Source: an uncultured Bacteroidota bacterium (lineage in GTDB: Bacteria > Bacteroidota > Bacteroidia > Flavobacteriales > Flavobacteriaceae). Taken from it: a DNA stretch of 64,000 bases. How positions within the stretch are numbered: position 1 is the stretch's first letter; each line of letters begins with the position of its first letter. Shown here one piece after another: positions 1 to 64,000 of the stretch. The stretch is taken from positions 1 through 64,000 of the forward strand of contig CABZAE010000001.1 in the NCBI GenBank assembly GCA_902523635.1, written 5' to 3'. Both the position numbers and the translations under genes were made by a program. The notes under the pieces were generated by a model that was not told the origin of the DNA, ran no database searches, and saw only the letters and a list, made by a program, of their open reading frames with translations.

Positions 1-496
1 AGATTAAAAGAATTGAAAAAATAACTGTGAATTCAAATGGAATTTGGAACGAGTCAAAAACAAATTTTTGAAGTACAATAGCTACTAAAAAAAGTCTGAA
101 AGAGGCTCCGATTATTCTTGATATGAAAAAGAAAAAAGCACCTGTTTTATGACTTACAGGTCCGAATCGGTCTCTTAAATATTCATAAATTGATGTAAGA
201 TTTTTTTTGTAATAAATGGGTAACAACATATATGCAACCACAAAATAACCAACAAGGTAGCCAAGCACAACTTGAAAATAAGAGAACTCAAATTTTCCAA
301 CATCACCAGGAACAGAAATAAAAGTAATTCCTGAAAGTGATGCTCCTATCATTCCAAAAGCAACTAAATACCATGGAGATTGTTTATTTGCAGAAAAAAA
401 AGTAGAATTGTCATCATTTCCTCTAGTAAGTTGAGAAATTGTAAAAAGTCCTAAAAAATAAAGAAGTATTATTGTTAAAATTAAAACAGATGACAT
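1..496 (-). CDS. Sodium:solute symporter (SSS family), 3' part outside window
   Basis: Reverse-strand translation from CAT 494-496: [112 protein letters not shown]; typical SSS N-terminus. Runs off the left edge. Confidence 0.85.
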
Positions 497-549
497 TTTT
501 GTGGCTTGATTTCAAATATAACAATTATGGCTCTTAAAAAATCAAATGT

Positions 550-557
550 TATCTTTG
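550..557 (+). promoter_or_regulatory. Bacteroidota -7 element (TATCTTTG) upstream of recR
   Basis: Match to TAnnTTTG, 4 nt before the recR ATG; no good -33 TTG seen. Confidence 0.45.
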
Positions 558-561
558 CATA

Positions 562-1185
562 ATGAATTTTTCCTCAAATCTTCTGGAAAATGCTGTTAAT
601 GAAATTTCGCAATTGCCAGGAATTGGCAAAAGAACTGCTCTTAGGTTAGTTTTATTTTTATTGAGACAACCAAAAAGTCAGACCCACAACATATCTAAAT
701 CATTAACAAATTTGGTAGATAAAATAACACATTGCGAAAGTTGCTACAATATTTGTGAAAATAAAATATGTGATATTTGCTTAAGTCCTAAAAGAAATAA
801 AAATATTATTTGCGTTGTTGAAGATATTAGGGATGTCATGGCAATTGAAACAACTGCACAATTTGACGGAATCTATCATGTTCTAGGAGGTAAAATTTCC
901 CCAATTGAAGGAATTGGTCCAAATGAACTAAACATTAGCCCATTAATTGAAAAATTAAAAGAAAATAAAATCGAAGAACTTATTTTTGCTTTAAGTCCAA
1001 CGATGGAAGGTGATACTACTAATTTTTATATATACAAACAACTAACAGATATCGAAATTAAAATTACCACTATATCAAGGGGAGTCTCTGTTGGTAATGA
1101 GTTAGAATATACTGACGAAGTAACACTTGGAAGGAGTATTGTCAAACGCATACCATTTGAAAATTCGTTGAGAAGCACACCTTAG
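562..1185 (+). CDS. recR: Recombination protein RecR
   Basis: [12 protein letters not shown] HhH motif, CxxC zinc finger ([16 protein letters not shown]), Toprim region [12 protein letters not shown]. Confidence 0.95.
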
Positions 1186-1196
1186 TTTTTATTTGA

Positions 1197-1204
1197 TATT
1201 TTTG
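1197..1204 (+). promoter_or_regulatory. -7 element (TATTTTTG) upstream of the E2 gene
   Basis: Match to TAnnTTTG, 19 nt before ATG 1224. Confidence 0.3.
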
Positions 1205-1223
1205 TTAATATAATATTATTTGA

Positions 1224-2516
1224 ATGGCCAAATATGAGCTTACATTACCAAGAATGGGAGAAAGTGTAGAGGAAGCTACAATTATTAATTGGTTAAAAAA
1301 TGAGGGTGATTTAATCCAAGTAGATGATTTAGTCGTTGAAATTGCAACAGATAAAGTTGATTCTGAAGTTCCATCTGATGTCAAAGGAGTTTTATTAAAA
1401 AAACTTTGCCTTGTTAATCAGGTTGTTAGAGTTGGTGAGCCATTAGCTATTATTGAAATAGAATCAGATATTGAACAATCAAGGGATATCAAAGATCAGA
1501 TTGAAATTGAAACAAAAAAATCTAGTCAACTTATCGATTCAGCTCAAAAGGAAACTATTGATTTGATTTCGAAAGCAAAAGATTTAATCGATCCTAAATC
1601 ATCAAGACAATCGAAACTAATTTTATCTCCTTTGGTGAGGAGTATTTCTAAAAAAGAAGGTGTTTCTGAGGATGAGTTAAACTCAATAAATGGATCAGGA
1701 AAGGATGGACGAATAACAAAAAATGATCTCATACAATACATTGATGAAAGATCAAGTAATGAAACAACACCTAATCAATTTGAAGAAAATAATTTTAATT
1801 TTTCTGAAAGCGATAAGATTTATGAAATGTCAAGGATGGAAAGGTTAGTTTCTGATCATATGATCCATAGTAAAAATGAGTCTGCTCATGTGCAATCTTT
1901 TATAGAAGCTGACATTACTGACATATGGGATTGGAAAAAAAGAGTACAAACCAAGCTTCAAGATTCTGAGGGTGAGAAGCTCACTTTCACTCCTGTATTC
2001 ATAATGCTTGTCGCAAAAGCTCTAAAAAAATATCCAGTTTTAAATGGTTCATTGAGTGGTTATAATTTGAAATTAAATAGAAATATAAATATTGGTATGG
2101 CAACTGCATTACCAGATGGAAATTTAATTGTTCCTGTTATTAAAAATGCTGATCAGCTCAGTTTACTAGGTTTAATAAAAAAAGTAAATGATCTAGCAAA
2201 AAGATCTAGAAACTCACAGCTTGCACCTGAAGAGGTTAAAGATGGAACATACACTGTCAGCAATGTTGGTGTATTTGACACTCTCATGGGAACACCAATA
2301 ATTAACCAACCACAATTGGGTGTTTTAGCATTTGGATCAATCAGAAAAGAACCCTCTGTAATTGAAACTAACAAGGGAGATTTCGTTGGAATTAGAAAAA
2401 AAATAATATTATCTCATAGCTATGATCACAGGATTATAAATGGTGCTACTGGCGGAATGTTCATAAAAACAATAAAGGAACTAATAGAAAAGTGGGATGT
2501 TAACCAGGAAGTTTAA
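1224..2516 (+). CDS. 2-oxo acid dehydrogenase E2 (dihydrolipoamide acyltransferase)
   Basis: Lipoyl domain (EIATDKVDSEVPS), peripheral subunit-binding domain, C-terminal catalytic SHSYDHRIINGATGG motif. Confidence 0.93.
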   Translation: MAKYELTLPRMGESVEEATIINWLKNEGDLIQVDDLVVEIATDKVDSEVPSDVKGVLLKKLCLVNQVVRVGEPLAIIEIESDIEQSRDIKDQIEIETKKSSQLIDSAQKETIDLISKAKDLIDPKSSRQSKLILSPLVRSISKKEGVSEDELNSINGSGKDGRITKNDLIQYIDERSSNETTPNQFEENNFNFSESDKIYEMSRMERLVSDHMIHSKNESAHVQSFIEADITDIWDWKKRVQTKLQDSEGEKLTFTPVFIMLVAKALKKYPVLNGSLSGYNLKLNRNINIGMATALPDGNLIVPVIKNADQLSLLGLIKKVNDLAKRSRNSQLAPEEVKDGTYTVSNVGVFDTLMGTPIINQPQLGVLAFGSIRKEPSVIETNKGDFVGIRKKIILSHSYDHRIINGATGGMFIKTIKELIEKWDVNQEV

Positions 2517-2527
2517 TGACTTAAGGC

Positions 2528-3298
2528 ATGAATTTAAAAATAAGTAAACCTCTATGCTTTTTTGATCTTGAAACAACAGGAATTAATGTTTCGTCCGATA
2601 GAATTGTTGAAATATCAGTTTTAAAAATTTATCCAAACGGAAATAAAGAATCAAGAACTTGGCTAGTAAATCCTGGAATTAAAATTCCTCAGGAAGCGAT
2701 TAATGTCCACGGAATATCAAATGAAATGGTTGTTAATGAACCTAATTTTAGTCAGATAGCCCATGAGGTTAAATCAATGATTAATAATTGTGATCTAGCG
2801 GGGTACAACTCTGATAAATTTGACATTCCATTACTTGCTGAGGAGCTCCTTAGGGCTGATATTGATTTTGATATTGATAATATTCACACCATTGATGTTC
2901 AAAATATTTTTCATAAGATGGAACAAAGAACATTAGCCGCAGCCTATAAATATTACTGTGGAAAAATTTTAGATAATGCCCATTCATCAAAAGTCGATAC
3001 TTTAGCTACGTATGAGGTTTTAGAATCTCAATTAAAGAAATACTCTGAGTTGGAAAATGATGTAAAGTTTCTTTCTAATTTTTCCAAGAGAGGAAAAAAT
3101 GTTGACCCTGCAGGATTTATCAAATTAAATGAAAATGAAATCCCATGTTTTTCTTTTGGAAAACATAAAGGTAAAAGCGTTGAACATGTCATGCAGAATG
3201 AGCCCGGTTATTTTGGTTGGATATTAAATGCTGACTTTCCCATGTACACTAAGAAAGTTTTGACAAAATTGAGATTGGAAAAGTTTAATAAAAAATAA
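2528..3298 (+). CDS. DnaQ-like 3'-5' exonuclease
   Basis: FFDLETTGINVSSDRIVEISVLK (ExoI motif), NSDKFDIPLLAEEL; C-terminal FSFGKHKGKSVEHVMQNEPGYFGWIL region. Confidence 0.9.
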   Translation: MNLKISKPLCFFDLETTGINVSSDRIVEISVLKIYPNGNKESRTWLVNPGIKIPQEAINVHGISNEMVVNEPNFSQIAHEVKSMINNCDLAGYNSDKFDIPLLAEELLRADIDFDIDNIHTIDVQNIFHKMEQRTLAAAYKYYCGKILDNAHSSKVDTLATYEVLESQLKKYSELENDVKFLSNFSKRGKNVDPAGFIKLNENEIPCFSFGKHKGKSVEHVMQNEPGYFGWILNADFPMYTKKVLTKLRLEKFNKK

Positions 3299-3303
3299 TA
3301 AAT

Positions 3304-3914
3304 ATGAAAGTTATATGCATTGGGAGAAATTATTTAAAGCACATCAAAGAGTTAAAAAACAAAAAAATGATAGTCCAGTAATTTTTCTCAAACCTGAAAC
3401 TTCAATTATTAAAAAAAATCAACCTTTTTTTATTCCGGATTTTTCTAAAACCATTCATCATGAACTAGAGTTTTTGGTTAAAATCAATAGGGTGGGTAAA
3501 TTCATCTCAGCTGAGTTTGCACACAAATACTATGATGAAATAAGTATAGGGATTGACTTTACAGCTCGGGATGTACAAGACAAATTAAAAATGAGTAGTC
3601 TCCCGTGGGAGAAATCTAAATCTTTTGATGGATCAGCATTGATTGGAAAATGGATTAATAAAAAAAAATTTAAAAATATTAGTAACATCAAATTTCATAT
3701 GACAAATAATGGTAAAGTTGTTCAAAATGGAAATACATCTGAAATGATTTGGAATGTCGATCAATTAATTTCTGATATTTCTAAGTTTTTTACTTTAAAA
3801 ATTGGAGATGTAATTTTCACTGGAACACCAGCTGGAGTTGCTGAAGTTAATGAGGGTGATCATTTGATCGGATTTATGGATGGTGAGGAGCTGTTCAAAT
3901 TGAAAATAAAATAA
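3304..3914 (+). CDS. Fumarylacetoacetate hydrolase family protein, apparent frameshift near nt 3354-3367
   Basis: N-term MKVICIGRNYLKHIKELKNKK is read from ATG 3304 in one frame; the rest (NDSPVIFLKPETSII...GIDFTARDVQDKLK...FTGTPAGV) continues in the -1 frame. The called ORF 3315..3914 starts with a non-homologous MHWEKLFKAHQRVKKQ. Confidence 0.85.
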
Positions 3915-5165
3915 ATGAGGGCTAAGGTTGTAACAATTGGAGACGAAATCCTTATAGGTCAAATTATCGATACAAATTCGGTTTTTATCACCAAACAATT
4001 AATAAAAATTGGAATTGAGGTAAAAAAAATAGTTTCAATCGGAGATACTAAGCAAGAAATATTCAATATGCTTAAAGATTCATGTAATGTTTTCGATTTG
4101 GTAATTTTGACAGGTGGATTAGGTCCTACAAATGATGATATTACCAAAGAAGCTTTTTGTAATTTTTTTGAAGATAAGCTTGTACACAACAAAGATGTCT
4201 TGAATCATATTGAAAACCTTTTTAAAAAATTTAGTGATAACCCTATAAACGAACTTAATAGGGCACAAGCTTTATTGCCTTCACGAGCTACCTTAATTCC
4301 AAACACTTTTGGAACAGCAGCTGGAATGAGCATTCAAAAAGGAAGTACTTTGTATATTTCATTGCCTGGTGTTCCTTTTGAAATGAAGCCCATGATGGAA
4401 AATTTCATTATTCCCGATTTAAAAAAAAAATTTAAATGTCCATTTATTGTTAATAGAACTTTATTGACATATGGAAAGGGTGAAAGTTACATCGCAAAGA
4501 AACTTGTTTCCTTTGAGTCTGAATTACCTTCAAACTTTAAGCTTGCTTATCTTCCAAATTATGGTCGAGTAAGATTAAGATTATCCGCTAAAGGTGAAAA
4601 TAAAAATCGATTAGAAAGTGAAATGGATCATTTGATCAGTAAGTTGTATTCTTTGATTGGGAATATTATCGTTGGCTATGATAACGTCAACCCAATAGAA
4701 TTTGAAATTTCAAAAAAATTAATTGAGATTGGTAAGTCATTATCAACTGCCGAAAGTCTAACAGGTGGTTTATTATCCTCCAGGTTAACATTATTAGCTG
4801 GTGCATCTAAATTTTTTAAGGGATCTATTGTTGCATATGATACTGAAATAAAAAAACAAACACTTGGAATTAATGAAAAAATAATTAATGATCATTCTGT
4901 AGTAAGTAAAGAGGTTGCTAATGAAATGGCACTCAAAGTTAGAAATATGTTGGATACAGACTTCTCAATATCGACAACAGGAAATGCTGGTCCATCAAAA
5001 GGGGATTCTGATGCTGAGATTGGTAACATATTCATATCAATAGCGTCTGAAAATGGTGTAAAGTCATTTGAATTTAATTTTGGTAATAACCGTGAAAAAA
5101 ATATCAATAAAACTGTAAATAAGGCACTAGAACTTTTTTTTCATGAGTTAAACAACAACTATTAA
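3915..5165 (+). CDS. cinA: CinA family nicotinamide-nucleotide amidohydrolase / competence-damage protein
   Basis: MRAKVVTIGDEILIGQIIDTNS, LTGGLGPTNDDITKEA, C-terminal STAESLTGGLLSSRLT. Confidence 0.95.
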   Translation: MRAKVVTIGDEILIGQIIDTNSVFITKQLIKIGIEVKKIVSIGDTKQEIFNMLKDSCNVFDLVILTGGLGPTNDDITKEAFCNFFEDKLVHNKDVLNHIENLFKKFSDNPINELNRAQALLPSRATLIPNTFGTAAGMSIQKGSTLYISLPGVPFEMKPMMENFIIPDLKKKFKCPFIVNRTLLTYGKGESYIAKKLVSFESELPSNFKLAYLPNYGRVRLRLSAKGENKNRLESEMDHLISKLYSLIGNIIVGYDNVNPIEFEISKKLIEIGKSLSTAESLTGGLLSSRLTLLAGASKFFKGSIVAYDTEIKKQTLGINEKIINDHSVVSKEVANEMALKVRNMLDTDFSISTTGNAGPSKGDSDAEIGNIFISIASENGVKSFEFNFGNNREKNINKTVNKALELFFHELNNNY

Positions 5166-5170
5166 AATAT

Positions 5171-5201
5171 TTGGCTAAAGCTTAAAAAAGTTGTTAATTT
5201 G
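5171..5201 (+). promoter_or_regulatory. Possible promoter of rpmB: TTG-N20-TTAATTTG
   Basis: -33 TTG at 5171-5173 and an imperfect -7 (TTAATTTG) at 5194-5201; rpmB ATG at 5221. Confidence 0.4.
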
Positions 5202-5220
5202 CATTCGATTTTATAAAATT

Positions 5221-5448
5221 ATGTCAAAAGTTTGTGACATTTCTGGAAAAAAAGTCCTTGTTGGAAACAATGTCTCAAAGGCGATGAATAAAACCAAAAG
5301 ACGTTTTCAGCCAAATCTTGTTAAGAAGCGATTTTATATCCCTGAACAAGACAAATGGATATCCCTAAAAGTATCTACTTCTGTTTTGAAAACAATAAAT
5401 AAGAAAGGTATCTCTACCGTTTTAAAAGATTCCAATATTAAGTTTTAA
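5221..5448 (+). CDS. rpmB: 50S ribosomal protein L28
   Basis: [33 protein letters not shown]; the ATG at 5221 is preferred over the upstream start in the ORF track. Confidence 0.96.
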
Positions 5449-5630
5449 TGGCTAAAAAAGGTAATAGAGTTCAGGTTATATTGGAGTGTACAGAGCACAA
5501 AAGTTCTGGCTTATCCGGTACATCAAGGTATGTTACAACAAAAAATAAAAAAAATTCACCTGATCGTTTGGAACTTAAAAAATTCAATCCGATCATGAAA
5601 AAAAATACGATTCACAAAGAAATCAAATAA
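5448..5630 (+). CDS. rpmG: 50S ribosomal protein L33
   Basis: [48 protein letters not shown]. Confidence 0.96.
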
Positions 5631-5640
5631 CTTTTCAATA

Positions 5641-5793
5641 ATGGCAAAAAAAGCAGTTGCTTCTCTTCAAACAGGCTCAAAACGACTATCTAAGGCAATA
5701 AAAATGGTTAAAAGTCCCAAAACAGGTGCTTATGTTTTTGTCGAATCAATCATGCCCCCTGAGAGGGTTAATGATTGGCTAGCTAAGAAATAA
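5641..5793 (+). CDS. DUF4295-type small basic protein (50 aa)
   Basis: Below the ORF-track cutoff; translation MAKKAVASLQTGSKRLSKAIKMVKSPKTGAYVFVESIMPPERVNDWLAKK*, directly after rpmB-rpmG. Confidence 0.85.
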   Translation: MAKKAVASLQTGSKRLSKAIKMVKSPKTGAYVFVESIMPPERVNDWLAKK

Positions 5794-5806
5794 TCATTTT
5801 TTAAAT

Positions 5807-5829
5807 AAGTCACATAAGTGGCTTTTTTT
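5807..5829 (+). terminator. Rho-independent terminator after rpmB-rpmG-DUF4295
   Basis: AAGTCAC-ATAA-GTGGCTT hairpin followed by a T-run. Confidence 0.7.
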
Positions 5830-5836
5830 GTTTTCA

Positions 5837-5844
5837 TATATTTG
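5837..5844 (+). promoter_or_regulatory. -7 element (TATATTTG) upstream of ftsY
   Basis: Match to TAnnTTTG just after the terminator, 14 nt before ATG 5859. Confidence 0.45.
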
Positions 5845-5858
5845 AATTACAAAGTTTT

Positions 5859-7193
5859 ATGAAGTTTTTAAAGAAAATTTTTGGTTTAGAAAGAACTCCA
5901 AAGAAAAAATCAGAAAAGTCTGAGATTTCTGATGATCAAAATGAGCAAATTGATGAGAGTTTTAGTAAAAAACAAAAGCTAAAGAAATCAGAAAAGTCTT
6001 TTTCTCTAATTAACAAGAAGCCAAGAAAACCAGACCCTAAGCCAGAACCGGAACCAGAACCGGAACCGGAACCAAAACCAGAGTTGAAACTGGAGTCAGA
6101 ACCGGAACCGGAACCAGAATCGGAACCTGAACCAAAACTGGAGTCAGAACCGGAACCGGAACCAGAATCGGAACCTGAACCAAAACAGGAGTCACAGCCT
6201 GAATTAGAACTAAAAAAAGGTGAATCACCAAAACATACAGAAAAGTCTATTTTCAAAAGATTTTTTTCAAAAGAGAAAAAAGTTTCTTTAGAAAAGGGGT
6301 TAGAAAAAACAAGTACTTCGTTTTTCAATAAAATTTCAAAAGTTCTTATTGGAAAAACTAAAGTTGACGATGAGATTTTAGATGACTTAGAGGATGTGTT
6401 AATATCATCGGATGTTGGAGTTAAAACTACACTTAAAATCATTGATAAAATTGAATCAAGAGTTGCTAAAGAAAAATATATTGGCACACAAGAGTTAGAC
6501 AAAATACTAAATGAAGAAATTATAAATATCATAGCATCGTCCGAAGATCATGAAAAATTTAACCTTTCAAAAAGTAGACCTCATGTAATTTTAGTTGTTG
6601 GTGTAAATGGGGTTGGAAAAACAACATCTATTGGTAAAATGGCGCATTATTTTAAGTCTACAGGCTTAAAAGTTGTTATAGGTGCTGCTGATACTTTTAG
6701 AGCTGCTGCAATTGAACAACTGGAGATTTGGGCTAATAGGGTTGGAGTTGATATTGTAAAGCAAGAAATGGGAAGTGATCCTGCTTCTGTAGCGTATGAC
6801 ACTTTAGCCTCAGCTAAGAAAAAAAATGCAGATGTTGTTTTGATTGATACTGCTGGAAGACTTCACAACAAGGTCAATTTAATGAATGAACTAAGCAAAA
6901 TAAAAAGAGTACTTCAAAAAATACATATTGATGCTCCACAAGAAGTTGTTTTAATTATTGATGGATCAACTGGCCAAAACGCTTTTGAACAGGCTAAACA
7001 ATTTACAAGTGTTACTGAAATTACTTCACTAGCGGTAACAAAATTAGATGGAACTGCCAAAGGAGGAGTTGTTCTTGGAATTTCAGATCAGCTTAATATT
7101 CCAATAAAATTTATTGGAGTTGGTGAGGGAATTGAAGATTTACAATTGTTTGATAAAAAAGCATTTGTTGATTCATTTTTTAAGAGAATATAA
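5859..7193 (+). CDS. ftsY: Signal recognition particle receptor FtsY with a Pro/Glu-repeat N-terminal region
   Basis: NG GTPase motifs [44 protein letters not shown]. Confidence 0.96.
6087..6182 (+). repeat. Exact 2 x 48-bp tandem repeat inside ftsY encoding [16 protein letters not shown]
   Basis: aaactggagtcagaaccggaaccggaaccagaatcggaacctgaacca occurs at 6087-6134 and 6135-6182, within a longer degenerate PE-rich tract (~6030-6210). Confidence 0.9.
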
Positions 7194-7194
7194 C

Positions 7195-8787
7195 ATGAAA
7201 TATTTGGATATAAATGTTACAAACCACTTACCTAAAATTACATCATCCTATCTAAAAAACGAAGATTTAGTTCAATCATTTTTCAATAGATTTTGCACAA
7301 TTGAGAACTTCGACAAACAGATTAAGGAAAAAAAAAGTAATTACAACGATAATTACAGATTAGTTTTAAAAGATGTTTTAGTTGAACAATACTCAAAAAT
7401 CAAAAATAAATCACTTCAAATAAAATTAATTAAATCTCTAACTGAAAAAAATACATATACTATAACAACTGGCCATCAACTAAACTTATTTACCGGGCCC
7501 CTTTATTTTTTTTATAAAATCATAGATACAATTAAAATTTGTGATGAGCTTGTTAAAAAATTTCCAAATAATAAATTTGTTCCGGTGTTTTGGATGGCAT
7601 CAGAGGATCATGATTTTGATGAAATAAATAATTTCAAAAATTCTCAAAAAAAGTTCACTTGGAATATGAAAAGTAATGGTAAAGTAGGTGAAATTAGTAC
7701 CAGTACTTTAAAAGACACCTTTCAAGATTTAAAACAATTTTTTGGAGATAACAATCTAAATTCAAAAAAAATTATTGATTTGTTTGAAAACTCATACATT
7801 AAGAACAAAAATTTATCAATAGCAACATTTGAGCTCGTTCATAAATTATTTGGAAATTATGGTTTATTGATTTTAAATCCCGATAACAAAAAATTAAAAG
7901 AACTTCTTTTAAAAGATTTTATTGATGAAATCACTTGTCAAACTTGTTTTAAAAAAGTTAAAGTTACAAATGAAAAAATCAGTAGTTTAGGCTTTAAGGT
8001 TCAAGTAAACCCAAGAAAAATAAATTTATTTTACACTGAGAAAAATAAAAGAGACAGAATTGAAAAGTTTGGTGAGAAATATAAAATCCTCAATAATGGT
8101 AAGATTTTCTCAAAAGATCAAATTGTTAATGAAATTATAAAATATCCAGAAAAATTTTCACCAAATGTATTATTAAGAACGTGTTTTCAAGAAAAAATAC
8201 TTCCAAATTTAGCCTATGTTGGTGGTGGAAGTGAAATAGCATATTGGCTCCAATTAAAAAATTATTTTCAAGAAAGAAAAATTACTTTCCCTATACTAAA
8301 AATAAGATCATCTGTTTTGATTATAAGAAAAAAAGAAGAAAAAAAATGCAAAAAAATTGGTGTTGAGGTTTCTGACCTGTTCTCAGATTTCAGTGAGTTA
8401 AGTACCAATTTAATTAAAAGATTGAATTCAGACTCATTTGATTTGTCAAAAATGAAAAAGATATTGAATCAAAATTTTAATGAACTTCATGAACTCAGTG
8501 AAAAAATTGATAAATCATTTATTGGAGCATTGAGAGCTCAAGAAAAAAAACAAATTAAAGGTTTAGAAAAATTAGAAAAAAGAATTGTTAAAGCGATTAA
8601 AAAAGACAACAAAGATAAACTCGATCGACTCAAAAAATTACAGGAGCATTTATTTCCAAATAAAAACTTGCAAGAAAGAGAAATTAATTTTACAGAATTT
8701 TTTAAAGATACTGGTTTTCAATTTGTTGATATTTTATACAAGGATATTAATCCTTTTAATTCAAAATTTAGTGTTATTACGATTTAG
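7195..8787 (+). CDS. bshC: Bacillithiol biosynthesis cysteine-adding enzyme BshC
   Basis: TITTGHQLNLFTGPLYFFYKIIDTI, PVFWMASEDHDFDEI, YVGGGSEIAYWLQLK. Start set to MKYLDINV at 7195; the track ORF begins upstream, inside ftsY. Confidence 0.92.
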   Translation: MKYLDINVTNHLPKITSSYLKNEDLVQSFFNRFCTIENFDKQIKEKKSNYNDNYRLVLKDVLVEQYSKIKNKSLQIKLIKSLTEKNTYTITTGHQLNLFTGPLYFFYKIIDTIKICDELVKKFPNNKFVPVFWMASEDHDFDEINNFKNSQKKFTWNMKSNGKVGEISTSTLKDTFQDLKQFFGDNNLNSKKIIDLFENSYIKNKNLSIATFELVHKLFGNYGLLILNPDNKKLKELLLKDFIDEITCQTCFKKVKVTNEKISSLGFKVQVNPRKINLFYTEKNKRDRIEKFGEKYKILNNGKIFSKDQIVNEIIKYPEKFSPNVLLRTCFQEKILPNLAYVGGGSEIAYWLQLKNYFQERKITFPILKIRSSVLIIRKKEEKKCKKIGVEVSDLFSDFSELSTNLIKRLNSDSFDLSKMKKILNQNFNELHELSEKIDKSFIGALRAQEKKQIKGLEKLEKRIVKAIKKDNKDKLDRLKKLQEHLFPNKNLQEREINFTEFFKDTGFQFVDILYKDINPFNSKFSVITI

Positions 8788-8812
8788 AACTACCATTTTG
8801 ATTTTTTAGTGT

Positions 8813-8820
8813 TAATTTTG
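8813..8820 (+). promoter_or_regulatory. -7 element (TAATTTTG) abutting the guaA start
   Basis: Match to TAnnTTTG, 3 nt before ATG 8824. Confidence 0.35.
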
Positions 8821-8823
8821 AAT

Positions 8824-10353
8824 ATGAGTGAAAAAGTTTTAATAATTGATTTTGGCTCACAATACACCCAACTAATTGCACGACGGGTAAGAGAACTCAA
8901 TATATATTGCGAAATTCATCCATTTAATAAAATTGATTTAGATATCAATTCATATAAAGCTATAATATTGTCAGGTTCTCCATTTTCAGTAAGATCTAAA
9001 GACGCCTTACACATCGATTTGACAAATTTTAAGGGTAAAATACCAATTCTCGGAGTATGTTATGGAGCGCAGTACCTAGCTCATTTTAATGGGGGGAAAG
9101 TTGTTTCTTCAAATAAAAGAGAATACGGTAGAGCAAAATTAAACTTTATAGATTGTAATTCGGAACTTTTTCATGGTATTGATGCAGAAACTCAAGTTTG
9201 GATGAGTCACAGTGACACAGTTGAGCATTTGCCTAATGGAGCAAAATTAATTGCTAGCACATCAGACGTAGAAAATGCTGCATTTGAAATTGAAAGAGAA
9301 TTGGTTTTCGGTATTCAATTTCATCCTGAAGTTTACCACACAACAAAAGGAAAAGATCTTTTAAGAAATTTTTTAATCAAAATTTCAAAAATTAAAGCAA
9401 ATTGGACTGCAGAATCTTTTTCCGCTAAAACAATATCTTATATTAAAGAAACTGTTAAAAATGAAAAAATAATACTTGGTTTATCTGGTGGAGTTGACTC
9501 GTCTGTTGCTGCAGTTCTATTGCATAAAGCTGTTGGCTCAAACCTTCATTGTATTTTTGTAAATAACGGTCTGCTCAGGAAAAATGAATATGATGAAGTT
9601 TTAAAACAATATGAGGGAATGGGTTTAAATGTTATTGGAGTTGACTCCTCTGACTACTTTTTAAATTGTTTGTCTGGTATTTCTGATCCCGAACTTAAAA
9701 GAAAAGTAATTGGAAAAGCTTTTATAAAAGTTTTTGATGAACAAGCATTGAAGGTTAAAGGAGTAAAATGGCTTGCTCAAGGAACAATTTATCCAGATGT
9801 AATTGAATCAATTTCTGTAAAAGGGCCATCTGCAACTATTAAATCTCACCACAATGTTGGTGGGTTACCAAAGAAAATGAATTTATCAGTTATCGAACCA
9901 CTAAAGATGTTGTTCAAGGATGAAGTTAGAAAAGTAGGATATGCACTTGGAATTAATAAAGATATTTTATCCAGACATCCTTTCCCAGGACCGGGGTTAG
10001 CTATAAGAATTTTGGGAAAAGTTAGTAAAGAGAAAGTGGAGATTTTACAAAACGTAGATAAAATTTTCATTGATTGTTTGAAAAAAAACAACTTATATAA
10101 TAAAATATGGCAGGCAGGGGCGATTCTGCTACCCGTAAAGAGTGTTGGAGTGATGGGAGATGAGAGAACTTATGAAAACTGCGTTGCTTTGAGAGCTGTC
10201 GAATCCACAGATGGTATGACCGCTGACTGGGTCAATCTTCCCTATGAATTTCTTCAAGATGTTTCTAATCAAATTATTAATAATATCAAAGGGGTTAATA
10301 GAGTTGTTTACGACGTGAGCTCAAAGCCTCCAGCGACTATAGAATGGGAGTGA
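8824..10353 (+). CDS. guaA: GMP synthase (glutamine-hydrolysing)
   Basis: [73 protein letters not shown]-terminus. Confidence 0.98.
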
Positions 10354-11801
10354 TGAAAAAAATATTTTTATTATTTCTTTTACCCTTTTTTGTTTTCTCG
10401 CAAGTAAATAGTGAAAACTTACCTCAATCTTACACAATCGATACACTGTTACACGAAGTTAAAAGAAAACAAACTTTATATTCTATTTCCAAAATTTATG
10501 ATGTTTCTGTTGAAGATTTGAAAACATTCAATCCTCAAATTAAAGGAAATAAACTTTCTAGGAAAATGCAACTTAATATACCTCAAAAGAGAAAATTAAT
10601 ATCAATTGTAGATGACAGCATAATTTTATTAGAACAAAATAAAAATGAACCGATTAATAAACCTTTCCAAACAATTAATCTGAAAGATAGTGTTTTCAAA
10701 AAAAAATCATTAAAACTTGGGCTAATGGCTCCTTTTAAAATTGATCAATTTGAAATTGATTCTGTCGAGGTTAATAAACGTCTTTTAAAGGAGCTAAACT
10801 TGACTACAATTTCCCTTGATTTTTATTCAGGAGCTATGCTAGCAATAAAAGAAGCGGTTGATTTGGGATTGGATATTGAGCTTAAGGTTTTTGACACAGA
10901 AAACGATCAAGCTAAAATCGAAAAAATATTACTAGAAAATGATTTTAAGAACTATGATTTTCTTCTAGGTCCATTCATACCTAGAAATGTAAGTCAAATT
11001 TCAAATGGTATCGCTAAATCTAAAACAATCGTCATTTCACCGCTCACAACTAACAAGGTTGATATAAAAAACAATATTGTGCAGTCAATATCTCAAAAAG
11101 AAGTTCAGAAAAAAGCGATGTTTCGTTTCATTGATTCATTGGTTATTGATGAACCCGACCCATGTGTAATGATAATTTATGATGAGGAATCAATACAATC
11201 AAAAAATAAAATTTTAGAGAGATATTCTTATGCTGAATTAATTAAAATTAATGACACGCAGAGTTTTGTTGATCCAGAAATAACCGATTCATTGCTGGTT
11301 TACAGTAAGAAAAACTTTGTTTTTCTGGAATCTCAAAATTTAAATGTCATAACAAGTGTTTCTTCACTTTTAAACTCTCAAGTGAGCGAAGAAAGAGATA
11401 TAAGACTTATGACTACTTACAGGTCAGATATATATGAAAATGAAAATATTTCTTTTGAACATCTTGGAAAATTGAATTTTACTTATCCCAGTTATTATAA
11501 GCCCATTTACAATCAAAATTTGACTAATTTTAATCAAGATTATCTTCTTGAGTTTGGAAAACTTCCAAATAAAACCGCAATACGAGCTTATGATTTGACC
11601 TTGGATTTGATATTAAGATCTGCTGTGTTCAGAAAAATAGAAAAATCTATTAAAATTGGACAAACTGAATATTTACAAAATAAATTCAATTACCAAATTG
11701 AAAATGATATGCTTGTAAACCAGGCCGTGTACATGATTCGACATGATAACTTAGAAATTGTTGAGTTTGACTTAAGTGATCTCAATGAATATAGTAAATA
11801 A
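10353..11801 (+). CDS. LysM-domain protein with a periplasmic-binding-protein-like region
   Basis: Signal peptide, LysM (HEVKRKQTLYSISKIYDVSVEDLKTFNP), then a PBP1-like region (GAMLAIKEAVDLGLDIELKVFDTENDQ). Confidence 0.8.
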   Translation: MKKIFLLFLLPFFVFSQVNSENLPQSYTIDTLLHEVKRKQTLYSISKIYDVSVEDLKTFNPQIKGNKLSRKMQLNIPQKRKLISIVDDSIILLEQNKNEPINKPFQTINLKDSVFKKKSLKLGLMAPFKIDQFEIDSVEVNKRLLKELNLTTISLDFYSGAMLAIKEAVDLGLDIELKVFDTENDQAKIEKILLENDFKNYDFLLGPFIPRNVSQISNGIAKSKTIVISPLTTNKVDIKNNIVQSISQKEVQKKAMFRFIDSLVIDEPDPCVMIIYDEESIQSKNKILERYSYAELIKINDTQSFVDPEITDSLLVYSKKNFVFLESQNLNVITSVSSLLNSQVSEERDIRLMTTYRSDIYENENISFEHLGKLNFTYPSYYKPIYNQNLTNFNQDYLLEFGKLPNKTAIRAYDLTLDLILRSAVFRKIEKSIKIGQTEYLQNKFNYQIENDMLVNQAVYMIRHDNLEIVEFDLSDLNEYSK

Positions 11802-11824
11802 AAATTCTTTCTTATTTCTTTTTG

Positions 11825-11832
11825 TACTTTTG
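11825..11832 (+). promoter_or_regulatory. -7 element (TACTTTTG) upstream of pyrG
   Basis: Match to TAnnTTTG in the intergenic gap, 22 nt before ATG 11855. Confidence 0.45.
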
Positions 11833-11854
11833 CATTTTTAATTTAATATAGCTG

Positions 11855-13492
11855 ATGTCTAAAACAAAATTCATTTTTGTAACTGGTGGAGTTAGTTCAT
11901 CACTTGGAAAAGGCATCATCTCATCATCACTTGCAAAACTATTACAGTCAAGAGGCTTTTCAGTAACAATACAAAAATTTGATCCCTACATTAATATTGA
12001 TCCTGGAACTTTAAATCCATATGAACATGGGGAATGTTATGTAACTGAAGATGGTGCTGAGACTGATTTAGACTTGGGTCATTACGAACGTTTTTTAAAC
12101 GTTAGCACGTCTCAGTCTAATAACGTTACAACTGGAAGGGTTTATAAAACTGTTATAGAAAAAGAACGAAAAGGTGAGTTTTTAGGAAAAACTGTACAAG
12201 TTATTCCGCACGTGACTAATGAAATAAAAAGACGAATAAAATTATTATCACATAATGACAAATATGACTTTATATTAACTGAAATTGGAGGGACAGTTGG
12301 TGATATTGAGTCTTTACCTTACATAGAATCTGTAAGACAACTTCGATGGGAACTGGGCAGAGAAAACACCCTTTTAATCCATTTAACATTAGTTCCTTTT
12401 TTATCTGCTGCAGGAGAACTGAAAACAAAACCAACGCAACATTCAGTAAAAAAGTTGATGGAGAGTGGTTTGAATGCAGACATTTTAGTTTGTAGAACTG
12501 AACACGAGTTGACTAAAGAAATCAAGCAGAAATTAGCCTTGTTTTGTAATGTTGATGTAGAGTCCGTAATTCAGTCAATAGATGCATCAACAATTTATGA
12601 GGTACCAATTTTGATGAAAAATGAAAAATTGGATGAAGTTGTGTTAAATAAATTAAACATCAAAACCTACAATAAAACTGATTTAAAAAAATGGGAAGTT
12701 TTCGTTAACCGTCTTAAATTTCCTGAAAAAAAAATAAACATTGGTTTGATTGGTAAATATGTAGAATTACAAGACTCTTATAAATCTATTCTTGAATCTT
12801 TAATTCATGCTGGTTCTGAAAACAAAACTAAAGTAGAAGTCATATCCATTCATTCAGAGTTCATTGATGCCAATCAAATAAATAAAGAAATTTCTAATCT
12901 TGATGGTATTTTGGTTGCTCCTGGATTTGGTGAAAGAGGAATAGAGGGAAAGATTGAAGCGATAAAGTGTGCAAGAGAAAATAACATACCATTTTTAGGT
13001 ATTTGTTTGGGAATGCAAATGGCGGTGATTGAATTTTCAAGAAATATTTTGAAACTTAAAAAGGCAAACTCAACTGAGATGAATAAAAGTACTCCTGATC
13101 CAGTAATTTCGCTTATGGAAAATCAAAAGAATATTACAGATAAAGGTGGAACAATGAGACTTGGTGCTTGGGAATGTAAAATTGATAAAGATAGCTTGGC
13201 ATATCAAATATATAATGCTGAAGTGATTTACGAAAGGCACAGACATAGGTGGGAGCTTAATGAAATCTACAAAAACAAATTGAATAAGCATGGATTAAAA
13301 ACCAGTGGAATAAATCCCAAAACGAAATTGGTTGAAATCATTGAATATCCTAAAAATGATTGGTTCATTGGGGTGCAATTTCATCCAGAATACAAAAGCA
13401 CTGTTGAATGTCCACATCCTCTATTTGTTTCATTTGTTAAAGCATGTCTAGTTTATAAAAAAAGAATTAATAATGGAAGAGAACAAGATTGA
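11855..13492 (+). CDS. pyrG: CTP synthase
   Basis: KFIFVTGGVSSSLGKGIISSSLAKLLQSRGF, FDPYINIDPGTLNPYEHGECYVTEDGAETDLDLGHYERF, GICLGMQ. Confidence 0.98.
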   Translation: MSKTKFIFVTGGVSSSLGKGIISSSLAKLLQSRGFSVTIQKFDPYINIDPGTLNPYEHGECYVTEDGAETDLDLGHYERFLNVSTSQSNNVTTGRVYKTVIEKERKGEFLGKTVQVIPHVTNEIKRRIKLLSHNDKYDFILTEIGGTVGDIESLPYIESVRQLRWELGRENTLLIHLTLVPFLSAAGELKTKPTQHSVKKLMESGLNADILVCRTEHELTKEIKQKLALFCNVDVESVIQSIDASTIYEVPILMKNEKLDEVVLNKLNIKTYNKTDLKKWEVFVNRLKFPEKKINIGLIGKYVELQDSYKSILESLIHAGSENKTKVEVISIHSEFIDANQINKEISNLDGILVAPGFGERGIEGKIEAIKCARENNIPFLGICLGMQMAVIEFSRNILKLKKANSTEMNKSTPDPVISLMENQKNITDKGGTMRLGAWECKIDKDSLAYQIYNAEVIYERHRHRWELNEIYKNKLNKHGLKTSGINPKTKLVEIIEYPKNDWFIGVQFHPEYKSTVECPHPLFVSFVKACLVYKKRINNGREQD

Positions 13493-15305
13493 CCCATATC
13501 AAATTTTAGGCTTTGTAATCCTAATGATTGCATTTGTATGGTACATTTACACTGTTCCGGAGCCAGAGTCCGATAGATCTAGTAACCAAAGCGTTGTTAT
13601 TAATGAAGATGATCAGGATTTGGAATCTAACAATGAAAATGATATGGAATCTCTTAATGATTTAATTGTTTCTGAAGGATCTGATGATCAAACCGTTGAT
13701 TTACTTAATAAAGTAACATATGAGGATATTACGATTGAAAATGAAGATTTATTTTTAAAAATCGACTCCAAAGGAGGAATGATTAGTCGGGCTTTTCTTA
13801 AAAAATTTAATGATTACAAGGGGGATTCATTGTATTTGATAAATAATTCAAATCACAGTATGAGCATCGAATTTATCACTAATGATGGAAGAGCTATCAA
13901 CACAAAAAACCTGTCATTTAAACCGACAATTGAAAAAAAACGTGATGAAACTAAAATTCTAATGTCATGTGATTTACCCAATTCAAAATTCATAGTCTTT
14001 GAGTATATCATTCCTGATAAGGGCTATATGATAAATTTTTCAGTTAGATCCTCTGGTTTAGGTAATATTTTAAATGACCAAAAAGTTGTGTTGAACTGGG
14101 ATTTAAAAGCACTTAGGCAAGCAAAAAGTGTAGATTATGAAAACAGATACAGTCAGCTTTATTATCAGTTTGAGGGAGATGACACCGATTATTTAAGTTC
14201 GTATAGTGATAGTGATCATAACGAAAACGAAGTTTCATGGATTTCCTACGGTCAACATTTTTTTAACATGATTCTTGTTCTTGAAGAGGCATCTGACAAT
14301 GTTTTCTTTGAATCAAAAAAAATGTTTGAAGATCAAGGTAAGGATGTTATGTACACTAAGAATTATTCTTCTCTAATACCAATTAAATTGATAAGAGGAG
14401 ATATTGATTCAAATTTTAATTGGTATATAGGTCCAAACGATTATGATGTTTTAAAAAAATATGATAATAATATTTATGAATCAATATATTTTGGATGGGG
14501 TATATTTGGCTGGATCAATAGGTTCATTTATTTTCCATTATTTGGATTCCTCAGCAATTATTTTTCAGCTGGTTTAGCAGTAATATTTATGACAATAATT
14601 ACAAGACTTGCAATGTCCCCTGTCACTTACAAAACGTATCTTTCGCAAGCTCGGATGAAGGTAATAAGACCTGAAATTATGGAATTGAATGAAAAATATA
14701 AAAATGATGCCATCAAAAAGCAACAGGAAACTATGAAGCTGTACAATAAAGCAGGTGCTAATCCTTTGTTAGGATGTGTTCCTGCTCTATTCCAGTTGCC
14801 AGTCTTTTATGCTTTGTTTTGTTTTTTTCCTATTGCTTTTCAGCTCAGAGGAAAGTCTTTTCTTTGGGCTGATGATTTGTCCTCTTATGATGTAGTTGCC
14901 GAGCTCCCTTTTGCTATTCCATGGTATGGAGATCATGTCAGTTTACTTCCAATTTTAGCATCAATCGCAATATTTTTCTATACAATGATGCAATCAGGTG
15001 CTCAGATGCAACCAACACAACCAGGGATGCCAAATATGAAGTTTATCATGTATTTGATGCCAGTAATGATGTTGTTTTTCTTCAACAATTATGCAAGTGC
15101 GTTCAGTCTGTATTATTTTGTTTCGAATATTTTAACTATACTCTTGATGCTTGCGATTAAGTATTTTATTATTGATGAAAGAAAAATCCATCTTCAGATC
15201 CAGGAGAACAAAAAGAAACCTTCAAAACAAAATAGATTTCAAAGAAAAATGCAGGAAATGATGGATCGTGCCGAAGAACAAAGAAAATTACAGAAAAGAA
15301 GGTAG
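13473..15305 (+). CDS. yidC: Membrane protein insertase YidC
   Basis: N-terminal TM plus periplasmic domain, C-terminal 60KD_IMP region (YKTYLSQARMKVIRPEIMELNEKYK, NPLLGCVPALFQLPVFYALF). Confidence 0.95.
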   Translation: MEENKIDPYQILGFVILMIAFVWYIYTVPEPESDRSSNQSVVINEDDQDLESNNENDMESLNDLIVSEGSDDQTVDLLNKVTYEDITIENEDLFLKIDSKGGMISRAFLKKFNDYKGDSLYLINNSNHSMSIEFITNDGRAINTKNLSFKPTIEKKRDETKILMSCDLPNSKFIVFEYIIPDKGYMINFSVRSSGLGNILNDQKVVLNWDLKALRQAKSVDYENRYSQLYYQFEGDDTDYLSSYSDSDHNENEVSWISYGQHFFNMILVLEEASDNVFFESKKMFEDQGKDVMYTKNYSSLIPIKLIRGDIDSNFNWYIGPNDYDVLKKYDNNIYESIYFGWGIFGWINRFIYFPLFGFLSNYFSAGLAVIFMTIITRLAMSPVTYKTYLSQARMKVIRPEIMELNEKYKNDAIKKQQETMKLYNKAGANPLLGCVPALFQLPVFYALFCFFPIAFQLRGKSFLWADDLSSYDVVAELPFAIPWYGDHVSLLPILASIAIFFYTMMQSGAQMQPTQPGMPNMKFIMYLMPVMMLFFFNNYASAFSLYYFVSNILTILLMLAIKYFIIDERKIHLQIQENKKKPSKQNRFQRKMQEMMDRAEEQRKLQKRR

Positions 15306-15315
15306 TGTTTTATCT

Positions 15316-16512
15316 ATGCCAATTAAAAAAAAACGTGTTGTTGTAGCATTATCTGGTGGTGTAGACTCAAGTGTAGCTGCATACCTTCTTATTAAAGAGG
15401 GATATGATGTCATAGGCGTGTTTATGAAAAATTGGCATGACGAGTCAGTAACCATATCAAACGAGTGTCCTTGGCTAGAGGATAGTTATGATGCAATGAT
15501 GGTTTGTGAAAAACTTAAAATTCCATTTCAGACAGTTGATCTAAGTAAGCAATACAAAGAAAGAATTGTCAATTATATGTTCAATGAGTATGAGAATGGT
15601 AACACCCCTAACCCTGATGTGCTCTGTAACAGAGAAATAAAGTTTGATATTTTTTTAAAAATCGCAATGAGTTTAGATGCTCAATTCATAGCAACTGGAC
15701 ATTATGCACGAATTGAACATGAAGAAATCAATGGTAAAAAAATTTACAGTTTACACGAGGGTTATGACAATCAAAAAGATCAGTCATATTTCCTTTGTCA
15801 ATTATCACAATTTCAGCTTAGTAAGGCATTATTTCCGTTAGGTGAGCTTTCAAAAAAAATGGTGCGGGATATTGCTAAAAAACAGAAACTTGTAACTGCA
15901 AATAAGAAAGATTCACAAGGTTTGTGTTTTATTGGAAAAGTTAAGTTGCCTGATTTCTTACAACAGAAACTGAAATTAAAAAAAGGAAAAATTATTAAAA
16001 TTCCATGCAATCATAAAGTCTACCCCATGATTGATTCATCCGATTTTGATGAAAAGAAATTACCTAAAATGTCAAAACCCTACAATTACAATATTGAAGA
16101 TGGGGAAGATGTTGGTTTCCACAACGGTGCACATTTTTACACTGTTGGTCAAAGAAAGGGCTTAGCAATAGGGGGAAGTGAAATGCCAATGTACGTAATT
16201 AAAACTGATATAAAAAAAAATATAATTTATGTGGGTGAGGGGAAAAATCACCCAGGACTTTACAGAAAAACTCTTTTTATTCAAAGAAAAAATTTACATT
16301 TCATTAGAAAAGATAAGTTTTTTGAAGACACCAAAGTTTATGATGTCGATGCTCGAATTAGGTACAGGCAACCATTACAAAAGGCTAAATTGATTATTAA
16401 AAAAAATGGTGCTTACTTGTTTTTTAAAGAAATGCAATCAGCAATTGCTAAAGGACAGTTTGCTGCATGGTATGATCAAGGTGAACTAATTGGATCTGGT
16501 GAAATATCTTAA
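15316..16512 (+). CDS. mnmA: tRNA-specific 2-thiouridylase MnmA
   Basis: [62 protein letters not shown]; start MPIKKK at 15316 preferred to 15268, which lies inside yidC. Confidence 0.95.
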   Translation: MPIKKKRVVVALSGGVDSSVAAYLLIKEGYDVIGVFMKNWHDESVTISNECPWLEDSYDAMMVCEKLKIPFQTVDLSKQYKERIVNYMFNEYENGNTPNPDVLCNREIKFDIFLKIAMSLDAQFIATGHYARIEHEEINGKKIYSLHEGYDNQKDQSYFLCQLSQFQLSKALFPLGELSKKMVRDIAKKQKLVTANKKDSQGLCFIGKVKLPDFLQQKLKLKKGKIIKIPCNHKVYPMIDSSDFDEKKLPKMSKPYNYNIEDGEDVGFHNGAHFYTVGQRKGLAIGGSEMPMYVIKTDIKKNIIYVGEGKNHPGLYRKTLFIQRKNLHFIRKDKFFEDTKVYDVDARIRYRQPLQKAKLIIKKNGAYLFFKEMQSAIAKGQFAAWYDQGELIGSGEIS

Positions 16513-16519
16513 TTTGGTT

Positions 16520-17725
16520 TCAGAAGTCTATTAAAATCTGATTTTTAAGTAAATCATCAAAAACTTCTCTTTTTCGAATTAATGTTAATTTATTATCTAT
16601 GTAAAAAACCTCTGCAGGTCTATACCTTGAATTATAATTACTTGCCATTGAAAAGCAATATGCACCTGCATTTTTGATGTTTAAAATATCACCCTCTGAA
16701 ATTTTTGAAATCTTTTTGTTTGTAGCAAAGGTGTCGGTTTCACAAATGTATCCTACAACAGAGTAAAATCTCTCTGAACCATATGGATTTGATATGTTTT
16801 CAATTTGATGATTGGATCCATACATCATGGGTCGTAAAAAATGATTAAATCCTGTATCAACTTGCGCAAAAATTGTAGAAGTTGTTTGTTTGATTGAATT
16901 CACGGAGCATAAGAAACTTCCTGCATCACTCACAAGAAATTTTCCGGGTTCAAATATTAATGTCAAGTCTTTTTCATATTCCTCACAAAATCTATTAAAA
17001 CGGTCTGAGAGTTTGATGCCCAATTCTTCAATATTTGTTTCATTGTCTCCTTTATGATAAGGTACTTTAAATCCACTTCCAAAGTCTATAAATTCCAAGA
17101 ATCTAAATTGCTTTGCAACCTGAAATAAGATTTCTGTTGCGTGAATGAACACTTCAGTGTCAAGTATATCACTTCCAGTGTGCATATGAATCCCATTAAC
17201 TCTAATATTAGTGTTTTCAACTATTCTGAGTAGTAACGGGATTTGGTGGATACTTATTCCAAACTTGGAATCAATATGACCAACTGAGATTTTACTGTTT
17301 CCGCCAGCCATAACGTGAGGATTAATTCTTATACAAACAGGAATCTCAGGGTGAATATTGCCAAATTGTTCCAAGGTGTTAAGGTTGTCAATATTTATTT
17401 TAACTCCCATTTTTGACACCTCCTTAATTTCTTCTATTGAGACTCCGTTGGGAGTATAAATGATTTTTTCAGGAACATACCCAGCTTTAATACCAAGTAA
17501 AACCTCTTGAACAGATACGGTATCTATTCCAGCCCCAAGTTTATTTATATATTTTAATACTGAAATATTTGAGAGTGCTTTCACAGCATAATTTAACTGT
17601 AATTTTTTTACTTGTTTGAAAGCTTTGGTTAATCTTGTATATTGAGCTCTAATTTTCTCAGAATTGTATACATAAAGGGGAGTTCCAAACTTTTTGGTGG
17701 CTTCAAGTAATGTATTATTATTCAT
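16520..17725 (-). CDS. lysA: Diaminopimelate decarboxylase
   Basis: Fold type III PLP decarboxylase: NYAVKALSN, INPHVMAGGNSKISVGHIDSKFGI, HMHTGSDI, FEPGKFLVSDAG, AGAYCFSMASNYNSR. Confidence 0.94.
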   Translation of the reverse strand: MNNNTLLEATKKFGTPLYVYNSEKIRAQYTRLTKAFKQVKKLQLNYAVKALSNISVLKYINKLGAGIDTVSVQEVLLGIKAGYVPEKIIYTPNGVSIEEIKEVSKMGVKINIDNLNTLEQFGNIHPEIPVCIRINPHVMAGGNSKISVGHIDSKFGISIHQIPLLLRIVENTNIRVNGIHMHTGSDILDTEVFIHATEILFQVAKQFRFLEFIDFGSGFKVPYHKGDNETNIEELGIKLSDRFNRFCEEYEKDLTLIFEPGKFLVSDAGSFLCSVNSIKQTTSTIFAQVDTGFNHFLRPMMYGSNHQIENISNPYGSERFYSVVGYICETDTFATNKKISKISEGDILNIKNAGAYCFSMASNYNSRYRPAEVFYIDNKLTLIRKREVFDDLLKNQILIDF

Positions 17726-17729
17726 ATTC

Positions 17730-17737
17730 CAAATTTA
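17730..17737 (-). promoter_or_regulatory. -7 element (TAAATTTG) abutting the lysA start
   Basis: Reverse strand of CAAATTTA; 4 nt upstream of the lysA ATG (CAT 17723-17725). Confidence 0.45.
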
Positions 17738-17792
17738 TTTTAAAATGAAAAAATTCTTCAATAAAAATTGTTTTATAAAATAAAAAAACATT

Positions 17793-17810
17793 TTGTTACA
17801 AATATAACAA
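17793..17810. repeat. 18-bp inverted repeat TTGTTA-CAAATA-TAACAA between lysA and sucC
   Basis: Perfect 6-bp arms with a 6-bp spacer in the divergent intergenic region. Confidence 0.5.
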
Positions 17811-17851
17811 TAATAGATTTTCAATTATTCCTATTTTATGTCAATGTTTTC

Positions 17852-17859
17852 TATTTTTG
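17852..17859 (+). promoter_or_regulatory. -7 element (TATTTTTG) upstream of sucC
   Basis: Match to TAnnTTTG, 6 nt before ATG 17866; overlaps the ORF-track start 17857. Confidence 0.4.
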
Positions 17860-17865
17860 TTGTTA

Positions 17866-19056
17866 ATGAATTTACACGAATATCAGGCAAAAAATATTTT
17901 AGAGGAACATGGTGTATCAATACAGCGAGGAAAAGTTCTTTTCGATAGAAATGATATAAAAAAAGTTACAGATAAATTGGTTTCTGAAACAAATACTAAG
18001 TGTTTCGTGGTCAAAGCTCAAATTCATGCTGGTGGTAGAGGCAAAGGAGGTGGGGTCAAAATTGCCAAAAACAGAACTGATTTAGATAAAGTTGTTTCGG
18101 AAATTTTAGGTATGAGATTAATCACCCCCCAAACACCAAAAGAGGGTAAGTTAGTTAATCAAGTCCTTATTTCTGAAGATGTGTATTACCCAGGTCCTAG
18201 TGAAATAAAAGAATTTTATGTTTCAGTACTTCTAAATAGAAAGTCTGGTAAAAATATGATTATGTACTCAACTGAAGGTGGAGTAGATATTGAGTCCGTT
18301 GCAGAAAAAACACCTGAAAAAATATTTTATGAAGAAATTGATCCATTGATCGGGATTATGCCTTTTCAATCTAGAAGGGTTGCTTTTAATTTGGGTTTGG
18401 TAGGAGAATCATACAAAAACATGGTAAAGTTTGTGACGCTATTATATAATTGTTACACATCATCTGACGCGTCCTTATTTGAAATAAACCCTGTATTGAA
18501 GACCTCAGATGATAAAATTATTGCTGTTGACGCAAAAGTATCATTGGATGATAATTCCCTTTTTAGGCATAAAAAATTTGAGTTACTAAGAGATTTAAAA
18601 GAAGAGAATCCAATTGAAACCCAAGCCAAATCAGTTGGTCTGAATTATGTTGATTTGGATGGGAATGTTGGTTGTATGGTTAATGGTGCTGGATTGGCTA
18701 TGGCTACTATGGATTTAATCAAACAATCCGGCGGAGATCCGGCAAATTTTCTTGACGTTGGAGGAACAGCAGATGCAAAAAGAGTTGAGACAGCTTTTAG
18801 ACTAATATTAAAAGACAAAAACGTTAGAATCATTTTAGTTAATATTTTTGGAGGAATCGTTAGGTGTGACCGTGTTGCACAAGGAATTGTTGATGCTCTA
18901 AATAACATGAAAAATGAGATACATGTTCCTATAATTGTAAGACTTCAAGGAACAAATTCATCCATTGCAAAACAAATAATTGATAGTTGTGGTCACAAAG
19001 TTTACAGCGCAGTAGAGTTTCAAGAAGCATCTGACAAAATACAAGAACTTATATAA
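17866..19056 (+). CDS. sucC: Succinate-CoA ligase (ADP-forming) beta subunit
   Basis: MNLHEYQAKNILEEHGVSIQRG, VKAQIHAGGRGKGGGVKIA, GNVGCMVNGAGLAMATMDLI, NIFGGIVRCDRVAQGI. Confidence 0.97.
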   Translation: MNLHEYQAKNILEEHGVSIQRGKVLFDRNDIKKVTDKLVSETNTKCFVVKAQIHAGGRGKGGGVKIAKNRTDLDKVVSEILGMRLITPQTPKEGKLVNQVLISEDVYYPGPSEIKEFYVSVLLNRKSGKNMIMYSTEGGVDIESVAEKTPEKIFYEEIDPLIGIMPFQSRRVAFNLGLVGESYKNMVKFVTLLYNCYTSSDASLFEINPVLKTSDDKIIAVDAKVSLDDNSLFRHKKFELLRDLKEENPIETQAKSVGLNYVDLDGNVGCMVNGAGLAMATMDLIKQSGGDPANFLDVGGTADAKRVETAFRLILKDKNVRIILVNIFGGIVRCDRVAQGIVDALNNMKNEIHVPIIVRLQGTNSSIAKQIIDSCGHKVYSAVEFQEASDKIQELI

Positions 19057-19058
19057 AT

Positions 19059-19104
19059 TGACATATTGTCATTTATTTTTTCCTATATAAAGACATATTG
19101 TCAT
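19059..19104. promoter_or_regulatory. Two palindromic boxes (TGACATATTGTCA and aGACATATTGTCA) upstream of hsp20
   Basis: Perfect inverted repeat TGACA-TAT-TGTCA at 19059-19071; second copy GACATATTGTCAT at 19092-19104, 32 bp start to start. Confidence 0.55.
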
Positions 19105-19172
19105 GTTTTTCAGCATGGCATTTATTTTGTTTCATAGCTTATCGTAATAATGTTTAACTAAAAAAATAAATT

Positions 19173-19592
19173 ATGAATTTAATAAAAAGACAATCTTATT
19201 TTCCTTCAATCTTTGATGAATTTTTCAGTGATAACTGGGACATTAAGATGATGAATGATAAGTATATTTCTCCATCATACAATATCAAGGAAAACGAAAA
19301 AGAATTCGTTATCGAAATAGCAATTCCAGGTAAAAATAATACGGATTTTAATATCGAAATTGAAAACAGATCACTTTTAATTTCTACAAATAATGAAAAT
19401 GAAAATTCGAACTATACATATTCAAGAAGAGATTTTGGTTTTTCAAAATTTGAAAAAACTTTTGATTTACCAATTTCTGTAGAAAATAATAAGGTGAATT
19501 CTTATTACCGTAATGGAGTTTTGACAATAAACCTGCCTAAAAGAAAGGAATTTCAAAATAGTGCCAAGCAGGTTATTGAAGTAAAAAATTAA
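19173..19592 (+). CDS. Hsp20/alpha-crystallin small heat-shock protein
   Basis: SPSYNIKENEKEFVIEIAIPGKNNTDFNIEIENRSLLIS ... NKVNSYYRNGVLTINLPKRKE (alpha-crystallin domain). Confidence 0.95.
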   Translation: MNLIKRQSYFPSIFDEFFSDNWDIKMMNDKYISPSYNIKENEKEFVIEIAIPGKNNTDFNIEIENRSLLISTNNENENSNYTYSRRDFGFSKFEKTFDLPISVENNKVNSYYRNGVLTINLPKRKEFQNSAKQVIEVKN

Positions 19593-19622
19593 AAAAAGGG
19601 AAGAGTTTTCTTCCCTTTTTTT
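19592..19622. terminator. Bidirectional Rho-independent terminator between hsp20 and uvrB
   Basis: AAAAAGGGAAG-AGTTTT-CTTCCCTTTTT, A-run on one side and T-run on the other. Confidence 0.85.
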
Positions 19623-21591
19623 ATTCTTTGAGTTTTTTAATTATGTCTCTAAATTTTGCAGCCTCAATAAAATCGAGAGATTTTGCAGCTTTTTCCATTT
19701 GTTTTCTGTATTTTTTTATTTCTTTCTCTTTTCTTTCCTTGGTCATGTTTTCAAAATCAATTTCTAATGTTTCTTGATCTTTATATGTATTTTCAATTTG
19801 TCTAGATTCAAAAATATCTGAAACTATTTTATTAATTGGTTTTGGAATTATTTTATTTCTAATATTATACTCTTTTTGTTTATTTCTTCTGTAATTAGTT
19901 TCGTCAATAGTTTTTTTCATACTGCTCGTGACTTTATTGGCGTACATTATTGCTTTACCATTTAAATTTCTGGCAGCTCTTCCAATTGTTTGTGTAAGGG
20001 ATTTATAACTTCTTAAAAAACCTTCTTTATCTGCATCTAATATTACAACTAGTGATACTTCGGGAAGATCCAACCCTTCTCTTAGTAAATTTACACCTAC
20101 AAGAACATCGAATAAACCTTTTCTTAACCCATGCATAATTTCTACTCTCTCAAGTGTATCAATGTCACTGTGTATATAGCGACATCTAACATCGATCTGA
20201 CTGAGAAATTTTACGAGTTCTTCAGACATTCTCTTTGTTAGTGTCGTAATCAATACTCTCTCATCCCTTTCAACTACAATCTGTACTTCGCCGATCAGAT
20301 CATCAATTTGATTTTCACTTGGTTTAATAACTATTTTTGGGTCAAGTAATCCTGTAGGTCTTATAATTTGTTCTACGTAAAGCCCCTCTGTCTTGATCAT
20401 TTCATAGTCAGATGGTGTAGCACTAACATAAATGACTTGATCTTGTATTAGTTCAAATTCTTCGTATTTTAATGGTCTATTATCCATTGCTGCAGGTAAG
20501 CGAAACCCATATTCAACCAGATTTTCTTTTCTACTTCTGTCACCACCATACATCGCGTGAACTTGAGAGAGGGTAACGTGACTCTCATCCACAATCATCA
20601 AATAATCATCAGAAAAATAGTCTAACAAGCAAAAAGGTCTTGTCCCAGGGCTTCTTCCATCTATGTATCTTGAATAATTTTCAATACCAGAACAGTAACC
20701 CAGTTCTGCAATCATCTCCAAGTCAAAATTTGTTCTTTCATACAGACGTTTTGCCTCAAGGTGTTTTCCAATTTCTTTAAAATAAAGAACTTGTTTATCA
20801 AGATCTTCTTTAATTTCATCCATTGCATTTTTCAATACATCCGGCGATGTTGCAAACATATTTGCTGGATAAATTGATAAAGTATCAATTTTTTTTAAAA
20901 CTTTGTTATTGAGTGGGTCAAAAATCTCAATTTCCTCAATTTCATCTCCAAAAAAATGAATTTTAAATGCATGATCTGCGTAACTCGGATAAACATCAAT
21001 AATATCTCCTGAAACTTTAAAATTTCCACTTAAGAATTCAAGATTTGATCTTGAATATAAGCTCTGAACAAGCTTGTGTAAAAGTTTAGTTCTTGAAATG
21101 ATTTGATTTTTTTCAATTTGGACTATGTTTCTTTTGAACTCAGAGGGATTACCGATGCCATATAAGCATGAGACAGAGGCTACAACGATAACATCCCTGC
21201 GACCTGATAGCAAAGATGATGTAGTGCTTAATCTTAACTTTTCAATTTCCTCATTTATAGATAAATCTTTTTCAATGTAAGTTCCAGTTACAGGTATATA
21301 GGCTTCTGGTTGATAGTAATCATAATATGAAACAAAATATTCTACCGCATTATTCGGAAAATAATTTTTAAACTCAGTGTAAAGTTGAGCAGCCAACGTT
21401 TTATTATGGGCTAAAACCAAAGTTGGTTTGTTTACTTTTTGAATCACATTTGCAACAGTAAATGTTTTACCGGATCCAGTAACACCTTTTAAAATTTGAT
21501 ACTTATAATTGGCATTTAGCCCATCAACTAAATGATTTATGGCTTCCGGTTGGTCCCCTGTAGGTTTATAATCTGACTTTAGTTCAAACAA
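19621..21591 (-). CDS. uvrB: Excinuclease ABC subunit B
   Basis: GVTGSGKTFTVANVI, YVSYYDYYQPEAYIP-type beta-hairpin, DESHVTLSQVHAMYGGDRSRK, GVNLLREGLDLPEVSLV, C-terminal UVR motif. Confidence 0.98.
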   Translation of the reverse strand: MFELKSDYKPTGDQPEAINHLVDGLNANYKYQILKGVTGSGKTFTVANVIQKVNKPTLVLAHNKTLAAQLYTEFKNYFPNNAVEYFVSYYDYYQPEAYIPVTGTYIEKDLSINEEIEKLRLSTTSSLLSGRRDVIVVASVSCLYGIGNPSEFKRNIVQIEKNQIISRTKLLHKLVQSLYSRSNLEFLSGNFKVSGDIIDVYPSYADHAFKIHFFGDEIEEIEIFDPLNNKVLKKIDTLSIYPANMFATSPDVLKNAMDEIKEDLDKQVLYFKEIGKHLEAKRLYERTNFDLEMIAELGYCSGIENYSRYIDGRSPGTRPFCLLDYFSDDYLMIVDESHVTLSQVHAMYGGDRSRKENLVEYGFRLPAAMDNRPLKYEEFELIQDQVIYVSATPSDYEMIKTEGLYVEQIIRPTGLLDPKIVIKPSENQIDDLIGEVQIVVERDERVLITTLTKRMSEELVKFLSQIDVRCRYIHSDIDTLERVEIMHGLRKGLFDVLVGVNLLREGLDLPEVSLVVILDADKEGFLRSYKSLTQTIGRAARNLNGKAIMYANKVTSSMKKTIDETNYRRNKQKEYNIRNKIIPKPINKIVSDIFESRQIENTYKDQETLEIDFENMTKERKEKEIKKYRKQMEKAAKSLDFIEAAKFRDIIKKLKE

Positions 21592-21663
21592 ATCAATAAT
21601 TAATAAAACAAATTTAATATTTGATTATTGTTTGCTAAAATAATAATCAACTAACTTTATATT

Positions 21664-22725
21664 ATGAATAAAAAACTTATGTCCAAAAAAAAACCCTCTT
21701 ACAGAATTTGTAAAAGCTTAGACAATTATTTAAATAGTTATAAAAGAAAAATTGAGATTCCAATTTTCTATAGTGATTTAAAAAGATTTTCTGGTTCAGT
21801 TTCAGTTTTCAATGACAAAAACATTGACACATTGTGGGTAAGAGTTTTTTATTCTGATTCTGAAAGAAAAGAGATTGATTTGAACTTGAAAAAAGTTTAT
21901 AATTTGCTCCACTCTGATGGTAACGAAAATAATATTAAGTTTTTAAATGTTGATGCAATCGATTACTGTACTTTTGGAAATTCAAAACCCTTTAGGATTA
22001 AGATAAGAAATATTCTAAACGATAATTTCACATACTTTTATGTAAAACAAGCAGATGCATCAAGAATCTACGGTCTTGAGTTTGAGCATATTTTATCTCC
22101 CTATAATTTAAATTTTTTAGTTTTTGATGATACACTGATAGAAGAACACATCACTGGAATACCCGGGGATGAATTTTATGAAAACTTTCTTCCCAAATGT
22201 AATGATTCCGAAAAAGCTCAAATTGCAAAAGAATTTGTGAAGTTCAATGAAAGGTGTATGATAAGATTACTTGGAGACATGAGAGCATATAATTACGTGA
22301 TAATTCCAACACACGATTTTGATAAAGTAGTTTATAAAATTAGGGCTATTGATTTTGATCAGCAATGCTATGAGGGAAATCTACAGATTTATAGACCACA
22401 GTTTTTTAAAGAAAACGATGTAATAATGAAAATTATCAAGGAAAAGCTAGAAATTAATTCTGTGAATCAGTACAAAATTGAAGAAAGATCAATATTGGCT
22501 AAAAGAATTTTAAGCTCAAGAGGTAGAACAAAGGAGGTAATTAACTGCATGATAAGAGACAATATTTCTGAAAAAGAAAAGATTAATTTACTTTCAAGAC
22601 AGATCTATGAACTTACTGGAGATATAAGTTTTAAAATGGCTAAAGGTATGGGTGAAATTATGAAAGCTTCCTTTGATTACATTTCCAGAAACTATGAAAA
22701 TCACGAGATGTTAAGCATAGATTAA
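21664..22725 (+). CDS. Conserved hypothetical protein; possible kinase-like C-terminal motif
   Basis: 353-aa ORF with plausible codon usage; contains GDMRAYNYVIIPTHDFDKVVYKIRAIDFDQQ. No family recognised with confidence. Confidence 0.75.
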   Translation: MNKKLMSKKKPSYRICKSLDNYLNSYKRKIEIPIFYSDLKRFSGSVSVFNDKNIDTLWVRVFYSDSERKEIDLNLKKVYNLLHSDGNENNIKFLNVDAIDYCTFGNSKPFRIKIRNILNDNFTYFYVKQADASRIYGLEFEHILSPYNLNFLVFDDTLIEEHITGIPGDEFYENFLPKCNDSEKAQIAKEFVKFNERCMIRLLGDMRAYNYVIIPTHDFDKVVYKIRAIDFDQQCYEGNLQIYRPQFFKENDVIMKIIKEKLEINSVNQYKIEERSILAKRILSSRGRTKEVINCMIRDNISEKEKINLLSRQIYELTGDISFKMAKGMGEIMKASFDYISRNYENHEMLSID

Positions 22726-23198
22726 TAAAAACTTGAAAAATCATCATCATCATATGTTAATGAGTCATTATTCATGTCTTCAGAAATAAAATTTTTGTTT
22801 GGTGGTTTTGTTGGCAATGTTCCAAATTCATAAATTTTTTGCGGATAACTGACATTATTTATTTTTCTTGTTTCTTCAATAATTTCTATAAAAAAAGTCC
22901 AAAGTTTCAAGTAATCATAGATGTATAAAAATTTACTTGATTCATTATACATTGACTTCAGACTAGTATCTTTCATCAATTTCTGATTCTTAGTTTCATC
23001 ATAGGTTTCCAAAAAAATCTCTTCTCCTTGTTTCCATTTATTATCACTTACAAAAAATGAAGCCGGTTCATTTCCTTTAATTCCAAAATATTTTAATATC
23101 AAAAAATGAAGTTGTTCAAAATTTGAATTTTGTTCAATTTCAAAATCTCTAATTACATCATCATTGCTATCAAAAACTACTCTCAATCTATAAATCAT
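22722..23198 (-). CDS. Hypothetical protein resembling plasmid pRiA4b ORF-3-like family
   Basis: MIYRLRVVFDSNDDVIRDFEIEQNSNFEQLHFLILKYFGIKGNEPASFFVSDNKW...; start set at 23198, overlapping the COX15 stop by 1 nt. Confidence 0.7.
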   Translation of the reverse strand: MIYRLRVVFDSNDDVIRDFEIEQNSNFEQLHFLILKYFGIKGNEPASFFVSDNKWKQGEEIFLETYDETKNQKLMKDTSLKSMYNESSKFLYIYDYLKLWTFFIEIIEETRKINNVSYPQKIYEFGTLPTKPPNKNFISEDMNNDSLTYDDDDFSSFY

Positions 23199-24214
23199 TA
23201 AACTCTTCTTATGTGTAACATCCAATAAAATTGGTAACTAAACAGTAGGGTTGCGAGTATCAAGTGTATTGGTTGACTTAAAAGAGGAAAATCACCATAA
23301 TACATTGCAATACCAACAACGATTTCCAGAAAAATAATAAACATTATTTTTTCGATTATTCCTAAATACATTTTTTTCCTGTAGGCCAAATAAAATAAAA
23401 TAAGATTAACCAAAAAAATCAATATTGAAAAGGATCTATGGAAATAAAAATAGAAATTAGGATTTGTTAGCCACATTTCCTTTTTTTCAGGTCCAAAACT
23501 TTCATATTGAATATCTACAAATTCTCTTACTTGAGTTCCTACTGTGATTTGTATTAAGCTTATTAAAACAGAAAATACAATTAATATTTTTAAAGAATTA
23601 TTTTGAACTACAATATTATAAGTGTTTCCTTTAATTAAAAAAATTGAATAAATCAGTAGTGAAACTATGATCAACGCCATTAACATGTGTGTCGTAATTT
23701 TATATGGAGCTAGATTTGAATCAACTACAAGTTTACCAAGCCAAGCTTGAAACCCCATTCCCAGAACAATTGCTAGTGAAATAAAGAATATCGTCTTTTT
23801 TTTCTTCCAAAGAGATATGGAAAGAAAAAGCATTGAAAGAGTAGCTAGCCCAGCTACTACTCCAATTAATCTGTTCAAAAATTCAATCCAGGTTTTAACG
23901 GGATCAAAATCGGAATAGTTATGTTTGGTATAATCATTCCAATTATTTAAATCAATAAAACTACCACTCTTAAAATCTTCTTTTGCAAAAATCAGTCTCT
24001 CTTCAAACTTTATAATAATACCTTTTTTAAAATTAGTATTTGATTTCCACTCTATTTGTGAAACATCAGTAGGTGGGATAAAGTATCCAAAACATTTTGG
24101 CCAATCTGGACAACCCATACCACTTCCTGTCATTCTAACTAAGGATCCAGCCAAAATCACTAATAATACAAGAACTAAGCTAGCTTTAGATGCTATCGTA
24201 AACTGCTTTTTCAT
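23198..24214 (-). CDS. COX15/CtaA heme A synthase
   Basis: LVLLVILAGSLVRMTGSGMGCPDWPKCFGYFIPP, EFLNRLIGVVAG, HMLMALIIVS, multi-TM. Confidence 0.94.
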   Translation of the reverse strand: MKKQFTIASKASLVLVLLVILAGSLVRMTGSGMGCPDWPKCFGYFIPPTDVSQIEWKSNTNFKKGIIIKFEERLIFAKEDFKSGSFIDLNNWNDYTKHNYSDFDPVKTWIEFLNRLIGVVAGLATLSMLFLSISLWKKKKTIFFISLAIVLGMGFQAWLGKLVVDSNLAPYKITTHMLMALIIVSLLIYSIFLIKGNTYNIVVQNNSLKILIVFSVLISLIQITVGTQVREFVDIQYESFGPEKKEMWLTNPNFYFYFHRSFSILIFLVNLILFYLAYRKKMYLGIIEKIMFIIFLEIVVGIAMYYGDFPLLSQPIHLILATLLFSYQFYWMLHIRRV

Positions 24215-25635
24215 TGTTTTTTCTTTAGACCAATTTCGATACCTTTTTTAATCATCAAAGATCTAGCCGATTTGTAATCATTAGTAATTTTTCCATCTAG
24301 AATAGAAGATTTTATAAACTCTTTCAATATTCCAATTTCTCTTCCAGGTTTTATGTTAAAATATTCCATTATTTCTTTACCTGTAACTGGTGGTTGAAAA
24401 TTTCTGATTTTATCTCTTTTTTCAACTTCGATTATCTTTTTTCTGACTTTCGAAAAGTTATCGAGATATTTTTTAAATCTTTCTGGATTTTTAGTAGTTA
24501 TGTCTGCTTCACAAAGTTTCATTAAATCATCAATTTGATCACCTGCATCAAAAATTAATCTTCTAACTGCTGAGTCAGAAACGTAATCTTCAGATAAAAT
24601 TATAGGTCTAGAGCTGAGGAAAATAATATTTTGAACATATTTTAACTTATGATTTAAGGGCATTTTGAACCTCTTAAAGATATTTTTAACCATTTTTGAT
24701 CCAACAAGTTCATGACCATGAAATGTCCAGCCAGTTTTTTTTATAAATTTTTTTGTTTTAAACTTTCCGATATCATGTAATAAAGCAGCCCATCTTAACC
24801 ACAGGTTATTTGAAGTTTTACAAAGATTGTCTAGTACTTCAAGAGTATGAAAAAAGTTGTCTTTGTGTTTCAGTCCTTGTATTTCTTCAATTCCTTTTAA
24901 TTTGTTTAGTTCTGGAAATATTAGTTCAAGTAAACCTGTATTATCAAGAGCTCTGAATCCGATTGAGGGTTTTTTTGTCATTAATATTTTGTTTATTTCA
25001 TCTGTAATTCTTTCTTGAGAAATAATTTTTATTCTGATCCTTTCTAATTTAATTCCTTCTATTGATTTTTGATCGATTTTGAAATTCAATTGGCATGAGA
25101 ATCTGATTGCTCTTAACATTCTTAATGGGTCATCTGAAAAAGTTTTCAGGGGATCAATTGTTGTTTTGATTAATTTATTATTGATATCTTTTAATCCATT
25201 AAACTTATCAATTATCTCACCCCAATTTTCTTGATTTAAACAAATTCCAATTGAATTGATTGTAAAATCTCTCCTATTTAAATCATCATCAAGTGACCCC
25301 GGTTTAACGGTCGGGTTTCGACTTTTGAAATTGTAACTCTCACTTCTAGATCCAACAAATTCAATTTCATAACCTTTATAACAAAATGCTGCAGTACCAA
25401 AATTTTTATAAATAGTCGGTTGATTTTTTAAATTTAAAAAATCACTAACCTTTTTAGCTAATTTGATTCCATCACCAATTGCCAATATGTCTATGTCTTT
25501 TGGTGATTTTAGATTTAATATTTTGTCTCTGACAAAACCTCCAATGACAAAACACTTGATTTGTAATTCATCGCTACATCTTCCGATGGATCTAAATAAA
25601 TCATTATTGATAATATTAAATCCGTTAATTTCCAT
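24211..25635 (-). CDS. tRNA nucleotidyltransferase/poly(A) polymerase with HD domain
   Basis: CFVIGGFVRDKILNLKSPKDIDILAIGDG, RRDFTINSIGI, DPLRMLRAIRFSCQLNF, HDIGKFKTKKF. Confidence 0.93.
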   Translation of the reverse strand: MEINGFNIINNDLFRSIGRCSDELQIKCFVIGGFVRDKILNLKSPKDIDILAIGDGIKLAKKVSDFLNLKNQPTIYKNFGTAAFCYKGYEIEFVGSRSESYNFKSRNPTVKPGSLDDDLNRRDFTINSIGICLNQENWGEIIDKFNGLKDINNKLIKTTIDPLKTFSDDPLRMLRAIRFSCQLNFKIDQKSIEGIKLERIRIKIISQERITDEINKILMTKKPSIGFRALDNTGLLELIFPELNKLKGIEEIQGLKHKDNFFHTLEVLDNLCKTSNNLWLRWAALLHDIGKFKTKKFIKKTGWTFHGHELVGSKMVKNIFKRFKMPLNHKLKYVQNIIFLSSRPIILSEDYVSDSAVRRLIFDAGDQIDDLMKLCEADITTKNPERFKKYLDNFSKVRKKIIEVEKRDKIRNFQPPVTGKEIMEYFNIKPGREIGILKEFIKSSILDGKITNDYKSARSLMIKKGIEIGLKKKQ

Positions 25636-26181
25636 TTATGATCTTAGTGTTTTTATTGTATTATCATTATTAACTTTTATTATTCTAGAGGCCTTACTTA
25701 TTTTTTTATTTAAGTTAATTTTTACAACGTAATCGACCATTTCTAATATTTCGGAATCTATTTCGTCAAAGCAACTTGGAAATTTTTTTCCAGAAAAATT
25801 TACAGATGTTGAAGTAATAGGTTTTCCAAATCTTTTAATTAATTCTTGGCAAAATGAATCGTTAGGAATTCTTATTCCTACACTTTTTTTGAAAGTAGTT
25901 AAATTTTTAATTTGTTCGTAAATAATAGTCGTAGGTATTGTATTTGATTTTAAAAAACTTTTAATAAAATCATTTACATAAACATATTTTTCCAACATTT
26001 TAATACTGTCGATCAAACAAATTAATGGCATAGAATAATCTCTTTTTTTTATGTCAAAAATTTTATCAATTGCCTCCTGATTAGTTGCATCGCAACCAAT
26101 CGCCCATATAGTATCACTAGGATAAATGATAACTCCACCCTTTTCCAGAATTTTTATAGCTTTATTAATTAGAGGCTGCAT
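25636..26181 (-). CDS. L-threonylcarbamoyladenylate synthase (Sua5/YciO/YrdC)
   Basis: LEKGGVIIYPSDTIWAIGCDATNQEAIDKIFDIKKRDYSMPLICLI, VGIRIPND, PITSTSVNFSGK; start MQPLINK at 26181 preferred. Confidence 0.92.
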   Translation of the reverse strand: MQPLINKAIKILEKGGVIIYPSDTIWAIGCDATNQEAIDKIFDIKKRDYSMPLICLIDSIKMLEKYVYVNDFIKSFLKSNTIPTTIIYEQIKNLTTFKKSVGIRIPNDSFCQELIKRFGKPITSTSVNFSGKKFPSCFDEIDSEILEMVDYVVKINLNKKISKASRIIKVNNDNTIKTLRS

Positions 26182-26191
26182 TAAATATAAG

Positions 26192-26998
26192 TTATACAGA
26201 GATATCGTGTTCTCTAAGAGCATTGTTCAAGGACGTTTTTTTGTCAGTGCTTTCTTTTCTTTGACCAATGATAAGTGCACAAGGAACATTAAAATCACCT
26301 GATTGAAATTTTTTGGGATATGATCCTGGGATAACAACTGATCTTGAAGGAATAAAACCTTTTGATTCTATAGCCTTTTCACCTGTTACATCAATAATTT
26401 TTGTTGATGCTGTAAGGACAACATTTGCTCCCAATACTGCTTCTTCACCAATTCTTACCCCCTCAACAATTATACATCTAGATCCAATAAAGGCATTGTC
26501 CTCAATTATTACAGGTGATGCTTGAAGAGGTTCTAAAACTCCCCCTATACCAACACCTCCACTTAAATGAACATTTTTTCCAACCTGTGCACAACTCCCA
26601 ACAGTAGCCCAAGTGTCAACCATTGTTCCTGAATCAACATAAGCTCCAATGTTAATGTAACTGGGCATAAGTATAACACCTTTGTTAATAAAAGAACCAT
26701 ACCTAGCAACAGCGTGAGGGACAACTCTTATTTTTTTGGCAGAATAGTTTTTTTTCAAAGGAATTTTATCGTGAAACTCCATTGGTCCAGCTTCTACGGT
26801 TTTCATTTTTTGTATTGGGAAGTATAATACTACAGCCTTTTTGATCCATTCGTTAACCACCCAGTTGCCGTCAAGTTTTTTAGCAATTCTGATTTCACCA
26901 TTATCAAGTTTTTTTATTACATCACGAACAACTTGGACTGTTTCTATATTTTCTAATAGCGATCTATCTTCCCATGCTTTTTCAATAATTTCTTTCAC
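26192..26998 (-). CDS. dapD: 2,3,4,5-tetrahydropyridine-2,6-dicarboxylate N-succinyltransferase (GTG start)
   Basis: Left-handed beta-helix hexapeptide protein: RVVPHAVARYGSFINKGVILMPSYINIGAYVDSGTMVDTWATVGSCAQVGKNVHLSGGVGIGGVLEP. Confidence 0.96.
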   Translation of the reverse strand: MKEIIEKAWEDRSLLENIETVQVVRDVIKKLDNGEIRIAKKLDGNWVVNEWIKKAVVLYFPIQKMKTVEAGPMEFHDKIPLKKNYSAKKIRVVPHAVARYGSFINKGVILMPSYINIGAYVDSGTMVDTWATVGSCAQVGKNVHLSGGVGIGGVLEPLQASPVIIEDNAFIGSRCIIVEGVRIGEEAVLGANVVLTASTKIIDVTGEKAIESKGFIPSRSVVIPGSYPKKFQSGDFNVPCALIIGQRKESTDKKTSLNNALREHDISV

Positions 26999-27012
26999 TT
27001 TCTTTTTTTTTT

Positions 27013-27020
27013 CAAATATA
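27013..27020 (-). promoter_or_regulatory. -7 element (TATATTTG) upstream of dapD
   Basis: Reverse strand of CAAATATA, 14 nt upstream of the GTG start. Confidence 0.35.
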
Positions 27021-27068
27021 CACGGTAAATAATATATTTTTAGATTATATACTTAATAATATATGAAT

Positions 27069-27076
27069 TACCTTTG
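27069..27076 (+). promoter_or_regulatory. -7 element (TACCTTTG) abutting the ruvX start
   Basis: Match to TAnnTTTG; 4 nt before the second ATG (27081). Confidence 0.45.
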
Positions 27077-27077
27077 A

Positions 27078-27497
27078 ATGATGTCTAGAATTATTGCATT
27101 GGATTTCGGTTTGAAAAGAATTGGAATTGCTATAACTGATGAATCTAATAAATTAGCATTTGGTTTAGAAACAGTTGATTGTCAAGATATAATTAGCATT
27201 TTAAAAAAAAAAATAACTGACTACAATGTTGAAAAAATTGTTATTGGCAAGCCAATTAAAATGAATAATACCCCCTCCCAAATTGAGCCAAATATTTTAA
27301 AATTTATTCAAAAAATTAAAAAACAATTCGATATGATAAAAATTGAAAGATATGATGAAAGGTTCACATCAATTGTTGCAAAAAAAACAATCGCTAATTC
27401 AGGATTAAAAAAAAACAAGAAAAAAGATAAGAAATTGATTGACAAAATTAGTGCTACTCTTATACTACAATCATATCTAAAAAATAAAGAAATATGA
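27078..27497 (+). CDS. ruvX: Putative Holliday junction resolvase RuvX/YqgF
   Basis: RIIALDFGLKRIGIAITDESNKLA, VIGKPIKMN, ERYDERFTSIVA; start may be 27081. Confidence 0.93.
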   Translation: MMSRIIALDFGLKRIGIAITDESNKLAFGLETVDCQDIISILKKKITDYNVEKIVIGKPIKMNNTPSQIEPNILKFIQKIKKQFDMIKIERYDERFTSIVAKKTIANSGLKKNKKKDKKLIDKISATLILQSYLKNKEI

Positions 27498-28084
27498 TAT
27501 TACCAATTATGGCTTTGGGGAATCAAGTTTTGAAACTTAAAGCTAAGGAAATAAAAAATGATCATAAAAATCTTGATAAACTTATACAAGATATGTGGGA
27601 AACTATGTACAATGCTAATGGAGTAGGTTTAGCTGCTCCACAAATTGGAAAGTCAATTAGATTATTTATTGTTGATACAGCTCCTTTTGCTAATGATGAG
27701 GAATTGGATTCTTCAGAAAGAAAAAAAATCATTGATTTTAAGAAGGTTTTTATAAACCCAGTTATTTTGAGTAAATCATCAAATTTGTGTTCCTTCACCG
27801 AGGGATGTTTAAGTGTGCCAGATATAAGAGAAAATGTTAAACGTGAAGATAAAATAGTTATCCATTTTCTAAATGAAAATTTTGAAAAACAAACTCTTGA
27901 ATTGGATGGGCTTTGTGCAAGGGTTGTCCAACATGAATATGATCACATTGAGGGAATATTATTCACAGACAAAATAAGTTCTTTTAAACGAAAAATAATT
28001 AGTAATAAATTAAAAAATATCTCGTTAGGAAAAATTGATTCTCCTTATCCAATGCTTTTTAAGAATACTTATGAAATTAAATAA
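27494..28084 (+). CDS. def: Peptide deformylase
   Basis: GVGLAAPQIG, EGCLSVPDIRENVKR, VVQHEYDHIEGILF. Confidence 0.97.
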   Translation: MILPIMALGNQVLKLKAKEIKNDHKNLDKLIQDMWETMYNANGVGLAAPQIGKSIRLFIVDTAPFANDEELDSSERKKIIDFKKVFINPVILSKSSNLCSFTEGCLSVPDIRENVKREDKIVIHFLNENFEKQTLELDGLCARVVQHEYDHIEGILFTDKISSFKRKIISNKLKNISLGKIDSPYPMLFKNTYEIK

Positions 28085-28847
28085 AAAATTAAAGGCAATA
28101 GGTAAGTTACTGAATGTAATGGACACCCTTCGATCTGATTGTCCATGGGATAAAAAACAAACCTTTAAATCATTGAGACCCTTAACAATTGAGGAGACTT
28201 ATGAACTTGCTGATGCGATTTTAAATAAAAATAATGATGAAATAAAAAAAGAGTTAGGTGATTTGCTATTACACATTATATTTTACTCAAAAATAGCCAG
28301 TGAATCTAATTATTTTGATATTGGAGATGTTGCTAATTCAATTATTGAAAAATTAATTTTTAGACACCCACATATCTTTAATAAAAGAATGGAAATCGAC
28401 GAAAATGAGGTTAAAAAGAATTGGGAAAAAATAAAATTAAGTGAGGGTAATAAAGGTGTTTTAGCTGGTGTTCCCAAATCTTTACCCTCAATGTTAAAGG
28501 CAATTAGAATACAAAAAAAAGTATCAAATGTAGGATTTGAATGGAAAAAAGCAGGTGAGGTAAAACAAAAAATCCTTGAGGAAATTAATGAACTTGAAAT
28601 AGAAATTCAGAATAATAATAAAGATAAAGTTGAGGATGAATTTGGTGATGTTCTTTTTTCTTTAATAAATTATGCTAGGTTTTTGAATCTAGACCCTGAT
28701 TACTGCTTGGAAAAAACTAATAAAAAGTTTATTGCTAGATTCAATCTACTTGAAAAAAAAATGCAAATTGACAACAAAAATTTTGATAACGTAAGTTTGT
28801 TAGAATTGAATGAATATTGGGAGAAGACTAAAGACTCTATTTTGTGA
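28071..28847 (+). CDS. mazG: Nucleoside triphosphate pyrophosphohydrolase MazG
   Basis: MDTLRSDCPWDKKQTFKSLRPLTIEETYELADAI, KKELGDLLLHIIFYSKIA; start set at 28071. Confidence 0.94.
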   Translation: MKLNKKLKAIGKLLNVMDTLRSDCPWDKKQTFKSLRPLTIEETYELADAILNKNNDEIKKELGDLLLHIIFYSKIASESNYFDIGDVANSIIEKLIFRHPHIFNKRMEIDENEVKKNWEKIKLSEGNKGVLAGVPKSLPSMLKAIRIQKKVSNVGFEWKKAGEVKQKILEEINELEIEIQNNNKDKVEDEFGDVLFSLINYARFLNLDPDYCLEKTNKKFIARFNLLEKKMQIDNKNFDNVSLLELNEYWEKTKDSIL

Positions 28848-30219
28848 GTTTTATTATTTTGTGCTCAAGCATTTTTATTTTGGAACGGATAGAGACTAAA
28901 TTTTTGCTTACATTCTCTAAAATATTTTTCTGTTTTGTTTTGTTATTGAAAAATGAAATATTGTTTTCATATGTAGAAAGTTGTTTTCGATTAAAATCTA
29001 ACTCTTTTTTCAGATCTTTTTTTTCAGCCTTTTTCTCACTATCACTCATTCTATCGGTTCTAAGGTCAAAAATTTTATTGTCTATTTCTTTTTGATCTAA
29101 ATTTTGTTTTTTTAAATATATTTCCAGAATAGTTAGAAATCTTTCTTCTAATTCCTTTTCAGTTTTTGAAAAACCATTCCAATCGCTTATAACTTTACTC
29201 AAATCTATGTTTCCCTTTCTAATGCGTATTTCTAATTTTTTAACGTAATTAGCTTGTAATTTTAACTCCTCTGTTGTTTTTTTATTTAATTCTTTTTTTT
29301 TATTTCGAATTATTTCAAAAAATTCATCACATAATTCTTTAAATATTTTATAATTTTTTTGGTTAATTTTTTGAGGAATAGGTTTAATTAATTTCCATTT
29401 TTTTTGTAAATTTTTTATTTTCAGCGTCTCCATTTTTTTCTCTTGTTTCAATTTCCTCAACTCTGAAATTAATTTTTCTTGATTTGTAATGTTAATTTTG
29501 TAAAGTTTTTTTCTTTCTTTAAAAAAAATTTTCTTAGAACTATAGAATTCTTTATTGTATTTTTTGAATTCACTCCAAAACTTTTTACTGTGTTTTGTTC
29601 CAAGGGGTCCTGATATTTGAATTTTTTCCTTTAGAATTTCGATTTCATCAATCTTCCTTTTCCATTCACCAATGGAGTGACTTTCTTTAGTTAAAATTTC
29701 TTTGAATTTATTCAAGTACCTCATTTTAACTTTAAGATTTTCGTTATGAATATCTTCTCTATTTTTTTTATAAAGTTTTATGTTTTGTTCAATTGTACTT
29801 TGAATTTCCTCGAATTCTTTTTTAAGTCTTATATCTTCTTTATATGTTGAACCTGTATCAAACTTCCATTTTTTTTTAAGCTTTTTGATCAATTTTTCAG
29901 CTACTAATAAATTATCGCTCAGTGCTAGTTTTCTGGCTTGATCTATTATCTTTTCTTTTTCTTTAATATTGTATTGATTATCAATTTTTTTTAAAGTTTT
30001 ATCAATTCTTAAATAATCATAAAAATTTTTTATGTGATGCTGAAAATTATTCCATATGTCGTCATTTTTTTGATTACCTACTGGACCTATTTGAAACCAC
30101 TTTTCCCTAATATCCTTGAACTCAGAATAATTTTTTGATATACTTTTATTATTATTAATAAGATCTCTTAATCTATTAATTAAGTCTTGTTTGAGCTCAT
30201 AATTTTTTTCAAAATTCAT
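28837..30219 (-). CDS. DUF349 domain protein (coiled-coil, Lys/Glu-rich)
   Basis: Repeated modules FKDIREKWFQIGPVG..NDDIWNNFQHHIKNFYDYL / EILKEKIQISGPLGTKHSKKFWSEFKKYNKEFY. Confidence 0.85.
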   Translation of the reverse strand: MNFEKNYELKQDLINRLRDLINNNKSISKNYSEFKDIREKWFQIGPVGNQKNDDIWNNFQHHIKNFYDYLRIDKTLKKIDNQYNIKEKEKIIDQARKLALSDNLLVAEKLIKKLKKKWKFDTGSTYKEDIRLKKEFEEIQSTIEQNIKLYKKNREDIHNENLKVKMRYLNKFKEILTKESHSIGEWKRKIDEIEILKEKIQISGPLGTKHSKKFWSEFKKYNKEFYSSKKIFFKERKKLYKINITNQEKLISELRKLKQEKKMETLKIKNLQKKWKLIKPIPQKINQKNYKIFKELCDEFFEIIRNKKKELNKKTTEELKLQANYVKKLEIRIRKGNIDLSKVISDWNGFSKTEKELEERFLTILEIYLKKQNLDQKEIDNKIFDLRTDRMSDSEKKAEKKDLKKELDFNRKQLSTYENNISFFNNKTKQKNILENVSKNLVSIRSKIKMLEHKIIKLTK

Positions 30220-30261
30220 AAATCAAATTATTAATTTCAAAACAACTCTTTTTTTAAAAAG

Positions 30262-31008
30262 TTAATAGTTCCAAATTCTCCAACTTTCTTCAGCTTGAAC
30301 CTCTAGCATTTCATAACCATTAACTATTTTTGACTTATTTTTCTCAGACATTTTCAAAAATTTTGTTTTTTTTGGATTATAAATTAAATCGAAACACAAA
30401 TGTTTCTCTGTTAAAAAATTATATGGTAATTCTGGACAAGCATTTACATTTGGTGATGTGCCTAACGGAGTACAGTTAACAATTATTTGATGGTTTTTTA
30501 TTATTTGAGAATCAATTTTTTCATAGGTTATATAACCTATTTTATCAGTTCTTGATACAATAGTTCTTTCTATTTTCAGCTCATCTAGGGCGAAAATTAT
30601 AGCTTTGGATGCTCCACCAGATCCAAGAATCAAAGCTTTTTTGTGATACTTCTTTAAAAATTTTTTTATTGAATATTTAAAACCAATATAATCTGTATTG
30701 AATCCAATTGATTTTCCTTTCGAATCAATTTTTATGGTATTTACCGCCCCAATTTTTTGTGCCTCCCCATCAATCTCATCCAAATATTTTAAAATGCTTT
30801 CTTTATATGGAATTGTTACATTCAGTCCTTTGATGTTAGGTTTGTTTAATAGATCTGCAAAACCATCAAGATTATCAATATCGAAATTTATGTATTGACA
30901 AGAATTTTCAATATTTAACTTTAAAAACTTCTCAGTGAAAAATTTTTTGGAAAAAGAGTAATCTATATTTTTACCTATTAATCCGTAAATTTTTTTTTCT
31001 TTTGGCAT
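30262..31008 (-). CDS. aroE: Shikimate dehydrogenase
   Basis: KKIYGLIGKNIDYSFSKKFF, KGLNVTIPYKESILKYLDEID, GAVNTI, GFNTDYIGF, LGSGGASKAI. Confidence 0.95.
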   Translation of the reverse strand: MPKEKKIYGLIGKNIDYSFSKKFFTEKFLKLNIENSCQYINFDIDNLDGFADLLNKPNIKGLNVTIPYKESILKYLDEIDGEAQKIGAVNTIKIDSKGKSIGFNTDYIGFKYSIKKFLKKYHKKALILGSGGASKAIIFALDELKIERTIVSRTDKIGYITYEKIDSQIIKNHQIIVNCTPLGTSPNVNACPELPYNFLTEKHLCFDLIYNPKKTKFLKMSEKNKSKIVNGYEMLEVQAEESWRIWNY

Positions 31009-31963
31009 AATTTTCTACATAAATTATAAATATACAACCCAAAATTATTAACCCAAGTGCAACTATATTTTCAAAATTTTTTAAATCTGGCATAAACCTC
31101 ATAAAACTATCTTCAGTTAAACTATGTTCTGAAATCACTGTCTCTTTACTAACCTTTCGCCAGGGCCAAATAATTAATAATGAACCAGAGACGAATCCGA
31201 TAATTAAGTTATTTATCTTGTCGTTGAAGTTTCTAATTAAATAACTAAGTAAACTTGATAAAACAACCAAGCCAAAAATTGAACCAATGCAAAAAATGAT
31301 TAAAACATATATTAAATCATAGTCAATAACATAGTTGTATTCATCACTAAAAAAACTTTTTAGTAGGTATAATAAATTATTTACTGAGTCTACTAAAAGT
31401 AGTTTGTAATTCCCTAGAATTATTAATAAAAATGATCCTGAAATCCCTGGAATTATCATACCACAGATACTGATAAACCCACAAAAAAAAATAAAAAATA
31501 AATTTTTATTTTCTGTAAATGGATCTATGTTACTAATCAAAATGCCAAATAATAAACCAATAAGAACAAAGTAAAAATCGTACTTATTATTAATCCTGTT
31601 TTTATTTAATAAAATAAAAATTGAGCCAACAACCATACCAAAGAAAACAGACCAAACATAAAGCTCAGATTTGATAAATAAATAATCAAGAATTTGAGAT
31701 GTTGTAAAGTAACTTATAATTATACCAAGTAGTATAGTTAGTAAAAAAAATACATTATAATTTTTAATTAATAAGTTGAAATCTCTTTTAAGTAAAGCTT
31801 TAAAAAAATTTAAATCTAATTTTTTAAAACTTTCAATCATTTCTTCGTAAAATCCCGTTATTAATGCTACTAGACCGCCTGAGATGCCCGGAAGCTTATT
31901 TGCCGTACCCATTAAAACACTTTTAACAAGTAATTTTATTATTTTTTCAAGGCTATTTTCCAT
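30971..31963 (-). CDS. DUF368 membrane protein, copy B
   Basis: GTANKLPGISGGLVALITGFYEEMI and internal GMIIPGISGSFLLIILGNYK; multi-TM. Confidence 0.9.
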   Translation of the reverse strand: MENSLEKIIKLLVKSVLMGTANKLPGISGGLVALITGFYEEMIESFKKLDLNFFKALLKRDFNLLIKNYNVFFLLTILLGIIISYFTTSQILDYLFIKSELYVWSVFFGMVVGSIFILLNKNRINNKYDFYFVLIGLLFGILISNIDPFTENKNLFFIFFCGFISICGMIIPGISGSFLLIILGNYKLLLVDSVNNLLYLLKSFFSDEYNYVIDYDLIYVLIIFCIGSIFGLVVLSSLLSYLIRNFNDKINNLIIGFVSGSLLIIWPWRKVSKETVISEHSLTEDSFMRFMPDLKNFENIVALGLIILGCIFIIYVENYAKRKKNLRINR

Positions 31964-32864
31964 TTTTTTTCGTGATGTATTCTAATATGAAAACTAATAA
32001 AATACCTAAAAAGATAAAAACTATTACCGAAACTAAACCATCAAAAAAATCATGATTTGTATTAAATTCAGAAAATGATTTCAAGTTGGAATTTTCATCT
32101 CTCAGTGGCCAGAGTGATGGGAGTGATCCCATCATGAACCCCGTTAAGCAAGAGAATGTTTCATTTGTGTATTTTTTGAATGTCCAACTTAAGAATTTGG
32201 AAAATAATTTAACACTTACAAGAGCACCGGAGATGAATGAAAAAAGATTTAGAAAATAATCACTATTGAATTTAACTACTTCTGTTAATGTAATAATCAT
32301 AGTTTCGTAGGCACCTAGCAATATAAGAATGTAAGCACCAGAAATTCCAGGCAATAGCATAGCTGTAATACTTAACATACCACACAAAAACAGAAAGACA
32401 TAAGTAATCTCAAAATTTCCTGGATTCAAATTTTGTAAAAATAAACCTAAAACAAGGCCAAGCATTAGAAAAAAATAAATAATGAATTCCCATCTTTTAA
32501 TTTTTTTTAATAAGAAAAAGATGCTTGATAGAATTAATCCAAAGAAAAATGACCATAGTGGGGTACTAAAATTATTTAAAAGAAATAATAAAATTTGGCT
32601 AAATACAACTAGACTAAAAGTTATTCCCAAAATCAGACTCAATAGAAAATTAATATTATATTTTAGACCTATTTTTTTAAACTGAAATTTTACAATTGTT
32701 TGAAAAAAATTCAAGTCAATTAGATTTAGCGTATTTAATAACTCTCTGTAAATTCCTGTAATTAGTGCTATCGTACCTCCAGAAACACCAGGAATAATAT
32801 CGGCAATACCCATAGCAATTCCTCTTAAAAAAACACCAAAACGAAGGAATTTTATTTTTTTCAT
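31953..32864 (-). CDS. DUF368 membrane protein, copy A
   Basis: GIAMGIADIIPGVSGGTIALITGIYRELL and internal AMLLPGISGAYILILLGAYE; multi-TM; tandem to 30971..31963. Confidence 0.92.
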   Translation of the reverse strand: MKKIKFLRFGVFLRGIAMGIADIIPGVSGGTIALITGIYRELLNTLNLIDLNFFQTIVKFQFKKIGLKYNINFLLSLILGITFSLVVFSQILLFLLNNFSTPLWSFFFGLILSSIFFLLKKIKRWEFIIYFFLMLGLVLGLFLQNLNPGNFEITYVFLFLCGMLSITAMLLPGISGAYILILLGAYETMIITLTEVVKFNSDYFLNLFSFISGALVSVKLFSKFLSWTFKKYTNETFSCLTGFMMGSLPSLWPLRDENSNLKSFSEFNTNHDFFDGLVSVIVFIFLGILLVFILEYITKKNGK

Positions 32865-32900
32865 TTTGGTAAAAATAAATAATTATTAGAGGACAATGAC

Positions 32901-34268
32901 TTATGAAATATTCATAAAAGTTTCAAGAGCTGGAATATCTTTAAATTTTTTTCTATAAAAATTAAATTTTTCAGGGCAATTTGTATATGCAATTTTTAAA
33001 TAATCTAGTGCTTCAGATTTTTTTTCAAGATTGTAGGATAGTACTGACAATAAATATTTAAACTCATGATTTCTTGTTTTTTCACAGATCTTTAAGATTT
33101 TAGTTTTTAATATTTCAGAAACATCTGTATTATCTAATCCAATACAAAAATTAGTTAAATGTAGAATTGAATCAATTTGTTGTCTCTCAATTTTGATAAT
33201 TTTTTCAATAGCAAGCTTAATTTCAGATTTCGAATCAATTTGAATTGAAATTTTTAAAAATAATTCCCAAAACTTTTTTTTGTCAGGATCTATTTCAATT
33301 GATTTTAAAATGAATTTTTTCGAGATAGAGTATTTATTTTCATTGAAAAAATATTCGGATATTTTCATCCAAGCTTTAGAATGTAAAGGATCAATTTCTA
33401 CAACTTTAGAAAAATATTTTTTGGCTAATTTTTGGTTGTATAGTTTTTCATAACACCTTCCAATTCTGTACAGGGAATAACTATTCGGACCACTAGCAGA
33501 CATAGACATTTCATAATTTTCTATTGCAGAATTAATCTTTTTTGATTTCTCATAAAGTTTTCCAATTTCAATATATGCACCTTCAAATGATTCATCACAA
33601 ATTACGGCATATTCAAATGCCACTAGTGCTTTCTTATCATCTTTCACTTTAACATACTGCTTACCTAAATGATGCCAACAGATTTCACAATATGGATTTG
33701 ATTCTAAAAAATTATTTAAAAAGTCAATTGTTTCTTTGACATTACCAATTGAGTCAAGACAAAACAGTAAATTATTAATTACAAGTAAATCATTGCTATT
33801 AATTTTTAAGCAATTAATAAAAGTGTCTTTTGCATTTTTAAAATCATCAATAAATAAATACTCTTTACCAATCGTATAAAGTGAATCATAAAACAGATCT
33901 GAATTTTTTTCAATTTTTTTCAAAGATTCTATAGATTCTAAATGTTTTTTTTTCTTAGATAAAATTTTAGATTTTTGAAACAATATTTCAGCATTTAAAG
34001 GCTCAAGCTGATGTAATTTATTATTTATTTTCTCAGCTTTTTTTAAATTATTTTCAACGATTGAAATTTCAGCAATTATTAAATTTAATGAAATTGAACT
34101 TGGATACTGTTCGAAAGCTAATTTACCAGCTTTTTTTGCTAAGGGGATATTTCCTGTATCCAAATAATACATAATTATTTCTTCAAATTCATTGGAATCA
34201 AAAAACAAAAAGGAATTTGTTTTTAGCATTGATTCAAATTTATTTACTGATTTAATATTAAAATTCAT
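32901..34268 (-). CDS. Tetratricopeptide-repeat protein
   Basis: Serial TPR-like helices (ALVAFEYAVICDESFEGAYIEIGKLYEKSKKINSAIENYEMSM, AKKYFSKVVEIDPLHSKAWMKISEYF). Confidence 0.88.
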   Translation of the reverse strand: MNFNIKSVNKFESMLKTNSFLFFDSNEFEEIIMYYLDTGNIPLAKKAGKLAFEQYPSSISLNLIIAEISIVENNLKKAEKINNKLHQLEPLNAEILFQKSKILSKKKKHLESIESLKKIEKNSDLFYDSLYTIGKEYLFIDDFKNAKDTFINCLKINSNDLLVINNLLFCLDSIGNVKETIDFLNNFLESNPYCEICWHHLGKQYVKVKDDKKALVAFEYAVICDESFEGAYIEIGKLYEKSKKINSAIENYEMSMSASGPNSYSLYRIGRCYEKLYNQKLAKKYFSKVVEIDPLHSKAWMKISEYFFNENKYSISKKFILKSIEIDPDKKKFWELFLKISIQIDSKSEIKLAIEKIIKIERQQIDSILHLTNFCIGLDNTDVSEILKTKILKICEKTRNHEFKYLLSVLSYNLEKKSEALDYLKIAYTNCPEKFNFYRKKFKDIPALETFMNIS

Positions 34269-34346
34269 TTATCTATAAACTTTTAATCGAAAGATAGTCA
34301 GAGAAAATTTAATTAAGATTCAGGATTCTAATCATTTTTTAACAAT

Positions 34347-35528
34347 TTAATCAACATCATCGTTAAGAACACTCATAATTATCGAGCATCCTATCTTTAT
34401 TTCCCTCTTGTTAATGTTTAGTGGAGGGGTAATTCTCACTGCTTTAGACTCAAATAAAAGTCCAAATAATATTAATCCTTTTTTCAAGCTCTCTAGTATC
34501 AATCTTTTTGAAGTTTGTTCGTTTTTCATTATCAAAGCAAGCATTAATCCTTTTCCTCTTATTTCGGTGATGAGTCTATGTTTCAATAATTTCCTAAACA
34601 ACTTTTCTTTTTCCTCAATTTTTTCAATAACACCAGATTCGATTGTCTCTTTGAGATTTGCATAGGCAGCAGCTGAAATAACTGGATGCCCCCCGAACGT
34701 TGTAATATGACCTAGTATAGGATTTTTTTTAAACAAATTCATTTTTTTCATATCAGTTGTCATAGCTCCGATCGGGAAGCCACCACCCAATCCTTTGCCA
34801 AAAACAAGGATGTCCGGATTAACAGAAAAATGTTCAAATGCAAATAATTTACCAGTTCTTCCAATTCCAGGTTGAATTTCATCAAGAATTAGTAATGCAC
34901 CAACATCATTACATTTTTTTCGAATTGCTTTCAAAAAATTTTTTTGAGGAAGAATGAATCCAGCTCCTCCCTGAATTGTCTCCAATATAACAGAGGCAGT
35001 ATTATTGTCGATTAAATTTATTTGATCAATATTGTTAAAGTCAATGAATTTTATATTAGGAATCAACGGTCTGTAAGCTCTCTTTCTTTTCTCAAAACCC
35101 ATCACACTCATTGCACCTTGGGTGTTACCGTGATAGCCATTATTCGCTGATATTATTTTAGTTCTTCCTGTAACCCTTTTTGATAATTTCATGGCTGCTT
35201 CAATTGCTTCAGTTCCAGAATTGGTTAAGTATGTTACACTAAGAGGATCGGGAAGATGTTTTGAAATTAACTCACATAGTTTTACTGAGGATTCTTGAAC
35301 GAACTCACCGTAGACCATTACATGCCAATACTTTTCAATTTGCTTTTTTACAGCACTTAGTATTTTTTTATTTTTATGACCTAAGTTAGATGCGGATACC
35401 CCTGCAACAAAATCCAAATATTTTTTCTTGTCTTTTGTGTAAATGTAACTCCCAATAGCATGAGAAACTTCCAAGCTAATTGGATGATTGGTTGTTTGTG
35501 CTTGATATTTCAGAAACTTATCTCTCAA
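34347..35528 (-). CDS. Class III aminotransferase (aspartate aminotransferase family)
   Basis: YLTNSGTEAIEAAMKLSKRVTGRTKIISANNGYHGNTQGAMSVMG, LILDEIQPGIGRTGKLFAFEHF, FGKGLGGGFPIGAM. Confidence 0.92.
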   Translation of the reverse strand: MRDKFLKYQAQTTNHPISLEVSHAIGSYIYTKDKKKYLDFVAGVSASNLGHKNKKILSAVKKQIEKYWHVMVYGEFVQESSVKLCELISKHLPDPLSVTYLTNSGTEAIEAAMKLSKRVTGRTKIISANNGYHGNTQGAMSVMGFEKRKRAYRPLIPNIKFIDFNNIDQINLIDNNTASVILETIQGGAGFILPQKNFLKAIRKKCNDVGALLILDEIQPGIGRTGKLFAFEHFSVNPDILVFGKGLGGGFPIGAMTTDMKKMNLFKKNPILGHITTFGGHPVISAAAYANLKETIESGVIEKIEEKEKLFRKLLKHRLITEIRGKGLMLALIMKNEQTSKRLILESLKKGLILFGLLFESKAVRITPPLNINKREIKIGCSIIMSVLNDDVD

Positions 35529-35530
35529 AG

Positions 35531-37123
35531 TTAATCATCAAATAATTTATTTTTATTTTTAATTTTTTCACTAATCCTCCAATTAAAACCATCTAAAAAT
35601 TTAAGGTTTTCCTCTAAATCTTTTTCAGGAGATACCACTCCTTCTGGATCTGTAAAAAAAGTAATTTCTTTTATTGCATTATTTTCAATGTCCATATTAA
35701 TCGAGCTACATATTGCTTTATCAATTCCCACTAGTTCTTTTGTTTGATCATCATATAAATAATAAACCATTTCAGTATTTTGAATTAGATTTACGGTCTT
35801 TAGGTTATTTTTGTAAAATTTTCCTAATAGAGTTATCCCTTTCATTTGATTATAATTATTTAGACCAAGTGTGTCCTTTTCAATTACAAATGCATTGTTT
35901 AATATTTTTAGAGAATCCATATCATTTGTTTTTAGATCTCTTGTAATATGGATTTCATCACCAGTCATCTGATTATTTGCAATCCAAAGAACTGGGTTAA
36001 TTTTTGTTATTTCATTTTGTGTCATTATTTGAGTTTGTTTGGGACTAATTTTATTTCTAATTAACTTCGTTATACCACTTTGCTCGTCAATTAGAATTTT
36101 ATCGGATCTTCCACTCATATTACTTTTAAAAATTTTAACATTGTATCTGCCTTTTATTTTTCTTGCATTTGCTGGACCTACAGCAAAGAGAGAGTCAGCT
36201 TTAATAAAAAGAGAATCTTTGTCTATAATTTTAATTGCAAACGACTTTCTAGTAATCATTGCGCTATCTAAGAGTTTAAAAACTTCAGCATAATTTCCCT
36301 TAATTATTGTTTTATTTATGGTGTCTGTTATAGTAATGTTATCAACTCCAAGTGCAAACTTTTTTTTATCATCAAAAGTTAAACTGTCTCCCTTGATAAT
36401 CCTATTATTATAATTAATTTTAGAATTTTTATTGAAATAACCATTCTTTTCAATTGTGTTATAAAATCCATTTTCACAATAAATTTCATAATCTTTACCA
36501 ACAATTTTTGTAGGGCCATAAAAAAAAGTAAATTCAGATTTGGTGAAATAATCTAACTCATCAGACTTAATAGTATAATTAGGGTTTTCAATAAATACAT
36601 TCTTTTTGAATTTATATTTAGATTGCTTTTGAAAATATCTACCCTCTTTACTTCTTATTAATGTTACACTATCTTTGATTAATCCCCCGTTTAAAAAGAA
36701 AAATTCTTTTAGATTACGATCATGAAATAGAATGTCGGTTTTTAAATTCGTTTCTTTATTTGTAAAATCTACATTTCCTCTGGCAACAATTTTTCTTTTG
36801 TTACCATCATAGTCTAGATTTTCACTGATCATAGTTATACTGTCTCCTTGTTTAACTACAACGTTGCCATTGGCTTTGAAAGAGTTTGAAGCTTTGTAGA
36901 AAAGTGCGTAATCTGAGTATATATTCATTCCCTCATGAAAAAGATGAACCCTTGTGTCTTTATTTTTCCTTAAAACATTTGCTCCGGGATTTACATTTTC
37001 ATTTTTATCAAAAGATCCAGCTTGTTTAATCTCAATCACTTTTTTCTCTTGAGACTGAATTATTCCGCTGCAAAAAAGAGAAATTACAATTATATATACT
37101 CTCAAATCAAAATTTTTTAACAA
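35531..37123 (-). CDS. OstA/LptA-like LPS-transport-related protein
   Basis: Signal peptide; repeated beta motifs DYALFYKASNSFKANGNVVVKQGDSITMISENLDYDGNKRKIVARGNVDF. Confidence 0.82.
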   Translation of the reverse strand: MLKNFDLRVYIIVISLFCSGIIQSQEKKVIEIKQAGSFDKNENVNPGANVLRKNKDTRVHLFHEGMNIYSDYALFYKASNSFKANGNVVVKQGDSITMISENLDYDGNKRKIVARGNVDFTNKETNLKTDILFHDRNLKEFFFLNGGLIKDSVTLIRSKEGRYFQKQSKYKFKKNVFIENPNYTIKSDELDYFTKSEFTFFYGPTKIVGKDYEIYCENGFYNTIEKNGYFNKNSKINYNNRIIKGDSLTFDDKKKFALGVDNITITDTINKTIIKGNYAEVFKLLDSAMITRKSFAIKIIDKDSLFIKADSLFAVGPANARKIKGRYNVKIFKSNMSGRSDKILIDEQSGITKLIRNKISPKQTQIMTQNEITKINPVLWIANNQMTGDEIHITRDLKTNDMDSLKILNNAFVIEKDTLGLNNYNQMKGITLLGKFYKNNLKTVNLIQNTEMVYYLYDDQTKELVGIDKAICSSINMDIENNAIKEITFFTDPEGVVSPEKDLEENLKFLDGFNWRISEKIKNKNKLFDD

Positions 37124-38385
37124 ATTATTGTTTGTTTTCGATCTGGGCCCACAGAAATGATTGATATAGGAACTTTTAATTCATTTTCCAAGAATTTCAC
37201 ATAATCTAAAAAATTCTTAGGAAGGTTTTCAAATTTATTTATTTTACTTATATCATCTTTCCATCCATCAAATTCCTTATATATTGGTATTAGATTGTTT
37301 TCAAGTGAAAATGGATAATGACTAATTTCATCTCCATCATTATTATATTTTACACAAACTTTAATCTTTTTAAAACCTGAAAGAACATCCCCTTTCATCA
37401 TCATCAGTTTTGTTACACCATTCACTTTAACGGCATATTTTAATGCAACGAGATCTAACCAACCACATCTCCTGGGTCTTCCAGTGGTTGCTCCAAATTC
37501 ATTTCCAATTTTGGCAATTTTTTTTCCGAATTCATCAAAGAGCTCAGTTGGAAATGGACCACTGCCAACTCTAGTCGTATAAGCTTTAAAAATTCCAAAA
37601 ACATCTTTGATTTTATTAGGAGGAATTCCAAGACCAGTACAAGCTCCTGCAGCGGTAGTATTTGAAGAGGTTACAAAGGGGTAGGTTCCAAAGTCTATAT
37701 CTAGAAGAGAACCTTGCGCACCTTCAGCTAGAATTTTCTTACCATTATCCAAGTGATTGTAAATAAATAACTCACTATCAATAAATTTAATTTTTTGCAG
37801 GGTTTTGATCGCTTTAAAAAATTCTTTTTCAAGTTCTGGTAAATTATATTGTAAATCGACTCTTAAATTTTTAATGAGTTGCTCATGCTTATCTGAAAGT
37901 TTTCTGTATTTTTCAAGCCAATTTTTTATTTCAATATCACCAACTCTAATACCATTTCGACCAGTTTTGTCCATATATGTTGGCCCAATCCCTTTTAGAG
38001 TCGAACCTATTTTTGATTTGCCTTTAGCCAGCTCAGAGGCTGCGTCTAAAAGACGATGTGTGGGTAAAATCAAATGTGCCTTTCTTGATATAAAAAGTTT
38101 TGATTCTAAGTTAATTTTGTAAGGTTCAAGATTTTTTAATTCCTTCTCAAAAATCACGGGGTCAATAACAACTCCGTTTCCAATTAGATTCAATGATTTT
38201 TCATGAAAAATACCACTGGGAATAGTATGTAGAACATGTTTAATACCATCAAATTCCAAGGTGTGTCCTGCGTTGGGTCCACCTTGAAACCTAGCAATAA
38301 TGTCATATTTTTTAGTAAGTACATCGACGATTTTTCCTTTTCCCTCATCTCCCCATTGTAATCCAAGCAGCAAATCAACGGTCAT
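37117..38385 (-). CDS. purA: Adenylosuccinate synthetase
   Basis: MTVDLLLGLQWGDEGKGKIVDVL, FQGGPNAGHTLEFDG, KSKIGSTLKGIGPTYMDKTGRNGIRVGD, GATTGRPRRCGWLDLVALKYA. Confidence 0.98.
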   Translation of the reverse strand: MTVDLLLGLQWGDEGKGKIVDVLTKKYDIIARFQGGPNAGHTLEFDGIKHVLHTIPSGIFHEKSLNLIGNGVVIDPVIFEKELKNLEPYKINLESKLFISRKAHLILPTHRLLDAASELAKGKSKIGSTLKGIGPTYMDKTGRNGIRVGDIEIKNWLEKYRKLSDKHEQLIKNLRVDLQYNLPELEKEFFKAIKTLQKIKFIDSELFIYNHLDNGKKILAEGAQGSLLDIDFGTYPFVTSSNTTAAGACTGLGIPPNKIKDVFGIFKAYTTRVGSGPFPTELFDEFGKKIAKIGNEFGATTGRPRRCGWLDLVALKYAVKVNGVTKLMMMKGDVLSGFKKIKVCVKYNNDGDEISHYPFSLENNLIPIYKEFDGWKDDISKINKFENLPKNFLDYVKFLENELKVPISIISVGPDRKQTIIC

Positions 38386-38392
38386 AATCTAA

Positions 38393-38833
38393 CTAATTTT
38401 TTTTTGATGTTGCGTAAAAATATAATGAATGGTTGTGTATTTTGACATCAAAAATTTCTTCAATGTTTTGCTTAATTGATTGGATTCTTGGATCACAAAA
38501 CTCTTTAACCTCACCTGAGTCAGTTAAAATTATGTGATCATGTTGGTGATCAAAATATGATTTTTCATACTGCGCTTGGTTTGATCCAAATTGATGTTTT
38601 CTTACAAGTTTACATTCAAGCAGAAGCTCAATCGTATTATAAAGAGTCGCTCTACTTACTCTGTAATTTTTATTTTTCATTTTCACGTAAAGAGATTCAA
38701 TATCAAAATGATCAGATGAATCATATATTTCTTGTAAAATTGCATATCTTTCAGGTGTTTTTCTTTGGGCATTTTTGTCCAAGAACTTAGTAAAAACATC
38801 TTTAACAATTTCCTGATTTGTTTTATTTTCCAT
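38393..38833 (-). CDS. Fur family transcriptional regulator
   Basis: [53 protein letters not shown] ... [18 protein letters not shown]. Confidence 0.93.
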
Positions 38834-38837
38834 TTCG

Positions 38838-38845
38838 CAAAATTA
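38838..38845 (-). promoter_or_regulatory. -7 element (TAATTTTG) abutting the fur-like start
   Basis: Reverse strand of CAAAATTA; 4 nt upstream of the ATG (CAT 38831-38833). Confidence 0.4.
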
Positions 38846-38867
38846 AGTTAAATAATTTTTAAAATAG

Positions 38868-41069
38868 TTATTCTCTGACAACCTTTTCAATACCATTAAT
38901 TTTTTTTAGTCTACTTATTAATTTTTCAAGAATAGTTTTATTCTTAACATCCAACGTAATTGTTCCAAGGAAAGTGTTTTCTACAGTGTCAAAACTCATT
39001 TTTTTCATGTTAATATTGAGGCTATTAGAAATAATTTTGGTAATCTCGCTAACTATTCCTAGGTTATCAATACCCGAAATTTTTATTATGGATCTAAAAT
39101 CTTCTTGGCTAGAATCAATCCATTTCGCCTTAACGATTCTGTAGGCAAATTTTGATTGTAAACTTATTGAATTGGAACATGTTTTTTTATGAACTTTTAT
39201 ACCATCTTGAACTGTAAGAAAACCAAATACACTATCCCCAGGAATTGGATTACAGCATTTAGCTAGTGAATAATCTAATTGTTCTTCATTATTAGTGAAA
39301 ACGAGTTGATCAAAATTGTTTTTTATTTCCTTTTCTGTGTGACTTATTTCTTTACTTTTCTTTGAAATATTTTTTCTAATAAAATTAAATAATGTATTAT
39401 TCGATGCTGAAAATTTCTTTAACAATGCATTATCAATTTTCCCAATACCAACTCTGTAGAAGAGATCTAAACTAGTTCTGAGGTTAAAGTAGTTAGCAAG
39501 TCTATTAATATTTTTCTCATTAAATTCTATTTTTAATTGCTTCAACTTTCTTCTCAATATTTCTTTGCCATCTTCGGCTAATAATTTTTTTTCTTCTTTA
39601 AGAGCTGTTCTAATTTTTGCTTTGGCACGTGAAGTTTTTACATAATCCAGCCAGTTTGCAGATGGTTTAGTATTTTCGGATTTGATGATTTTAATTTGAT
39701 CTCCACTTTTGAGTTGGTGACTTAAGGGAACAATTTTGCCATTAACCTTTATTCCTCTAGTTTTCAACCCCAATCCAGTATGAACACTAAAAGCAAAATC
39801 AAGTGCACTAGACCCCTTAGGGAGTGACTTTAGTTCCCCAGCTGGTGTAAAGACAAATATCTCATTTGAATATAAATTTAATTTGAAATCTTCAACAAAA
39901 TCAAGTGCACTAGTCTCTGAATTTTCAAGAACTTCTTGTAGCCTATTTAACCAACCTTCCAAACCATTATCAGTTTGTTTCCCCTGCTTATAAATAAAAT
40001 GGGCAGCGTAACCTTTTTCTGCAATCTCATGCATTCTGCGTGAGCGAATTTGTACTTCAACCCATTTGGAGTTAGGGCCTACAACAGTTATATGTAAGGC
40101 CTCATATCCATTTGATTTAGGTGAGGTAATCCAGTCTCTTAACCTTAGTGGATTTGGGGTGTAAAAATCGGTAACAATAGAGTAGATTTTCCAAGCAATA
40201 AATTTTTCAGTTTTGGGCTCACTTTTGTAAACTACACGAATGGCAAACTTGTCATATACTTCTTCAAATGAAATATTTTTTTTTAAGATTTTGTTTCTAA
40301 TTGAGTGAATTGATTTTGGTCTTCCACTGATTTTAAAATTTATATCCTCTTTTCTCAACTTTTCACTGATACGTCTGGAAAAATTTTTAATGTATTTATC
40401 TTGCTCATATTTACTTTGTTCAATTTTGTTCTTAATTTCTTCAAATATTTCAGGTTCTGTATATTTAAGTCCTAAGTCTTCAAGTTCTGATTTTACATCG
40501 TAGAGACCAACCCTGTGAGCAATCGGAGCATAAATATATAAGGTTTCAGATGCTATTTTAATTTGTTTTTCAGGGCTCATAACATCTAATGTCTGCATGT
40601 TATGTAACCTGTCAGCTATTTTTATTAATATTACCCTAACATCATCATTAAGGGTTAAAAGCATTTTTCTAAAATTTTCAGCCTGAAGTGATACGTTTTT
40701 TTCTTTTTTAAGTTTAGAAATTTTAGTAAGCCCAACAACTATTTTAGTAATAGTGCGTCCGAAAAGTTTTTGGATCTTATTTTCAGAATATTCTGTATCC
40801 TCAATAACATCATGTAATAAGGCTGCAGCGATACATGTTGCATCCAAACCAATCTTTGATGCAACAATTTTTGCCACAGCTATGGGATGGAAAACGTAAG
40901 GTTCACCGCTTTTTCTTCTTTGTTGTTTATGTGCGTCTACTGATGTGTTAAAGGCTAATCTAATTAGTTTGCGGTCGCTTGAGTTAAGGGATTGATAGCT
41001 AATTTTTAATAATTCTTTATATTCTTTTGCGATTAGTTTATTTTCTTTTATGGCATTAGCAACGATCAT
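38868..41069 (-). CDS. RelA/SpoT bifunctional (p)ppGpp synthetase/hydrolase
   Basis: HD domain (HPIAVAKIVASKIGLDATCIAAALLHDVIEDTEYS), synthetase (SIHSIRNKILKKNISFEEVYDKFAIRVV), TGS and ACT domains. Confidence 0.96.
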   Translation of the reverse strand: MIVANAIKENKLIAKEYKELLKISYQSLNSSDRKLIRLAFNTSVDAHKQQRRKSGEPYVFHPIAVAKIVASKIGLDATCIAAALLHDVIEDTEYSENKIQKLFGRTITKIVVGLTKISKLKKEKNVSLQAENFRKMLLTLNDDVRVILIKIADRLHNMQTLDVMSPEKQIKIASETLYIYAPIAHRVGLYDVKSELEDLGLKYTEPEIFEEIKNKIEQSKYEQDKYIKNFSRRISEKLRKEDINFKISGRPKSIHSIRNKILKKNISFEEVYDKFAIRVVYKSEPKTEKFIAWKIYSIVTDFYTPNPLRLRDWITSPKSNGYEALHITVVGPNSKWVEVQIRSRRMHEIAEKGYAAHFIYKQGKQTDNGLEGWLNRLQEVLENSETSALDFVEDFKLNLYSNEIFVFTPAGELKSLPKGSSALDFAFSVHTGLGLKTRGIKVNGKIVPLSHQLKSGDQIKIIKSENTKPSANWLDYVKTSRAKAKIRTALKEEKKLLAEDGKEILRRKLKQLKIEFNEKNINRLANYFNLRTSLDLFYRVGIGKIDNALLKKFSASNNTLFNFIRKNISKKSKEISHTEKEIKNNFDQLVFTNNEEQLDYSLAKCCNPIPGDSVFGFLTVQDGIKVHKKTCSNSISLQSKFAYRIVKAKWIDSSQEDFRSIIKISGIDNLGIVSEITKIISNSLNINMKKMSFDTVENTFLGTITLDVKNKTILEKLISRLKKINGIEKVVRE

Positions 41070-41109
41070 CTACTAAAAATAATTAAAAAATTGGTATTTA
41101 ATAAATTAA

Positions 41110-42336
41110 TTAAAGCCTGGAAATTCTTTGAAATAAAGTTGGGTGGGAATAATACCACCATACATATTTGGGGTGAGGTGTTAAATTACTCAAGCTATCT
41201 TTAGAAAGAATTTTAAGAGCCTCAACAAGATATTTGCCATCAAAAGTTTTCTTAGCATATTCGTCAGCTTCGTATTCAAACTTTCTCGAAAAATAATTAA
41301 AGGTCAGAGAAATCAATTCAGAAATGGGAGAAAATAAAATCGAAAAACATATTATTCCAATGTGAAAACTTGATGTATTTAAACCTAATGCTTCTGCAAA
41401 AACAGGCATTTCCAACAAAAACGATAATAAATACAACATTAAACCACTTTGAAGAGTTGAGAAAAAAATGTTGTAAACTATATGATTTTTTTTATAGTGA
41501 CCTATTTCGTGTGCAATTACAGCGATAATTTGATTCGTGTTTAATTTCCTAATTAAGGTGTCGTATAGTGTAACTCTTTTTTGTTTTCCAAACCCTGAAA
41601 AATAGGCATTTGCTTTAGTCGATCTTCTTGATCCATCAATTACAAAAATATTACTCAAATCAAATCCTACTTTATTAGAGTAAGATTCGATTTTTGATCT
41701 TAATTCACCGTCTTCTAATTTTGTTTGCTTATTGAAAATAGGAACAATTAACTGTGAATAAAAGGCGTTCAGTAAAATTGAAACTAATGTTAAAAAGATC
41801 CAGGCAGTTATCCAAAAATTGTTGCCCAAAGACTCATACTGATAAAGTAAAAAACTTAAAACTGTACCACCCAAAAGAAGTGTAAGAATCCAAGATTTAA
41901 TTTTATCTAATACAAATAATTTTAACGTAGTCTTATTAAAACCAAATCTTTCTTCAATGACAAATGTGTAATAAAAAGACAAAGGCAAACTTAATACTTC
42001 ATTTCCTACATAGATAAGAGCAAGAAAACATAGGCTTACTAATACTGGAGAATCAAAAAGATTTTTACATAGCTCATCCAAAAAATAAAATCCATCTAAG
42101 AAAAAAAACGATAAAATTATTAACAGTCCAAAAATTCTTGAAAGTTTTGAAAAGCTGTACTGAGTTTTTTTGTATAGTTGAGACTTCAAGTATTTTTCTT
42201 TATCGAATACGTCTGAAACCTCATCTGGGATTTTGTTATCAAAATTTTTAGAATTCAAAAAACTTAAATAATAATCTTTAAGAAAGTTCAGGATTATAAT
42301 TGTTATTAAGGAATAAAAGACAAATTCAGGACTCAT
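41110..42336 (-). CDS. M48 family metalloprotease (CAAX prenyl protease/Ste24-like)
   Basis: IIAVIAHEIGHYKKNH (HExxH), multi-TM, FEYEADEYAKK. Confidence 0.93.
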   Translation of the reverse strand: MSPEFVFYSLITIIILNFLKDYYLSFLNSKNFDNKIPDEVSDVFDKEKYLKSQLYKKTQYSFSKLSRIFGLLIILSFFFLDGFYFLDELCKNLFDSPVLVSLCFLALIYVGNEVLSLPLSFYYTFVIEERFGFNKTTLKLFVLDKIKSWILTLLLGGTVLSFLLYQYESLGNNFWITAWIFLTLVSILLNAFYSQLIVPIFNKQTKLEDGELRSKIESYSNKVGFDLSNIFVIDGSRRSTKANAYFSGFGKQKRVTLYDTLIRKLNTNQIIAVIAHEIGHYKKNHIVYNIFFSTLQSGLMLYLLSFLLEMPVFAEALGLNTSSFHIGIICFSILFSPISELISLTFNYFSRKFEYEADEYAKKTFDGKYLVEALKILSKDSLSNLTPHPKYVWWYYSHPTLFQRISRL

Positions 42337-43109
42337 ATCTTTCTTTGTTTAGATGCTTCAAATATAACTATTGCTGCAGACACTGAAAGATTTAATGAGT
42401 TCATTTTTCCTTTCATAGGTATTTTTATTTTATCTGTAGACTTGGCAATCCAATCATTTGATAATGAAGATTCTTCAGGTCCAATTACAATTGCAATTGA
42501 TCCACTATAGTCTGCCAAGTGGTAGTTTAAATCGCCTTTTACCAATGATGACATAATCTTAATATTTTTTTTATGAAGAAAATTTAGGACTTCTTCATTT
42601 CTAGCAATTCCAATTTGCATCGAAAAAAAACTTCCTAGGCTATTTCTTAAAAGATTGGGATTATATATTTCAGTTTTGGGATTTGAAATTATTATTGCAT
42701 CCACTCCAGCAGCATCAGCTGTACGAAAAACAGCTCCAATGTTTCCTGGTTTTTCAGGAGATTCCAATACTACAATAAATGTATTTTTGGGTAGGTTGAG
42801 ATTATCTAATTTAAAATCTTTTTTTTTAAATAAACCAATAATTCCATCATGTTTATTTTTGAATATATTTTTAAAGAGAGTTAAAGATAAATCTATCAAC
42901 TCTGCTTTTATATGAATTTTACGTTTTTCAAAATCAAAAATTTCTGAACATATATAGATTTTGGTTGGTTTGAATCCATGTTCAAAGCACAGATCTATTT
43001 CTTTTAATCCTTTTACTATAAACTCTGAACTCTTTTTTGCAGTGGACGAAGAAATTAATTTTTTTAATTTTTTATATTCGGAGTTATTTTTACTCTTAAT
43101 AAATTTCAA
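42333..43109 (-). CDS. TrmH/SpoU family RNA 2'-O-methyltransferase
   Basis: VVLESPEKPGNIGAVFRTADAAGVDAIIIS, AIVIGPEESSLS, KIPMKGKMNSLNLSVSAAIVIFEA. Confidence 0.95.
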   Translation of the reverse strand: MKFIKSKNNSEYKKLKKLISSSTAKKSSEFIVKGLKEIDLCFEHGFKPTKIYICSEIFDFEKRKIHIKAELIDLSLTLFKNIFKNKHDGIIGLFKKKDFKLDNLNLPKNTFIVVLESPEKPGNIGAVFRTADAAGVDAIIISNPKTEIYNPNLLRNSLGSFFSMQIGIARNEEVLNFLHKKNIKIMSSLVKGDLNYHLADYSGSIAIVIGPEESSLSNDWIAKSTDKIKIPMKGKMNSLNLSVSAAIVIFEASKQRKI

Positions 43110-43211
43110 ACCATACTTTTTTCAAAGCTAACCAATTTGAATAATATTTGTTCAATTTAAGTTTTAATTGTCTAGTTCAAATAAGTATCATAATTTTATT
43201 GAAATTTCAAA

Positions 43212-44441
43212 ATGGCTTTATCTAAAACCGAATATTTTATTGACTTGGAGAGCTCTTACGGAGCGTTTAATTACCACCCTCTTCCAGTGGTTTTAGAAAA
43301 AGGTAATGGAATTTACCTTTGGGATGTTGAAGGTAAAAAATATTTTGATTTTTTGTCAGCATATTCAGCAGTCAATCAAGGACATTGTCACCCTAAAATC
43401 ATAGATGCTCTTGTAAACCAATCATCAAAATTAACCTTGACATCAAGAGCATTTCACAATAATATTTTAGGAGAATATGAAAAATTTGTTACAAAATATT
43501 TTGGTTATGATAGACTTCTCCCGATGAATACTGGAGTAGAGGCAGGTGAAACAGCTGTAAAGCTTGCCAGAAAATGGGGTTATAAAATTAAAGGTGTGAA
43601 AAAAAATCATGCTAAAATAATATTCGTGACTGGGAATTTCTGGGGAAGAACTCTTGCTGCAATCTCCTCTTCTGATGATCCCCTAAGTACAAATGACTTC
43701 GGTCCTTTTATGCCTGGATATGAGATCATTCCATATAACGACCTTGAAAGCTTAGATAAAGCTCTTAATGATCCAAATGTAGTTGCATTCATGGTAGAGC
43801 CAATACAGGGTGAGGCTGGAGTCATAGTTCCTGATGAAAATTACCTTCCAAATGCTTTTGAATTGTGCAGAAAAAATAATGTTTTGTTTATTGCTGATGA
43901 AATTCAAACTGGAATAGGTAGAACCGGTAAAATGATTTGTTGTGATTATTATGATTTTAAGCCAGATATATTGGTTTTAGGTAAGGCACTCTCAGGTGGT
44001 GTTTTACCAGTGTCGGCAGTTTTAACATCAAATGAAGTAATGTTAACTATAAAGCCTGGAGAGCATGGTTCAACATTTGGTGGTAACCCACTAGCTTGTA
44101 AGGTTGCTATGGCTGCTCTGAAGGTTGTTAAAGATGAGGATTTATGCTCCAATGCTTATGAATTAGGTAAATTTTTTAGAAAAAAATTAAGACACTACAC
44201 TATACAAAGTAAAGTTGTCAATATAGTCAGAGGAAAAGGGTTACTTAATGCTATAGTAATTAATGATAATCATAAAAGTGAAGTAGCATGGAACATTTGT
44301 TTAAGATTAAAAGAAAATGGGCTTTTGGCAAAACCTACCCACGGAAATATTATTAGGTTTGCTCCTCCGCTAACAATTTCAAAGAAGGAAATTGTTAGAG
44401 CAACAGAAATTATAATTGACACTATAAAGTTTTTCCATTAA
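43212..44441 (+). CDS. rocD: Ornithine--oxo-acid transaminase
   Basis: [84 protein letters not shown]. Confidence 0.95.
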
Positions 44442-44442
44442 A

Positions 44443-45591
44443 ATGAAAAAAATATATTTTGACAATGCAGCTACAACTCAAATTGACAGCAATGTTTTAA
44501 AAAGTATGAATTTTGTGATGTCTAATTCTTATGGAAATCCATCCTCAACACATAGTTTTGGGAGGGAATCAAGAACTATAATTGAAAACGCTAGAAAATC
44601 AATTTCATCTGAGTTTAATGTTTCGACAAATGAAATTTTTTTTACATCTGGAGGAACTGAGTCGGACAACACAGTTTTAATTTCGGCAGTTCGGGATCTT
44701 GATGTTGAACGCATCATAACAACTAGAATTGAACACCACGCAGTATTAAATGTTGTAGAATTTTTAAACAAAAAATACAACGTTGAAGTTGAATATTTAG
44801 AACTAGATAAAAATGCCAATATCAATTTTAATGAATTAGAAAAACATCTTTCAAAAAATTATAAGAAAACATTGGTTACATTGATGCACATCAATAATGA
44901 AGTCGGTATAATAACCGACATAGATAGGGTAGGTAAACTGTGTAAAAAACATAATGCAATTTTCCACTCAGATACGGTACAGTCAATAGGAAAGTATAAG
45001 TTAGACCTTTCGAAATGTAATGTCGATTTTATCGTAGGATCTGCTCACAAGTTTCATGGACCAAAAGGTATTGGATTCATGTATGTGAATAAGAATTTAA
45101 ATTTAAAATCAATTTTAATTGGAGGAGGACAAGAAAGAGGTTTGAGAGCTGGTACAGAATCTGTTCACAATATTTTTGGAATGGAAAAAGCTTTTTTAAA
45201 CTCATATCAAAATTTTAAAAATGATAATAATCACATATTAGAATTAAAAAAATATTTTATAAAAAATGTAAAAAAAGAAATAGACGGAATAAAATTTAAT
45301 GCAAATTGTGATGATTTAGAAAATTCAAGTAGCTCTATAATAAATATATGTTTGCCGATTTCTAATGAAAGATCATTACTGCTGGATTTTAATCTTGACT
45401 TGAAAGGGATAGCATGCTCTAAGGGAAGTGCTTGTCAATCTGGAAGTAACAAAGGCTCACATGTTCTCTCAGAAATTTTGAGTGGTAATGATTTGAGTAA
45501 ACCTTCACTTAGGTTTTCTTTTTCCAAGTATAATACAAAGAAAGAAGTTGATTTTGTAATTGGAACTCTTAAAGATTTTATTGATAAGTAA
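44443..45591 (+). CDS. Cysteine desulfurase (NifS/IscS-like)
   Basis: IYFDNAATTQID, GNPSSTHSFGRESR, FTSGGTESDN, SAHKFHGPKGIGFMYV, GGGQERGLRAGTE, ACSKGSACQSGS. Confidence 0.96.
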   Translation: MKKIYFDNAATTQIDSNVLKSMNFVMSNSYGNPSSTHSFGRESRTIIENARKSISSEFNVSTNEIFFTSGGTESDNTVLISAVRDLDVERIITTRIEHHAVLNVVEFLNKKYNVEVEYLELDKNANINFNELEKHLSKNYKKTLVTLMHINNEVGIITDIDRVGKLCKKHNAIFHSDTVQSIGKYKLDLSKCNVDFIVGSAHKFHGPKGIGFMYVNKNLNLKSILIGGGQERGLRAGTESVHNIFGMEKAFLNSYQNFKNDNNHILELKKYFIKNVKKEIDGIKFNANCDDLENSSSSIINICLPISNERSLLLDFNLDLKGIACSKGSACQSGSNKGSHVLSEILSGNDLSKPSLRFSFSKYNTKKEVDFVIGTLKDFIDK

Positions 45592-47265
45592 CTATTTTCT
45601 ATAAAAATTAAATGTTTTTTCAGTTCTATTTCCCACCATATCCTCAACTCTGATAAATATTTCGTTATCAACCTTATTTTCAAAATAGGAGTCAAAATTA
45701 TATACCAATTCATTTTTTTTATATTCATATTCAAATAACATCCATTTTCCATTAATCCAAACATTATAGTTTTTGATTCCAGTTTCATCATCTAAAATTT
45801 TAATTTTTATATTTTTTTTATTTGTTATCCAGACTCCATCTTTAAAGTTTTGTAATCTTATTTTCGGAGGAATAGTATCTTTTTTGATAAAATATGTTCC
45901 AAGAGATTTTGTCTTCAAATTAAAGAAGTCATTTTTATTTAAAGTTGATGTGGCAAAAGACTCATTATTATTTTGATCTTTAAATGCTAAGTAGTTCCCC
46001 TTTGAATCAGAGTTATTTTTAAACTCAACAGAGATATTTTTAAATACTGGTATGTATGGATTCAATATTTTTAAAGAATCTTGACTGCTAGATAATTTTA
46101 GATTTACATTTTTTAAAAAAGTATTTCTGGGAATCTTTATTTTTGAGTTTTCAAAATTAAAGTTATGTTCTAATTGATTATCGATTGACTTATTTAGCTC
46201 CTTGTCATAATCGAAACTAACAGGACTAGTAAACTCACCAAATTCAATAGGAATCTTAATGTATAAACTATTGTTTTTCAGATCTGATAACTTGATTAAA
46301 AATTCAGAAAATTTATTTTTAACATCCAAATAACCTTCATCAATATTTTCAGAATAAATACTCAAATCATTTCCTTGGTCAATAAAAAGTTTTATAATTC
46401 TTTCGTTATTTTTTATGTAATATTTATAATCAATTAAAGTTTTTATCTTGATTGATTCTTCAAAAAAAAATGAATCAAATTTGAATTCAATGTATTTTCT
46501 ATCATTGTAATAAGTTTGGTATTTGTAAATTCCATTTCTGTTATTTGCTAAATCTTGTCTGTCATAACCTGAAACACCAAAGCCGATTTTACCTTTAGCA
46601 AAAACTTTTTCACTCAAATATATGCTATCATTTATTTTTGAAACTTTGATTTTTATTGGATTACTTTGTTGGTAGAGACTATCAATTTTATAAATAAAAA
46701 CGGACGAGAGAGTAGGTTTTCGTGAATCTTTGATGTTAAAATTAAACAGCTGTGGATTTAATGCTTTTTGATTTGAAGTTTTTCTAATTTCATAATGAAG
46801 GTGTGGTCCAAATGATGAACCGGTGTTACCAGAATTTCCAATTTTTTCTTTTTTTAATATTTGTATTGCATTTTTTTTTGGATAATGTTCAATTTGGAAA
46901 GTTTGTCTATCATATTGAAGTTTTTTAATATAGTTTTCAATTTTATCACTAAAATTTTTTAGATGTGCATATACAGTTGTGTATCCATTTGGATGATTGA
47001 CATACAGTGCTTTACCAAAACCACCATGTTTTATGCTTATTCTACTAACATAACCTTCAGCAGAACTATATACATTCAACCCCTCTTTAAATTGGGTTTT
47101 AAAATCGATTCCAGAGTGAAAATGTGCAGATCTAGTTTCACCAAAATTCCCATTTAATATTTTTTCTATATTCAGAGGGTCAGAGAAGTAATTTTGTGGA
47201 TGTTTCTCTTGTGATTTAATGGTAAAGTTTGTAATTATAAATAAAACAACTAATGTTTTAGACAT
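45592..47265 (-). CDS. M23 family metallopeptidase (LytM-like)
   Basis: GNFGETRSAHFHSGIDFKTQ, YTTVYAHLKNFS, GNTGSSFGPHLHYEIR; start set to MSKTLVVLFIITN (signal peptide). Confidence 0.9.
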   Translation of the reverse strand: MSKTLVVLFIITNFTIKSQEKHPQNYFSDPLNIEKILNGNFGETRSAHFHSGIDFKTQFKEGLNVYSSAEGYVSRISIKHGGFGKALYVNHPNGYTTVYAHLKNFSDKIENYIKKLQYDRQTFQIEHYPKKNAIQILKKEKIGNSGNTGSSFGPHLHYEIRKTSNQKALNPQLFNFNIKDSRKPTLSSVFIYKIDSLYQQSNPIKIKVSKINDSIYLSEKVFAKGKIGFGVSGYDRQDLANNRNGIYKYQTYYNDRKYIEFKFDSFFFEESIKIKTLIDYKYYIKNNERIIKLFIDQGNDLSIYSENIDEGYLDVKNKFSEFLIKLSDLKNNSLYIKIPIEFGEFTSPVSFDYDKELNKSIDNQLEHNFNFENSKIKIPRNTFLKNVNLKLSSSQDSLKILNPYIPVFKNISVEFKNNSDSKGNYLAFKDQNNNESFATSTLNKNDFFNLKTKSLGTYFIKKDTIPPKIRLQNFKDGVWITNKKNIKIKILDDETGIKNYNVWINGKWMLFEYEYKKNELVYNFDSYFENKVDNEIFIRVEDMVGNRTEKTFNFYRK

Positions 47266-47317
47266 TTTTATCTTTAAAAACATTTCTAATTTATATTCAT
47301 TTAAAAATAAATCCAAC

Positions 47318-47348
47318 TTGTTTATAAATATAAGTAATATTAAATTTG
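47318..47348 (+). promoter_or_regulatory. Bacteroidota-type promoter TTG-N20-TAAATTTG for the zapA operon
   Basis: -33 TTG at 47318-47320, 20-nt spacer, -7 TAAATTTG at 47341-47348. Confidence 0.6.
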
Positions 47349-47366
47349 GTTAAATGTTCAATGTTA

Positions 47367-47648
47367 ATGGCCACTAAAAATCTTGAGATATTAGAACTTA
47401 ATGTAGAAAAGCTCAAAACTTTGGTATTTGATCTTAGAAAAGAAAATTCAAGCATAAGCCACGACCTTGAAAAGAAAGAGAATCAAATTTCAATTTATAA
47501 AAAAGAGCTAAATGAATACAAAATTAAATACGAATCTTTAAAAATTGCTGAATCTTTACAAGGCAATAACGACAAAACATTTACAAAAGCGAAGCTAAAT
47601 AATATGATAAAAGAAATAGATAAGTGTATAATGAATTTAAGTACATAA
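47367..47648 (+). CDS. Small coiled-coil protein upstream of zapA
   Basis: MATKNLEILELNVEKLKTLVFDLRKENSSISHDLEKKENQISIYKKELNEYKIKYESLKIAESLQ; heptad-rich; start 47361 also possible. Confidence 0.8.
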   Translation: MATKNLEILELNVEKLKTLVFDLRKENSSISHDLEKKENQISIYKKELNEYKIKYESLKIAESLQGNNDKTFTKAKLNNMIKEIDKCIMNLST

Positions 47649-47657
47649 ATTAAGAAT

Positions 47658-47942
47658 ATGCAAAAAATTAAATTGACAATTGCTAATAGAATTTATCCTT
47701 TGAATGTACCATCTGAACAAGAAGAAGGTCTAAGGGCTGCATCAAAAAAAATTGAGATTATGATTAAACATTATGAGGAAAACTATGCTGTAAAAGATAA
47801 ACAGGACGTTTTAGCAATGTGTGCCTTACAACTAGCAACTCTGAATGAGCAGGAGAATATGTTTGAAAAGAAAAATAGTAATCTTGTTGAACAAAGAATA
47901 GAAAAATTAAATCATTCTATTTCTGAAATTTTTGATAAATAA
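47658..47942 (+). CDS. zapA: Cell division protein ZapA
   Basis: KIKLTIANRIYPLNVPSEQEEGLRAASKKIEIMIKHYEENYAVKDKQDVLAMCALQLA. Confidence 0.92.
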   Translation: MQKIKLTIANRIYPLNVPSEQEEGLRAASKKIEIMIKHYEENYAVKDKQDVLAMCALQLATLNEQENMFEKKNSNLVEQRIEKLNHSISEIFDK

Positions 47943-47964
47943 ACGTTCATTTAAATATTAATTT

Positions 47965-48127
47965 AAAGCCTATATCAATCTTTTTGATAAACTCAACGCG
48001 AATTTTTTTATAAAGGGGTGAGTCTTTTCTGCTAAAGCACGCCAATATGGATCCTTGATCAGTCAGTTAGCCTTAATCTTGTTTTATGAGAGTTTATACA
48101 AAACATTCATGATGTAGGCTTTTTTTT
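47965..48127 (+). ncRNA. ssrS: Probable 6S RNA (6S-Flavo-like)
   Basis: About 160-nt non-coding gap directly after zapA; long closing helix AAAGCCTATATCA (47965-47977) with TGATGTAGGCTTT (~48110-48122), followed by a T-run. Confidence 0.6.
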
Positions 48128-48147
48128 CGTAATGAAGCTCAAAACTA

Positions 48148-49164
48148 CTAACATTTTCTTAATCTTTCCGCTGCAAACTCTGGTGTAATATCTCTTTGAG
48201 GACCAGCAAACATTTCGTATCCAACCATAAATTTTTTAATTTTTGAGGACCTTAATAGAGGAGGGTAGAAAGACATGTGCATATGCCAGTGTTTATTTGC
48301 CTTTTTGTCTGTTGGTGATTGGTGGATTCCCATTGAATATGGAAATGGACATCCGAACAACTTATCAAATTTTTGACATTGAGTTTTTAAAATTTTAGCA
48401 TAGTCTACAATTTCATCCTTCGTAAGTTCTGAGATTGACTTTTTTTGTTTTTTTGGAATTATCATTGTTTCATAGGGCCAAGTTGCCCAAAAAGGGACTA
48501 GACATACAAATGAATTATTTTCAATAACAATTCTGTCATTAACAGAGATTTCTTGTTCAAGATATTCTTTCAGTAAGCTTACCTTATTTTTTAAAAAAAA
48601 ATGTTTTTGATTTAAATCCTTTTTTTTTACAATATCGGGAACAGTCTCCTGTGCCCAGACTTGACCATGAGGGTGGGGATTTGAACAACCCATCATTTCT
48701 CCTTTATTTTCAAAAATTTGTACATGTTTTATTTCTTGGATTAATCCTAAAGACCTGTACTCATTAATCCATAAATCTATAATTAAGACTATTTCATCGA
48801 CATTCATTCTAGACATTGTTTGAGAGTGATTAGGTGAGTAGCACAGTACTTTACAAATTCCCTTTTCACTTCTGGCTTCCAAAAGATTATCATTTATATT
48901 TTCACTTTTCTGATTCAATTCTAATGATGAATAATCATTAATAAAACTATATGTTGTAGTATAGTTTTTGTTTCTTTCACCATTTGCTCTATAATTACCT
49001 GGACACAGGTAACAATTGGGATCATAAGTTTTTAAATTTGGGTTTTCAATTTTATTTGATTCGCCAATCCAAGGCCTCTCCAACCGGTTGGGACAAACCA
49101 ATACCCACTCACCAGTTAAAATATTCTTTCTTCTGTTAGTTTTATTATCTATCATTTTAATCAT
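48148..49164 (-). CDS. galT: Galactose-1-phosphate uridylyltransferase
   Basis: GEWVLVCPNRLERPW, CYLCPGNYRANGE, GCSNPHPHGQVWAQE, HWHMHMSFYPPLLRS. Confidence 0.96.
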   Translation of the reverse strand: MIKMIDNKTNRRKNILTGEWVLVCPNRLERPWIGESNKIENPNLKTYDPNCYLCPGNYRANGERNKNYTTTYSFINDYSSLELNQKSENINDNLLEARSEKGICKVLCYSPNHSQTMSRMNVDEIVLIIDLWINEYRSLGLIQEIKHVQIFENKGEMMGCSNPHPHGQVWAQETVPDIVKKKDLNQKHFFLKNKVSLLKEYLEQEISVNDRIVIENNSFVCLVPFWATWPYETMIIPKKQKKSISELTKDEIVDYAKILKTQCQKFDKLFGCPFPYSMGIHQSPTDKKANKHWHMHMSFYPPLLRSSKIKKFMVGYEMFAGPQRDITPEFAAERLRKC

Positions 49165-50264
49165 AAGACTTCCACACCATTAGATGTAGAGGCAGAAATG
49201 GATGTTAAATCCATATTAAACTTATTGTAATATTCTTTTTTTGAAATATCAATGAAGCTTTTAACATAATCTGTATTAACTAAATTAATTGTTGATCCAC
49301 CAAATCCACCACCCATCATTCTTGAACCAATTACTTTATTATTATTTTTAAATAAATCAACCAAAAAATCCAATTCTTCACAACTGACTTTATACTTTTC
49401 CCTCAGACCGTTGTGTGATTCATACATCAATTTTCCAAATTGAATTAAATCATTATTTTCAATATGTTTTGCAGCAGTAATAGTTCTCTTATTTTCTATA
49501 ATCACATACTCAACTTTTTCATATAATTTCATATTGAATTTATTTTTAAATGACACTAAAATATCCACCGGAATTTCACATAAATCATTGAATTTAAATC
49601 CTTTGGAGTTTATAATGTTTAATGCCTTATTACAATCATTTCTTCGACTGTTGTACTCACTTTCTGCTAGATTGTGCGAAACATTAGTATTTAGAAGAAC
49701 GATTGAGTAAGGTTCAAAAACGGCGTTAACCAACTTTGATTCTAAAGTTTTGCAATTTAGAAACATTAATTTGTTTTTTTTTCCGAAAATAACAGAGAAT
49801 TGGTCCATGATTCCACATTTTGTTCCAACAAAATTGTGTTCAGCATTTCTACAAATTTTTACTAAATCAATTTTACTAAAATTTAAATCAAAAAGTTCAT
49901 TTAAACCAAAAGCTAATCCACATTCCAAAGCAGCAGAAGAACTAATACCAGCACCAGCAGGAATATTACTTTCAATTTTGCAATCGAAACCTCCAATACT
50001 ATTATTTTGTTTTTTTATTTCATATAATACTCCAATAATATAGTTTTTCCATTGATTTGATTCAATTTGCAAATCATCAAGATTTAATGAAAATTTTCCG
50101 AAACCTATTGATTCAATGTTGCAAATGTTAGTGTAGTTTGTTTTTAAATGAAAATTGATGTTTAAATCAATTGCTGCCGGTAAAACATAGCCACCATTAT
50201 AATCAATATGTTCACCAATTAAATTTATTCTTGCTGGTGATTTAATTTTGATTTCTCTGTTCAT
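49161..50264 (-). CDS. galK: Galactokinase
   Basis: SPARINLIGEHIDYNGGYVLPAAID, IPAGAGISSSAALECG, CGIMDQFSV, GSRMMGGGFGGSTI. Confidence 0.97.
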   Translation of the reverse strand: MNREIKIKSPARINLIGEHIDYNGGYVLPAAIDLNINFHLKTNYTNICNIESIGFGKFSLNLDDLQIESNQWKNYIIGVLYEIKKQNNSIGGFDCKIESNIPAGAGISSSAALECGLAFGLNELFDLNFSKIDLVKICRNAEHNFVGTKCGIMDQFSVIFGKKNKLMFLNCKTLESKLVNAVFEPYSIVLLNTNVSHNLAESEYNSRRNDCNKALNIINSKGFKFNDLCEIPVDILVSFKNKFNMKLYEKVEYVIIENKRTITAAKHIENNDLIQFGKLMYESHNGLREKYKVSCEELDFLVDLFKNNNKVIGSRMMGGGFGGSTINLVNTDYVKSFIDISKKEYYNKFNMDLTSISASTSNGVEVL

Positions 50265-51279
50265 TAGTTTTTAAATTCAATTCCCATTTCCATGCAGTTT
50301 CCAATGCATTTTCCAAACTGTATTTTGTTGACCAATTTAACTCATCTTTGATTTTTGTAGAGTCGGCATACGCTACGATCACATCACCATTTCTTCTTTT
50401 ACCAATTTTATAATTTAGTTTGAGTTGATTAACATTTTCAAAAAGACTAATCAACTCTAAAACTGAAGTTCCTTTACCGCTACCCACATTATAAACTTTA
50501 AAATAGTTGTCGTCATTTACATCGGTTAGTTTCTCCAAACAAGAAATATGTACTTCTGCCAAATCCATAATATGAATGTAATCTCTAATACAAGTCCCGT
50601 CTTTAGTATTATAATCATTTCCAAAAACAGTTAAAAAATCTCTTTTACCGATTGCAGTTTGAGTGATGTAAGGAACGAGATTTTCAGGAACACCAGTAGG
50701 AAGTTCCCCAATTATAGATGTTGGATGTGCACCAACTGGGTTAAAATATCTCAGAGTTATATTCTTGAAGCAGTGACCCGATTCAATAACAGATTCGAGA
50801 ATTTCCTCACATTTTCTCTTTGATTGACCATATGGAGATTCTGCTTTTTTGAGTTTGAAAGTTTCATTTATCGGCATTGAATCAGCTTGCCCATAAACAG
50901 TACAGCTTGAACTAAAAATAAAGTTTATAGGATTTTTTAATAATTTAATTTCGTCAATAATATTTTCAAGAGATCCTATGTTGTTTTGAAAATATTTTTT
51001 GGGATAAAGAATGCTTTCATTTACAGATTTATGGGCAGCAAAATGAATTATTCCGTCAAAATTATAATTCTTAAAAAGTTTAGATACCGATTCTCTTTCT
51101 TTTAAATCAATTTTTTCAAAAGCTGGAGTTTTATTTGTGATTTTAAAAATATTTTTGAGAACTTTTTCATTAGAGTTAGATAAATCATCAACAATTACTA
51201 CATCATACCCTTTTTCTAATAGTAAAACACTAGTGTGAGAACCTATGTAGCCTAAACCTCCAGTAACTAATACTTGCAT
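50242..51279 (-). CDS. galE: UDP-glucose 4-epimerase
   Basis: MQVLVTGGLGYIGSHTSVLLLEKGYDVVIVDDLSNS, SSSCTVYGQ, SPYGQSKRKCEEIL, LRYFNPVGAHPT. Confidence 0.97.
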   Translation of the reverse strand: MQVLVTGGLGYIGSHTSVLLLEKGYDVVIVDDLSNSNEKVLKNIFKITNKTPAFEKIDLKERESVSKLFKNYNFDGIIHFAAHKSVNESILYPKKYFQNNIGSLENIIDEIKLLKNPINFIFSSSCTVYGQADSMPINETFKLKKAESPYGQSKRKCEEILESVIESGHCFKNITLRYFNPVGAHPTSIIGELPTGVPENLVPYITQTAIGKRDFLTVFGNDYNTKDGTCIRDYIHIMDLAEVHISCLEKLTDVNDDNYFKVYNVGSGKGTSVLELISLFENVNQLKLNYKIGKRRNGDVIVAYADSTKIKDELNWSTKYSLENALETAWKWELNLKTNEQRNQN

Positions 51280-51285
51280 TTAATA

Positions 51286-52806
51286 TTATTCAAGTTCTAG
51301 TTTTTTAGCCTTTTTTTTGTCTGAGCCTAAAATTTCTTGATACCGGGAAATCATTTCTTTCAATTTATCGGGGTTACTCTTAGACAAATTATTTTGTTGA
51401 GATATGTCATTCTCCAAATTGAATAACAAATGATCTTTTGAGTTACCTAATTCAATGTTAACTCTCGGATGTACAGCGATTAGATCGTATGGTGGAATCA
51501 TTACCCAGTCATTTTTTCTAAAAGCAGTTCTTGAGGTTGCCTCAATGACCAGTTCCTCTCTACCTTTTCCTTTATTTTTAAAAAACACGCTGGATAAATC
51601 AACACCATCATTCGATTTAATTTCAGAACCTAATAGTGATGAGAATGAGTTCAGGAAATCTATTTGGGTAACAATTTCGTCAGAAATTTCCGGTTTAATT
51701 TTCCCTTTCCAATAAGTGATAAATGGAACTCGTGTTCCCGCTTCAAAAAGACTGTATTTTCCTCCTCTCAAATTTCCTGCAGGAGTATGATCTCCCAATT
51801 TTTCAACAGCATCATCATAATATCCATCATTTAAAACAGGCCCATTGTCACTGGAAATAATGATAATAGTATTTTCTAAGATGCCATTTTCTTCAAGGTA
51901 GTTGTACATTTCTCCAATACACCAATCAGCTTCTTTAATAACATCTCCTCTAGGTCCCATTCCTGATGAGCCAACGAACCTTGGATGCGGTGTTCTAGGA
52001 ACATGCGGTTGTTGAAGTGAGTAAAACAGAAAAAACGGTTTATCTTTCACTTTATTTAAATAATCTTTCGCCTTATTAATAAATTCATCTGCCATATCAA
52101 TATCGCTCCATTTTGCTTTGTCACCACCTTTCATATACCCAATTCTTGGAACACCATTGATAATTGCTTTATTGTGACCATGATGCCATCTCATTGTTAA
52201 CATTTCTGGATTTTTTGTTCCACTTGGAAGTCCATAATCATTATCATCAAAATTAATTTCTATTGGATCGTTTGGATCTAAGTTAACTACATTACCATTT
52301 TCAATGTATACAGTAGGAACTCTATCCTGAGTGTCAGCCATGATGAAGGAGTGGTCAAATCCAACTTCATTAGGGCCTGGGCTGATTAAACTGTTATAGT
52401 CAATTGGTCCGTCTTTCCCGAGTCCAAGGTGCCATTTTCCAACAACTCCTGTTTGATAGCCCATTGATTTGAACATCTTTGGTAAAGTCATTTCACTTTC
52501 GTCTATTATCAAATTTCCTCCTGTGATTATCTTGGCCTTTTTATTTCTCCAAGGATATGTTCCAGTCATTAGAGCATATCGACTTGGGCTACATGTAGCT
52601 GAACTAGCATATCCATTAGTAAACCTAATTCCACCATTTGCAATTTTGTCAATGTTTGGGGTTTCTAGAGTCCCTAACTGGTAAGAACTGACATCTCCAT
52701 AACCCAGATCGTCTAAATAAATAAGAACAACATTTGGTTGCATATTTTTATCAGAGCTACAAGAAAATAGAAATGTAAAAAACAGTAGCAGAAATTTTGC
52801 TTTCAT
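51286..52806 (-). CDS. Sulfatase (S1-type), predicted lipoprotein
   Basis: FLFSCSSDK lipobox; PNVVLIYLDDLGYGDVSSYQ; CSPSRYALMTG fGly motif; GVVGKWHLG; IISSDNGP. Confidence 0.95.
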   Translation of the reverse strand: MKAKFLLLFFTFLFSCSSDKNMQPNVVLIYLDDLGYGDVSSYQLGTLETPNIDKIANGGIRFTNGYASSATCSPSRYALMTGTYPWRNKKAKIITGGNLIIDESEMTLPKMFKSMGYQTGVVGKWHLGLGKDGPIDYNSLISPGPNEVGFDHSFIMADTQDRVPTVYIENGNVVNLDPNDPIEINFDDNDYGLPSGTKNPEMLTMRWHHGHNKAIINGVPRIGYMKGGDKAKWSDIDMADEFINKAKDYLNKVKDKPFFLFYSLQQPHVPRTPHPRFVGSSGMGPRGDVIKEADWCIGEMYNYLEENGILENTIIIISSDNGPVLNDGYYDDAVEKLGDHTPAGNLRGGKYSLFEAGTRVPFITYWKGKIKPEISDEIVTQIDFLNSFSSLLGSEIKSNDGVDLSSVFFKNKGKGREELVIEATSRTAFRKNDWVMIPPYDLIAVHPRVNIELGNSKDHLLFNLENDISQQNNLSKSNPDKLKEMISRYQEILGSDKKKAKKLELE

Positions 52807-52847
52807 AATAATTTATAATTTAGTTGTTGTTTAGATGCACTAACTTA

Positions 52848-54284
52848 ATGAAAAATATAATTTTTCTTATATTCTTGTTTATTTTTTCTTGCGATTCAAA
52901 AGAAAACTCTCTACCCAATGTAATTATCATTTTTGCTGATGATCTGGGTTATAATGACATTAGTTTTCATGGAACCAGTGACATTAGTACACCGAATATT
53001 GATGAAATTGGCTACAATGGTGTTTTTTTTACCAGTGGATATTTAACTACCCCATTTTGCTCACCTAGCAGAGCAGGAATAATAACTGGTCGTTATCCGG
53101 ATTTTTTTGGATACGGTAGAAATATTTTATTTGCTCCAAAAGACCCAAATATGGGTTTGCCGCTAAGCGAATACACCCTGGCAGATTTATTTAAAACCAA
53201 AGACTACACAACTGGAATAATTGGAAAATGGCATTTAGGTGCGCATCAATCATTAAGACCAAATAACAGAGGGTTTGATCATTTTTTTGGACACTTAACA
53301 GGTGGACATAGGTATCTTCCAGAGGAGTTGACCATTGAAGACGAAACACAAGTTAAAGCCCACAGCCAAGCTTATCGAACAAAAATTTTAAGAAATACTG
53401 ATAGGGTAGAAATTGACGATTATTTAACTGATGAGTTTAGTGATGAAGCCGTAAAATTTATTGAAAATAATTCAAATAAACCTTTTTTTCTTTTTTTACC
53501 TTACAACGCTCCACACGGTCCGATTCAAGCACCAGAAAAATATGTAAGTAGATTTCCTAACATTGAAAATCCCTTAAGAAAAATATACGCTGGTATGATT
53601 AGTTCTATGGATGATGGCGTTGGTAGAATTCTTTCGAAATTAAAAGAAAAAAAAATTTTTGATAATACTATTGTTTTCTTTCTTTCCGATAATGGAGCCC
53701 CAAAGAAAAGATGGACTGAAAAAAATGGAGCTAATGCACCATTAAGTGGTTTTAAAGGAAGTGATTTGGGAGAGGGTGGTATTAGAACACCGTTTTTTAT
53801 GCAATGGCCAAACATAATTAAAAGTAATTCAACTTATGATAATCCAGTAAGCTCTTTTGATATTTTTGCTACAATAAAATCAATTATCAATCCTGACTTA
53901 GAGTTGCCAAATCAAATCCATGGAAAAAATATTTTACCTTTTATAAGTGGTGAAAAAGAGGGTATGCCTCACGAAAATTTATTTTGGAAAATTAATGGAG
54001 ATTTTAAAATTGTCAATAATGACACAGTAAGAGGAAAAGATAAGTTTGCTATTAGGTTCAAAAATTACAAAATGATACTTGATGAAGACGGCAACAACTT
54101 TTTGTATGATCTTGATTTAGATATTTCTGAAAAAAATAATATTGCTTTAAATTTTCCAGAAATGGTAAATGAATTAAGAAAAAAAATTAATAAATGGAAT
54201 AAAAAAACCATTGATCCAATTTTCTTAGGGCTTTCAAATAATGAACTTTATAATAAACTTAATCCAGATCGTTTTAAATTTTAA
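52848..54284 (+). CDS. Sulfatase (S1-type), predicted lipoprotein
   Basis: FIFSCDSKE lipobox; PNVIIIFADDLGYNDISFHG; CSPSRAGIITGRYP; GIIGKWHLGAH; start MKNIIFLIFLF at 52848. Confidence 0.95.
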   Translation: MKNIIFLIFLFIFSCDSKENSLPNVIIIFADDLGYNDISFHGTSDISTPNIDEIGYNGVFFTSGYLTTPFCSPSRAGIITGRYPDFFGYGRNILFAPKDPNMGLPLSEYTLADLFKTKDYTTGIIGKWHLGAHQSLRPNNRGFDHFFGHLTGGHRYLPEELTIEDETQVKAHSQAYRTKILRNTDRVEIDDYLTDEFSDEAVKFIENNSNKPFFLFLPYNAPHGPIQAPEKYVSRFPNIENPLRKIYAGMISSMDDGVGRILSKLKEKKIFDNTIVFFLSDNGAPKKRWTEKNGANAPLSGFKGSDLGEGGIRTPFFMQWPNIIKSNSTYDNPVSSFDIFATIKSIINPDLELPNQIHGKNILPFISGEKEGMPHENLFWKINGDFKIVNNDTVRGKDKFAIRFKNYKMILDEDGNNFLYDLDLDISEKNNIALNFPEMVNELRKKINKWNKKTIDPIFLGLSNNELYNKLNPDRFKF

Positions 54285-54285
54285 A

Positions 54286-55788
54286 TTAAAAAGGGTTTAA
54301 ATCACTTATCTTTTCATTTTTATTAACTCTGCCAGAAAGTTTATTTTTTTTAATAAGGTTTATTAAACTGTCGTTGTATTTTTGACTAAAAAGTAAGTTT
54401 GTTTCTGAGGGTATTGGAGCATTATTTTCTGTTAACCATGCTTCGAGTTCATCCAAAAGTTCATTCGTTTTTTCTTTCTCAATTTTAGATAAATTATTTG
54501 ATTCTGAAATATCATTATTTAAATTGTATAACTCAATTTTATTGTTCTCATAATATCTGTGAAGTTTCCAATCCCCTTTGATTAAAACCGACCCTGGTCT
54601 AGTTCTAAATAAAGGATCTGTACCATTATCTTTGTGAACATCATATGGCTCAAGGTAGACAGGAAAATGAAAAAACAAACCTCTTTTTTTAAGTTTTTTT
54701 CCTCTAAAAATGTTTGTTAGATCCATTCCATCTAGTTCTAGCTTTTCATCATATCCAATAATTTTTTTGATAGTAGGAAAAAAGTCTATATTACTAACTC
54801 TTTCTTGGGATGTAGATCCAGATTTTATTTTACCAGGCCATGAAATAATCAATGGAACCCTTATTCCACCCTCATAATATGAACCTTTACCGGCTCGAAG
54901 TGGATGTTGGTTTGAAATCGATCTTATTCCTCCGTTATCTGATGTGAAAATAATTAACGTATTATTTTCTAAATTAAGTTCTTTGATTTTATTTAATATT
55001 TTTCCAATGTTTTCATCAAGTGACTGTATCATACCGGCATAATCAGCTCTGTTGTGAAAATCATCACTTTTCTTTGTTTTGTATTTACTTTCATATTCTG
55101 GTTTGGCTTGAATGGGTGTATGTACAGAGTAAAATGGTACATAAGCAAAAAATTTATTGTTTTTGTTTTTTTCAATAAATTTAACTACTTCGGTTCCTAA
55201 TCTATCAGTCAAGTAATCTTCTTTTGGGTCAGTTTTTAAATTCTGGTTCACATTACGGTATGGTGGGAAATAACTTCCGGGCCCACCACTTTCGTTTCCC
55301 CCTAAATTAAAATCAAATCCCATGTCTTCAGGATAATATCCAAGAGGTCCCATGTGCCATTTTCCAAAATGTCCGTTAACATAGCCTTTAGATTTAAGCA
55401 TTTCAGGAATAATAAAATGATTGTGTTCAAGTTTGGTTTTTGTTTTAATTGGGATTATTTTTCTGGTTTTACGGTTTCCTCTGTCAGAGTTTCTCACCGT
55501 ATAAATTCCGTGGTAGGGATGATATTTTCCGGTCAACATTGTAGCTCTACTTGGAGCACAATTTGCAGAAGATGCATATCCATTTAAAAATGTCATTCCG
55601 TTTTTTGATAGTTTATCAATGTTTGATGTTTCGTAAAAACTTGATCCCATGTATGAAACATCAGTCCAGCCTAAATCATCTGCAACAATTAACACAATAT
55701 TGGGTGCTTCATCTCTTATCACATTTTTGCATGATACCAATACATAAAGTGTAATAAATAAAAATGTTTTAAATATATACTTATTCAT
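54286..55788 (-). CDS. Sulfatase (S1-type), predicted lipoprotein
   Basis: VLVSCKN lipobox; PNIVLIVADDLGWTDVSYMG; CAPSRATMLTGKY; GHFGKWHMGPLG; FTSDNGG. Confidence 0.95.
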   Translation of the reverse strand: MNKYIFKTFLFITLYVLVSCKNVIRDEAPNIVLIVADDLGWTDVSYMGSSFYETSNIDKLSKNGMTFLNGYASSANCAPSRATMLTGKYHPYHGIYTVRNSDRGNRKTRKIIPIKTKTKLEHNHFIIPEMLKSKGYVNGHFGKWHMGPLGYYPEDMGFDFNLGGNESGGPGSYFPPYRNVNQNLKTDPKEDYLTDRLGTEVVKFIEKNKNNKFFAYVPFYSVHTPIQAKPEYESKYKTKKSDDFHNRADYAGMIQSLDENIGKILNKIKELNLENNTLIIFTSDNGGIRSISNQHPLRAGKGSYYEGGIRVPLIISWPGKIKSGSTSQERVSNIDFFPTIKKIIGYDEKLELDGMDLTNIFRGKKLKKRGLFFHFPVYLEPYDVHKDNGTDPLFRTRPGSVLIKGDWKLHRYYENNKIELYNLNNDISESNNLSKIEKEKTNELLDELEAWLTENNAPIPSETNLLFSQKYNDSLINLIKKNKLSGRVNKNEKISDLNPF

Positions 55789-57661
55789 TATTTGTTAAAT
55801 AATTCATCCTCCTATTAACTAGAGCATTTTCGTTTCTTATCGGTGGTAACCAATTTTCGGGGAATACATCTTTACTAAGTTCTAACTTGTAACTTGGGTT
55901 TTTGGTTTTTAGAAGTGCAAGTGTATTGAGCATTAAATTAGCTTCTGTTTCGGTTTTTGCACTTTTTAATAAGTTTTTAATTTTCTCATTATTGATTTTT
56001 TGACCATTCAGTAGCAGATATTCAGCAGCTCTTATTTTAACTAAATTCTCCAAATCTTTTTCAAATAAATAATTAATTTTGTTTAAATTTTCAATTGCTT
56101 CAATTCCAAAAGATGAACATATGATAAGTCCCCAGTATCTGACCCATGGATTGGGATCATTAAGTGCATTTTGAATTTTTTTGGAAACATCTTCATAATC
56201 ATAAAAAACTAGGTTTGAAATATTTCTTAGTCTTTTAATTAATTTTTTGTGGTTTTTGGAAAAATCTTCCACATCTTCTAAACCATTTGCCACGAAGTAG
56301 GGTTCAGGTAGAAAGCTAAGATCATTTGTTAAGTCTAAATGATTCTCAAGTTCACCCCTCATTTCTTCCAACTTTTTTTGCTGATTAACATCCTCAGCCA
56401 AATTTTGAATTTCATATGGATCATTTGAAATATTGTACAAAGCTTCGGATGATTTTGTTTTAAAAAACTGGCTTTGTATGTTATTTAATTTGCCTTGGTT
56501 GTATAAACGATACCATTCTTTATATGCTAACATTTCATAGCGGTAAAAATTGTAAAGTCCATCAACATTGAATGGTTGAAAGTTTCTTATGTATTTATAT
56601 TTGCCTTTTCTTACCGATCGAACAAAATCATATTTTTCATCAAATCTGTCAGCATACCCAAAAGTGATGTCCTGTTTTTCTAAGTTTACTTTTTTTAAAT
56701 CTTTTCCAAGAAATGGATTACCATCTAAAAACTCTGGGATCTTTATTCCAGCAATGGACAAAACAGTTGGCAACAAATCAACAAAATCAACAAAAGTTGG
56801 AGTTCTGGTACCATTTTCAAATGGATTCAAGTGCTTCCATTTTTCTGGAATATAAACCACAAGCGGAACATTTAGTCCTGTTTCATATAAGTAACCTTTA
56901 CTTCTAGGTAGTACTCCACCATGGTCACTGTAATAAAATATAATTGTGTTTTCCATCAATCCATCATTCTCCAGTTCTTTTACAAATTTTCCAATTTCTT
57001 TGTCAACATCGTTGTGGTGTTTGTAATACAAAGATTGTGTATATCTAAATGTGGGAGTGTCTGGATGATATGGAAATGGTTTTATTGAGTCAAGATTATT
57101 AAGTTCCAGTCCATCAATTAATTGCTCCTTATTAAAGTGAAGACTTCCCTCATGGGTATTGTGATAATTTTGAACATGGAAAAATGGTTGACCTTCAGCT
57201 CTATTTTTATATGATGCATTTTTTGATGATTCATCCCATACTTTACCTTCTTTTATAAAATTGTAATCTTCTTTCGCATTATTTGTTGTATAGTAGCCAT
57301 TTTCAGAGAGATAAACTGGAAGAGGTTTAATTGTTTTAGGGAGTTTTACCATTTTCATTTTTCGATGATACTGAGTTCCAATTCTTGGTGCATATGTTCC
57401 TGTAATGATTGTACTCCTAGCAACAGAACAAACGGGTGCATTTGAAAAAACATTTTCAAAAATAATTCCATCCTCAGCAAGTGCCGAGATTGTTGGCATA
57501 TTGGCACCACCTGCATTGTATAAATTCATATAATGAGTGGAATTATCCTCAGTTACAAGCCATACGATGTTTGGTTTTTCAACTTTTTTCAAATCACTTG
57601 TAGAACAAGCATTAAGAAAAACAAAAATTAAAAATAAGTAGATAGTTTTTGTCATTTTCAT
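55781..57661 (-). CDS. Sulfatase-family protein with CSVAR motif and HEAT-like C-terminus
   Basis: FLNACSTSD lipobox; PNIVWLVTEDNSTHYMNLYN; SNAPVCSVARSTIITGTYAPRIGTQYH; YYSDHGG; C-terminal NPWVRYWGLIICSSFG / LVKIRAAEYLLLNGQ. Confidence 0.9.
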   Translation of the reverse strand: MKMTKTIYLFLIFVFLNACSTSDLKKVEKPNIVWLVTEDNSTHYMNLYNAGGANMPTISALAEDGIIFENVFSNAPVCSVARSTIITGTYAPRIGTQYHRKMKMVKLPKTIKPLPVYLSENGYYTTNNAKEDYNFIKEGKVWDESSKNASYKNRAEGQPFFHVQNYHNTHEGSLHFNKEQLIDGLELNNLDSIKPFPYHPDTPTFRYTQSLYYKHHNDVDKEIGKFVKELENDGLMENTIIFYYSDHGGVLPRSKGYLYETGLNVPLVVYIPEKWKHLNPFENGTRTPTFVDFVDLLPTVLSIAGIKIPEFLDGNPFLGKDLKKVNLEKQDITFGYADRFDEKYDFVRSVRKGKYKYIRNFQPFNVDGLYNFYRYEMLAYKEWYRLYNQGKLNNIQSQFFKTKSSEALYNISNDPYEIQNLAEDVNQQKKLEEMRGELENHLDLTNDLSFLPEPYFVANGLEDVEDFSKNHKKLIKRLRNISNLVFYDYEDVSKKIQNALNDPNPWVRYWGLIICSSFGIEAIENLNKINYLFEKDLENLVKIRAAEYLLLNGQKINNEKIKNLLKSAKTETEANLMLNTLALLKTKNPSYKLELSKDVFPENWLPPIRNENALVNRRMNYLTNNE

Positions 57662-58005
57662 CTATGTCAATATATAAAAAATAAAAAATATCTGTTTTTA
57701 CAGTTTATATCTTGACTTCATAATTATATTGAATGGTTTTTTTTGTGTAAGTCTACCAAGCTGATATGAATTTATGAGAAAAGTCAAAACTACTTCTTTA
57801 TCATAAAACCAGTTTTAAAATAATTTTTTTTAAAAAAATAATTAATTGGGAATTCACTCAAATTATGAATTATTTAATTTTTCATATTTTTTTTTATTAA
57901 TTTAGTAAATATATATTGTATAAATCGTCAATATGTTACATATTAAGATTTTTTACTAATTTTACAATTAGGTTATAATCCTAAACAACAAGACAAAAAA
58001 AAATT

Positions 58006-61000
58006 ATGAAAACAACAAAATTTAAAATCATTTTATTGCTATTATTATGCTCATCATCGCTTGTTTTTTCACAAGTCATGGTCCAGGGAACAGTTTCAGA
58101 TTCAAGTGGAAATCTGCTTCCTGGTGTTAGCATTGTAGAAAAGGGTACTACTAATGGAACAGTTTCTGACTTTGATGGTAATTTTGAATTATCAGTTCAA
58201 GATGATGCAATAATTATTTTCTCTTATGTGGGATTTCTAACCCAAGCAGTTGGGGCATCTTCCACGCTGGATATCATCCTGGAGGAGGACATTGCAAATT
58301 TAGAGGAGGTTATTGTGACTGGATATGGTGGTGTAAGAAAGAAAGACTTGGTTTCATCGATTTCCCAAATTAAAGGCGATGCAATTGAAAATAAACCAGT
58401 TTCCAGAGTTGATAATCTTCTTCAAGGTCAAGCTGCCGGAGTTGAAGTTACCCAAGTCAGTGGTGAGCCGGGTGTTGGAGCAGCCATCAGGATTAGAGGG
58501 GTTAGTTCAATAAACGGTAACAACTCCCCACTTTACGTAATTGATGGATTTATTGCCGGAACAGGTTATAATCTTTCCAATTTAAATGTTAATGATATTG
58601 AATCCATTCAAGTTTTGAAAGATGCTAGTTCTCTTGCTCTTTACGGAACTAGAGGAGCCTCAGGGGTGATACTTATTAACACAAAAAGTGGAAAAGCTAG
58701 TAAAGAGGGTACAGTCAATGTTGCTGTTAATCATTATACCACATTTGCAAGTGTGACAAGGATGCCTCAAACTGCTGATCTTAAAACCTATGCTGAATTT
58801 TGGAACGAGGCAGTTACTTTTGTACCCGGCGCCGATGGTTACGGTGATAATGACTCTTCATTAGCTGTACCTTATCCAGATTATCAGACAATGATTCCTA
58901 CAGACTGGAAGGGCTTGGTACTAAGAGATGGATTGGTTTCCAATACTGACGTTACGGTAAGTGGAAATTCAGAAAAATCCAATTATTATGTCTCTTTCAA
59001 TAAATATGTAGAAGATGGTGTAATTAAAGCCAGTGGAATTAACAGAAATAATTTGAGGATTAATTTTGATACCAACTTAAATAATAATTTCAGGACAGGA
59101 GTTCGTCTAAATTTAACAAATAGAAAAGTTGAATCTAACAAGGTTAATCTTGACCAGTTGTACATGAGAATTCTTCCAACAAGAAAAGTATACAATGAGG
59201 ATGGTACATATACAGGCATAAATCCATACAGCTCAAGTAATGAGCAAAACCCTGTAGCTAGAATTGAACATGCTATCGATCATAATCGGATAACAAATTT
59301 AGTTACCAATGCTTACGTTGAGTATGATCCAATTCCTGGACTTACTTTTAGATCCACACTTGGTGTAAACATGAATTTTGTTAAACAAAATGATTATTTA
59401 GGAAATATAATTCCAGCTAGAAGAATATCTGGAAATGGCGGTTTAGCTATCATCGGTAATGAGCTTTACAAAAGTGTACTAAATGAAAATACTTTGACTT
59501 ATGAAACTGAGTATGGTGACAGTAGATTGACTGTTTTAGCTGGTTTTACATTGCAAAAAAATAAAATAGAATCAAATGGAGCTAGAGCTGAGGGCTTTCC
59601 CAATGATGTTGTAACTTTCAATAATTTATCTTTGGGATCTGATCCTTCCAAACATCAGGTCCGTTCCGGTTTCAATCAACGTACTTTTACCTCCATACTT
59701 GCCAGAATTAATTACAGCTATAAAGACAAATATCTTTTGACACTCGTTGGAAGAGAAGATGGTTCATCCGTATTTGAGACTGGAAGAAAATTTGCATTCT
59801 TTCCCTCGGCTGGTGCAGCATGGAGAATTGACCAAGAAGACTTTATGAGCAACCAAAATACGATCAGTAATTTTAAATTGAGAGCTAGTTATGGTGTTGT
59901 TGGAGAACAAGGAGTACCAACGTATAACTCCCTTGAAAAATTCTCAACTTACACTGTTTTCTTTAACAATCAAATACAAAATGCAGTTTTAATAAATAGT
60001 CTTCCAAGTAAAAATTTAACTTGGGAAAAAACATATCAAACTGATATCGGTTTTGAAATGGGATTTTTAGATAACAAGGTTAATCTAGAGTTTGATTATT
60101 ACAATAAGCAAACTAAAGACCTTCTTTTGGCTAAACCTCTTCCCGGAACAGCTGGTGGAACTAGATTAGAGAACGTTGGTGAAATCGAAAACGTAGGTTT
60201 TGAAGCCTCTGTGAGTTCTGTAAATATTCAAAAAAATGATTTCAACTGGAGCTCAACGTTTACGATTTCATCTAATAAAAATAAAGTATTAAGTCTTGGG
60301 GCTGAAGAGTACATTGATTTGAGATCACCAAATCATGGTGCTGGAGGATCCGCATTTAGATTGGTACCTGGTCAGCCAGGTCCCGTTATGATGGGGTTAA
60401 ATTACCTAGGAACTTATAAAACTCGTGCTGAAATTGATGCTGATGGTGTAAAAGGTTCATCTTTCTTAGGCAGTCCAAGATACGAAGATGTGGATAAGAA
60501 TGGTGTTATAAACGACCTTGATATGGTTGTTTTGGGAAGTGCACAGCCAGATTTTTATGGTGGTCTTCGAAACACACTTACTTACAAAAATTTCACTCTT
60601 GACTTTTTCATTCATGGTTCATATGGAAATGAGATATTCGATGCTTCCATGCAAACAGGAATTTTTGGAAGAGGAGGTGACGTTATGGTTTTACCTGCTG
60701 TCAAAGACCGTTGGACTCCAAATAATCCAACATCTGATATTCCAAGAGCAGGTGTAAATGCTGGTTCATTCCAATTAAACAATTCATACAATATTATAGA
60801 TGGGTCATTTTTAAGATTAAAAAATGTTACACTATCTTACGATTTTGATCCCAATCCAAAACTTTTTGACAGCGCTAGGCTATATGTCTCTGGAAATAAT
60901 TTAGCTCTTTTAACTAAATTTGGTTGGGGAGATCCTGAACAAAGCAATTATGGAGCGAACTCATTGGAACTTGGAGCAGCTGAGGACGCTTACCCTTACA

Positions 61001-61038
61001 CAACATCAATTACAGTCGGACTTAAATTAAATCTATAA
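58006..61038 (+). CDS. SusC/RagA-family TonB-linked outer membrane protein
   Basis: Signal peptide; carboxypeptidase-regulatory-like domain VQGTVSDSSGNLLPGVSIVEKGTTNGTVSDFDGNF; plug (LQGQAAGVEVTQVSGEPGVGAAIRIRG, SSLALYGTRGASGVILINTKSG). Confidence 0.97.
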   Translation: MKTTKFKIILLLLLCSSSLVFSQVMVQGTVSDSSGNLLPGVSIVEKGTTNGTVSDFDGNFELSVQDDAIIIFSYVGFLTQAVGASSTLDIILEEDIANLEEVIVTGYGGVRKKDLVSSISQIKGDAIENKPVSRVDNLLQGQAAGVEVTQVSGEPGVGAAIRIRGVSSINGNNSPLYVIDGFIAGTGYNLSNLNVNDIESIQVLKDASSLALYGTRGASGVILINTKSGKASKEGTVNVAVNHYTTFASVTRMPQTADLKTYAEFWNEAVTFVPGADGYGDNDSSLAVPYPDYQTMIPTDWKGLVLRDGLVSNTDVTVSGNSEKSNYYVSFNKYVEDGVIKASGINRNNLRINFDTNLNNNFRTGVRLNLTNRKVESNKVNLDQLYMRILPTRKVYNEDGTYTGINPYSSSNEQNPVARIEHAIDHNRITNLVTNAYVEYDPIPGLTFRSTLGVNMNFVKQNDYLGNIIPARRISGNGGLAIIGNELYKSVLNENTLTYETEYGDSRLTVLAGFTLQKNKIESNGARAEGFPNDVVTFNNLSLGSDPSKHQVRSGFNQRTFTSILARINYSYKDKYLLTLVGREDGSSVFETGRKFAFFPSAGAAWRIDQEDFMSNQNTISNFKLRASYGVVGEQGVPTYNSLEKFSTYTVFFNNQIQNAVLINSLPSKNLTWEKTYQTDIGFEMGFLDNKVNLEFDYYNKQTKDLLLAKPLPGTAGGTRLENVGEIENVGFEASVSSVNIQKNDFNWSSTFTISSNKNKVLSLGAEEYIDLRSPNHGAGGSAFRLVPGQPGPVMMGLNYLGTYKTRAEIDADGVKGSSFLGSPRYEDVDKNGVINDLDMVVLGSAQPDFYGGLRNTLTYKNFTLDFFIHGSYGNEIFDASMQTGIFGRGGDVMVLPAVKDRWTPNNPTSDIPRAGVNAGSFQLNNSYNIIDGSFLRLKNVTLSYDFDPNPKLFDSARLYVSGNNLALLTKFGWGDPEQSNYGANSLELGAAEDAYPYTTSITVGLKLNL

Positions 61039-61040
61039 AA

Positions 61041-62594
61041 ATGAAAAAAATGAAATTAAATCTTTTAAATTTTAGTGTCTTTTTACTTTTATTTTCTTTC
61101 ACAATTGGGTGTGAAGAATTTTTAGAGGAAGATTTTAGAGATGGATTGTCTCCACAAACTTTCTACAACAGTGAGGCTGAAGCTACAATGGCAGTAAATG
61201 GCGTTTATGCTGCAATGAAAACTGGAAGCTGGAATAGTTCTCGTTGGAGAGCTGCACCCTGGAATTTTGGAACAGATGAACTAAGTGCAAGTAGAAATAT
61301 ATGGAAGGAATTGCACAATTACACCTTTGATGAAGGAATTTATGATGGTCAAAGAATTTGGGATGCCATTTACACTTTAATTAGAAATGCAAATTCTGCT
61401 ATTGAAGGAATCGAGGGTAATGAAAAGCTTTCACAATCTTTTCGTGATCAGTCGATAGGCGAATTACTTACCCTTAGAGCATTTGGTTATTATGACTTAA
61501 CCGTTCAATTTGGAGATGTACCATATTTTAGAACATTGTTATCAAGTGATGATCTTTCCACATTACCTAGGACTCCAATGGCCACAATAAGAACAGATAT
61601 GAAAGCTGATTTGGAAAAAGCCTTTGGATTGCTTCCAAGTACTTACTCTAGTAGTGATTTGGGTAGGATGACAAAATGGGCAGCAATGGCTCTAAAATCA
61701 AAATATCATTTAATGGATAAGGAGTGGGCTGATTGTTTAGCTGCTTGTAAAAATATAATTGATAATTCACCACATAAATTGATGGAAAAATTTGAGGATG
61801 TCTACAATTATGCAGCGACAACCCCAAGTACTCAAGTTAAACCAGAACATATCATGTGGGTTGATTACGCTGGTGCAGCTGGATCTGGCCAAGGAACAAT
61901 GCAAGCTAGCAACAACATGACAAATGAGTTCAATCCTAGGCTCAGAGACGAGCCAAAGAACAAAAAGCAAAAAAATGCTTTGAAAAAAGCTCTTGCTGCT
62001 AATAACCATGCATTTTCTGGGTATGGAGCGGAAGTTCCTTTACCCGATCTTGCAAAAAGATCGACTTGGGAAGACGGAGATTTGAGATATGATGCTACAA
62101 TAATGACGCATTATGAGGGTATCGAACTCAAATTTCCCTATTTCAAGAAATTGCAAAATTTAGATCAAACTTATTCAATGAGAAGTGGTCATCCAGAAAA
62201 TGTTGTATTTATCAGACTTGCAGATATTTATTTGATGGCAGCAGAATCTGAAAATGAACTCAATGGACCTGCCAATGCTTATCAATACGTAAATAAAGTA
62301 AGGGAAAGAGCATTTGAACCAGATAAACCCTGGTCTGGAAAAACTCAGGCAACTTTCAGAACTTCCATGTATGATGAAAGAAAGTGGGAATTGTGTGCAG
62401 AACAACATAGAAGAGTTGATTTGATCAGATGGGGAATATTAGAGCAGACTGTTAAAAATACCACCTACAGAAAATGGAACAATGGACCTGCTAATATTAA
62501 ACCTAAACATGTAAAATATCCGATTCCACTCAATGAGATTCTAAGAAATCCAAAACTCCTGGAGTCTGATCCCACAAACAACGGTTATAGATAA
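61041..62594 (+). CDS. SusD/RagB-family nutrient-binding outer membrane lipoprotein
   Basis: FTIGCEEFLEEDFRDGLSPQTFYNSEAEATMAVNGVYAAM; C-terminal VRERAF...YDERKWELCAEQHRRVDLIRWG. Confidence 0.97.
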   Translation: MKKMKLNLLNFSVFLLLFSFTIGCEEFLEEDFRDGLSPQTFYNSEAEATMAVNGVYAAMKTGSWNSSRWRAAPWNFGTDELSASRNIWKELHNYTFDEGIYDGQRIWDAIYTLIRNANSAIEGIEGNEKLSQSFRDQSIGELLTLRAFGYYDLTVQFGDVPYFRTLLSSDDLSTLPRTPMATIRTDMKADLEKAFGLLPSTYSSSDLGRMTKWAAMALKSKYHLMDKEWADCLAACKNIIDNSPHKLMEKFEDVYNYAATTPSTQVKPEHIMWVDYAGAAGSGQGTMQASNNMTNEFNPRLRDEPKNKKQKNALKKALAANNHAFSGYGAEVPLPDLAKRSTWEDGDLRYDATIMTHYEGIELKFPYFKKLQNLDQTYSMRSGHPENVVFIRLADIYLMAAESENELNGPANAYQYVNKVRERAFEPDKPWSGKTQATFRTSMYDERKWELCAEQHRRVDLIRWGILEQTVKNTTYRKWNNGPANIKPKHVKYPIPLNEILRNPKLLESDPTNNGYR

Positions 62595-62622
62595 AAACTA
62601 TTTTTAACATTAAATCAAAAAG

Positions 62623-62652
62623 GCCCTGTGTATGAAATACATAGGGTTTTTA
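62623..62652 (+). terminator. Rho-independent terminator after susCD
   Basis: CCCTGTGTAT-GAA-ATACATAGGG followed by TTTTTAT. Confidence 0.75.
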
Positions 62653-62760
62653 TATGTAAATTCAATAGTTTCACAATTTATAATTTTCATATATCAATAA
62701 TTTTAGATAAATTTTTTTGGTATATAAATAAAATAATTAATAGTATTTTATAAATATTAC

Positions 62761-62768
62761 TATATTTG
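62761..62768 (+). promoter_or_regulatory. -7 element (TATATTTG) upstream of the second susC
   Basis: Match to TAnnTTTG between the terminator and ATG 62816; no convincing -33. Confidence 0.4.
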
Positions 62769-62815
62769 GTGGCGAAAATTAAAAAATTACAAATACAACA
62801 ACAATATTAGATATT

Positions 62816-64000
62816 ATGAACAATAGAACCTTTCTTAGTTTTCTTTTTATATTATTCCTTGGTTTAGGTATCACTTTTGCTCAAAAAACTGTAACTGGAA
62901 CAATTGTTGCAAATGGATTACCACTTCCCGGTGTTTCTGTTATTGAACAAGGAACCGTTAATGGAGTTACCTCAGATTTTGATGGAAATTACACAATTAC
63001 TTTACAAAATGATGAGTCTAGTTTGATATTCAGCTATATTGGCTATGTTACTCAAACTCTAGCTACAACGTCTGCAACATTAAATGTTATAATGCTTGAA
63101 GATGTAGCTCGGCTTGAAGAAGTTGTAGTAACAGGATATGGGTCAACTACAAAAAAATCTTTGACGGGAGCCATTGGAACAATTTCTTCGGATGGTCTTT
63201 CTTTAAAACCCACGAATAATACCTCAACACTTTTGATGGGTCAAATAGCGGGTCTTTCCTCAAGACAAAATGGTGCCCTTCCCGGTGCAGATTTTGCAAA
63301 TTTAAGTATAAGAAATTTTGGATCAGCACTTATTTTAGTTGATGGAGTTCAGACTCCACTAGGTCAAATCGATCCGAATGATATTGAATCTATTTCTGTT
63401 TTAAAAGATGCTGCTGCGTCTATTTATGGAGCTAGGGCTGGAAATGGTGTTATACTTGTAACTACCAAAAGAGGTTCTGAAAAACCTGAGGATGCTAAGT
63501 TTACATATCACGGAACAACAACCTGGTCTAGCTTAGTTCAAATGCCGAAGACTGTAAATGCTCATCAATTTGCAGAACTTATGGAAGAAACAGGTTTAGG
63601 CGCTGCTAACGAACTTCCTGGTTATCTAAATTATGATACTACGCGAAAAAAAGTTGTTAATTCATTAACTGGTGAGGATTTCGATGGTGCTGACTGGTAC
63701 AGGGCGTTATACAAAGACTGGACTCCTCAATCACAACATAATTTAAGCGCCAGAGGAAGCAGCGGTAAAATAGGTTATTTTATTTCTTTAGGTTTTACTG
63801 ACACTGAAAGTAACCTTCGTGGTGCGGACTACACTCAAAATAGATACAATGTAAGAACTAATTTAGATGCAAAATTCAATAATAATTTAAGTGCAGCAGT
63901 TGATTTGAGTTATCGTCAAGTTACCCTTGACAGAGCGAATTTTGGTTTGGGTGAAATGTATAATAGATTATCAACTGGTAGACCCACAAATATTCCGATA
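62816..64000 (+). CDS. Second SusC/RagA-family TonB-linked outer membrane protein (3' truncated by window end)
   Basis: MNNRTFLSFLFILFLGLGITFAQKTVTGTIVANGLPLPGVSVIEQGTVNGVTSDFDGNYTITL...LEEVVVTGYGSTTKKSLTGAIGTISS...DAAASIYGARAGNGVILVTTKRG; open to nt 64000, absent from the track because it has no stop. Confidence 0.95.
   Translation, partial: MNNRTFLSFLFILFLGLGITFAQKTVTGTIVANGLPLPGVSVIEQGTVNGVTSDFDGNYTITLQNDESSLIFSYIGYVTQTLATTSATLNVIMLEDVARLEEVVVTGYGSTTKKSLTGAIGTISSDGLSLKPTNNTSTLLMGQIAGLSSRQNGALPGADFANLSIRNFGSALILVDGVQTPLGQIDPNDIESISVLKDAAASIYGARAGNGVILVTTKRGSEKPEDAKFTYHGTTTWSSLVQMPKTVNAHQFAELMEETGLGAANELPGYLNYDTTRKKVVNSLTGEDFDGADWYRALYKDWTPQSQHNLSARGSSGKIGYFISLGFTDTESNLRGADYTQNRYNVRTNLDAKFNNNLSAAVDLSYRQVTLDRANFGLGEMYNRLSTGRPTNIPI

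Follow-up and report, generated by a model that had tools for sequence, protein, structure and literature searches.

The gene considered here is of the type that encodes YcgM of E. coli and the acylpyruvase FAHD1. In human FAHD1, lid closure moves a His30-Glu33 dyad into competent position (PMC8398924). To judge from alignment and the H-x-x-E spacing, this dyad probably lies in the FAHD1 segment GRNYADHVREM. Two other published observations bear on genes whose frame breaks in an A-rich tract. First, selection against slippage is evident at a run length of nine in many bacterial genomes, with the effective length differing by organism (PMC1088944). Second, the heptamer A_AAA_AAC is among the most shifty sites for mammalian ribosomes, and in E. 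coli it is much less shift-prone than A_AAA_AAG (PMC5009743).

The window, the whole stretch of 64,000 nucleotides analysed here (C1:1-64000), belongs to an assembly of 1.2 Mb in 43 contigs that is 62% complete. The GC content of its genome is 31%, and the named relatives closest to it are marine MAGs classified under Flavobacteriaceae, Flavobacteriales or 'Cryomorphaceae'. Very probably, what was an ordinary FAHD1/YcgM-type gene for an FAH-superfamily enzyme, in an AT-rich marine Flavobacteriaceae genome, has lost one A of eight. The step from A8 to A7 would reflect replication slippage in the population that was sampled, or else a consensus error in the homopolymer; it would be private to this genome and recent, with no programmed recoding involved.

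The split gene and its surroundings

Both pieces of the gene lie on the forward strand. The zero-frame piece (3304-3381) consists of 25 codons and a TAA at 3379-3381; its FAHD1/YcgM-type start, encoded from the ATG at 3304, is MKVICIGRNYLKHIKELKN, and the entire product reads MKVICIGRNYLKHIKELKNKKMIVQ. An earlier note on this DNA had given the same reading and stop, accurately, and had recognised a conserved FAH-family start in it. The comparison bears this out: the piece aligns to YcgM and FAHD1, carries the GRNY...H-x-x-E segment (GRNYLKHIKEL, aligned with GRNYADHVREM of FAHD1), and has a score of 66 where shuffles do not exceed 25, which puts the split gene far beyond chance.

The remainder of the FAA_hydrolase domain is found in the -1 frame, as the note had also claimed, in an ORF at 3315-3914 that begins MHWEKLFKAHQRVKKQKNDSPVIFLKPETS. 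Its match to PF01557 (6e-43) fits a FAHD1/YcgM-like member of the FAH superfamily. The first ~13 residues of this ORF, to about 3353, are non-homologous and lie outside the real protein, whose true start is in the other frame. An in-frame ATG at 3315 could in principle allow this ORF to be translated independently, as a new N-terminal variant. However, such a product would be without GRNY...H-x-x-E and the ORF alone would give an incomplete enzyme. We rejected this extremely improbable alternative on the finding that MHWEKLFKAHQRV, those same first residues, matches nothing in relatives. The segment that probably bears the dyad is in the zero-frame piece and therefore neither ORF alone encodes the full enzyme. 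Here the GRNY...H-x-x-E residues are encoded out of frame with the FAA_hydrolase domain; in all relatives they are in frame with it.

The gene is flanked on the same strand by a DnaQ/ExoX-like exonuclease gene upstream (2528-3298) and by cinA downstream (3915-5165). This gene order is conserved: exonuclease, FAH and CinA follow one another in 9 of the 10 relatives checked for the exonuclease, and in the tenth FAH and CinA alone were found on the stretch. A more distant FAA_hydrolase paralogue, intact, is present on contig C5 of the same genome. Further downstream in the window, the N-terminal region of an FtsY-like ORF (5859-7193) contains an extended Pro-Glu repeat (PEPEPEP...), at 5930-6260. 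This repeat is mirrored on the minus strand by an antisense ORF (5936-6532) of 198 aa, rich in Ser-Gly repeats and probably spurious.

The heptamer at the junction

The two frames meet at an A6-C-A7 tract: the six As occupy 3354-3359, the single C is position 3360, and the seven As span 3361-3367. Read in the zero frame, the codons TTA (3352), AAA (3355) and AAC (3358), for Leu-Lys-Asn, place A_AAA_AAC (3354-3360) in phase as an X_XXY_YYZ heptamer, and the earlier note had described both the phase and the following A7 correctly. Its emphasis on the heptamer as a notable feature did not survive a survey of the genome. In 770 kb of it, 620 of 730 ORFs contain an in-phase A_AAA_AAN and 179 of the 730 contain A_AAA_AAC itself; ORFs across the surveyed 812 kb hold 218 in-phase A_AAA_AAC sites. 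An in-phase A_AAA_AAN inside the run or at most 15 nt upstream accompanies every coding-strand A run of at least 8 (674/674) and 617 of 943 A7 runs. The heptamer at the junction follows from the AT-richness of the genome, and we judge its position at 3354-3360 coincidental, part of the genome background. Nearly every poly-A indel in this genome would present itself as a frame break at a slippery heptamer. Since most ORFs and every A run of 8 or longer come with such a heptamer, a claim of recoding must rest on conservation.

Programmed -1 ribosomal frameshifting at A_AAA_AAC would account for a heptamer in the right phase followed by a protein that continues in the -1 frame. Several observations make it scarcely credible. 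The same kind of heptamer occurs in most ORFs, and A_AAA_AAC is the less shift-prone form in E. coli. Translation in the zero frame would yield a fragment of 25 residues for which no use is evident. A stimulatory stem-loop 3' of the heptamer was sought by nested RNA folds, which were no better than shuffles (z = +0.42). Finally, none of the relatives compared has the frame break. With neither conservation nor a stimulatory structure, we rejected programmed frameshifting. The sole Rfam match, to lactis-plasmid RNA, reached 25 bits against a cut-off of 70 and was dismissed as chance.

Orthologues and selection

In relatives, the gene occupies a single unbroken frame at 109 of 109 loci (about 100 distinct genomes), running from K-(I/L)-(I/V)-C-(I/V)-G-x-N-Y into the FAA_hydrolase domain. 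A break with its shift site, as orthologues of a programmed -1 frameshifting gene would share it, thus occurs at 0 of the 109 loci. These loci include those of all 16 other congeneric genomes with the gene, a count that excludes five incomplete congeners giving no match for it. The closest relative (genome G003, locus L004; 68-69% aa identity) is collinear with the window except that its junction, TTAAATAATAAAAAAAATAATAG, has A8 where the window's, TTAAAAAACAAAAAAATGATAG, has A7. The break is therefore unique, and the one-A contraction private to the window's genome, among the genomes searched. The missing A probably belongs in the second run (3361-3367), a placement favoured by the wide conservation of the Asn in EL-x-N.

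The heptamer itself comes and goes among these intact genes. Four of them (L005, L006, L011 and L013) have A_AAA_AAT at the same Leu-Lys-Asn codons; L004 is without A_AAA_AAC, and its A8 run holds an in-phase A_AAA_AAT. In intact congeners such as L007, L009 and L015, an in-phase slippery heptamer is absent from the junction point. The earlier note had looked to relatives for a conserved tract and break, and had taken uninterrupted genes without a slippery tract as evidence against its proposal; these three are such genes. Conservation in relatives gives no support for recoding at the FAH gene.

Comparison with L004 gives pN 0.126 and pS 0.632 for the N-terminal piece, values that are rough with 57 bases compared, and pN 0.155 and pS 0.618 for the C-terminal piece. 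Both pieces look to be under purifying selection, similar across the break, and a second lesion in the gene is absent. Together these observations suggest that the break is recent, erroneous or tolerated; from the conserved codons on either side we infer that it is recent.

If the gene is genuinely frameshifted, some full-length enzyme might be restored on A6-C-A7 by slippage during transcription or by sliding of ribosomes that is not programmed. The conserved codons on either side, the A-rich junction and the full-length transcripts known from frameshifted genes of AT-rich endosymbionts (PMC3017870) are consistent with this. However, transcriptional slippage is expected on A/T runs of about 9 or more, and the runs here are just 6 and 7 with a C between them; the break is common to no relative; and nearly 200 in-frame coding A/T runs of at least 9 in orthologous ORFs imply that this genome either tolerates slippage or experiences it weakly. 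We consider such restoration unsupported and very unlikely. By analogy with insect endosymbionts, a free-living marine flavobacterium might tolerate a fixed homopolymer break, with polymerase or ribosome slippage restoring enough product, a scenario to which we give very little weight.

Frame breaks elsewhere in the genome

How often frames are broken in this assembly was assessed by comparing ORFs of the congener G016 with 812 kb of the window's genome and looking for orthologues whose ends carry on in a different frame, a procedure that short terminal pieces may escape. Three candidates were flagged among 669 orthologue matches, and the FAH gene was the sole verified break. At C2:102458 the frame is intact in the window's genome and broken in G016; at C2:32400 there is no break, and the surplus residues come from an upstream extension of the G016 ORF. 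Run in reverse, the comparison picked out 45 places in G016; many of these are evident breaks, which shows that the procedure can find them.

The orthologous ORFs of the window's genome contain 1,947 A/T runs of at least 7. A sole break among 669 matches despite so many runs indicates that errors and mutations of this kind are both infrequent here; the assembly is clean, and the idea that it is error-ridden was rejected. One contraction in some 1,900 runs is unremarkable: a rare mistake in the consensus would explain it, and so would a rare genuine mutation. Both remain candidates for the missing A. Of the four options in the earlier note, mutation and assembly error are the two that stand, and programmed frameshifting and transcriptional slippage lose most of their weight on comparison with relatives. 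Its statement that sequence alone cannot separate the options holds between mutation and assembly error; recoding is weakened by comparative sequence.

Two side observations concern the genomes compared. Some 40 apparent frame breaks in G016 (L151-L232) affect orthologues whose copies in the window's genome are intact; G016 therefore appears rich in indels and makes a poor reference for claims about frames. In addition, the orthologous ORFs of the window's genome (G000) include 193 A/T runs of 9-11 (162 of 9, 29 of 10 and 2 of 11), and long A/T runs are therefore tolerated in the coding sequence of this apparently free-living marine bacterium.

With regard to known systems, the locus has an in-phase A-rich heptamer in common with dnaX-type programmed -1 frameshifting. 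It differs in having A_AAA_AAC rather than A_AAA_AAG, in showing no stimulatory structure or conservation, and in its short product without evident use. The poly-A frameshifts of Blochmannia and other AT-rich endosymbionts likewise arise from a single-base indel in an A run and leave the codons otherwise conserved (PMC3017870); in the window the A runs have short lengths of 6 and 7, no relative shares the break, and the surveyed part of the genome holds just this one case. YcgM (PDB 1nr9) and FAHD1 (PDB 6fog) are homologous over their full length to both pieces together, including GSNY/GRNY...H-x-x-E, in a comparison whose query, a hand-made hybrid of the L004 N-terminus and the window's downstream residues, serves only to place conserved residues. 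Both are encoded in a single frame, whereas the window's copy is split by one base.
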